Below, piece after piece: positions 1-38,914 of a stretch of 38,914 nt of DNA. The notes under the pieces were generated by a model. That model made no database searches. It saw only the letters and a program-made list of their open reading frames with translations, and was not told the DNA's origin. The stretch is from an uncultured Flavobacteriaceae bacterium. GTDB lineage: Bacteria > Bacteroidota > Bacteroidia > Flavobacteriales > Flavobacteriaceae. The DNA lies in NCBI GenBank assembly GCA_905479435.1, contig CAJQMN010000050.1, forward strand, positions 1-38,914. The letters are read 5' to 3'. Numbering within the stretch: position 1 is the stretch's first letter; every line of letters begins with the position of its first letter. Made by a program: the position numbers and the translations under genes.

Positions 1-2
1 AA

Positions 3-806
3 TATGGCGTAAACAGAAATACTCTAGAAATTCAATTAGAATTCGCAAACTATTTAACTTTCAAAAAAAACAATCCTGTTGAGGCTATAAAAGTACTAGA
101 GAAGGCCATAACCCTTTCTTCTTCAAAATTTAAAACTGCTAAAATTAAATTAAAACTGGGAGAAGTATTAGTGTTTACAGGAAGGTTTAATAAAGCACTC
201 CTCTATTTTTCTCAGGTACAAACACAATTAAAAAACCACCCACTAGCTCAAGAAGCACGATTTAAAGTAGCACAAACATCCTATTTTAAGGGTGACTTTA
301 AATGGGCAAAATCTCAGTTGAAAATTCTTAAAGGATCCACAACACAGCTTATTGCTAATGATGCTGTTGATTTATTTTTAATTATTTCAGATAATGAACC
401 TAAAGATTCTATTCCTTCTGGGTTAATCGATTTTGCAAAAGCTGACTTATTAGCCTATCAAAATAAAAATATTGAAGCAATATCAACATACAACAAAATC
501 TTAGAAAAGTATCAGGGACAAACTATTGAAGATGAAGCTATGTTTAATCAAGCTTCCATTTATCTCAAAGAAAAACAATACACCAAGGCTATTGGTAATC
601 TTTTAAAAATAATTTCTATTAATGTTGATGGAATATTAGTAGATGATTCTTATTATTTATTGGCAGAAATCTATAAAAATAATATAAAAGACCCTCAAAA
701 AGCATCAGAATACTATCAAAAAATTATCTTTGAGAAACCTTCTAGTATTTACTTAGTTAATGCCAGAAAAAAATACCGAGAACTAAGAGGAGATGTGATT
801 AATTAA
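3..806 (+). CDS. TPR-repeat protein, 5' end outside window
   Basis: The reading frame is open from the first bases of the window, so the gene is cut by the left edge. The GTG at 171 that could serve as a start is internal, because matching TPR-like sequence continues upstream of it. The visible 267 residues are helical, with repeated tetratricopeptide signatures such as A-x-x-x-Y-N-x-I-L-x-K-Y near codon 160 and A-S-E-Y-Y-Q-K-I near the C-terminus. TPR arrays are scaffolds for protein-protein contacts, so no enzymatic role can be named. The gene leads a tight + strand series with the DUF4286 gene, a small membrane protein gene, rsmA and mgtE. The TPR assignment is good; the specific role is unknown. 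Confidence 0.75.
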   Translation, partial: YGVNRNTLEIQLEFANYLTFKKNNPVEAIKVLEKAITLSSSKFKTAKIKLKLGEVLVFTGRFNKALLYFSQVQTQLKNHPLAQEARFKVAQTSYFKGDFKWAKSQLKILKGSTTQLIANDAVDLFLIISDNEPKDSIPSGLIDFAKADLLAYQNKNIEAISTYNKILEKYQGQTIEDEAMFNQASIYLKEKQYTKAIGNLLKIISINVDGILVDDSYYLLAEIYKNNIKDPQKASEYYQKIIFEKPSSIYLVNARKKYRELRGDVIN

Positions 807-842
807 ATCAGCTTCTTAATTTTTTACCATTTTAAAAAACCT

Positions 843-1172
843 ATGTACATATATAATGTTACAGTGAATATAGACGAAAGCGTTCATAAAGAATGGCTTT
901 CTTGGATTCAAGTCCATATACAAAACGTATTAGCTACTGGAAGTTTTATTGCCGCAAAATTAACTCAAGTTTTAGTAGAAGAAGAAATGGGTGGGCTTAC
1001 TTACTCTATCCAATATACAGCAAATACTAAGGAGAATTTAAATGATTACTATACTCTTTATGCCCCAAAATTAAGAAGTGAAAGTATAAAAAGATTTGCA
1101 GATAAAATGATCTCGTTTAGAACAGAATTAAAGGTTGTCAAAGAATTTTATCCAACTAGCTCACATAATTAA
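843..1172 (+). CDS. DUF4286 family protein
   Basis: A 109-residue soluble protein starting M-Y-I-Y-N-V-T-V-N-I-D. It carries a conserved pattern of a short beta strand, an amphipathic helix with W-L-S-W-I, and the segment Y-S-I-Q-Y-T-A, which I recognise as the DUF4286 family of Bacteroidota. The biochemical function of the family is not known to me. The fold looks like a small ferredoxin-like alpha/beta domain (inference from the strand-helix order). It lies 36 bases after the TPR gene and 2 bases before the next gene, so it is probably in one transcript with rsmA and mgtE. Confidence 0.7.
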   Translation: MYIYNVTVNIDESVHKEWLSWIQVHIQNVLATGSFIAAKLTQVLVEEEMGGLTYSIQYTANTKENLNDYYTLYAPKLRSESIKRFADKMISFRTELKVVKEFYPTSSHN

Positions 1173-1174
1173 AC

Positions 1175-1366
1175 ATGAAATTAAAAACACCTTCTTCTAG
1201 GCGTTTCGTTATTTATACGGGAGTCGTACTTCTTATCTCTGGAGGATTTACGGGGTATTTATACTGGGGTATAGAGCCACAAGAATCATTTGGAGGTTTC
1301 CTTTGTGGAACAGGGCTTAGTCTATTGTTGTTTTATATTATTAGTAAAAAAATAAATGACAGTTAA
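1175..1366 (+). CDS. small two-helix membrane protein
   Basis: A 63-residue protein with a basic N-terminus and two hydrophobic segments, roughly residues 11-30 and 40-56, separated by a short [10 protein letters not shown] loop. It is predicted to be an inner-membrane hairpin. I do not recognise a named family. The start lies 2 bases after the DUF4286 stop and its last 11 bases overlap the start of rsmA. Such tight packing supports that it is a real, translationally coupled gene rather than a chance frame. Confidence 0.65.
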
Positions 1367-2159
1367 AGCAAAAAAACATCTAGGGCAACACTTTTTAAAT
1401 GATGAGGACACTGCAAAAAATATTGCAAATTCTTTGTCGGGGGTTGGATATGACACTGTTCTAGAAATTGGTCCAGGAATGGGTGTTTTAACAAAGTATT
1501 TATTAGAAAGTGAGGCACAAATTAATGTTATAGAAATTGACAGGGATTCGGTTGCATACTTAAATAATGATTTTAAAAATGAGCATGTAAAACTAGATAC
1601 GTCTAATACTAAATTTAAAATTATTGAAGGAGACTTTTTAAAACAAGATTTCCCAACTTTTTTTAATAAAAAGCAAGTTGCTGTTATCGGGAATTACCCC
1701 TATAATATTTCTTCTCAAATTATATTTAAAGCCATTGAAAATCGAGAATACATTCCCGAACTATCTGGTATGTTTCAAAAAGAAGTTGCTAAAAGAATTG
1801 CAGAAAAGGAGGGAAGCAAGGTATATGGAATTATATCTGTACTGACACAAGCATTTTTTGATGTAGAATACTTATTTACTGTACCTCCAAGTGTTTTTAA
1901 TCCTCCTCCAAAAGTAGATTCTGGTGTTATACGGCTTATTAGAAAAAAAGATTTTTCTCTATCGGTAGATGAAAAATTGTTTTTTAGAGTCGTAAAAACA
2001 GCGTTTAATCAACGTCGTAAAATGCTGAGAAGTAGTTTAAAATCTTTTAAACTTTCGGATACCTTAAAAGAAGATGCTATATTTGCGATGCGGCCAGAAC
2101 AATTGTCTGTAAGCGAGTTTATTAAACTCACGCATAAAATAGCAACTGATGTCATTTGA
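1356..2159 (+). CDS. rsmA: 16S rRNA (A1518/A1519-N6) dimethyltransferase RsmA/KsgA
   Basis: SAM-dependent enzyme that dimethylates the two adjacent adenosines in the 3' terminal helix of 16S rRNA during late 30S assembly. The 267-residue length is normal. The N-terminus has the family signature K-K-H-L-G-Q-H-F-L, the SAM-binding loop E-I-G-P-G-M-G is at residues 37-43, and the catalytic motif appears as G-N-Y-P-Y-N-I-S (NxPY). The basic C-terminal domain F-N-Q-R-R-K-M-L-R is also present. The ATG overlaps the upstream small membrane gene by 11 bases, and its own end overlaps mgtE by 11 bases, which suggests translational coupling through the series. Confidence 0.97.
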
Positions 2160-3498
2160 AATCACAAACGAACTTTTAGCAAACATTACTTCTTACATAG
2201 AAGCATCTAATGACAAGCGAATTGTCGCTTTGTTTGAGGAAATGCATTACGCTGATGTTGCCGAAATTTTAGACGAGCTTGCTTTTGATGATGTTATCTA
2301 CATTATAAAACTTATTGATAGCGAAAAAACTTCTGCAGTTCTTATGGAACTTGATGAGGATATTCGTGAAAAGATTCTTCAAAAGCTCTCTGCTAAAGAA
2401 ATTGCCGAAGAAGTTGAAGAGCTTGATTCTGATGATGCGGCGGATATTATTGGAGAACTATCAGAGGAAAGACAAGAGGCGGTAATGTCTCAAATTGAAG
2501 ATGAGGAGCATGTAAAAGAAATTGAGGAACTACTTACCTATGACGAGGATTCTGCCGGTGGGTTAATGGCAAAAGAATTGGTAAAGGTTAATGAAAACTG
2601 GAGCGTTCTTAAATGTGTGAGAGAAATGCGTTCACAAGCAGGGGAGGTAACAAGAGTTCATTCTATATATGTAGTCGATGATGATAAAAAATTAAAAGGA
2701 CGATTATCTTTAAAAGACTTGCTAATAACTTCAACAAAGACAGCTATTTCAGAAGTTTATATCCCTAAAGTTGATTTTGTAAATGTTCATGACAACCTAG
2801 ACGAAGTCTCTAATAAAATGCGAAAATATGATTTAGAGGCAATACCTGTTGTAGATAACGATGGTGTTTTATTGGGAAGAATTACAATTGATGATATCGT
2901 AGACATTATTAAAGAAGAGGCGGACAAAGATTATCAATTAGCCGCTGGTTTAACACAAGATGTTGAAGCCGATGATAGTATTTTGCAATTAACCAAAGCG
3001 CGATTGCCTTGGTTATTTTTAGGGCTTTTAGGAGGGGTAGGAGCCTTTTTAATTATGCAAATGTTTGAAAATACTTTTGAAGAAAATGCAGTTTTATTCT
3101 TTTTTACACCTTTAATTGCTGCAATGGCTGGAAATGTAGGTGTACAATCCTCAGCAATTATTGTTCAAGGATTAGCAAATGATGATGTAAAAGGAAGTAT
3201 TAATAGTCGATTAATAAAAGAAATGTTATTGGCAGCTCTTAATGGGCTTGTATTGGCCATATTTTTATTTGGTTTTGTTTGGTTGTGCGAAGGTAAAGTA
3301 AATACTGCTTTAGCCATTTCAGTTTCTCTTGTGGCAGTTATTATTGTTGCTGGATTAATAGGAACTTTTGTGCCATTATTTCTAGACAAAAGAGGAATAG
3401 ACCCTGCAATTGCAACCGGCCCGTTTATTACAACCAGTAATGATATTTTTGGGATTTTAATTTATTTTATGATTGCAAAAATTATTCTAGGAATATAA
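2149..3498 (+). CDS. mgtE: magnesium transporter MgtE
   Basis: Mg2+ channel/transporter of the inner membrane. The 449 residues show the usual order. An acidic helical MgtE N domain covers about residues 10-130 (L-x-E-L-D-E-D-I-R, [12 protein letters not shown]). A pair of CBS domains follows at about 135-255. The C-terminal channel of about five membrane helices starts near 285 and includes [14 protein letters not shown] and the terminal T-T-S-N-D-I-F-G. In the family, the cytosolic N and CBS domains sense Mg2+ and gate the pore. It overlaps rsmA by 11 bases and ends 3 bases from the convergent methyltransferase gene. Confidence 0.96.
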
Positions 3499-3501
3499 AA
3501 G

Positions 3502-4029
3502 TTACTGTATTTTTTGAAATAAATCCCATAGAACCACTCCACAACTCACAGAAATATTTAAAGAATGTTTAGTTCCCTTCTGAGGAATTTCAACACAATA
3601 ATCTGCAGCAGAAACAACTTCCTGTTGCACTCCTTTTACCTCGTTTCCAAACACAACGGCAATTTTATTCTTTGTACATGGAGTAAACTGATCTAACATT
3701 ACACTGTTTTCTACTTGTTCTATAGCAGCTACTTCAATTCCTTTAGCTTTTAACTCTTTTACAAGAGTTAAAGTATCCTCTTTATATTCCCAATCAACAG
3801 ATTCAGTTGCTCCTAGAGCTGTTTTATGAATGTCTCTGTGGGGAGGTTTCGCGGTTATTCCACATAGGTAAATTTTCTCAACCAAAAATGCATCGCTTGT
3901 TCTAAAAACAGAACCAATATTATTTAAACTTCTAATATTATCAAGGACTACAATAATGGGTGTTTTGGCCGTCTTTTTAAACGTAGAAACGGAGATACGT
4001 CCTAGTTCGTTATTTCTTAGTTTTCTCAT
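3502..4029 (-). CDS. TrmH/SpoU-family RNA 2'-O-methyltransferase
   Basis: A 175-residue SPOUT-class enzyme predicted to methylate a ribose 2'-OH in tRNA or rRNA with SAM. All three SpoU motifs are visible: motif 1 D-N-I-R-S-L-N-N-I-G-S-V-F-R-T, motif 2 V-V-F-G-N-E-V-K-G-V, and motif 3 H-S-L-N-I-S-V-S-C-G. The last is part of the trefoil knot that binds SAM. It lacks the N-terminal substrate-binding extension seen in longer relatives, so it is a short, TrmL/TrmH-like type and the target nucleotide cannot be named. It is divergent from mutS with 64 bases between them and convergent with mgtE. Confidence 0.9.
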   Translation of the reverse strand: MRKLRNNELGRISVSTFKKTAKTPIIVVLDNIRSLNNIGSVFRTSDAFLVEKIYLCGITAKPPHRDIHKTALGATESVDWEYKEDTLTLVKELKAKGIEVAAIEQVENSVMLDQFTPCTKNKIAVVFGNEVKGVQQEVVSAADYCVEIPQKGTKHSLNISVSCGVVLWDLFQKIQ

Positions 4030-4093
4030 AAAAAGTTCTATCTTTAAACGCTTATTGCAAACAACAGTAAAACTAACTGAAAAATTCTAAAAT

Positions 4094-6703
4094 TTGGCAA
4101 AATCTACCACCAAAAAGGTAACGCCTTTAATGAAACAATACAATTCTATCAAAGGAAAGTATCCAGATGCAATGTTGCTTTTTCGTGTTGGTGACTTTTA
4201 TGAAACTTTTGGTGACGATGCTGTAAAGGCAGCTGGTGTTTTAGGAATTATTCTCACTAAAAGAGGGGCTGGTAGTGAAACTGAAACTGCATTAGCGGGG
4301 TTTCCACATCACTCTTTGAACACCTATTTACCAAAATTGGTAAAAGCTGGAATGCGTGTAGCTATATGTGATCAATTGGAGAATCCAAAAATGACAAAAA
4401 CCATCGTAAAACGCGGTGTTACAGAATTAATAACCCCTGGGGTTTCATTAAATGACGAAGTATTACAAGTAAAATCTAATAATTTTTTAGCGGCTGTTCA
4501 TTTTGGAAAACGACTACTAGGAGTTTCTTTTTTAGATGTTTCTACGGGTGAATATTTGTTAGCTCAAGGAAACGAGGAGTATATCGATAAGCTGCTTCAG
4601 AATTTTAACCCGTCTGAGGTATTGGTTCAAAAACAATACAAACAAAAATTTAAAGAGCTCTTTGAAGATCGTTTTTATACATTTTACTTAGAAGATTGGG
4701 TGTTTCAAAAAGATTATGGGTTCGAAACTTTGAATACTCATTTTAATGTCAACTCTTTAAAAGGGTTTGGCGTTCAAGAATTGCCTGAAGGAATTATTGC
4801 CGCTGGGGCAGTTTTATATTATTTGTCAGAAACTCAACACAACAAGTTAAAACACATTCAAAATATTAGTAGAATTGCTGAAGATAATTATGTTTGGATG
4901 GATCGTTTTACGATTCGAAATTTAGAACTGTATCATCCAAATTCTTTAAACGCTGTTACTTTACTTAATGTTATTGATAAAACAATATCTCCAATGGGAG
5001 GGAGGTTGTTAAAGCGTTGGTTAGCGCTACCATTAAAGCAAGTAGAAAAAATTCAATACCGGCAGGAATTGGTAAAATACTGCATAGAAAATGACGATTT
5101 TCTGGAGACAATTCAATATCAATTACAACAAATTAGTGATATAGAGCGCTTAATTTCAAAAGTGGCAACTGGTAAAGTTTCTCCACGAGAAACAGTTTTA
5201 TTAAAAGATTCTTTAAACGCTGTTTTACCAATAAAAGAAAAGGCTTTAGCTAGTGAAAATAAATCCATTAAAAACCTTGGTGATCAATTTTTAGATTGTT
5301 CTAATATAATTTCAAAAATAAATACGTTTTTATTCGACAATGCCCCGGTAAACATAAATAAAGGGGGGGCTATTGCTAATGGGGTCTCTCAGGAATTAGA
5401 CGATTTACGAGCAATTTCTAGTTCGGGAAAGGAGTATCTAGATCATATGCTGGCTAGAGAAACTGAGAGGACAGCAATTCCAAGTTTAAAAATTGCTTTT
5501 AATAATGTTTTTGGGTATTATATTGAGGTTAGAAATACACATAAGGATAAAGTTCCTGACGAATGGGTTCGAAAACAAACCCTAGTTAATGCAGAAAGAT
5601 ACATTACTGAAGAGCTCAAAGAATATGAAACAAAAATTCTGGGCGCAGAAGAAAAGATTAAAGAATTAGAGCAACAGCTTTTTGCAGATTTGGTTCACTA
5701 TATTATACAATTTGTTCAGCCCATTCAACAAAATGCAAAAACAATTGCTCAAATAGATTGTTTGTTGTCTTTTGCAGTTTTAGCGGTTTCAAATAATTAT
5801 GTTTGTCCAATAGTTGATGAAAGTACCGATATAGAAATTAAAAATGGTCGTCATCCTGTCATAGAAAAACAACTCCCAATTGGTGAAGAATATATTGCAA
5901 ACGATGTTGTATTAAACAGGAATCAGCAACAAATTATTATGATTACTGGACCAAATATGTCTGGTAAATCTGCTATTCTTAGACAAACAGCATTAATTGT
6001 TCTATTAGCTCAAATGGGAAGTTATGTTCCTGCTCAGAACGCAAAAATTGGAGTAGTTGATAAAATCTTTACGAGAGTAGGTGCAAGTGATAATATTTCT
6101 ATGGGAGAATCTACTTTTATGGTAGAAATGAATGAAACTGCCTCTATTCTTAATAACATTTCTGAAAGAAGTTTAGTTTTATTAGATGAAATTGGGCGAG
6201 GAACTTCAACCTATGATGGAATTTCAATAGCTTGGGCAATTGCAGAGTATTTACACGAACACCCTTCTAAAGCAAAAACCCTTTTTGCAACACATTATCA
6301 TGAGCTGAATGAAATGACAACTACTTTTGAGCGCATTAAAAACTATAATGTTTCTGTTAAAGAATTAAAAGACACTATTATTTTCTTAAGAAAGCTTGTT
6401 GCTGGTGGAAGTAATCACAGTTTTGGTATTCATGTTGCTAAATTGGCTGGAATGCCAAATCAAGTAATTCACAGAGCCTCTAAAATACTTAAGCAATTAG
6501 AAAAGAAACAAACAAGTGAAGCGGTAAAAGACACCTTAAAAAATGTTCAGCATGATGACATGCAGCTAAGTTTCTTTCAATTAGATGATCCTTTACTCGA
6601 AGACTTAAGAGAAGAAATATTAACAACCAATTTAGACGCCCTAACCCCCATTGAAGCCCTCATGAAATTGAATGAAATAAAGCGCATGTTAACAAAAAAA
6701 TAA
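4094..6703 (+). CDS. mutS: DNA mismatch repair protein MutS
   Basis: Mismatch-recognition ATPase of 869 residues. The mismatch-contacting F-Y-E is at residues 35-37 (G-D-F-Y-E-T-F). The connector, lever and clamp domains follow, then the ABC-type ATPase with Walker A G-P-N-M-S-G-K-S near residue 619, where the family usually has G-P-N-M-G-G-K. The Walker B/signature region [12 protein letters not shown] and A-T-H-Y-H-E-L come next. The start is TTG: an in-frame TAA lies only 3 bases before it (4088-4090), and the next ATG (4130, residue 13) would still keep the F-Y-E motif, so translation could begin at either. No mutL is in the window. Confidence 0.97.
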
Positions 6704-6753
6704 ACGCAACAGCTGATCTACAATTATTCTGTTCTTTTATGTTCAATCTTTAT

Positions 6754-6761
6754 TATATTTG
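6754..6761 (+). promoter_or_regulatory. -7 promoter box TATATTTG
   Basis: A perfect match to the Bacteroidota -7 consensus TAnnTTTG lies 7 bases before the ATG at 6769. Transcription should begin about 7 bases downstream of the box, so the tatA message would be leaderless or nearly so. The box also argues against the earlier ATG at 6739, which would lie upstream of it. Confidence 0.55.
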
Positions 6762-6768
6762 TGGTCTT

Positions 6769-7053
6769 ATGTTAGGAAGTTTTCTATTTATTGGTGGTCC
6801 GGAAATTTTTATTATCGTTCTTATTGTGGTTATGGTGTTTGGCGCCGATAAAATTCCTGAAATAGCAAGAGGTCTAGGCAAAGGGATGCGTCAAGTAAAA
6901 GACGCCACAAATGATATTAAAAAGGAAATAAATGATAGTGCAAAAGAGCAAGGAATAGATACAGACTTAGCTAAGGGAATCAAAAAAGAAATTAGCAATG
7001 CAAAAGAAAGCCTTGATGAAATGACGGGTCCAATTAAACGTAATTTTAAATAA
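6769..7053 (+). CDS. tatA: TatA/E-type twin-arginine translocase component
   Basis: A 94-residue protein with one N-terminal membrane helix (E-I-F-I-I-V-L-I-V-V-M-V) followed by the Tat hinge F-G-A-D-K-I-P-E and an amphipathic helix A-R-G-L-G-K-G-M-R-Q-V-K. A charged, disordered tail follows. TatA proteins oligomerise around TatBC to let folded proteins with RR signal peptides cross the inner membrane. I chose the ATG at 6769 because the helix then sits at the very N-terminus and a -7 box lies just upstream; an in-frame ATG at 6739 would add ten residues. No tatC is in the window, and a second tatA-type gene lies near 20.6 kb. Confidence 0.85.
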   Translation: MLGSFLFIGGPEIFIIVLIVVMVFGADKIPEIARGLGKGMRQVKDATNDIKKEINDSAKEQGIDTDLAKGIKKEISNAKESLDEMTGPIKRNFK

Positions 7054-7130
7054 TCTCTTTTCGTAAAAAACCTCTTGACTATCTAGCGGATTGCTTTTTA
7101 ATTTTAAAGTGAATGGTTAGCTATTGTTTT

Positions 7131-7772
7131 TTAACACACCCTGCTAATGGTAAGCCCGTCTCTTATCGGCAATAAAACGGTTTCAACCCTACTATCAGTA
7201 TTTAACAATGTGTTGTATTCTAGAAGGGCTTTAGTATCTTGATCTTTGGGGTCTAATTTCTCCACAACTTTTCCACTCCATAAAACATTATCAGATAAAA
7301 TAACCCCTCCCTTATTCATTTTATCAATAATTAAATGAAAATAATTGCTATAATTAGATTTATCAGCATCAATAAAAACGAAATCAAATTTTTTATTTAA
7401 AGTAGGGATAATTTCTAATGCAGGACCTACATGTTGATAAATTTTACTTCGATATCCAGATTTTTCAAAATACTTATTTTGTAAATCCACTAACTCTTCA
7501 TTTTTATCTATAGTGTCAATACTTCCATCATCGGATAAGCCTTCTGCAATACAAATTGCTGAATATCCTGTATAGGTGCCAATTTCTAGACTATTTTTTG
7601 GTTGTACTAGCTTAGAAATCATTGAAAGAACACGGCCTTGAAAGGCACCACTTAACATTCTTGGATTGATTATTTTTTGCCAGGTCTCTTTAGTTAACTC
7701 TTGTAATATTAACGGCTCTATTTGTGAATGATTAACTGAATAATCATCTATTTTTTCCGGTAAAAAATTCAT
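7131..7772 (-). CDS. SAM-dependent O-methyltransferase, CCoAOMT-like
   Basis: A 213-residue class I methyltransferase of the O-methyltransferase_3 (caffeoyl-CoA/catechol OMT-like) family. The SAM loop L-E-I-G-T-Y-T-G-Y-S-A is at about residues 67-77. The acidic ribose-binding residue is in I-D-T-I-D-K-N-E, and the metal-binding F-I-D-A-D-K-S-N-Y and S-D-N-V-L-W-S-G motifs follow. Family members use a divalent cation to methylate hydroxyls of small aromatic or other metabolites; the substrate here is unknown. It is a single gene on the minus strand with its own promoter box at 7800-7807. Confidence 0.9.
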   Translation of the reverse strand: MNFLPEKIDDYSVNHSQIEPLILQELTKETWQKIINPRMLSGAFQGRVLSMISKLVQPKNSLEIGTYTGYSAICIAEGLSDDGSIDTIDKNEELVDLQNKYFEKSGYRSKIYQHVGPALEIIPTLNKKFDFVFIDADKSNYSNYFHLIIDKMNKGGVILSDNVLWSGKVVEKLDPKDQDTKALLEYNTLLNTDSRVETVLLPIRDGLTISRVC

Positions 7773-7799
7773 GTTGTATTAAGCGTTTTTTCTAGAAGT

Positions 7800-7807
7800 C
7801 AAATATA
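7800..7807 (-). promoter_or_regulatory. -7 promoter box TATATTTG (minus strand)
   Basis: On the minus strand the bases read TATATTTG, a perfect TAnnTTTG match, 27 bases upstream of the O-methyltransferase ATG. No clear TTG -33 element is seen at the usual 17-23 base spacing. Confidence 0.5.
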
Positions 7808-7974
7808 CATTATTTTTATACCTCTCTATTAATTAGAGCCCTTAACGGTTAATTGATTGGCTAGAAACAACCCTTGTTTTATAAAATGAAATATATGATT
7901 CTCTTATGCCTAAATTAAACTAGATTTATATCTGATGATATTTAGTACTTTTACAAAACCTAATTAATACCATT

Positions 7975-8793
7975 ATGTCTGTAGCTAAAAAACAATATAA
8001 GAGAATAACTACCAAATCTCTGGTAGAGATGAAAGCAAACGGAGAAAAAATTTCTATGTTAACAGCATATGATTATACCATGGCAAAAATTGTTGATGGT
8101 GCTGGAATAGATGTAATTCTAGTTGGAGACTCAGCGTCAAATGTAATGGCTGGTCACGAAACAACCTTGCCTATTACTTTGAATGAGATGATTTATCATG
8201 CTAGTTCGGTAGTAAGAGCTGTTGAGCGTTCTTTAGTTGTTGTAGATTTACCTTTTGGTAGCTATCAATCTGACCCTAAGGAAGCACTTCGTTCTGCAAT
8301 TAGAATTATGAAAGAAAGTGGAGGGCACTCGATAAAAGTTGAAGGGGGAAAGGAAATTAAAGAATCGATTAAACGAATTCTTAATGCAGGTATTCCTGTT
8401 ATGGGTCATTTAGGTTTAACGCCACAATCTATCTATAAGTTTGGGACATATACCGTTAGGGCTAAAGAAGAAGAAGAAGCAGAAAAATTACTAGAAGATG
8501 CGTTAATGCTTGAAAGACTAGGCTGCTTTGCTTTAGTTTTAGAAAAAGTTCCTGCTGCTTTAGCCGAAAGAGTCGCGAAATCGATTACTATTCCTGTTAT
8601 TGGAATTGGTGCCGGAGGTGGTGTTGATGGACAGGTATTAGTAACGCATGATATGCTAGGAATGACTCATGAATTTCACCCTCGGTTTTTAAGAAGATAC
8701 CTAGATTTATACTCAGAAATGACTACTGCTTTTGAAAGCTATATTTCTGATGTGAAAAGTAAAGATTTCCCTAGCGAAAAAGAACAATATTAG
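7975..8793 (+). CDS. panB: 3-methyl-2-oxobutanoate hydroxymethyltransferase (ketopantoate synthase)
   Basis: First committed enzyme of pantothenate/CoA synthesis: it transfers a hydroxymethyl group from 5,10-methylenetetrahydrofolate to 2-oxoisovalerate, giving ketopantoate. The 272-residue TIM barrel shows the metal-binding G-D-S-A-S-N at 51-56, V-V-D-L-P-F-G-S-Y at 89-97, K-V-E-G-G at 121-125, H-L-G-L-T-P-Q-S at 145-152 and the catalytic Glu in V-L-E-K-V-P (E190). No other pan gene is near. The next gene, a D-2-hydroxyacid dehydrogenase, begins 4 bases after the stop, so the two are probably co-transcribed. A near -7 box (TACTTTTA, 7 of 8) lies about 26 bases before the start. Confidence 0.97.
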
Positions 8794-8797
8794 GATT

Positions 8798-9748
8798 GTG
8801 AAAATTCTTCATTTAGACACAAATCATCCTACTTTACTAAAACAGCTTAATGCGGCTGGTTTTGAAAATCATGAAGATTATACTTCTTCTAAAAGTGAAA
8901 TTGAAAAAAAGATTCACAATTATGACGGCATCATAATTAGAAGTAGGTTTTCTATTGATAAATACTTTTTACAACAAGCAAGCAAACTTAAGTTTATTGG
9001 TAGGGTTGGAGCAGGCCTTGAAAATATAGATTGCGTATTCGCCAAATCTAAAAAAATTAAACTTATTGCTGCTCCTGAAGGAAACAGAAATGCTGTGGGG
9101 GAACACGCATTAGGAATGCTACTCTCACTTTTTAATAAGCTCAACAAAGCAGATAAAGAGGTTAAGAAAGGTGTGTGGCTTAGAGAGGATAACAGAGGAG
9201 TAGAATTGGATGGGAAAACAATCGGCATAATTGGATATGGAAACACTGGGAAATCTTTTGCTAAAAAACTTCGTGGTTTTGATGTTACTGTTTTATGTTA
9301 CGACATTAAACCATCTGTTGGTGATGAAAACTGCAAACAGGTTTCTCTAGGAGAGCTACAAAAAAAGGCTGATGTTGTAAGTATTCATGTTCCACAAACA
9401 GCTCTTACAGAAAAAATGATAAACACTTCTTTTATCAGGAGTTTTACAAATAATTTTTGGTTGATCAATACAGCTCGAGGAAAATCTGTGGTAACAGAAG
9501 ATTTGGTTTTGGGATTAAAATCTGGGAAAATACTGGGTGCAGGATTGGATGTCTTAGAGTATGAAAAATCCTCTTTCGAAAATCTATTTTCAGAAAATCT
9601 AATGCCCGATGCATTTAAACACTTGGTTGTAGCTGAAAATGTATTGTTGTCGCCTCATGTAGGGGGATGGACTCAAGAAAGCAAGGAGAAATTAGCGCAA
9701 ACCATTGTTTCTAAAATTAGAAAAAATTTTACTTCACGTAAAATTTAA
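8798..9748 (+). CDS. D-isomer-specific 2-hydroxyacid dehydrogenase (PGDH-like)
   Basis: NAD(P)-dependent oxidoreductase of 316 residues with the standard split catalytic domain and Rossmann insert. The cofactor loop G-Y-G-N-T-G is at 146-151. The catalytic Arg is R227 in N-T-A-R-G-K, the Glu lies in G-L-D-V-L-E-Y-E (about 254-256), and the catalytic His is H287 in S-P-H-V-G-G. There is no C-terminal ACT domain, so it is not a long-form SerA. Annotation as 3-phosphoglycerate dehydrogenase is possible but the substrate cannot be read from sequence. The start is GTG, 4 bases after panB, which ties it to pantothenate synthesis as one possible role. Confidence 0.88.
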   Translation: MKILHLDTNHPTLLKQLNAAGFENHEDYTSSKSEIEKKIHNYDGIIIRSRFSIDKYFLQQASKLKFIGRVGAGLENIDCVFAKSKKIKLIAAPEGNRNAVGEHALGMLLSLFNKLNKADKEVKKGVWLREDNRGVELDGKTIGIIGYGNTGKSFAKKLRGFDVTVLCYDIKPSVGDENCKQVSLGELQKKADVVSIHVPQTALTEKMINTSFIRSFTNNFWLINTARGKSVVTEDLVLGLKSGKILGAGLDVLEYEKSSFENLFSENLMPDAFKHLVVAENVLLSPHVGGWTQESKEKLAQTIVSKIRKNFTSRKI

Positions 9749-9888
9749 CATACTAAAACTCTAATTTACAATACTTTAGGTGTTTTTCTTAAAAACCACC
9801 ATCTCAAGAACATCCATCTTATAAAGAATTCAATGATTAGAATAAAAGACATTAAATTAGCCAACAGAAACCTAAAAAATCATATCAA

Positions 9889-10287
9889 ATGAAAATTCTA
9901 TCAAACCATCCAACAGAAATATTAATCTTACTATTTTTGATTGTTACTTTTATGCAATCTGGAATTGACAAAATAACAGACTGGAAAGGGAATGTTGGAT
10001 TTATAAAATCACATTTTAAGGGTTCTCCTTTAAAGAATAATGTACCGTTCTTACTCGCTATTATTTTAAGCATTGAAATAGTTGCTGGAATTTTTATGAT
10101 TATTGGAACGTATCAGATTTACTCCTCTGGGCTAAAAGAAATTGCATTAATAGGTGTAGAGCTCTCTGCTGTTGCCTTAATTTTCTTACTTATTGGTCAA
10201 CGTTTGGCAAAAGATTATGCAGGAGCGATGACGTTGGCGGTTTATTTTATTATTACTCTTTTTGGAGTTTTTCTATTGCATAGTTAA
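9889..10287 (+). CDS. DoxX-like four-helix membrane protein
   Basis: A 132-residue integral membrane protein with four predicted helices, roughly residues 11-27, 50-72, 80-103 and 108-130. The layout and the motif S-G-I-D-K-I-T-D-W just after helix 1 match the DoxX/MauE-like superfamily, whose members include quinone- or redox-linked membrane subunits. The exact role here is unknown. It is preceded by a 140-base gap and followed by a 138-base gap without recognisable signals, so it is probably transcribed alone. I am sure it is a membrane protein and moderately sure of the family. Confidence 0.75.
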   Translation: MKILSNHPTEILILLFLIVTFMQSGIDKITDWKGNVGFIKSHFKGSPLKNNVPFLLAIILSIEIVAGIFMIIGTYQIYSSGLKEIALIGVELSAVALIFLLIGQRLAKDYAGAMTLAVYFIITLFGVFLLHS

Positions 10288-10425
10288 AAGTGATATAATA
10301 AAGGTGCGGCATAAGAAAACTTGATTATAAAACTGTTTAAATCTTCAGTTTTGAGCGATTATATTTCTTTTGCCAGCCTTGTGTTTAAATGAGCTAAGAA
10401 AATTGCTTAAAAAGCCTTGTAGCCA

Positions 10426-11307
10426 TTATTCCTGCTTTTTTATAACATAGATCAAAGAGGAATACTCAGAAGATGCCCTTGCCTTCCAGTTTGAAACGAA
10501 CCCTCTGTAAAGAGCACTCATAAAATTAGACTTTCCATTTTTATATTTTTCACTTAATAGAGAAACATAATAAGAATCAAATTTCATGGGGATTGTTTTT
10601 TCAACCAACATGTTTTCTTTCAAAAAAAGACGATGAATTGATTGCTGAGAAAAATGCCACAAATGCCTAGGAACATCAAATGCTGCCCAAAATTCTTTAT
10701 AATACTTTGCGTCATCACTCTTAAAATTAGGTACTGCAATAATCAATCTTCCGCAATCAGAAAGCATCGTGTTTAGGTTTGAAATGTACTCTGATAAGTT
10801 TTCTACATGCTCTAGAACATGCCAAAGGGTTATTATTTCAAATTTTTGATTTGAAAATTTGGAAATATCTCTTTCGAGCACAATTCCTTTTTTTACAGCA
10901 ATAGTTCTAGCATCATTATTTGGTTCTGTACCAAAGACTTTCCAAGAATTATTTTTACAAACTTTTAAAAATTCTCCTGTCCCAGCACCAACGTCTAAAA
11001 TGTTCTTTTCAGGCCTATACATACTATTTTGTGTACGCAAGCTTTCATTAATTAATCTTAATTTATGCTTTAGTGTAATCTTTTTTACGACTTGATATGC
11101 TTTGTCAAAAAAAGTTTTTTTGGAATCTGTGTGAGAAATATAATTCTTACTTTTATAATAATTAAATAGGTTTTTAGGAACTGGACTTGTTACCAACATT
11201 TTATACTCTTCGTTAAACATAACGCTATATTCCTCTCCTGAAACAGTATGGTCTTTACAATTCAAATACGGTTTTAAATTTTTAAAGAAGTCTGTTTTTT
11301 GTGACAT
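10426..11307 (-). CDS. class I SAM-dependent methyltransferase
   Basis: A 293-residue protein with a central methyltransferase_23-type Rossmann domain. Motif I is L-D-V-G-A-G-T-G-E-F, followed by an acidic residue in F-G-T-E-P-N, the segment L-W-H-V-L-E-H-V-E, and I-I-A-V-P-N-F. The N-terminal 75 residues resemble the region that in related enzymes carries a Cys4 zinc finger, but only one Cys remains (N-C-K-D-H), so a zinc site is unlikely. The substrate is unknown. It is the last gene of the minus-strand series DUF4175-ybeY-mnmG, with a 46-base gap after mnmG that contains a parS-like sequence. Confidence 0.85.
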   Translation of the reverse strand: MSQKTDFFKNLKPYLNCKDHTVSGEEYSVMFNEEYKMLVTSPVPKNLFNYYKSKNYISHTDSKKTFFDKAYQVVKKITLKHKLRLINESLRTQNSMYRPEKNILDVGAGTGEFLKVCKNNSWKVFGTEPNNDARTIAVKKGIVLERDISKFSNQKFEIITLWHVLEHVENLSEYISNLNTMLSDCGRLIIAVPNFKSDDAKYYKEFWAAFDVPRHLWHFSQQSIHRLFLKENMLVEKTIPMKFDSYYVSLLSEKYKNGKSNFMSALYRGFVSNWKARASSEYSSLIYVIKKQE

Positions 11308-11318
11308 ATAAATTATAT

Positions 11319-11334
11319 TGTTCCACGAGGAACA
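11319..11334. promoter_or_regulatory. parS-like site 2 (degenerate)
   Basis: The 16-mer TGTTCCACGAGGAACA differs by one base from the perfect palindrome TGTTCCACGTGGAACA, a known parS variant, and matches 13 of 16 bases of the TGTTTCACGTGAAACA consensus. It fills the gap between mnmG and the methyltransferase gene. A second, better site lies on the other side of mnmG. Confidence 0.5.
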
Positions 11335-11353
11335 TTTGATTTTTTAAAAAAAA

Positions 11354-13228
11354 CTACCGCCCCATATAAACCAATAAAACCGAAATATCGCTTGGCGAAA
11401 CTCCACTTATTCTGCTAGCTTGTGAAATTGTTGTTGGTTGAATCTTACTTAGCTTTTCTTTCGCTTCATGAGACAAGGAGTTTACTTTGCCATAATTAAA
11501 AGATTGAGGAATAATGACGTTTTCAAGCTTGTTTAACTTGTCTGCATTAGATTTTTCTTTATCAATATATCCAGAATATTTTAAATGAATTTCTACTTGC
11601 TCTAGAATAGTTTTATCTATATCCTCTTCCAAATAAAAGGCTTGAAGAGCGTCTAGTTCTTGGAAGTCTGTTAATGAGAGTTGTGGGCGTGAGGCAATTT
11701 TATAAAGCTTTACAGACTGGTTAATAAGAGATAAATTCTTTTTCGCTAATATTGGATTAATTTGATCCTGGGTAACGCTAGTTTGTTGTAGTAACTTAAT
11801 TAATTTTGCTGTTTTTTGGATTTTTGAATTTACTTTTTCTAGGCGATCCTTAGAAGCTAAACCAATTTTAAAGCCGAGAGGCGTTAATCTTATATCTGCA
11901 TTATCTTGTCTTAGCAAAGTGCGATATTCTGCCCTAGAGGTAAACATTCTATAAGGCTCTTCTGTTCCCTTGGTTATTAGATCATCTATCAAAACCCCTA
12001 TATAAGCTTCATTCCTCTTTAGAATAAATGGAGCTTTTCCCTGAACTTTAAGTGCTGCATTAACTCCAGCCATAAGGCCTTGGGCAGCAGCCTCCTCATA
12101 ACCGGTTGTACCATTGATTTGACCAGCAAAGAAAAGATTATCAATCAGTTTGGTTTCTAAAGAATGTTTTAATTGTGTTGGAGGAAAATAATCGTATTCG
12201 ATTGCATATCCATATCTAAAAAACTTCACGTTTTCAAATCCTGGAATAAATCGAATTGCCTTATCTTGAATGTCTTCGGGCATAGATGTTGAAAAGCCAT
12301 TAACATAAATTTCAACTGTTGTCCACCCTTCAGGTTCAACAAAAACTTGGTGCCTGTCTTTTGAAGCAAATCTGTCAATTTTATCCTCTATAGAGGGACA
12401 ATATCTGGGTCCTGTAGATTGTATTCGACCATTAAACATAGGAGACCTATCAAAACCATCCCTTAGCACATCATGTACTTTTGAATTTGTGTGAGTTAGA
12501 TAACAAGACCGTTGGGTAACTAAAGGTTTTGTGTCTAAATAAGAAAAAGTTTCCGTGTGTTCGTCCCCTGGCTGCTCTTCCATTTTTGAATAATCTAAAG
12601 ACCTGCCATCTACCCTTGGAGGGGTGCCTGTTTTCATTCTTCCTGATTCAAAACCTTTTTTTACAAGGTCTTCTGTTATACCAGTTGAAGATCCCTCACC
12701 TGCTCTACCTCCACCAAAAGTTTTCTCACCAATATGAATAAGGCCGTTTAAGAAAGTCCCTGCAGTAACAATAACTGACTTAGATTTAATATGAAGACCT
12801 AGTGCTGTTTTGACGCCTACAATTTTGGATCCCTCAAAAAGCAAACCATTAACTGAATCTTGATAAAAGTCAAGATTTGTTGTGTTTTCTAACATGGTTC
12901 TCCAGGTTTCCGCAAACATCATTCTATCAGATTGAGCTCGCGGACTCCACATCGCAGGGCCTTTTGATTTGTTAAGCATTTTAAACTGAATGGCCGTTTT
13001 ATCAGTAACAATTCCACTGTAACCACCAAGAGCATCAATTTCACGAATAATTTGTCCTTTAGCAATACCACCCATGGCAGGGTTACAGCTCATTTGAGCG
13101 ATATTTTGGAGATTCATTGTAATAAGCAAAGTTGATGCGCCCATGTTAGCACTTGCTGCGGCGGCTTCACTACCTGCGTGGCCTCCACCAACTACTATTA
13201 CATCGTATGTTGTATTAAATAAACTCAT
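11354..13228 (-). CDS. mnmG: tRNA U34 carboxymethylaminomethyl-modifying enzyme MnmG/GidA
   Basis: FAD-dependent partner of MnmE. Together they build the (carboxymethyl)aminomethyl group on U34 of tRNAs reading A/G-ending codons. Full length at 624 residues: the FAD-binding V-G-G-G-H-A-G-S-E-A-A is near the N-terminus, followed by the family signatures M-S-C-N-P-A-M-G-G and R-E-I-D-A-L-G-G. Later come P-G-D-E-H-T-E-T-F-S-Y, Q-I-N-G-T-T-G-Y-E-E-A and the MnmE/tRNA-binding C-terminal helical domain. It follows ybeY by 39 bases, and that gap holds a near-perfect parS sequence. mnmE is not in the window. The gene often lies near the replication origin in other bacteria. Confidence 0.98.
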   Translation of the reverse strand: MSLFNTTYDVIVVGGGHAGSEAAAASANMGASTLLITMNLQNIAQMSCNPAMGGIAKGQIIREIDALGGYSGIVTDKTAIQFKMLNKSKGPAMWSPRAQSDRMMFAETWRTMLENTTNLDFYQDSVNGLLFEGSKIVGVKTALGLHIKSKSVIVTAGTFLNGLIHIGEKTFGGGRAGEGSSTGITEDLVKKGFESGRMKTGTPPRVDGRSLDYSKMEEQPGDEHTETFSYLDTKPLVTQRSCYLTHTNSKVHDVLRDGFDRSPMFNGRIQSTGPRYCPSIEDKIDRFASKDRHQVFVEPEGWTTVEIYVNGFSTSMPEDIQDKAIRFIPGFENVKFFRYGYAIEYDYFPPTQLKHSLETKLIDNLFFAGQINGTTGYEEAAAQGLMAGVNAALKVQGKAPFILKRNEAYIGVLIDDLITKGTEEPYRMFTSRAEYRTLLRQDNADIRLTPLGFKIGLASKDRLEKVNSKIQKTAKLIKLLQQTSVTQDQINPILAKKNLSLINQSVKLYKIASRPQLSLTDFQELDALQAFYLEEDIDKTILEQVEIHLKYSGYIDKEKSNADKLNKLENVIIPQSFNYGKVNSLSHEAKEKLSKIQPTTISQASRISGVSPSDISVLLVYMGR

Positions 13229-13231
13229 TGG

Positions 13232-13247
13232 GGTTTCACGTGAAACA
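13232..13247. promoter_or_regulatory. parS-like centromere site 1
   Basis: The 16-mer GGTTTCACGTGAAACA contains the perfect 14-base palindrome GTTTCACGTGAAAC and matches 15 of 16 positions of the widely conserved chromosomal parS consensus TGTTTCACGTGAAACA bound by ParB/Spo0J. It lies in the 39-base gap between ybeY and mnmG, 3 bases upstream of the mnmG start codon. No parA or parB is in the window. Confidence 0.75.
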
Positions 13248-13267
13248 TTTAGTTAAAATACTCATAA

Positions 13268-13681
13268 TCAAATATTTAGCTCATTTAAACAAGCGTTTTC
13301 TTTAAGCCTCATTGTCTTTTTTTCCTCTGTTGTCTTATCTTTATAACCTAAATAATGCAAAACACCATGAATCATAACCCTATTGAGTTCATTTTCAAAT
13401 GAAACATGAAATAATTGAGCGTTTTCTATAACCCGTTCAATTGATATGTATATCTCTCCATTAACTTGTTTACCAAGACAATAATCAAAACTTATAATGT
13501 CAGTTAAAGTATCGTGCTTTAGAAACTCTTTGTTAATATGGTTAAGAAACAAGTCGTCACAAAAAATATAGCTAACCTCTCCAAGCACAAACCCCTCTGA
13601 AACAACTATATGTTCAATCCATGACGCGATTTTGAATTCGTCTTTAAGGTTAAAAGGTGTTTCGTAATTAAATGTGATCAA
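13268..13681 (-). CDS. ybeY: rRNA maturation endoribonuclease YbeY
   Basis: Single-strand endoribonuclease (UPF0054) involved in 16S 3' end maturation and ribosome quality control. The 137 residues include D-T-L-T-D-I-I-S-F-D and the metal motif H-G-V-L-H-Y-L-G-Y. The canonical third zinc ligand of the HxxxHxxxxxH motif is missing: after H105 and H109, position 115 is Asp in G-Y-K-D-K. I recall the same replacement in other Bacteroidota YbeY proteins. The start codon is TTG, overlapping the TGA of the upstream DUF4175 gene as TTGA, so initiation probably depends on translational coupling. The next ATG in frame would remove most of the domain. Confidence 0.92.
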   Translation of the reverse strand: MITFNYETPFNLKDEFKIASWIEHIVVSEGFVLGEVSYIFCDDLFLNHINKEFLKHDTLTDIISFDYCLGKQVNGEIYISIERVIENAQLFHVSFENELNRVMIHGVLHYLGYKDKTTEEKKTMRLKENACLNELNI

Positions 13682-16600
13682 GCTTTACTTTTTTTTAAAA
13701 AATACTTTTGTACTTTCTTTTCAAAATCCTTGTGCAAAGGTAATGATTGTCTATTTAATATCTCCATTTGATTATAAAACCGTTTTTTAAATTGTAGTTC
13801 TTTTAATTGTTTCCTTTTGGGAGATAAGGTGCTTGTATTGGATTTTCTTTTATTGTCTTTTCCTTGCTTGAGAAAAGCTTTGTCAAGCTTTAATAATTGA
13901 TATTCTAATTGTTGCATCCTTTGAATCGTTTCTAAATTAAACCCTTTTTCAAGAATATCACGCTCCAATTGCTCCATGGTTTTTAGCACCTTGTTAATTT
14001 TAGTATCACCGGAGCCCATCTGGTTTAATGCTTCTTCAAGTTGTTTTTTTAGTTGGCTTTGCTGTTGATAAATTTTAAATAATTCTCCGCTAGATTGCTC
14101 TTCAGTTTCTTCGCCTCCTTTCTTGCCTCCATTTCCTTTTTTAAGGTTTTGAGAGGCACGCTTTCTTTTTAACCCTTCTTTTAGTTGTTCTGAAAGTCCT
14201 TTCTGCTTTTCAATTAATGTTGGTAAACTAAATGAACTTCCTTTTCCTTTTTTACCCGAGGAACCCATGTTATTCTGCATATCATTTAAAAGACTGCTTA
14301 ACACATCTGCTAAACTGTTAGCTGAAGTCATTACATATTGTTGGTTAGAGCCCGCAAGATCAAATTTATTTTCTGACAAATTATCTAATGATTGGTCAAG
14401 GTTAAAGTGGGCGTTCGATAGCTCTGTTTGAATTTTTGCTGTTAATTGTGGAAGTCTCATAGACAATACAAACAAACTATCATCAATGTGTTCAAAATAG
14501 GTTTTTAATTCGTTTTGGTTTTTGAGTTCACTTCCAAAATCAGGATGAGCTACAGAAATCTCATTAAACTTAACAAGTAGGTCCTCTTGTTTAAATGAAA
14601 AGGTAATAAGGTTTTCTAATATTTTTCTTAAATCATCTATGTTTTCATCTATAGAGTTTTGTTGAAAATCTGCTATTGTTTTTTGCATAAGCTGGCTCAT
14701 CTGTTGCATTTGTTTTGATGCCTTCTTTTGAAGCTTCTTTGCGTCTTGTTTTTGATTATTGGTTAACTTTTCCTTGGCTTTCATTAAAGAGCTTTTCACA
14801 GCCTTTATTTCCTCAGACATTTTAGGTAATTCTAGAGGGTTTTTTAACTGTTTATTGTCATTTGTTAAGTTTTTTAATTCTTTAGAAATATTATCAAATT
14901 TTTCAGCAATCTTTTGCTGTTCATTTAACACCTTAGTATCTTCATTGTTAATAGTATCTTGCCTTTTAGATAGTTTTTTTAATTTATTTGCTATTTGAAG
15001 TGTTTTTTCTTCAATATAAAAACGCTTGGTTAATTCTAATATTCTCTCCAAACTTCTTTCTTGTTGTTTGTTTTTTTCAGCTAGTGCTTTCGTTTTTTTA
15101 ATCAATGCTTCTTTATCAAGTTTTTCTGCTATTTTTTGAAGTTCATTCAATAATTTTTTTTGTTTATTTAGCGCTAAAAGCTCTTCTATTCGTTTTTGAA
15201 GCTGTTGCTTTTTGTCCCGAAAAGGTTGTTTGTCTCCTTTGTTCTGTTCTAAAGACTGCTGTAGTTTTTCTGTTTGTCTTTCCATCATTTGTTGATGTTG
15301 CTGTTGCATGCGAATAAACTCATCAACTTTTTTCTTATCATTCCAATTAAACGCTTTTTTCTTTTTTATTTCTTCTTGAATTTTTAAAAAGGTTTGACTT
15401 TGTTGGGTTTGATTTTGGATGGTAGTTTCTAAATTATTAATTGTTTCTTTTTGCTCGTCTAGTTGTTCTTGAACATACTCTTCTTTTGTTTTTTGTCGAA
15501 AACTATAGGTGTTGCTTTTTGTTGTTTTGTTTCCATAAACAGCATCATTATCTGTGACTTGAAAAAAAAACTCATAATCAACTCCTTTTTTAAAAATAAT
15601 TTCTTCAGGGAATCGATAATTAAAAGTTTGAGTGGTTGCATTTGTAATCTTCAGTGAAATGTTGTTTTCTTGAGTGGGAAGATCTTGCTGATAATAAATA
15701 AGTTCTAATGAATTAATTCCATAATCATCAGAAACTTGACCTATAAATTGAGCGTTTTCAATACTCACGCTATCTATATTGGATTGGGTAATTATAGACG
15801 GATACTCATCTTTAATAACTTTTAAAGTATACGAAATCTTTTCAAAATCCTGCAATTCCTTGTTTGAAGCACTTATTTGATAATCAAAATTATTAAGCGC
15901 CACCTTCTTATATTTGAATTTATTTTTTGAGGTTCTTGTAAAATAATCTCTTTTGTTATTTTCTGTAAAAGCAACGTTGTTTGATTGATATGTATTAACA
16001 TTCCATTTTATTTTTGTGCCAACAGGAACAACAAGGTTACCTGTATTTGTAATCTTTTCGTCTATTTTTTTTGTGTAAGCTGGATAATCTACATCAATAT
16101 CTAAATTTTGAATTAAGGGTGTTTTTATAAGATTAAGAGTATACTTTTTTGAAAAAATGTTTTCTGAATAACACCTAAACAAAATAGGCGCTGTTACATT
16201 CGTAAACGTAAAAGAAAACATCCCTTTTGTTGTTTCTTGCATAAAATAGGTTTCATCTCCATAAATAATTTTAACTTCTTCAGGAATAAAACCACCTTTT
16301 GTGGAAATAGAAACAGTATGTGAGCCTCCTTCAATTACAGTTAAATTTTTTGTTTCCATATGAAATGAAAATAAGGCTGGAGGCGTATATGCGGTTTGGG
16401 GGTTAACAACTCGTTGTAAACTATGATAAAGGTCTGTATCAATTCCTGTTAAAAAAAATAGAAACCAGAGCAGTATTGGAAACAGTAAATACTTTGAATA
16501 AAGAAAATTGTTCTTAAAGTTTATGGCGTTAGAAAAATTAATAGGCTGAAGATCTTTGGATTTTTGTTGAATACTAGCAAGTATAAGATCTGTTTCTTTT

Positions 16601-16953
16601 TCTTCGTTTTTTAGTTGTAATATATTTAATAATTTATCTTGGACCTCAGGAAAATAGGCCCCTATAATCTTTGAAGATTCTATTTCATTAATGCCTTTTT
16701 TTAACTTTATTAAATGGGTAATTGGAATTATAATAAATTTAAGAAACAGAAAAAACTCAAACCCTATAAATATCAACAGTAAAATAATTCTATAATTTGG
16801 TTTTAACCATAAAAAATATTCTATACATAATGTTAGGATAAGGTATAAAGCACCAAACAAGCTAAATAAAATACCCCCTTTAATAAGTTCATTTGTGTAG
16901 TACTTTTTATAGAAAAAAGATAGTTTTTGTTCAATGTTTAATAAGGCGCTCAT
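13678..16953 (-). CDS. DUF4175 family large membrane/coiled-coil protein
   Basis: A 1091-residue protein. The N-terminus has a pair of membrane helices (about residues 28-50 and 55-78) and a third near 150-165. A beta-rich periplasmic region to about residue 500 follows, with Ig-like segments such as T-V-I-E-G-G-S-H-T-V. Then comes a very long Lys/Gln/Glu-rich region with strong coiled-coil character (about 500-1050). The architecture matches the DUF4175 proteins of Bacteroidota; I know of no proven function. A Gly/Lys/Ser-rich stretch (about 895-945) interrupts the coil. I chose the ATG at 16953 over the TTG one codon earlier. It heads the minus-strand series leading to ybeY and mnmG. Confidence 0.8.
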   Translation of the reverse strand: MSALLNIEQKLSFFYKKYYTNELIKGGILFSLFGALYLILTLCIEYFLWLKPNYRIILLLIFIGFEFFLFLKFIIIPITHLIKLKKGINEIESSKIIGAYFPEVQDKLLNILQLKNEEKETDLILASIQQKSKDLQPINFSNAINFKNNFLYSKYLLFPILLWFLFFLTGIDTDLYHSLQRVVNPQTAYTPPALFSFHMETKNLTVIEGGSHTVSISTKGGFIPEEVKIIYGDETYFMQETTKGMFSFTFTNVTAPILFRCYSENIFSKKYTLNLIKTPLIQNLDIDVDYPAYTKKIDEKITNTGNLVVPVGTKIKWNVNTYQSNNVAFTENNKRDYFTRTSKNKFKYKKVALNNFDYQISASNKELQDFEKISYTLKVIKDEYPSIITQSNIDSVSIENAQFIGQVSDDYGINSLELIYYQQDLPTQENNISLKITNATTQTFNYRFPEEIIFKKGVDYEFFFQVTDNDAVYGNKTTKSNTYSFRQKTKEEYVQEQLDEQKETINNLETTIQNQTQQSQTFLKIQEEIKKKKAFNWNDKKKVDEFIRMQQQHQQMMERQTEKLQQSLEQNKGDKQPFRDKKQQLQKRIEELLALNKQKKLLNELQKIAEKLDKEALIKKTKALAEKNKQQERSLERILELTKRFYIEEKTLQIANKLKKLSKRQDTINNEDTKVLNEQQKIAEKFDNISKELKNLTNDNKQLKNPLELPKMSEEIKAVKSSLMKAKEKLTNNQKQDAKKLQKKASKQMQQMSQLMQKTIADFQQNSIDENIDDLRKILENLITFSFKQEDLLVKFNEISVAHPDFGSELKNQNELKTYFEHIDDSLFVLSMRLPQLTAKIQTELSNAHFNLDQSLDNLSENKFDLAGSNQQYVMTSANSLADVLSSLLNDMQNNMGSSGKKGKGSSFSLPTLIEKQKGLSEQLKEGLKRKRASQNLKKGNGGKKGGEETEEQSSGELFKIYQQQSQLKKQLEEALNQMGSGDTKINKVLKTMEQLERDILEKGFNLETIQRMQQLEYQLLKLDKAFLKQGKDNKRKSNTSTLSPKRKQLKELQFKKRFYNQMEILNRQSLPLHKDFEKKVQKYFLKKSKA

Positions 16954-17063
16954 CAATACATAAAAATAAGATAATAAAAAGAGCTGCAGAAGTATTTTGT
17001 GTTAAAGATTTTTTTAACCTAGGTTGAAAATATTTTTGCTTTTTTTATCTAATATTAGTAAGG

Positions 17064-17071
17064 TATATTTG
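17064..17071 (+). promoter_or_regulatory. -7 promoter box TATATTTG
   Basis: A perfect TAnnTTTG match 19 bases before the gltX ATG. A TTG at 17036-17038 is the nearest -33 candidate, but its 25-base spacing is longer than the usual 17-23. Confidence 0.6.
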
Positions 17072-17090
17072 TGCTTTAAAATATGTATTA

Positions 17091-18620
17091 ATGAAGTCTA
17101 ATATTCGTGTTCGTTTTGCCCCCAGTCCAACAGGCCCCCTCCATATTGGTGGGCTAAGAACCGCTCTATATAATTATTTATTTGCAAAAAAAAATAATGG
17201 TGTTTTTATTTTAAGAATAGAAGACACCGATCAATCTAGATATGTTAACAATGCTGAAGAATATATAACCAATGCTTTAGACTGGTGTAATATTCCTTTT
17301 GATGAAGGGCCTGGTAAAAATGAAAAGTTTGGACCTTATAGACAATCTGAAAGAAAAGAACTATACAAAGAGTATGTTAATATTTTAATTGAAAAAGAAA
17401 AAGCATATTATGCTTTTGATACCCCTGAAGAACTAAATGCTCAAAGAAAACAACACGAAGCTGTTGGTAAAACTTTTATTTATAACTGGCATAATAGGGA
17501 GAAAGGTAGATTAAAAAACTCTTTAGTTTTAACAAAAGAAGAAACTAAAAAAAAGATTGATGAAGGAGGTAATTATGTAATTCGTTTCAAAACCCCTCAA
17601 GATGAAACACTGGTGTTAAATGATGAAATTAGAGGCGCTATTAGTATAGATTCGAATACTCTTGACGATAAAGTTCTTTTTAAATCTGACGGAATGCCAA
17701 CATACCACCTGGCAAATATTGTGGATGATCACCTTATGAAAATTAGCCATGTAATTCGTGGTGAAGAATGGTTGCCATCAATGCCATTACATGTATTATT
17801 ATATAATGCTTTTGATTGGGAAACCCCAAAATTTGCTCATCTTCCATTGATATTAAAACCCGAGGGTAAAGGAAAACTTAGTAAAAGAGATGGAGATAAA
17901 TTAGGCTTTCCTGTATTTCCTTTAGCATATACAAACCAAGAAACAGGTGAAGTTTCTTCTGGCTACAGAGAAAGCGGTTATTTTTCTGATGCTTTTATAA
18001 ACATGCTCTCATTATTAGGATGGAATCCAGGAACAGAACAAGAACTTTTTGATTTAGAGGGTTTAATTTCTACTTTCGATCTTTCAAGGGTAAGTAAATC
18101 TGGTGCGAAATTTAGTCTAGATAAAACAAGATGGTTTAATCAACAATATCTTCAAAAAAAGACGGATGATCAATTAGCTAAATTATACCTACCTATATTA
18201 AAAACCAAAAACATACAAGGTTTACCATCAATAAATTACATAAAAAGTGTAGTTTCGTTAATAAAAGAAAGGGCTGTGTTTGTAAAAGATTTTTGGAGTT
18301 TAAGTAGTTATTTCTTTGAACGCCCTGAAGAATACAACGAAAAAGCAGTGAAAAAACAATGGAGAGAGGGTACTAGTGACTTGATAAATGAGTTAATAAT
18401 AGTCCTTGATTCAATAGATGATTTTTCCTCAGCATCTGTTGAAAAGAAAACAAAAAACTGGATTTCCTCAAAAGAAATTGGTTTTGGTAAAGTTATGCAA
18501 CCCCTTAGACTGGCGATTGTTGGTGAAATGAAAGGACCTCATTTATTTGATATCATTCACATGATTGGAAAGGAAGAAGCTATTTTACGTTTAAAAACAA
18601 TTATAAAAAAACTATCATGA
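17091..18620 (+). CDS. gltX: glutamate--tRNA ligase
   Basis: Class I aminoacyl-tRNA synthetase that charges tRNA-Glu. The 509 residues carry the HIGH-type motif P-L-H-I-G-G at 16-21 and the KMSKS-type motif K-L-S-K-R at 262-266. The catalytic-core segment G-E-E-W-L-P-S-M-P-L-H and the C-terminal helical anticodon-binding region ending in L-R-L-K-T-I-I-K-K-L are also present. The length is normal for the family in Bacteroidota. A promoter box lies 19 bases upstream. Its stop overlaps the start of the next gene as ATGA, so the secreted protein behind it is co-transcribed. Confidence 0.98.
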   Translation: MKSNIRVRFAPSPTGPLHIGGLRTALYNYLFAKKNNGVFILRIEDTDQSRYVNNAEEYITNALDWCNIPFDEGPGKNEKFGPYRQSERKELYKEYVNILIEKEKAYYAFDTPEELNAQRKQHEAVGKTFIYNWHNREKGRLKNSLVLTKEETKKKIDEGGNYVIRFKTPQDETLVLNDEIRGAISIDSNTLDDKVLFKSDGMPTYHLANIVDDHLMKISHVIRGEEWLPSMPLHVLLYNAFDWETPKFAHLPLILKPEGKGKLSKRDGDKLGFPVFPLAYTNQETGEVSSGYRESGYFSDAFINMLSLLGWNPGTEQELFDLEGLISTFDLSRVSKSGAKFSLDKTRWFNQQYLQKKTDDQLAKLYLPILKTKNIQGLPSINYIKSVVSLIKERAVFVKDFWSLSSYFFERPEEYNEKAVKKQWREGTSDLINELIIVLDSIDDFSSASVEKKTKNWISSKEIGFGKVMQPLRLAIVGEMKGPHLFDIIHMIGKEEAILRLKTIIKKLS

Positions 18621-19156
18621 TTAAAAACATACTTTTAATTGCAATTCTATTATTTTCAATCACTGCAGAAGCTCAGTACGGTTCTCGTTATGGGTCTCAA
18701 TACAATAGAAGACAAAGCATGCAACCAAGACAGCCAAGGGCTGCGCAACAATCAAGAGTTCCTGAAATTGATGTTGAAAAAGCTGTTGGTATGGTTTTTT
18801 ACAATACAGAAAAAGTGAGTAAAAAAATAGGGGTTAAGAAGTCGTCTGATGCTTTTATAAAAATAACTTCTATTTTTAATTTATTTAACAAGGAATTAAA
18901 GCAAATTAAAAGGATTAATACGTTTTTATTTTCTGAAGGAAAATCTAAGATGGAGGCTGCTCAAAAAGAAACTATTAAAAGTAGAGACTACACCGCACTT
19001 CAAAAGGCAAATAAAGAAGTTACAGAGTCTTTCAAACCCATTATAAAGGTTATTGAGGATAAAGAGAAAAAGTTAGATCTTGAATTAAAAGAAATCTTAA
19101 CAGGAAAACAACAAAAAAAGTGGATAAAGTATAGGGAAAACCTTAAAAAAAAGTAA
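18617..19156 (+). CDS. secreted basic protein, unknown function
   Basis: A 179-residue protein with a clear signal peptide: M-I-K-N, then a hydrophobic stretch I-L-L-I-A-I-L-L-F-S-I, then T-A-E-A-Q with cleavage likely after A-E-A. A short low-complexity region rich in Gln, Arg, Ser and Tyr follows (about 20-47). The rest is helical and Lys-rich, ending in K-K-K. The periplasmic helical part is somewhat like Spy/CpxP-type LTxxQ proteins (L-T-G-K-Q-Q-K-K-W near the end), but that is only a resemblance. It overlaps gltX by 4 bases (ATGA), which supports expression but says little about function. Confidence 0.7.
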   Translation: MIKNILLIAILLFSITAEAQYGSRYGSQYNRRQSMQPRQPRAAQQSRVPEIDVEKAVGMVFYNTEKVSKKIGVKKSSDAFIKITSIFNLFNKELKQIKRINTFLFSEGKSKMEAAQKETIKSRDYTALQKANKEVTESFKPIIKVIEDKEKKLDLELKEILTGKQQKKWIKYRENLKKK

Positions 19157-19227
19157 ATTGTTGTAACATTTTCAACGTTTTACGTCTAATAATATAAAAT
19201 ATTCTAATATTAACTTAAACAAAAATT

Positions 19228-20151
19228 ATGAGCTTATTTCTACCAATCATTTTAGGACTTTCTTTTCTTCTCATTTATGGAGCTGTTTTTATTGTAAAAC
19301 AACAAACAGCTGTAATTATAGAAACGTTTGGTCGTTTTGGAAGTATTAGACAGTCTGGACTTCAATTTAAAGTACCCCTAATTCAAAGAATCGCAGGTAG
19401 ATTAAGTTTAAAAATCCAACAACTAGATGTTATAATAGAGACAAAAACTCTTGATGATGTATTTGTTAAGCTAAAAGTTTCTGTCCAATTTAAAGTTATT
19501 AAAAACAAAGTAGAAGACGCTTTTTATAAGTTAGACTATCCTCACGACCAGATAACATCTTATGTTTTTGATGTAGTAAGAGCAGAAGTACCTAAAATGA
19601 AATTAGATGATGTCTTTGTAAAAAAAGACGATATAGCAATAGCTGTAAAATCTGAATTAAATGATGCTATGTTTAATTATGGATATGATATTATTAAAAC
19701 ATTAGTAACAGACATAGATCCGGACGCACAGGTTAAAGCTGCTATGAATAGAATTAATGCTGCAGATAGAGAAAAAACAGCTGCTCAATACGAAGGAGAT
19801 GCTGCGCGTATTTTAATTGTTGAAAAAGCAAAGGCCGAAGCAGAAAGTAAAAGACTCCAGGGGCAAGGTATAGCAGACCAACGAAGAGAAATAGCTAGAG
19901 GTTTAGAGGAATCTGTTGAGGTGCTAAATAAAGTAGGAATCAACTCACAAGAAGCTTCAGCTTTAATTGTAGTAACACAACATTATGATACATTACAGTC
20001 TATTGGTCAAGAAACTAATAGTAACTTAATACTTCTACCCAACTCTCCCCAAGCAGGAAGTCAGATGTTAAATGATATGGTTGCTAGTTTTACAGCGAGT
20101 AATCAAATTGGAGAAGCGATGAAAAACAATAAGAAAAAATTAGATAAATAA
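19228..20151 (+). CDS. SPFH/band-7 domain protein (stomatin-like)
   Basis: A 307-residue protein with one N-terminal membrane helix (about residues 3-24) and an SPFH domain from about 25 to 200, including V-K-Q-Q-T-A-V-I-I-E-T-F-G-R-F and A-D-R-E-K-T-A-A-Q-Y-E-G. A helical region rich in Ala, Glu and Lys follows (V-E-K-A-K-A-E-A-E-S-K), and a C-terminal tail. SPFH proteins assemble into large membrane-bound rings and often protect or organise other membrane proteins. The closest named types are stomatin and HIR-like. The next gene starts directly at its stop (TAAATG), so the YbjQ-family protein is probably its functional partner. Confidence 0.92.
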   Translation: MSLFLPIILGLSFLLIYGAVFIVKQQTAVIIETFGRFGSIRQSGLQFKVPLIQRIAGRLSLKIQQLDVIIETKTLDDVFVKLKVSVQFKVIKNKVEDAFYKLDYPHDQITSYVFDVVRAEVPKMKLDDVFVKKDDIAIAVKSELNDAMFNYGYDIIKTLVTDIDPDAQVKAAMNRINAADREKTAAQYEGDAARILIVEKAKAEAESKRLQGQGIADQRREIARGLEESVEVLNKVGINSQEASALIVVTQHYDTLQSIGQETNSNLILLPNSPQAGSQMLNDMVASFTASNQIGEAMKNNKKKLDK

Positions 20152-20469
20152 ATGATATTATCTACAACAAATAACATTGATGGTACCCCTGTAAAAAACT
20201 ATTTAGGAATTGTTACTGGTGAGACAATTATAGGTGCTAATATTGTAAAAGATGTATTTGCAAGTATAAGAGATATTGTTGGAGGTAGGTCTGGTTCTTA
20301 CGAAAAAGTGCTGAGAGAAGCTAAAGATACTGCTTTAAAAGAGATGACAGAAAATGCTAAAAGATTAAATGCAGATGCTATCTTAGGTGTTGATTTAGAT
20401 TACGAAACCGTTGGTAATAGAGGAGGAATGTTAATGGTAACTGCCTCTGGAACTGCAGTAAACCTATAA
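20152..20469 (+). CDS. YbjQ/UPF0145 family protein
   Basis: A 105-residue soluble protein of the YbjQ (DUF74, sometimes called heavy-metal-binding) family. It has the N-terminal [11 protein letters not shown], the central [14 protein letters not shown], and the signature [12 protein letters not shown]. The family forms pentameric beta/alpha rings; metal binding is suggested rather than proven. Its ATG abuts the stop of the SPFH gene, and a strong terminator follows, so the SPFH gene and this one close a transcription unit. Confidence 0.9.
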
Positions 20470-20471
20470 AA

Positions 20472-20498
20472 AAACCTAAGTTATACTTAGGTTTTTTT
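20472..20498. terminator. bidirectional Rho-independent terminator
   Basis: The inverted repeat AACCTAAG / CTTAGGTT with a five-base loop (TTATA) is flanked by an A run on the left and a T run on the right. It can therefore end both the + strand SPFH-ybjQ transcript and the convergent minus-strand tatA transcript. Confidence 0.85.
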
Positions 20499-20501
20499 AT
20501 T

Positions 20502-20696
20502 TTATTTCTTTTCTTCTATTTTTTCATCTTCTTTTTTGTCGTCCTTTGAAGCTTTCTTAAACTCTTTTATACCGCCACCAATACCTTTCATGAGTTCTGG
20601 TATTTTCTTTCCTCCAAATAAAAGTAATAATGCCCCAACAATAAGAGCCATAGAAAGAGGGCTTGGCATTCCTAATAAAAAAATAGTTAAAGTCAT
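20502..20696 (-). CDS. tatA: second TatA/E-type twin-arginine translocase component
   Basis: A 64-residue protein with an N-terminal hydrophobic helix ([14 protein letters not shown]), the Tat hinge F-G-G-K-K-I-P-E and an amphipathic helix [13 protein letters not shown] short, highly charged Lys/Asp/Glu tail follows. This is the more canonical TatA length compared with the 94-residue paralogue near 6.8 kb. It has its own promoter box at 20716-20723 and is followed by the shared terminator. Confidence 0.9.
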
Positions 20697-20715
20697 TTAT
20701 TTAAATTTTAATACA

Positions 20716-20723
20716 CAAATATA
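20716..20723 (-). promoter_or_regulatory. -7 promoter box TATATTTG (minus strand)
   Basis: On the minus strand the bases read TATATTTG, a perfect TAnnTTTG match, 19 bases upstream of the tatA start at 20696. Confidence 0.6.
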
Positions 20724-20741
20724 CAAAAACGTTTCAATGAA

Positions 20742-21419
20742 TTAATTCATTTGTTTTATAATTCCTCCTGCCATCTTTTTATTTTTTATAACTTCTGGCT
20801 TTCCTTTATATAAAATTGAGCCACCAAAGCTAACTTTTGCTAATAAAGTTTCACCTGCATTTACCTCAGCTTTTGAACCTGTCCCTGCTTTTACTAAACT
20901 ACTGTTAGAAGTAAAAAGATTATATCCATGGTATACTCCATATAAATCAAGTTCAATATCTTGATTTTTTGAAGTGCCTGTTAGATTTACAACACCCCCA
21001 GTTACTGATTTAACTTTTAGGTGTTTTGTTTTAATTTCTAACTTTATAGAAGCTCCTTCTTGAGCCTTTACCTCTAAATGTGTTTGATTTATTCCTTTTC
21101 CTATTATTTTTGAACCCTCATTTCCATCTATAGTTTGAATATCTTTATTATAAAACAACTTAACATTGACTTTATCACCTGCTAGTAACTCTGGAAATCG
21201 TAAACTAATCTTTAAAACCCCCTCTGTATTCTTAATTTTAATTTTATCTGTTTTATCTCCTGAGATTTCTATTTTACTTTCATTAGATTGAAGCAATTCA
21301 AGGCGTATTCCGTTATAAACTTTAAGTTTATAAAAATCTTCTATTGTTTTTGTGATGGTTTTTTGAGAAAACGAAGAAGTGCTCGTAATTAAAAAAAGTG
21401 TAATTATATAATTTTTCAT
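20742..21419 (-). CDS. head-GIN domain (DUF2807) secreted protein
   Basis: A 225-residue protein with an N-terminal signal peptide (basic M-K-N-Y, then I-I-T-L-F-L-I-T-S). The remainder is a repetitive beta structure of short strands (I-K-I-K-N-T-E-G-V-L-K-I-S, A-S-I-K-L-E-I-K-T-K-H-L-K) matching the putative auto-transporter adhesin head-GIN family, DUF2807. The family is common in Bacteroidota, and its exact role is unknown. The final V-S-F-G-G-S-I-L-Y-K-G-K-P is a typical end of the beta helix. It lies between tatA and rnr on the same strand, with gaps that may allow separate promoters. Confidence 0.85.
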   Translation of the reverse strand: MKNYIITLFLITSTSSFSQKTITKTIEDFYKLKVYNGIRLELLQSNESKIEISGDKTDKIKIKNTEGVLKISLRFPELLAGDKVNVKLFYNKDIQTIDGNEGSKIIGKGINQTHLEVKAQEGASIKLEIKTKHLKVKSVTGGVVNLTGTSKNQDIELDLYGVYHGYNLFTSNSSLVKAGTGSKAEVNAGETLLAKVSFGGSILYKGKPEVIKNKKMAGGIIKQMN

Positions 21420-21493
21420 TTTTTAACTACAAGATATGAATTATTAGAATTTTTAAAAATTTTACTTAATTAAATAACTGTTAAGGGATCTTT

Positions 21494-23689
21494 CTATTGC
21501 TCTATAAGAGTAAAATCTAAGTGTTTTCTTTCTAAATCTGTGTGTTTAACTTTTACGGTAACAAAATCTCCTAATTGATATATATGTTTAGTAGATTGAC
21601 CAATAATAGCAAACTGTTTCTCGTCAAAAATATAATAATCACTTTTTATATCTCTTATTCTTACCATACCTTCACATTTATTTGATGTAATTTCCACGTA
21701 AATTCCCCACTCTGTAACACCTGATATAACGCCAGGAAACTCTTCATCTTTATGATCTTGCATATATTTAACTTGCATGTACTTAATAGATTGTCTTTCA
21801 GCTTTAGAAGCTAATTCCTCTTGTTTAGATGAATGTTTACATTTAGTTTCATAATCATCTTGTTTTGGAGATTTTCCTCCTTCTAGATAATACTGTAATA
21901 AACGATGTGTCATAACATCAGGATAACGACGAATTGGAGATGTAAAATGAGAGTAATAATCAAAAGCTAATCCATAATGACCTATATTATTGGTTGTATA
22001 AACAGCCTTACTCATTGTTCTAATTGCTAAAGTTTCAATCATATTTGACTCTGGCTTACCTTGAACATCGTTTAATAATTTATTTAAACTTTCTGTTGTG
22101 CTCTCTCTAGTAAGTGTATTTATTTTATAACCAAAATTGTAAACTATATTTTGTAAAGCAGCAAGTTTTTCAATATCTGGCTCATCATGAACTCTATATA
22201 TAAAAGTTTGGTTGGTTGGTTTATTTTTTTCTTTACCTATAAATTCAGCAACTTTTCTATTTGCTAACAACATAAACTCCTCTATTAACTTATTAGCATC
22301 TTTTGATTCTTTAAAAAATACACCTGTTGGATTAGCATTCTCATCTAAATTAAATTTAACCTCAACTCTATCAAAAGATATTGCCCCTTCTTTCATTCTT
22401 TTTTTTCTGAGAATTTTAGCCAATTTATTTAACTTTAATGTAGCTTCAACTATGGTATCAGGGACGTAATAAGATTCATTTGTAATAGAAATATTTTCAG
22501 GTATAAAATTTTTCTCTGTTTCTATAATAGTTTGTGCTTCTTCATAAGCAAAACGTTTATCAGAATAAGTAACTGTTCTTCCAAACCATTCATTTAAAAT
22601 TTGAGCATTTTCATTGATCTCAAAAACAGCAGAAAAAGTTAATTTTTCTTCATTTGGTCTCAAAGAACAGGCACCATTAGATAAAATTTCGGGTAACATA
22701 GGAACAACTCTATCTACTAGGTATACCGATGTTGCTCTATTATATGCCTCTTTATCTAAAATTGTATTTGGTTGAACATAATAAGAAACATCTGCAATAT
22801 GAATACCTATTTCATAATTTCCATTTTTTAACTTTGTAAAAGATAAAGCGTCATCAAAGTCTTTAGCATCTTTAGGGTCAATTGTAAATGTTAAATCCTG
22901 CCTCATATCTCGTCTTTTAGAAATTTCTTCTTTTGTAATTTCTAAGGATAAGTTACTTGCATCTTTTTCAACTTCATTCTCAAATTTATAAGGTAAACCA
23001 TATTCTAATAAAATAGAGTGTATTTCAGTATTATGATCTCCTGGTTTACCTAAAACTTGTGTTATTTTACCAAAAGGATTTTTTGAATTTTCTGGCCAAT
23101 CGGTTATTTTTACTTGAACTTTATCTCCATGCTCTGCACCATTTACTCTTGCTTTAGAAATAAAAATATCAACATACATTTTTTGATTATCACATAATAC
23201 AAAACCGAAATTTTTACTCATTTGAAGTACACCTACAAAAGATGTTTTGTCCCTTTCTATAATTTCTATAATATCTGCTTCTAATTTATTACTCCTGTTT
23301 CTTTTATATACATATGCTTTTACTGTATCATTTTGTAAACCTTTACCTAGATTATTAGAAGGAATAAAAATATCCTTTTCAAAGTCATCTGAAACAAAGT
23401 AACCATTGCCGTTTGAAGTAATATCTAAAGATCCAATATGATATTTTTTATCAATAATAATTTGATATTTTCCTTTATTAATTTCCTTTATTTTCTTTGT
23501 TTCTTTTAATTCTATTAGCTTTTTGAGTATTTGTGTTTTACCATCTGAATTTGTAATTCCTAGTTTACTAGCGATTTGTTTATAATTATAATATTTAGTG
23601 CTATCATTATTAAATATTTTAAAAATATCTCTTGTTAAATTTTTAATAACACTACCTTTCTTCTTGTAGATTTTTTTCTTTCTACTCAT
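21494..23689 (-). CDS. rnr: ribonuclease R
   Basis: Processive 3'-5' exoribonuclease that degrades structured RNA. The 731 residues run as an N-terminal helix-turn-helix region, cold-shock-like domains (about 80-210), the RNB catalytic domain, and a C-terminal S1 domain. The magnesium ligands are visible as D271, D277, D279 and D280 in D-P-K-D-A-K-D-F-D-D. The S1 domain begins at about G-V-I-S-G-V-T-E-W-G-I. It is shorter than the E. coli enzyme mainly at the termini. The gene is AT-rich compared with genes on either side of the 20.7-26.7 kb block (two hand-counted lines gave 27-28% GC). It is divergent from the lipid kinase gene. Confidence 0.96.
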   Translation of the reverse strand: MSRKKKIYKKKGSVIKNLTRDIFKIFNNDSTKYYNYKQIASKLGITNSDGKTQILKKLIELKETKKIKEINKGKYQIIIDKKYHIGSLDITSNGNGYFVSDDFEKDIFIPSNNLGKGLQNDTVKAYVYKRNRSNKLEADIIEIIERDKTSFVGVLQMSKNFGFVLCDNQKMYVDIFISKARVNGAEHGDKVQVKITDWPENSKNPFGKITQVLGKPGDHNTEIHSILLEYGLPYKFENEVEKDASNLSLEITKEEISKRRDMRQDLTFTIDPKDAKDFDDALSFTKLKNGNYEIGIHIADVSYYVQPNTILDKEAYNRATSVYLVDRVVPMLPEILSNGACSLRPNEEKLTFSAVFEINENAQILNEWFGRTVTYSDKRFAYEEAQTIIETEKNFIPENISITNESYYVPDTIVEATLKLNKLAKILRKKRMKEGAISFDRVEVKFNLDENANPTGVFFKESKDANKLIEEFMLLANRKVAEFIGKEKNKPTNQTFIYRVHDEPDIEKLAALQNIVYNFGYKINTLTRESTTESLNKLLNDVQGKPESNMIETLAIRTMSKAVYTTNNIGHYGLAFDYYSHFTSPIRRYPDVMTHRLLQYYLEGGKSPKQDDYETKCKHSSKQEELASKAERQSIKYMQVKYMQDHKDEEFPGVISGVTEWGIYVEITSNKCEGMVRIRDIKSDYYIFDEKQFAIIGQSTKHIYQLGDFVTVKVKHTDLERKHLDFTLIEQ

Positions 23690-23767
23690 ACTACTTTCTT
23701 TATTTTATTATATTTAGTAAAATACTTATTTTTTATCATTTTAATAGCTAATTAATTTAATTTTATA

Positions 23768-24697
23768 ATGCACTTCAATAAGCTTCATTTTACAAAATCT
23801 TGGTTTTTAATTGTAAATCCTTCTGCAGGAAATACTAATTTTAGAAAATCATGGATTTGTATTCAAAGTTTATTAAAAACCAAAGAAATTTTTTTTTCTT
23901 TTGCTTTTACTCAGTATACCAAACATGAACTAGTACTTGTAGATGAAGCTATTAAACAAGGATATAGAAATTTTATTTCTGTAGGCGGAGACGGAACCTT
24001 ACATCATGTGGTAAACGGAATAATGATGCAAAGATATACAAAAACATCTAATATAAAACTAGGTGTGATTCCTTTAGGTACTGGTAATGATTGGATAAGA
24101 ACATATAAGATTCCTAATTCTATAGAAAAAGCTATTAATGTTATTATAAATAATACTGTTATTTTCCAAGATATTGGTTGTATTACTTTAGCTTCTGGTA
24201 AAAAAGAATACTTTAATAATCTAGCAGGTATAGGTTATGATGGGTATGTTGTTAAAAATTTAAAATATTTAAAAAAAATAGGTTCTATCGCATTTTTATT
24301 AAGTGGATTATATAGTTTACTTTCTTATAGGAAAAAGAAATATTCTATCACTATAGGAGATGAAACTTTAAAAGAAGAATGTTTGATGATTATATTTGGT
24401 ATTTGTAAATATTCTGGAGGAGGATTAAGAGTCACAAAATACCCAAACCCAACAGATGGTTTACTAGATATCACAATAGTTAAAAAATTTTCATTTTTTA
24501 ATTTACTTTTTAATCTTCCTAAATTGTATAATGGAAACATTGTACATCATAAAAAAGTAGACAATTATAAAGTAAAAGAATTAAATATTATAAATGATAA
24601 TTCAATTATCGAAGCAGACGGAGAAATTGTAGGAACAGGCTCTTTAAAAGTTCACATCATTCCTAATGCTATTCAATTTTTGATTAATTGTATTTAA
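23768..24697 (+). CDS. diacylglycerol/lipid kinase family protein (YegS/BmrU-like)
   Basis: A 309-residue enzyme predicted to phosphorylate a lipid such as diacylglycerol or a related substrate at the inner membrane face. Signatures are the N-terminal I-V-N-P-S-A-G-N, the nucleotide-binding G-G-D-G-T at 73-77 followed by L-H-H-V-V-N-G, and P-L-G-T-G-N-D-W-I-R. A C-terminal beta domain includes D-G-L-L-D-I-T and A-D-G-E. The length is normal. It is divergent from rnr across 78 bases and followed by the gene-free AT-rich stretch. The lipid substrate cannot be assigned. Confidence 0.92.
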   Translation: MHFNKLHFTKSWFLIVNPSAGNTNFRKSWICIQSLLKTKEIFFSFAFTQYTKHELVLVDEAIKQGYRNFISVGGDGTLHHVVNGIMMQRYTKTSNIKLGVIPLGTGNDWIRTYKIPNSIEKAINVIINNTVIFQDIGCITLASGKKEYFNNLAGIGYDGYVVKNLKYLKKIGSIAFLLSGLYSLLSYRKKKYSITIGDETLKEECLMIIFGICKYSGGGLRVTKYPNPTDGLLDITIVKKFSFFNLLFNLPKLYNGNIVHHKKVDNYKVKELNIINDNSIIEADGEIVGTGSLKVHIIPNAIQFLINCI

Positions 24698-25220
24698 ACT
24701 TTATTAACAATTAATATTATTACCATATTTCTTTATATTAAAAATTTAAAAAACATATTAATTATAATAGCATGTGAATAGTTAATATAGAAAACAACAT
24801 ATTTCTTAGGATTTGTTATTTATTAAAAATAATACACATTTTATTATATATTTTTCCTTTTAAAATAAAGAAAAATACTATTTATTAACACTACTTATAA
24901 ACAACTATAAACATTTTTTTTTAATTAAATAAAAGTTAATAAGTGTAAAAAACAGATGTAAATAATGTTTATAAGAAGTAATTAAAAAATAATAGTTTTT
25001 ATTGTGTATGTGATAAATGAATATGTATTGTAATTAAAAATGGATAAATCAAATCTATTTTTTAAAACTTACCTATACTTTTTAACAATTATAAAAATGA
25101 TGTTAACTAACTAATAAATAAGTAGTTATTAATTAAAATATAAAATTACTTTTTAAACCTGTTGATAACCATATGTATTTGTATTTTTGTTTCTATTAAA
25201 AGCATAAAAACCAACTTATT
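24698..25220. other. gene-free AT-rich stretch; candidate replication origin
   Basis: This 523-base stretch has no credible gene on either strand. A hand count of 24721-25200 gives 71 G/C in 480 bases, about 15%. It holds five copies of TTATNAACA, which is one base from the DnaA box TTATNCACA: 24701-24709 (+), 24882-24890 (+), 24895-24903 (+), 24966-24974 (-) and 25160-25168 (-). Near matches lie at 24905-24913 and 24934-24942. Two other one-mismatch DnaA-box-like words are at 24773-24781 (TGTGAATAG) and 24830-24838 (TAATACACA). The right end contains the rpiB promoter. An origin is the best explanation I can offer but is unproven. Confidence 0.4.
25162..25189 (+). promoter_or_regulatory. rpiB promoter (TTG, 17 bases, TATTTTTG)
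   Basis: A TTG at 25162-25164 and a perfect TAnnTTTG box (TATTTTTG) at 25182-25189 are separated by 17 bases. This is the two-part layout of flavobacterial promoters, 31 bases before the rpiB ATG. The -33 element overlaps one of the TTATNAACA repeats of the neighbouring stretch. Confidence 0.6.
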
Positions 25221-25652
25221 ATGAATATTTCTATAGGGAATGATCATGCTGCTACAGCATATAAATTTGAGATTATTAAATTGTTAGAATCGAAAGGTAT
25301 AGTGGTTAAAAATTATGGTACTGATTTTCACGATAGTGTAGATTATCCAGATTTTGTACATCCGGTAGCAAAAGATGTTGTTTTAAATAAAGCACACTAT
25401 GGAATATTATTATGTGGGAGCGCTAATGGTGTTGCTATGACCGCAAATAAATACAAAGAAGTAAGAGCAGGTTTATGTTGGTCTAAAGAAATTGTGGCCT
25501 TAATTAGACAACATAATAATGCTAATATTTTATGTATCCCAGCAAGATATACATCAATTCCTCAAGCATTAAAAATGGTAGAAACATTTTTAGAAACAGA
25601 TTTTGAAGGAGGAAGACATCAAAATAGGGTTAATAAAATACCAGCTTGTTAA
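25221..25652 (+). CDS. rpiB: ribose-5-phosphate isomerase B
   Basis: Interconverts ribose 5-phosphate and ribulose 5-phosphate in the pentose phosphate pathway. The 143 residues include the N-terminal I-G-N-D-H-A (D8, H9; many homologues have GSDHAG), the catalytic Cys65 in L-L-C-G-S-A-N-G, and H98 in the Q-H-N-N-A-N-I-L segment that binds the sugar phosphate. The length is normal for RpiB. It is preceded by its own promoter and followed, 2 bases after the stop, by the acetyltransferase ATG, so the two are co-transcribed. Confidence 0.95.
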   Translation: MNISIGNDHAATAYKFEIIKLLESKGIVVKNYGTDFHDSVDYPDFVHPVAKDVVLNKAHYGILLCGSANGVAMTANKYKEVRAGLCWSKEIVALIRQHNNANILCIPARYTSIPQALKMVETFLETDFEGGRHQNRVNKIPAC

Positions 25653-25654
25653 AT

Positions 25655-26095
25655 ATGATCTTTACTATTAAAAAGTTTAATGAATTATCAACTCATGAGT
25701 TGTATGCTGTCTTACAACTTAGAGCTGAAGTTTTTGTGGTAGAGCAAGATTGTGTTTATCAAGATCTTGATAATAAAGACTTAGATGCGTATCATATGTT
25801 AGGTGTTTTAGATACTAAAATAGTAGCATATGCAAGAATATTTAAACCTGGTGATTATTTTTTAGAATCAAGTATTGGAAGAATCGTAGTAAAAAAAGAA
25901 TTTAGAAAATTTCAATTTGGATATCAGTTAGTTGTAAATTCTATACAATTTATAGAAAATAATTTACAACAAAATAAGATTCTTATCTCTGCACAATCAT
26001 ATCTTTCTAAATTTTATAATTCATTAGGTTTTACTCAAGTAGGAGAAGAATACTTAGAAGATGGTATTCCTCATATTAAAATGCTTAAACCTTAA
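25655..26095 (+). CDS. ElaA-like GNAT N-acetyltransferase
   Basis: A 146-residue acetyl-CoA-dependent N-acyltransferase. The N-terminal half matches ElaA proteins: L-Q-L-R-A-E-V-F-V-V-E-Q-D-C-V-Y-Q-D-L-D and D-A-Y-H-M-L-G. The acetyl-CoA-binding motif A is I-G-R-I-V-V-K-K-E-F-R, and the C-terminus shows F-Y-N-S-L-G-F. The substrate of ElaA is not established. I chose the ATG at 25655; the TTG at 25646 overlaps rpiB and adds three residues not expected from the family. It is convergent with the RluE-like gene, overlapping it by 4 bases at the 3' ends. Confidence 0.9.
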   Translation: MIFTIKKFNELSTHELYAVLQLRAEVFVVEQDCVYQDLDNKDLDAYHMLGVLDTKIVAYARIFKPGDYFLESSIGRIVVKKEFRKFQFGYQLVVNSIQFIENNLQQNKILISAQSYLSKFYNSLGFTQVGEEYLEDGIPHIKMLKP

Positions 26096-26658
26096 AAGAA
26101 ACCAGGTACTTCTTTAACTTCACCAAGTTTTAAATTTTCTAATAAAATTGCTCCTACTCTGATTCTTATTAAACGTAGTGTAGGAAAACCAACCGCTGCC
26201 GTCATCTTTCTTACCTGTCTAAATTTACCTTCTTTTAAAGTAATAGACATCCAACTTGTTGGTCCATGCCTATCCTCTCTAATTTTTTGTGTTCTATTTT
26301 TAAAATTTGGAACAGGTATTAAAGAAGATTTACAGGGTTTAGTCGTATATTTCTTTCCTTTAAAACCAATAATTACACCACTTTTTAAAATATTAATATC
26401 CTTTTGTGTAATACAACCATCTACCTGGACATAATATTCTTTTTCTACTTTTTTACTCCTTATTTCTTCACTTACCTTTCCGTTAGTAGTTAATAAAAGA
26501 AGCCCTTCAGAATTTACATCCAGTCTACCAATCGCCATTGTCTTATCTGGAAAATTAAAAAATTCTCCTAATAATTTCTTCTTTCTTTTATGAGGATTTA
26601 CAAATTGTGAAATTGTGCCGTAAGGTTTATGAAAAATAAAATGTTGGTGGATATCCAT
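26092..26658 (-). CDS. rluE: RluE/RsuA-family pseudouridine synthase
   Basis: A 188-residue rRNA pseudouridine synthase without the N-terminal S4 domain, as in RluE, which modifies U2457 of 23S rRNA in E. coli. The N-terminal F-H-K-P-Y-G-T-I-S-Q-F matches RluE. The catalytic Asp is D47 in G-R-L-D-V-N-S-E-G-L-L-L, with K-E-Y-Y-V-Q-V and K-E-G-K-F-R-Q-V-R-K-M-T further on. The RluE name rests on length and lack of S4; another RsuA-type target is possible. It is divergent from recA. Confidence 0.88.
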   Translation of the reverse strand: MDIHQHFIFHKPYGTISQFVNPHKRKKKLLGEFFNFPDKTMAIGRLDVNSEGLLLLTTNGKVSEEIRSKKVEKEYYVQVDGCITQKDINILKSGVIIGFKGKKYTTKPCKSSLIPVPNFKNRTQKIREDRHGPTSWMSITLKEGKFRQVRKMTAAVGFPTLRLIRIRVGAILLENLKLGEVKEVPGFF

Positions 26659-26766
26659 AAAAAAAAGAAGCTATAAATTCGTCCAAAAATAATCTTTTTT
26701 CATTTATAAATGCTAATCAAATTTTGTACCTTGTCGTACTTTTTAAAAATTAAATAAGCAGTATTT

Positions 26767-27771
26767 ATGGCAGCAGACAAAGAAAAACATGCAAAACTTA
26801 AAGCCCTTCAGTTAACCTTAGACAAACTAGATAAAACCTACGGAAAAGGGTCTGTCATGAAAATGGGAGATAGCGTTGTAGAAGAGGTAGAAGCAATTTC
26901 ATCAGGTTCTTTAGGTTTAGATTTAGCACTCGGTGTTGGAGGATATCCAAGAGGGAGGGTTATTGAAATTTATGGCCCAGAATCATCAGGTAAAACAACG
27001 CTTACTTTACATGCAATTGCTGAAGCTCAAAAAGCTGGAGGAATTGCTGCTTTTATTGATGCTGAGCATGCTTTTGATCGTTTTTATGCTTCAAATCTTG
27101 GTGTAGATATCGATAATTTAATAATTTCACAACCCGATCATGGAGAGCAAGCCTTAGAAATTACAGACAATTTAATTCGTTCAGGAGCTATAGATATTGT
27201 TGTTATAGATTCAGTAGCTGCTTTAACACCAAAGTCTGAAATTGAAGGCGAGATGGGAGACTCAAAAATGGGGCTTCATGCACGTCTAATGTCTCAAGCT
27301 CTACGTAAACTAACAGGAACAATTAGTAAAACTAAGTGTACCGTTATTTTTATCAATCAATTACGAGAAAAAATAGGTGTTATGTTTGGAAACCCAGAAA
27401 CAACAACAGGAGGTAATGCTTTAAAATTCTATGCTTCTGTTAGATTAGATATTAGAAGACGAACGCAAATTAAAGACGGTGATAGAGTAATTGGAAACCA
27501 AACAAAAGTTAAGGTTGTAAAAAACAAAGTTGCACCACCTTTTCAAATTGCTGAATTTGATATTATGTATGGAGAAGGAATTTCTAAAGTTGGAGAGGTT
27601 CTTGATATTGGTGTTGAATTAGGGATTGTAAAGAAAAGCGGTTCTTGGTTTAGTTATGGTGAAACTAAACTAGGTCAAGGAAGAGACGCCGTTAAGTCTT
27701 TAATAAAGGATAATCCAGATTTAGCAGAAGAATTAGAAGGAAAAATTAAAGAAGCTATTGATAATCAATAA
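26767..27771 (+). CDS. recA: recombinase RecA
   Basis: Forms the ATP-dependent nucleoprotein filament for homologous recombination. The 334 residues show Walker A G-P-E-S-S-G-K-T at 70-77, the D-A-E-H-A-F-D segment, V-V-I-D-S-V-A-A-L (Walker B), the L1/L2 DNA-binding loops (G-E-M-G-D-S and the [10 protein letters not shown] region), and a short C-terminal acidic tail. Hand-counted GC in one line is 40%, clearly above the AT-rich block to its left. I see no obvious SOS-box palindrome upstream; LexA is absent from many Bacteroidota. A terminator follows. Confidence 0.98.
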
Positions 27772-27785
27772 GAATAATATTTTTT

Positions 27786-27814
27786 AAAAACCACTAATTT
27801 ATTAGTGGTTTTTT
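27786..27814 (+). terminator. Rho-independent terminator after recA
   Basis: The inverted repeat AAACCACTAAT / ATTAGTGGTTT with a two-base top (TT) is followed by further T residues, 15 bases after the recA stop. The A run on the left lets it serve the convergent dut gene as well. Confidence 0.85.
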
Positions 27815-27819
27815 AAGTT

Positions 27820-28251
27820 TTATACTCCTGTACTACCAAAACCTCCAGAGCCACGCTCGGTTTCATTCAAGAAGGTTACCTTCTCCCATTTAATTTGTTC
27901 GTGCTTTGCAATTACTAATTGAGCAATTCTATCTCCATCATTTATTACAAATTTATCTAGGGATAAATTAACCAAAATAACCCCAATTTCACCCCTATAG
28001 TCTGCATCTATAGTCCCTGGACTGTTTAGAACAGTAATTCCTTTTTTAGCAGCTAATCCACTACGAGGTCTTACCTGGGCCTCTAAACCTTTAGGTAGTG
28101 CAATAAACAACCCAGTTTTTATAATAGTTCTCTCTAAAGATTTTAGAGTTATTGGCCCGTTTATACAGGCCCTGAGATCCATACCAGCAGAAAGAGTTGT
28201 TTCATATGAGGGTAAATCGTGTTTGGATTTATTAATTATTTGTACATTCAT
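27820..28251 (-). CDS. dut: dUTP diphosphatase
   Basis: Hydrolyses dUTP to dUMP and pyrophosphate, keeping uracil out of DNA and supplying dUMP for thymidylate synthesis. The 143-residue trimeric-type enzyme has all five motifs in order: A-G-M-D-L-R (22-27), R-P-R-S-G-L-A (61-67), [10 protein letters not shown] (79-88) with the catalytic Asp, G-D-R-I-A-Q-L (106-112), and the C-terminal [10 protein letters not shown]. The minus-strand promoter box at 28272-28279 lies 20 bases upstream. The gene is convergent with recA and divergent from gpsA. Confidence 0.97.
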
Positions 28252-28271
28252 TATTATTGTATTGATGAAAA

Positions 28272-28279
28272 CAAATATA
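28272..28279 (-). promoter_or_regulatory. -7 promoter box TATATTTG (minus strand)
   Basis: On the minus strand the bases read TATATTTG, a perfect TAnnTTTG box, 20 bases upstream of the dut ATG. It sits back to back with the gpsA box at 28320-28327. Confidence 0.6.
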
Positions 28280-28319
28280 ATAAATCAACCTAGTAATAGA
28301 TATTAGATATAAGAATTAT

Positions 28320-28327
28320 TACTTTTG
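28320..28327 (+). promoter_or_regulatory. -7 promoter box TACTTTTG
   Basis: A perfect TAnnTTTG match 21 bases before the gpsA ATG, in the divergent dut-gpsA gap. No TTG -33 element is seen at normal spacing. Confidence 0.6.
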
Positions 28328-28348
28328 AAAAAAAAATGAATTTTTTAA

Positions 28349-29344
28349 ATGAATAATCAGCTAAAAGTAGCGGTTCTTGGTGGGGGTAGTTGGGCAACTG
28401 CCATTGTGAAAATGTTGTGTGAAAACCTAGAAACTGTTGGCTGGTACATGCGAAGCACATATATCGCAGAACACATAAACCTAAACAAACACAATCCAAA
28501 TTACTTAAGTTCCGCAGAACTTCATCCTTCTCAATTAGACCTTTCAAATGATATTAACAAGGTTGTGTCTAATTATGATATCTTAATTTTTGCAATCCCC
28601 TCCGCCTTCTTAACTTTAGAACTTGAAAAATTAACGGAGAGTTTAGAGTGCAAAATAGTTTTTTCAGCAATTAAAGGAATCGTTCCAGAAACAGGTTTGA
28701 TTGTAGGAGAGCATTTTTATGAAAAATACAATGTTCCGTACAAAAACATTGGAGTCATTACAGGACCATGTCATGCAGAAGAAGTTGCTATGGAAAGACT
28801 TTCATATTTAACAATAGCCTGTCAAGATGAAGACAAAGCAAAGACGGTTGGAGGTTGGCTACAAAGTAGGTATATCCGTGTTAAAATATCAGATGATATT
28901 ATAGGAACAGAATATGCCGCAATGCTAAAAAACATTTTTTCTATAGCAGCAGGAATATCTCACGGTTTAGGTTATGGAGATAATTTTCAATCTGTACTCA
29001 TGAGTAACTCAATTCGAGAGATGAAGCGCTTTATAAAAAAAGTTCATAAAATGAAGAGAAACATTAATAACTCCGCATATTTAGGGGATTTATTAGTAAC
29101 AGGGTATTCTACTTTCAGCAGAAACAGAATGTTTGGAAACATGATTGGTAAAGGCTATACTGTTAAATCTGCAATGTTAGAAATGAGTATGGTTGCAGAG
29201 GGATATTATGCTACTAAAAGCTCTTACAAAATTAAAAACAAAAACGGTGCAAGAACTCCTATTATTGATGCAGTTTATGCCATCCTTTATCAAGGCAAAG
29301 ATGCTAAAGCAATCTTCACAAAACTAACAGAGCTTCTAGATTAA
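28349..29344 (+). CDS. gpsA: NAD(P)-dependent glycerol-3-phosphate dehydrogenase
   Basis: Reduces dihydroxyacetone phosphate to sn-glycerol 3-phosphate, the backbone for phospholipids. The 331 residues begin with the cofactor-binding V-L-G-G-G-S-W-A-T-A. They contain G-P-C-H-A-E-E-V, the catalytic-lysine region E-Y-A-A-M-L-K-N-I, and the substrate motif T-F-S-R-N-R-M-F-G-N. The length is normal. The opposing enzyme GlpD, which oxidises glycerol 3-phosphate, is encoded 6 kb downstream, so both directions of this node are present in the window. Confidence 0.96.
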   Translation: MNNQLKVAVLGGGSWATAIVKMLCENLETVGWYMRSTYIAEHINLNKHNPNYLSSAELHPSQLDLSNDINKVVSNYDILIFAIPSAFLTLELEKLTESLECKIVFSAIKGIVPETGLIVGEHFYEKYNVPYKNIGVITGPCHAEEVAMERLSYLTIACQDEDKAKTVGGWLQSRYIRVKISDDIIGTEYAAMLKNIFSIAAGISHGLGYGDNFQSVLMSNSIREMKRFIKKVHKMKRNINNSAYLGDLLVTGYSTFSRNRMFGNMIGKGYTVKSAMLEMSMVAEGYYATKSSYKIKNKNGARTPIIDAVYAILYQGKDAKAIFTKLTELLD

Positions 29345-29392
29345 TACGACTTACACTTCGATATCTTAGCTATATTACACCTTTTTATTTAT

Positions 29393-29400
29393 TACTTTTG
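29393..29400 (+). promoter_or_regulatory. -7 promoter box TACTTTTG
   Basis: A perfect TAnnTTTG box 36 bases before the ATG of the ACT-domain gene. Its last two bases are also the first two bases of the large dyad at 29399-29433, so the predicted transcription start (about 29407) lies inside the dyad. Confidence 0.6.
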
Positions 29401-29433
29401 TTGTAAATATAACATTATGTTATAAATACAACA
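29399..29433. promoter_or_regulatory. 35-base dyad, two-unit operator candidate
   Basis: A 35-base inverted repeat centred on 29416: 15 of 17 base pairs are symmetric, the two exceptions being adjacent positions in each arm. It also reads as two direct copies of a 14-base unit, GTTGTAAATATAAC (29400-29413) and GTTATAAATACAAC (29419-29432), 12 of 14 identical. Each unit is itself a partial dyad of form GTTnTAnnTAnAAC, and their centres are 19 bases apart. It covers the predicted transcription start and ends 3 bases before the ATG, the usual position of a repressor operator. An RNA hairpin next to the start codon is an alternative. Confidence 0.7.
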
Positions 29434-29436
29434 TTT

Positions 29437-30093
29437 ATGAAAACAATACAAGAATCGGTTGAAAGTATAATTCGAAAAACACCTTTTATTGAGGAGGCAT
29501 TAAATGAAAAGCTAATAAATGTTTCTTCTTTGGCTAGGATCATACTTCCAAAAGTAGAAAAAATGTTAAAAAAACAAGTCAAAGTAGGAGCGGTAATGAT
29601 GGCAATTAACAGAATATCACCTGCAAGCGAACTAAGAATACGAAAAAATATCAGGAAATTTACACTTTCCTTAGGAGACTTTATTGTTCGATCAGACCTT
29701 AGTGATTATACCTACAAAAACACAAAGTCTCTCTTAAAGGAAATTGCTAAAATTTTAAGTGTTGCAGCAGATAATGACGATTCTTTTATCACTGTTTCAA
29801 CAGGTATTTTTGAGACAAACATTGTAATAAGTCAACGCTTAAAGCCCTATATTAAAGATTTTTTCACACATGAGAGATTAATTCATAATGTAGAAAACCT
29901 TGCTTCTATAACAATTAAATTACCAGAGGGAAATTTAGAACAATCAGGTTTTTATTATTTTATTTTAAAACAACTAGCGTGGGCAGATATTTCACTTCAG
30001 GAAATAATATCAACAACAAATGAAATGACAATTGTTGTAAAAGAAGAAGATATTAATCAGACATTTTCTATTTTGATGGATATGAAGAAATAG
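29437..30093 (+). CDS. ACT-domain protein, putative transcriptional regulator
   Basis: A 218-residue soluble protein. The C-terminal part (about 155-217) has the beta-alpha-beta-beta-alpha-beta pattern of an ACT domain, including S-I-T-I-K-L-P-E-G-N, I-L-K-Q-L-A-W-A-D-I-S-L-Q-E-I and M-T-I-V-V-K-E-E-D. The region about 85-150 may be a second, divergent ACT-like unit. The N-terminal 75 residues (L-I-N-V-S-S-L-A-R-I-I-L-P, V-K-V-G-A-V-M-M-A-I-N-R-I) are helical and basic and look like a winged-helix DNA-binding domain. ACT domains bind amino acids or other small ligands, so an amino-acid-responsive regulator is plausible (inference). It is not an aspartate kinase: no kinase domain is present. 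The dyad directly upstream suggests autoregulation. Confidence 0.65.
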   Translation: MKTIQESVESIIRKTPFIEEALNEKLINVSSLARIILPKVEKMLKKQVKVGAVMMAINRISPASELRIRKNIRKFTLSLGDFIVRSDLSDYTYKNTKSLLKEIAKILSVAADNDDSFITVSTGIFETNIVISQRLKPYIKDFFTHERLIHNVENLASITIKLPEGNLEQSGFYYFILKQLAWADISLQEIISTTNEMTIVVKEEDINQTFSILMDMKK

Positions 30094-30168
30094 CGTAATG
30101 TGTTAAAAAATAAAAAAATAGTAATCAAAGTGTTATCTTCGTAAACTGGAAAATAAAAAAATAAAAAA

Positions 30169-33100
30169 ATGGTAAACAATTACTTTAAAAAACTGCTAGT
30201 TTTTTCCTTATTATTATCAACTACTTTTAGTATTTCTCAAACTCAAGAGCAAATATTAGAAATTAAAAAAGCTAACAACACCCAAGAATTAAAAAACATT
30301 GAAGAATCTTCAAGGCTAATTCAGGAAGAGGCAAAAGAGAAAGCTTTAGCAATGGCCTCCGTTAAAGGCTGGGAAATAACATATACTAAAGATGGGTCTT
30401 TATATGAATTAATGAAGGTTTCTGAAGACAACAGACCTATTTATTACAAAACCTTTAACCAAAACGCTGCAATTTCAACTAGAGTTAATCACCTTAATAC
30501 TGGAGGTAGTTTAGGTTTAGAACTAGAAGGTCAGAACATGACAGCTCATGTCTGGGATGGTGGATGGGTCTTTACAACGCACCAGGAGTTTGATGGAGCC
30601 GGAGGTGATGATAGGGTTATTATAGGAGATAACGAAAATCAATATAGCGATCATGGAACTCACGTAACGGGTACTATTTTAGCCTCAGGTGTTAATCCTG
30701 AAGCAAAAGGAATGGCGCCTCAAGCAAAAGGGGTATCCTATCGTTGGAGTAATGATATTTCTGAGGGTGCAGCAGCAGCAGCAGACGGAATGCTATTGTC
30801 TAATCACTCTTATGGGTATCCCTTAAGTAATATACAAAATGGTGCAGGTATATATGGTTTTGATGCCAAAGAGTTTGATGCCATCATGTACAACGCACCC
30901 TACTATCTTCAAGTAGTTTCGGCAGGAAACGACGGCTCAAATAATACATCAAACTCAGATCCTTTAGAAGGTAATAATTTATATGACAAGTTAACAGGAA
31001 TGAATACGGCAAAAAATAATTTATCTGTTGCTAATGGTCAAGATGCTGATATCGACGCTGACGGAAACTTAATTTCTATGAATAGAAATAACGGGAGCTC
31101 TGAAGGCCCAACAGATGATTTAAGAGTGAAGCCAGATATTACGGGTAACGGATCGGGCGTTATTTCTCCAGTAGGCGATAGTAGTGGGTACGGAAATTAT
31201 TCAGGAACCTCTATGTCTGGACCAAATGTAATGGGTTCATTATTATTGGTTCAACAACACTATAGCAATGTGAATGGTTCTTTTATGTTTGGCGCAACCC
31301 TAAAGGGTTTAGCTCTTCACACGGCAGATGATATTACACCAGACAACTCTAACTCTTCATCTCAAACACTTGTTGGGCCTGATGCCACTACAGGTTGGGG
31401 TTTATTAAATGTAAAGTTCGCTGTAGAGACCATTGATAAAGTTGGTTTTAGAAGTGTTATTAAAGAAAAAACGTTAGACAACGAAGATACTTTTACCATG
31501 AATGTTAAGTCTGACGGAGAAAACCCATTGGTAGCTTCAATTTCATGGACAGACGTTGCTGGAGAACAAAATAATACAGTTAACGATCCTACTCCTGCAT
31601 TAGTTAACGATTTAGACATTCGAGTTTCACAAGTTATAGATGGTGAAACAACAGAATATTTACCCTGGAAATTAACTTCTGTAAACACGAATGAACAAGG
31701 AGACAATTTAGTTGATCCATTTGAAAAGATAGAGATTACTGATGCTTCAGGTGAGTATATAATTACAGTTTCTCACAAAGGAACTCTAGTAAATGACTCT
31801 CAAAATTACTCATTAATTGTAACAGGAACGCTTTCTGATATTAATTTATCTAGTGTTAACCCTGAGGTTATTCAATGTTCAACATCAGACGCCGAATTTA
31901 ACTTTGATTATACACAGCAAATTCAGACCACAACAACAATAACTGCTAATAATTTACCAACAGGAGCAACAGCAAGTTTTTCACCATCTTCAATAAGCCA
32001 AAATGGTGACGTTGTTATGACTGTATCAAATTTAGAAAGTGTTGCTTCCGGCACCTATGAAATAAGTGTAACAGCAAGTAATGGTGACGAAACACAAACT
32101 AAAAAAGTAGAGTTAAGGGTGGTTCATCCAGATTTTACAGACAATCCGATGAGTTTATCTTCACCTTTAAATGAAGAAGCAGGTGTTTTATTCCCTGAAA
32201 TCGAGTTAGTTTGGAATGAAAATATAAACGCAGAATCGTATACTGTTGAATTATCTGATAATCCATCATTTTCGAATATTATAGCAACCTCTACTCAGAC
32301 CGATATAAAATTTACAGCTACAGGTCTTGAAGAAAATAGTATTTATTATTGGAGAGTAAACCCAATAAATCAATGTGGTTTAGCTATTTCACCTGTAATT
32401 TATAGTTTTCAGACAGCAGGGTCTGAAGATTGTACAAATACATATTCTGCTACAGATTTTGACAATGATCGTTTAGGAGGAGGTACTGATGTTGTAGCTT
32501 CATTACCAATTGAGATTACAGATGATTTAACAATAAGTAGACTAAAAGTAAATGTAGATATTACTCACCCTGCTATTGGAGAACTAGAGGTATTAATTCA
32601 GGAACCAGAAGTATTAGGTGCTAACACCACACTACTTTTAGAAAATGTATGTGAAAATGTAGCAAACGTTACAGGAGCTGTATTTGACGATAATGGAAAT
32701 GATTTGGTGTGTGGAACAGCAGATCCTGCAATTTCAGGCAACATAAAGCCTGCACAAAGCTTAGCTAGTGCTGCAGGAAAAAGCGCCTTAGGAACTTGGT
32801 TGTTAATCGCAAATGATGATACTTTCCAGAATGGAGGAACATTTACAGCAGGAAGTTTAGATGGAGCAACGATAACGGTTTGTACAGCCGAAGCAAACTC
32901 ATCTCTTCCAGAGTTTTCATCCAATCCCGTATCAGTTAGCGCAAACCAAAGTACTGCGTTTACAACTTCTGACATGTTAGCAACCACAGCTTCAGAGACA
33001 GCTTCTCAGCAAGTTTATACTATTGTTACGGCGCCAACTATGGGTGTAATTACTAAAAATGGTTCAGATTTATCTATAGGCGGAACTTTTACGCAAGCTG

Positions 33101-33507
33101 ATGTAGATGCAGGGGTTATTGCATATTCAAACACGCAAACCGTATTATTTTCTGATTCATTTAAGGTAGATATTACCAACTCATTAAATGGTTGGTTACC
33201 AAATCAAGAGGTTAGTATAGAAGCAACCACATTAAGTACAAATTCTTACTCTTTATCTAATGTGTCTATCTATCCAAACCCTTCGAACGGTATAATCAAT
33301 GTTCGCTTTGAGACAACGTCAAACGATATCGTAAAAATAGAATTATTTGATTTACAAGGTAGAAGAGTTTATCGCTCTAATCACACAAGTAATCAATCGT
33401 TATTCGATGAACCAATAGCTACAGGAAAAATAGCCAACGGTATATATGTATTAAATGTGTCACAAGGAAACAAAAGCACAACGAAGAGAATTATCTTTTC
33501 GAAGTAA
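30169..33507 (+). CDS. secreted S8 subtilase with P domain and T9SS sorting domain
   Basis: A 1112-residue exported serine protease. A signal peptide (to about residue 24) and a propeptide-like region to about 105 precede the S8 domain. The catalytic triad is D130 (V-W-D-G-G), H162 (D-H-G-T-H-V) and S348 (G-T-S-M-S-G-P), with oxyanion Asn N254 (S-A-G-N-D-G). Then come beta-rich segments, an FN3-like domain (about 655-750), a proprotein-convertase P domain (about 753-905) and a cadherin/CSPG-like repeat (about 915-1025). The C-terminal type A T9SS sorting domain starts near V-S-I-Y-P-N-P-S-N-G at about 1030. It probably acts at the cell surface or outside, degrading proteins for nutrition. A weak -7 box (TATCTTCG, 7 of 8) is at 30134-30141. 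Confidence 0.95.
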   Translation: MVNNYFKKLLVFSLLLSTTFSISQTQEQILEIKKANNTQELKNIEESSRLIQEEAKEKALAMASVKGWEITYTKDGSLYELMKVSEDNRPIYYKTFNQNAAISTRVNHLNTGGSLGLELEGQNMTAHVWDGGWVFTTHQEFDGAGGDDRVIIGDNENQYSDHGTHVTGTILASGVNPEAKGMAPQAKGVSYRWSNDISEGAAAAADGMLLSNHSYGYPLSNIQNGAGIYGFDAKEFDAIMYNAPYYLQVVSAGNDGSNNTSNSDPLEGNNLYDKLTGMNTAKNNLSVANGQDADIDADGNLISMNRNNGSSEGPTDDLRVKPDITGNGSGVISPVGDSSGYGNYSGTSMSGPNVMGSLLLVQQHYSNVNGSFMFGATLKGLALHTADDITPDNSNSSSQTLVGPDATTGWGLLNVKFAVETIDKVGFRSVIKEKTLDNEDTFTMNVKSDGENPLVASISWTDVAGEQNNTVNDPTPALVNDLDIRVSQVIDGETTEYLPWKLTSVNTNEQGDNLVDPFEKIEITDASGEYIITVSHKGTLVNDSQNYSLIVTGTLSDINLSSVNPEVIQCSTSDAEFNFDYTQQIQTTTTITANNLPTGATASFSPSSISQNGDVVMTVSNLESVASGTYEISVTASNGDETQTKKVELRVVHPDFTDNPMSLSSPLNEEAGVLFPEIELVWNENINAESYTVELSDNPSFSNIIATSTQTDIKFTATGLEENSIYYWRVNPINQCGLAISPVIYSFQTAGSEDCTNTYSATDFDNDRLGGGTDVVASLPIEITDDLTISRLKVNVDITHPAIGELEVLIQEPEVLGANTTLLLENVCENVANVTGAVFDDNGNDLVCGTADPAISGNIKPAQSLASAAGKSALGTWLLIANDDTFQNGGTFTAGSLDGATITVCTAEANSSLPEFSSNPVSVSANQSTAFTTSDMLATTASETASQQVYTIVTAPTMGVITKNGSDLSIGGTFTQADVDAGVIAYSNTQTVLFSDSFKVDITNSLNGWLPNQEVSIEATTLSTNSYSLSNVSIYPNPSNGIINVRFETTSNDIVKIELFDLQGRRVYRSNHTSNQSLFDEPIATGKIANGIYVLNVSQGNKSTTKRIIFSK

Positions 33508-33540
33508 TTTTTTTGAAAGACAAATGTTTTTATAAACGTT

Positions 33541-33569
33541 AAAATGAGGCTACATAGTAGCCTCATTTT
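33541..33569 (+). terminator. Rho-independent terminator after the subtilase
   Basis: A perfect 13-base stem AAAATGAGGCTAC / GTAGCCTCATTTT with a three-base loop (ATA) is followed by T residues, 33 bases after the subtilase stop. It is the strongest hairpin in the window and isolates the protease from the MFS gene. Confidence 0.92.
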
Positions 33570-33598
33570 TATTTACATTTATATTGAATTTATCTACT

Positions 33599-34876
33599 AT
33601 GACCCAAAAAAGAAAAAACGATCCCTATGCAGCCCTAAGAATAAAAGAGTTTACTGTTTTTTTATTAGTCCGTTTTGCTTTAGTTTTTGGATGGTCTATG
33701 CAGTTTATAGTAATTGAATGGAAGGTTTATGAACTCACAGGGGATCCTATATATTTAGGACTTATTGGCTTAATGGAAATAATTCCCGCTTTATCAACAG
33801 CCTTATTTGCTGGTCATATTGTAGATCAAAAAGAAAAAAGGAATTTATTAGCATTATGCATTGCTGCTTTTTCTGTAATAAGTTTTGGTCTTTTTTGGAT
33901 TACATCAGACGCAATAAGCAATTCGCTTTCAACAGAAATAATTTTATATATTATTTATGCATTTGTTTTCTTTGGTGGTTTCTTACGCGCTTTTTTTGGT
34001 CCCATTATTTTTTCTTTAGTTGCCTTAATAGTTCCGAAAAAAATATATCCAAATGCAGCAACGTGGAATAGTTCTTTATGGCAGATGGCACGTGTTTTAG
34101 GGGTTTCTTTTGCCGGTTTTTCCATCAATTGGATTGGTGTTCATTGGTCTCTCAGTATTATTTTTTTCTTAGTCGCTTTTTCATTTTTTGTATTGTTTAA
34201 AATAAAAAGAAAACCCGTTTTGAATCCAAAGATTGGAGAACCCATTTTACAAAGTTTAAAAGAGGGTGTTCGTTTCGTGTTTAAAACAAAAGCAATTTTA
34301 GGTGCGCTTACTTTAGATATGTTTTCTGTTTTATTTGGAGGAGCAATTGCCTTATTAGCTGTTTTTGCTGAAGATATTTTGAAAGTAGGGCCACGAGGAT
34401 TTGGAATTTTAGTAGCAGCTCCATCTGTTGGTTCATTTTTAACCATGTTAGTAACGGCTTATATTCCAATTAGTAAAGCTGCCGGAAAAAAACTATTAGT
34501 TGCTATTTTTGGTTTTGGGGTTTGTATCATTGTTTTTGGAGCCTCCTCTGTATTTTGGATTTCAGTTGTTGCCCTGTTTTTTAGCGGTGTAACAGATGGC
34601 GTTTCTATGGTGATAAGACAAACGATTCTTCAACTTAAAACTCCAGATGAAATGCGAGGAAGAGTTTCTTCTGTGAATTCAATGTTTGTTGGGTCATCTA
34701 ACGAGCTTGGGGCTTTTGAAAGTGGGCTAACAGCAAAATTAATGGGAACAGTTACTGCTGTAATTTTTGGAGGAACTATGACGCTACTAACAGTTGTAAC
34801 AACAGGAATCTTAAACCCAACTTTAAGAAACCTCGACCTTACTAAAGACTTAGAAGAACACGAAAAAAGCGAGTAA
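33599..34876 (+). CDS. MFS transporter, drug/siderophore-exporter type (MFS_3-like)
   Basis: A 425-residue inner-membrane protein with about 12 hydrophobic helices and the typical central cytoplasmic loop (K-I-K-R-K-P-V-L-N-P near residue 210). Motif A-like sequence H-I-V-D-Q-K-E-K-R follows helix 2, and D-E-M-R-G-R-V-S-S-V-N follows helix 10, as in enterobactin-exporter-like MFS_3 proteins. The substrate cannot be assigned. I chose the ATG at 33599; a TTG at 33584 would add five residues. It is convergent with glpD with a 1-base gap. Confidence 0.9.
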   Translation: MTQKRKNDPYAALRIKEFTVFLLVRFALVFGWSMQFIVIEWKVYELTGDPIYLGLIGLMEIIPALSTALFAGHIVDQKEKRNLLALCIAAFSVISFGLFWITSDAISNSLSTEIILYIIYAFVFFGGFLRAFFGPIIFSLVALIVPKKIYPNAATWNSSLWQMARVLGVSFAGFSINWIGVHWSLSIIFFLVAFSFFVLFKIKRKPVLNPKIGEPILQSLKEGVRFVFKTKAILGALTLDMFSVLFGGAIALLAVFAEDILKVGPRGFGILVAAPSVGSFLTMLVTAYIPISKAAGKKLLVAIFGFGVCIIVFGASSVFWISVVALFFSGVTDGVSMVIRQTILQLKTPDEMRGRVSSVNSMFVGSSNELGAFESGLTAKLMGTVTAVIFGGTMTLLTVVTTGILNPTLRNLDLTKDLEEHEKSE

Positions 34877-34877
34877 A

Positions 34878-36524
34878 TTAATTAAAAGTAGTAATTAATT
34901 CCAGCGCATTATTTAGCTCTTCCTTCTTTCTATTAAGGACTTCTTTTTTCCATGAAAGATGTTTCGCAAATTCAATTAAAACAAGAGTTAGGTTCTCATA
35001 AACACTTTCTATATTAAAGTATGCCCTTCCGGTTCTTCTAATAAAAAAGTCTGTAAGAGAACAAGTCATTTCATAATGAATCGTATACCAAACTTCTGCT
35101 TTTATCATTTTTTCTTGTGGCGTCCCTTTCTCTAATTCATTGTATTTTTTAAGAATAATATCAGTTTGCTTTCCATAGTTATAAACAAGATATTGAGCGT
35201 CTTTTTCATTAAACTTATCTTTAAAAATTCTCTTATAAATTAGGTTAATATAACTTTTTACATCATCAAAATCTTCAAATTTACCGCCAGAAAGCATGAT
35301 GTGTTCTGTTTGTGTTTTTTTAAATTCTTTAGAGAATTGCCTAAGGTGTTTTTTAGCAACCAAGTCAACAATTCGTTCCGCCATTTTACGATACCCCGTT
35401 AGCTTTCCTCCAGCAATAGAAATTAATTCTGATTTAGCCACAAATATTTCATCTTTTCTTGACAATTCAGAAGCGGGTTTTCCCTCTTCGTGAATTAGTG
35501 GGCGAAGACCTGCCCAAGAAGATTTTATATCATCAATAGAGATCAATACATCAGGAAACATATTGTTTACTGCGGCTATAAGATACATTGCGTCTACCAA
35601 ATCTGTTTTAACTTCATTTTTATTACCCTGATAGTTTGTATCTGTTGTTCCAAAGTAAGTACTTTTACCCCTAGGTATTGCAAACATCATTCGCCCATCA
35701 GGAACATCAAAATATACAGACTGCTTTACAGGTAGTTTATCGTAATTAACCACTAGGTGAACCCCTTTAGACAATCGTAGTTTTTTGTTAGTGTTAATTT
35801 GATTTTTTAACCGTAAACTGTCTACCCACGGCCCCGTAGCATTAATCACATATTTTGATTTAATGTTAAAAATTGTATTGGATAAGTTGTCTTTTACTGT
35901 TGCACCTGCAATCCTTTTCTCTTCATACAAAAACTCTAAAACTTCAGCATAATTAATAGGTTTTGCATTGTAATCTAAAGCTGTTTTAATAAGCTCTAGC
36001 GTTAAACGAGCATCATCTGTTCTATACTCTGCATAGTAACCAGCGCCCTTTAAAATATTTTTAGGAAGAAGAGGCTCTTTTTTTAAAGCTTCATTTTGAC
36101 TTAACATTTTACGCTTGTCTTCCCCTTCAACAGCCGCTAAAACATCATACACCTTCAAGCCGACAGATGTTAACCAAGAACCGTAAGTTCCACCCTCAAC
36201 AAGGGGCAATATCATTTTTTCAGGAACAACAAGATGTGGTGCTAATTTATGTACAATTGCACGCTCCATACCTACTTCTTTAACCAACCAAAAATCAAAC
36301 TGTTTTAAGTATCTTAATCCACCATGAATTAACTTTGTAGATTTACTACTAGTTCCAGAAGCAAAATCGTTTTTCTCTACAAGAGCCACTTTCATTCCTC
36401 TAGAAGCAGCATCTAAAGCAATACCCGCACCTGTGATACCTCCACCAACAACCAACAAATCGAATTCATTTGATTTTAATTCATTTATGGTATTCTCTCT
36501 GTCAAAAAAAGAAAAACGGTTCAT
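34878..36524 (-). CDS. glpD: FAD-dependent glycerol-3-phosphate dehydrogenase/oxidase
   Basis: Membrane-associated flavoenzyme that oxidises glycerol 3-phosphate to dihydroxyacetone phosphate and passes electrons to quinone (GlpD) or oxygen (GlpO type). The 548 residues contain the FAD-binding G-G-G-I-T-G-A-G at 27-34. They also contain the family signature G-T-S-S-K-S-T-K-L-I-H-G-G-L-R-Y-L, the G-T-T-D-T-N-Y motif, and the C-terminal DAO_C domain (about 400-520). Dehydrogenase is favoured over oxidase because no GlpO-specific insertion is apparent, but sequence alone is not decisive. No glpF or glpK is adjacent. A GC-rich palindrome lies upstream. Confidence 0.94.
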   Translation of the reverse strand: MNRFSFFDRENTINELKSNEFDLLVVGGGITGAGIALDAASRGMKVALVEKNDFASGTSSKSTKLIHGGLRYLKQFDFWLVKEVGMERAIVHKLAPHLVVPEKMILPLVEGGTYGSWLTSVGLKVYDVLAAVEGEDKRKMLSQNEALKKEPLLPKNILKGAGYYAEYRTDDARLTLELIKTALDYNAKPINYAEVLEFLYEEKRIAGATVKDNLSNTIFNIKSKYVINATGPWVDSLRLKNQINTNKKLRLSKGVHLVVNYDKLPVKQSVYFDVPDGRMMFAIPRGKSTYFGTTDTNYQGNKNEVKTDLVDAMYLIAAVNNMFPDVLISIDDIKSSWAGLRPLIHEEGKPASELSRKDEIFVAKSELISIAGGKLTGYRKMAERIVDLVAKKHLRQFSKEFKKTQTEHIMLSGGKFEDFDDVKSYINLIYKRIFKDKFNEKDAQYLVYNYGKQTDIILKKYNELEKGTPQEKMIKAEVWYTIHYEMTCSLTDFFIRRTGRAYFNIESVYENLTLVLIEFAKHLSWKKEVLNRKKEELNNALELITTFN

Positions 36525-36556
36525 AATGCCTTCAAATAGAGATAATTTAAAAATGT

Positions 36557-36566
36557 CTCCGCGGAG
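36557..36566. promoter_or_regulatory. GC-rich palindrome CTCCGCGGAG upstream of glpD
   Basis: A perfect 10-base palindrome with eight G/C bases in an otherwise AT-rich gap. On the minus strand it lies 16 bases upstream of a near -7 box (TCTATTTG, 36533-36540, 7 of 8), which is where a -33 element or activator site would be. It has no T run, so it is not a terminator. Confidence 0.4.
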
Positions 36567-36620
36567 GAGAAGAATTAAATATATTGTTTTTTTATCAATT
36601 AAAAATTGAGAACGGTAAGT

Positions 36621-37022
36621 TTACTCTTGTTTAGAGACAATTCCCCTCTTTTTAAGTTCAGGAATCATTCTTAAAGCCCCTTCTTTAATTGTATTTTCTT
36701 TAAAAGTAAACGTTTTATCATATAAACGATCCTTAACAAAAAAAGTAACTTGAAATTGATTTGTAAGCTTAAACAAATCAGGCTGTATCCACTCTATTTT
36801 AGCAAATGAATGTGCGTCTAAAACATCAATTTTTTTACGCATAACTGAGCTTATGTTTTTATCACCAAACCCCTTAGAAACAATTACCATCATTTCTAGA
36901 CGGAAACTGTTGTTATTTACAAGATAAACATTCCAATCGTTTGTGTTATAAATAGTGTTGTATTCATATACAATAGCCATTTCAACATCAGAAATTTCAG
37001 GAATTATAATGTCTTTCTTCAT
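36621..37022 (-). CDS. conserved small protein downstream of pheS, unknown function
   Basis: A 133-residue soluble protein with no signal peptide or membrane segment. The N-terminal I-I-I-P-E-I-S-D-V-E-M-A-I-V-Y-E-Y and the internal W-N-V-Y-L-V-N-N-N and F-A-K-I-E-W-I-Q-P-D suggest a compact alpha/beta fold. I believe it to be a conserved flavobacterial family but cannot name it. It follows pheS by 53 bases on the same strand and could share its transcript. The gap contains no clear terminator. Confidence 0.65.
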   Translation of the reverse strand: MKKDIIIPEISDVEMAIVYEYNTIYNTNDWNVYLVNNNSFRLEMMVIVSKGFGDKNISSVMRKKIDVLDAHSFAKIEWIQPDLFKLTNQFQVTFFVKDRLYDKTFTFKENTIKEGALRMIPELKKRGIVSKQE

Positions 37023-37075
37023 AGAGCTACTTGAGGTTATCGAGATGATTTCACGTATCTTCTGACAAAATGGAA

Positions 37076-38095
37076 TTATAGTACAGATTTAAATTGCCCA
37101 AGAAAACGAACATCATTTTCATAAAACATTCTAATGTCTGGAATTTGATATAGCAACATAGCAATTCTCTCTATTCCCATTCCAAAAGCATATCCGCTGT
37201 ATATAGAAGGATCTATATTACAATTTTTAAGTACGTTAGGGTCTACCATTCCGCAGCCCATAATCTCTAACCAACCAGTACCCTTTGTAATCTTATAATC
37301 TGTTTCAGTTTCTAGCCCCCAGTAAATGTCAACTTCTGCACTAGGTTCTGTAAAAGGAAAATAAGATGGTCGTAAACGAATTTTAGATTTCCCAAACATT
37401 TCTTTAGTAAAGTACAATAAGGTTTGCTTTAAATCTGCAAAAGAAACATCTGTATCTATATATAAACCCTCTACTTGATGGAATATACAATGTGCTCTAG
37501 CAGAAATATCTTCATTTCTAAAAACTCTTCCAGGAGAAATTGTTCTTATAGGAGGTTTATTATTTTCCATATAACGAACTTGAACAGATGATGTATGTGT
37601 TCTTAGTAAAGTATCAGGGTTTTTATCAATAAAAAAAGTATCCTGCATATCTCTTGCGGGATGGTATTCTGGAAGGTTAAGCGCTGTAAAATTATGCCAA
37701 TCGTCCTCTATTTCTGGGCCCTCTGAAACTGTGAATCCGATTCTATTGAAGACATCAATAATCTTATTCTTCACCAAAGAGATGGGGTGCCTAGAACCCA
37801 ATTGTATTGGTTCAGAAGGCCTTGTTAAGTCTCCATAAATTTTTTTTTCACTACCAGAGTCTTCCAGAGCATTATTTAAAAAAACAACTTTGTCTTCCGC
37901 AGTTTTTTTAAGAGTATTTAAAGCTTGTCCAAATTCTTTACGTAATTCAGCATCAACATTTTTAAATTCAGAAAATAAGCCCTTCAACACCCCCTTACTT
38001 CCCAGGTATTTAATCCTAAAAGTTTCTATCTCTGCTTTAGAAGTTGCTTTAAATAAATGGACTTCTTCTATGAGTTCTTTAACCTTGTCTAACAT
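37076..38095 (-). CDS. pheS: phenylalanine--tRNA ligase alpha subunit
   Basis: Catalytic subunit of the heterotetrameric class II synthetase that charges tRNA-Phe. From the ATG at 38095 it has 339 residues: the N-terminal coiled-coil tRNA-binding arm (K-Y-L-G-S-K-G-V-L), then motif 2 ([11 protein letters not shown]) and H-Q-V-E-G-L-Y-I-D. Motif 3 follows ([10 protein letters not shown]). A TTG at 38104 would add three residues; the ATG is preferred. A -7 box lies 25 bases upstream. pheT is not adjacent, which is common in Bacteroidota. Confidence 0.96.
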
Positions 38096-38120
38096 GTTTT
38101 GCAATGAAATAAATATTGTA

Positions 38121-38128
38121 CAAATTTA
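38121..38128 (-). promoter_or_regulatory. -7 promoter box TAAATTTG (minus strand)
   Basis: On the minus strand the bases read TAAATTTG, a perfect TAnnTTTG match, 25 bases upstream of the preferred pheS ATG. This also favours the ATG over the upstream TTG only slightly. Confidence 0.55.
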
Positions 38129-38254
38129 CATTTTTTATAAGGAAAGTGATTCATTTTCCTTTTGAAAACTTAAATCCAAACGAAAACGATTGAATACTGA
38201 TGCTTCAGAAGGAAACAAAACGTAAAAAGTATGATTAAGATATCTTAAAATATA

Positions 38255-38262
38255 TATCTTTG
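38255..38262 (+). promoter_or_regulatory. -7 promoter box TATCTTTG
   Basis: A perfect TAnnTTTG match 42 bases before the gdhA ATG. The 35-base predicted leader is longer than for the other genes here and shows no hairpin. Confidence 0.6.
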
Positions 38263-38274
38263 TCGCAAATTTGA

Positions 38275-38914
<640 letters not shown>

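Follow-up and report, generated by a model that had tools for sequence, protein, structure and literature searches.

The gap between rnr and rpiB and its DnaA-type boxes

The analyzed stretch, hereafter the window, comprises 38,914 nucleotides of an uncultured Flavobacteriaceae bacterium and belongs, as contig 50, to an assembly of 200 contigs that is 72% complete. It contains a gene-free gap of 523 bases (24698-25220) with the GC content of 14.9%, compared with 31.7% in the whole window and 24.3% in other intergenic DNA. An earlier note had singled out this gap as a candidate oriC, describing it as the only gap above 300 bases in the window, with about 15% GC; both values hold, the next longest gap between called genes being 272 bases (20470-20741). 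At the right end of the window, 200 bases are left after 38104, and a reading frame from 38305 runs off the edge. The names of neighboring genes (rnr, YegS-type lipid kinase, rpiB, GNAT acetyltransferase, recA, and mnmG) were checked against NCBIfam and Pfam. A gene for a DUF2807 putative autotransporter adhesin (20742-21419) adjoins rnr and is its neighbor in many relatives too, while the region 30169-33507 encodes a large subtilase, likely a type IX secretion cargo, whose C-terminal sorting domain is of the Por-secretion type. The features of the locus are listed below; R1 is a model derived from 56 aligned copies of the core module described in a later section.

11319-11334, no strand: TGTTCCACGAGGAACA, a degenerate parS-type site that flanks mnmG, with three mismatches to the consensus
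11354-13228, minus strand: mnmG (gidA), 12 kb from the gap
13232-13247, no strand: GGTTTCACGTGAAACA, the second parS-type site flanking mnmG, with a single mismatch
21494-23689, minus strand: rnr (ribonuclease R), a flank of the conserved gap, divergent, beyond the lipid-kinase gene
23768-24697, plus strand: YegS/diacylglycerol-kinase-type lipid kinase gene, which separates rnr from the gap in the window and in several near relatives
24693-24789, plus strand: putative core origin module, R1 match (31.7 bits, E 2.3e-7; the window is among the 56 training sequences)
24698-25220, no strand: probable oriC region, the gene-free gap between the lipid-kinase gene and rpiB; homologous rnr-rpiB gap in 51/53 single-contig relatives
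24701-24709, plus strand: core DnaA-type box 1, TTATTAACA; TTATCCACA at this place in 12/56 aligned copies
24710-24772, no strand: putative DNA unwinding element, the 63 bases (90% AT) that separate the facing boxes
24773-24781, minus strand: core DnaA-type box 2, CTATTCACA, facing box 1, 72 bp start to start
24882-24890, plus strand: DnaA-type box TTATTAACA; TTATNAACA word in 7/8 rows of the near alignment, the window among them
24895-24903, plus strand: DnaA-type box TTATAAACA, 13 bp after the 24882 box, less conserved
24905-24913, plus strand: near copy of a DnaA-type box, CTATAAACA, with a T tract after it
24966-24974, minus strand: DnaA-type box TTATAAACA; TTATNAACA word in 8/8 rows of the near alignment
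25160-25168, minus strand: DnaA-type box TTATCAACA, about 50 bp before rpiB; TTATNAACA word in 7/8 rows of the near alignment
25221-25652, plus strand: rpiB (ribose 5-phosphate isomerase B family), the other flank of the conserved gap

The gap carries five exact TTATNAACA words, starting at 24701, 24882, and 24895 on the plus strand and at 24966 and 25160 on the minus strand. The earlier note had set these five words against an expectation of roughly 0.2; when we shuffled the gap 20,000 times with its dinucleotides preserved, the mean was 0.32, and no shuffle had as many as five. The near copies that it mentioned are also present (CTATTCACA at 24773-24781 on the minus strand and CTATAAACA at 24905-24913 on the plus strand), so that the core pair is followed, up to rpiB, by four exact boxes and one near box. 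In the whole window, there are 11 TTATNAACA words, compared with a shuffle mean of 5.4, and 3/100 dinucleotide shuffles reached 11. TGTTGATAA indeed occurs inside genes at 7432 and 14063, as had been held against an origin; single boxes in genes are expected by chance, which answers this objection. The gap has no canonical TTATNCACA, which the whole window has once, at 31908; for this reason we did not take it to be the working box here.

In the near alignment (eight rows, the window and seven relatives), the boxes form conserved islands. Box 1 is a TTATNAACA word in most rows; in the sub-group of the window it reads TTATTAACA, and other relatives often have TTATCCACA. According to computed nearest-neighbor stability, no 60-bp stretch in the 38.9-kb window is less stable than the one that begins at 24709, between the core boxes. 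We also looked for DnaA-trios: no run of three TAG was found beside any box in the gap, and relaxed patterns gave only AAGAAGTAA at 24973 and AAGTAG at 24891.

Gene order, GC skew, and parS-type sites in relatives

As the genome of the window is split into 200 contigs, is 72% complete, and has no match to dnaA, we moved the tests of origin function to its relatives. Of 298 sampled genomes of the family, 293 have an rpiB match; except for the genome of the window, all were at least 95% complete. The 53 genomes listed as one contig were taken for synteny. In 51 of them, rnr and rpiB are divergent and less than 6 kb apart, the median gap of all 53 being 872 bases. The exceptions are G017, where the two genes are 37 kb apart, and G196, where the pair is split by 44 kb and is no longer divergent. 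In this expanded locus of G017 (G017:C1:954640-992021), the rpiB match has one in-frame TAA, and only a weak module is found, beside rnr. One locus titled uncultured Rhodobacteraceae (L079) has the flavobacterial order of rnr, module, and rpiB, which means that its title is probably wrong.

The earlier note had counted it against an origin that dnaA is not adjacent. However, dnaA is far from the site in all 53 single-contig relatives, where it is present 0.13-0.48 of the chromosome away (median 0.35), and this objection thus loses its force. Of the 53 records, 20 begin at dnaA. The G019 record is cut open inside the gap, with rnr starting at base 555 and rpiB at the record end, and its depositors seem to have put base 1 at the origin. 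An origin at dnaA itself was rejected, as seven stretches flanking dnaA have at most one box each, and the fits of GC skew in three genomes (see below) put the origin away from dnaA. The fitted terminus interval of G052 even includes dnaA.

GC skew was calculated at third codon positions in 20-kb stretches and averaged across the genes on the two strands, so that transcription effects cancel out; the chromosome halves were divided at the observed terminus, and stretches spanning the gap were left out. In G106, which belongs to the same genus as the window, the skew is positive in 17/18 stretches on one side and negative in 18/20 on the other side. In G019, the sign is as expected in 10/10 stretches on each of the two sides, and in G052, 7/8 stretches up to 0.44 of the circle and 9/9 from 0.61 agree, with two weakly positive stretches between. 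In all three genomes the skew crosses from negative to positive near the homologous gap, and the reverse change occurs about half a chromosome away. For G019 and G052, the sampled interval to which a change-point fit assigns the origin is the one that includes the gap. The G106 fit is flat, its best interval lying 24-74 kb from the gap, with nearly equal scores beside it. In G515, also of the same genus, only 6/10 stretches agree with an origin at the gap.

The skew test had been named in advance, with a minimum elsewhere or a maximum at this point speaking against an origin. Run on the relatives, it gives a minimum at the gap in G019 and G052 and no farther than about 75 kb from it in G106, and no maximum, at a resolution of only about 20-75 kb. 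The window's own flanks do not flip: the skew is -0.014 on the left (25 kb) and -0.108 on the right (14 kb), where plus is expected. The earlier note had also objected that gene strand bias does not switch at the gap; this carries little weight, since these genomes show only a weak, uneven bias of this kind.

The parS consensus is the 16-mer TGTTTCACGTGAAACA. The parS-like sites noted earlier about 12 kb away are there, at 13232-13247 with one mismatch and at 11319-11334 with three; one more match with three mismatches lies inside rnr at 21615. The two sites flanking mnmG in the window (11319-13247) are 1.9 kb apart, and many relatives show pairs with this spacing (often TGTTCCACGTGGAACA). The exact parS core GTTTCACGTGAAAC is present in 7 of 54 genomes, once in each, and never farther than about 45 kb from rnr and rpiB. 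A search allowing for at most two mismatches to the 16-mer yielded at least 75 sites in at least 25 genomes. Among the matches listed, all 39 sites of the GTTYCACGTGRAAC form are within 60 kb of rpiB, in 24 of 25 genomes (G100 has none), and 32 of the 36 other near-parS matches are farther than 60 kb from it.

These sites bear on the possibility that the origin is at mnmG, 12 kb off in the window, and the gap is something else. Two publications on flavobacterial genomes point in this direction, both with Ori-Finder 2022. In Algorimicrobium, mnmG was named as the origin (PMC12843772, in the available text). In Mariniflexile, the available text of PMC11278836 names the region next to mnmG as oriC, and the figure legend there labels mnmG as ter. 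In the window, the parS-type sites that flank mnmG would also fit such a placement; however, model R1 has no match at mnmG in the window, and the skew argues against it. We used five further genomes in which parS-type sites lie 32-54 kb from the gap, taking these sites, many of them paired at 1.9 kb, as the marker of mnmG, as in the window. Between the gap and parS, the skew is plus in 9/10 stretches, and beyond parS in 4/5. On the rpiB side, it is below zero next to the gap in 5/5 genomes (slightly in four) and at 40-60 kb in 5/5; at 20-40 kb, three genomes are negative, one is zero, and one is slightly positive. This suggests that the sign changes at the gap or up to about 40 kb from it on the rpiB side, and not at parS. 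We consider an origin at mnmG very unlikely.

The core module of two facing boxes

To describe the boxes in the family, we took the last 1000 bases before rpiB in 52 gaps (51 relatives and the window; G017 and G196 were left out). TTATNAACA occurs 123 times in 49 of them and is absent from three, the shuffle mean being 11.7 and the maximum 20. For TTATNCACA, there are 26 occurrences in 24 gaps, compared with a shuffle mean of 3.3 and a maximum of 8, and 28 of the 52 gaps have none. The commonest spacing of boxes is that of a facing pair, a plus box followed by a minus box, at 72 bp in 12 gaps and at 71 bp in 10; with random placement, at most five gaps shared any one spacing and orientation. 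By strict words, a facing pair at 71-73 bp is found in 25/52 gaps, including the window.

Alignment of these pairs yields a module of about 100 bases, comprised of box 1, a TA-rich and then T-rich/A-rich segment, TGATG-TTATTATAG, and box 2. In 56 copies, the AT content between the facing boxes is 81-92%. The most frequent variants of box 1 are TTATCCACA (12 copies), TTATCAACA (12), and TTATTAACA (9). Positions 7 and 8 are invariant in both boxes of all 56 copies, and position 6 is A in 38 and C in 18 copies of box 1, and A in 50 and C in 6 copies of box 2. As position 6 is A or C in all copies of both boxes, the box is better written TTATNMACA.

A profile trained on the modules of 23 relatives, with the window excluded, scores the window's core at 15.7-17.1 bits (E 0.01-0.03). 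It matches 52/52 gaps at E≤1 and 50 at E≤1e-3, 23 of these gaps having supplied the training copies, and it has no match in the other sampled stretches of G106, G019, and G052. Model R1, derived from all 56 copies, was run on 54 genomes, of which 49 had given training copies; run over this many genomes, it uses stricter filters and loses weak matches. The best R1 match is at this locus in 54/54 genomes; in 52 of them it falls within the gap, in G196 next to rpiB, and in G017 next to rnr. In the window's genome, it is the match at 24693-24789. Among the matches listed, the best on-locus match has at least 30 bits in all genomes but G017, and off-locus matches have at most 20.1 bits; the match in G017 (E 0.019) is not above noise. 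In G067, G148, G200, and some others, R1 also matches the opposite strand at the place of the module, which means that the module is partly self-complementary.

In 246 sampled genomes of the order, R1 matches 178 at E≤0.1, many of those outside the family at noise level. Family genomes among the matches listed, to which 48 genomes without a match do not belong, all have E≤1.7e-4 except for G475 (E 0.09). We checked the surroundings of 40 loci. All 21 family loci from non-training genomes have the module beside rnr and/or rpiB; since they were chosen by having a match, this is a test of place and not of presence. Family f4 has no R1 match better than 7e-4, and family f15, with genomes of 0.3-0.6 Mb, none better than 1.3e-3. 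We take f15 to be Blattabacterium-like. The weak matches would then fit the report, in the available text, that a Blattabacterium genome has neither dnaA nor DnaA boxes (PMC2768785). In other orders of the class, 8/197 sampled genomes match weakly, at E from 4e-7 to 4e-4 (G689, G650, G518, G546, G584, G699, G673, and G612), and the module may be older than the order.

Among 80 named loci, 74 hold at least 1 kb upstream of rpiB. The profile without the window matches 66 of these 74 within 1.2 kb upstream of rpiB, 63 of them at E≤1e-3; the eight misses are L034, L037, L040, L044, L048 (with a match 1.7 kb upstream), L060, L063, and L107. With R1, for which seven of the 80 loci were in the training set, 71/74 match at E≤0.1, including L034 (E 0.007) and L040 (E 0.003); L060 has no R1 match, and L037 and L063 match neither the profile nor R1. 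As L034, L040, L044, and L060 are among the nearest relatives of the window in gene order, the sub-group of the window has the most worn cores; the module seems to be eroding or changing there.

Titration or reactivation of DnaA is another possible role of a box cluster, exemplified by datA and DARS of E. coli, and the gap could be such a site near the origin and not the origin itself. Several boxes with conserved spacing, and a skew that resolves positions only to about 20-75 kb, agree with this reading. However, the best whole-genome match of the module is here, at the skew minimum, and the least stable DNA of the window sits between the boxes, so we give a titrating or reactivating site a very small chance.

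The gap could also be an upstream regulatory region or an RNA leader of rpiB or of a neighboring gene. In other families, 10/11 loci picked by a match have rpiB about 350-570 bp downstream of the core in the same orientation, with no rnr match in the examined piece of any of the 11, so that the core stays with rpiB where rnr is not adjacent. Still, and against a leader, the core is kept without rpiB: in 5 of 298 genomes there is no rpiB match, and all five keep the module beside rnr (L261, L335-L338). In L336-L338, rnr, the module, and then the GNAT gene that follows rpiB in the window remain in order. RNAalifold gave no consensus pair in 56 sequences, and Rfam had no match in the window, so that an RNA element was rejected. 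Promoter-like words are not above shuffles (6 vs. 9.3), and no terminator-like sites were found in 24500-25400. Moreover, a leader leaves the skew and the parS sites unexplained, and we find this reading hardly credible.

The chance that the gap is a terminus or an accidental AT-rich gap is practically negligible: the window's own flanks lack the minus-to-plus flip, but the relatives flip in this direction here and in the opposite one about half a chromosome away, and the conservation across the family rules out an accidental gap.

The proposed origin and its comparison with known systems

The gap at 24698-25220 is very probably the chromosomal oriC of this flavobacterium. The proposal of the earlier note is thus upheld by the skew of the relatives, the rnr-rpiB synteny, the excess of boxes, the conserved facing pair, and the company of parS-type sites. 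As for other DnaA-dependent origins, the locus is single and conserved across relatives. The box cluster exceeds chance if the box is TTATNMACA, the strict TTATNCACA giving none in the gap of the window; an AT-rich element, easily unwound by computed stability, lies by the boxes; and a replication-linked skew minimum is seen in the homologous gaps of relatives, although the short flanks of the window disagree.

In the mechanism that we propose, DnaA would bind the TTATNMACA boxes, and the weaker TTATNAACA boxes would take up ATP-DnaA, building an oligomer. Melting would occur in the AT segment that the facing boxes enclose, the helicase would be loaded there, and two forks would depart in opposite directions, while ParB on the parS sites would segregate the new origins.

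More tentatively, and less likely than not, the gap may represent an undescribed origin architecture in Flavobacteriaceae and partly in other families of the order. Here, DnaA face to face at a fixed distance of 71-73 bp would clamp the melting segment between two boxes, and not beside an array, with the box shifted to TTATNAACA and the recognition helix of DnaA reading DHAT instead of DHTT. The recognition motif is of the standard kind in 8/8 flavobacterial DnaA proteins, which read GxRDHATVLHACK (L113, L114, L248, and L250-L254), compared with GGRDHTTVIHA in 8btg, which we take to be DnaA of B. subtilis. This position presumably touches the box, and it is possible that the DHAT residue is matched to A at box position 6. 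If this architecture is real, opening would be symmetrical from two boxes, and for most draft genomes of the family the module alone would suffice to locate the origin; it would also correct the published mnmG placements.

In the sea, flavobacteria are abundant degraders of algal polymers. Estimates of their growth rates from metagenomes, which use origin-to-terminus coverage, depend on knowing where the origin is. With a marker that finds the origin in one contig from sequence alone, records starting at dnaA and the two published mnmG origins could be corrected. The fixed spacing of the facing boxes also provides a testable model of origin opening by DnaA outside the lineages of E. coli and B. 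subtilis.

Origins of the E. coli and B. subtilis type have clusters of 9-mer boxes in both orientations and an AT-rich segment, and they are intergenic, at the skew minimum, with parS nearby. The gap is similar to these DnaA-dependent origins in its two-way box cluster, the AT-rich segment by the boxes, the intergenic site, the skew minimum, and the parS-type sites. By contrast, it lies beside neither dnaA (in 53/53 single-contig relatives) nor mnmG, which in the E. coli arrangement is linked to oriC and in the window is 12 kb off; its boxes are mostly TTATNAACA; and its core consists of facing boxes 71-73 bp apart around the AT segment. Similarly to the basal unwinding system with DnaA-trios of the B. 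subtilis type, as presented in the available text of PMC10225481, a box is next to a stretch expected to melt, here with no three-TAG run.

For Flavobacteriales, origins have been predicted by Ori-Finder in Elizabethkingia (PMC8994065), Mariniflexile (PMC11278836), and Algorimicrobium (PMC12843772), those of Elizabethkingia and Mariniflexile away from dnaA. The available text of these three papers makes no mention of rpiB, rnr, or the facing-box module, and we recognized no description of an rnr-rpiB origin location or of the module among the open-licence papers listed. Two of the predictions name mnmG, whereas we see the sign change at the rnr-rpiB gap, in genomes other than those two.

The closest likeness in the box itself is to mollicute origins. 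According to the available text of the respective papers, TTATTAACA or TT(T/A)TCAACA are proposed DnaA boxes in M. hominis and relatives (PMC2751442) and in phytoplasmas (PMC3322544), the same variant with A at position 6 in AT-rich genomes. As TTATTAACA and TTATCAACA have thus already been proposed in mollicutes, the box variant is not unprecedented. Unlike in M. hominis, where the boxes are upstream of dnaA (PMC2751442), the boxes here are remote from dnaA and arranged as a conserved facing pair.
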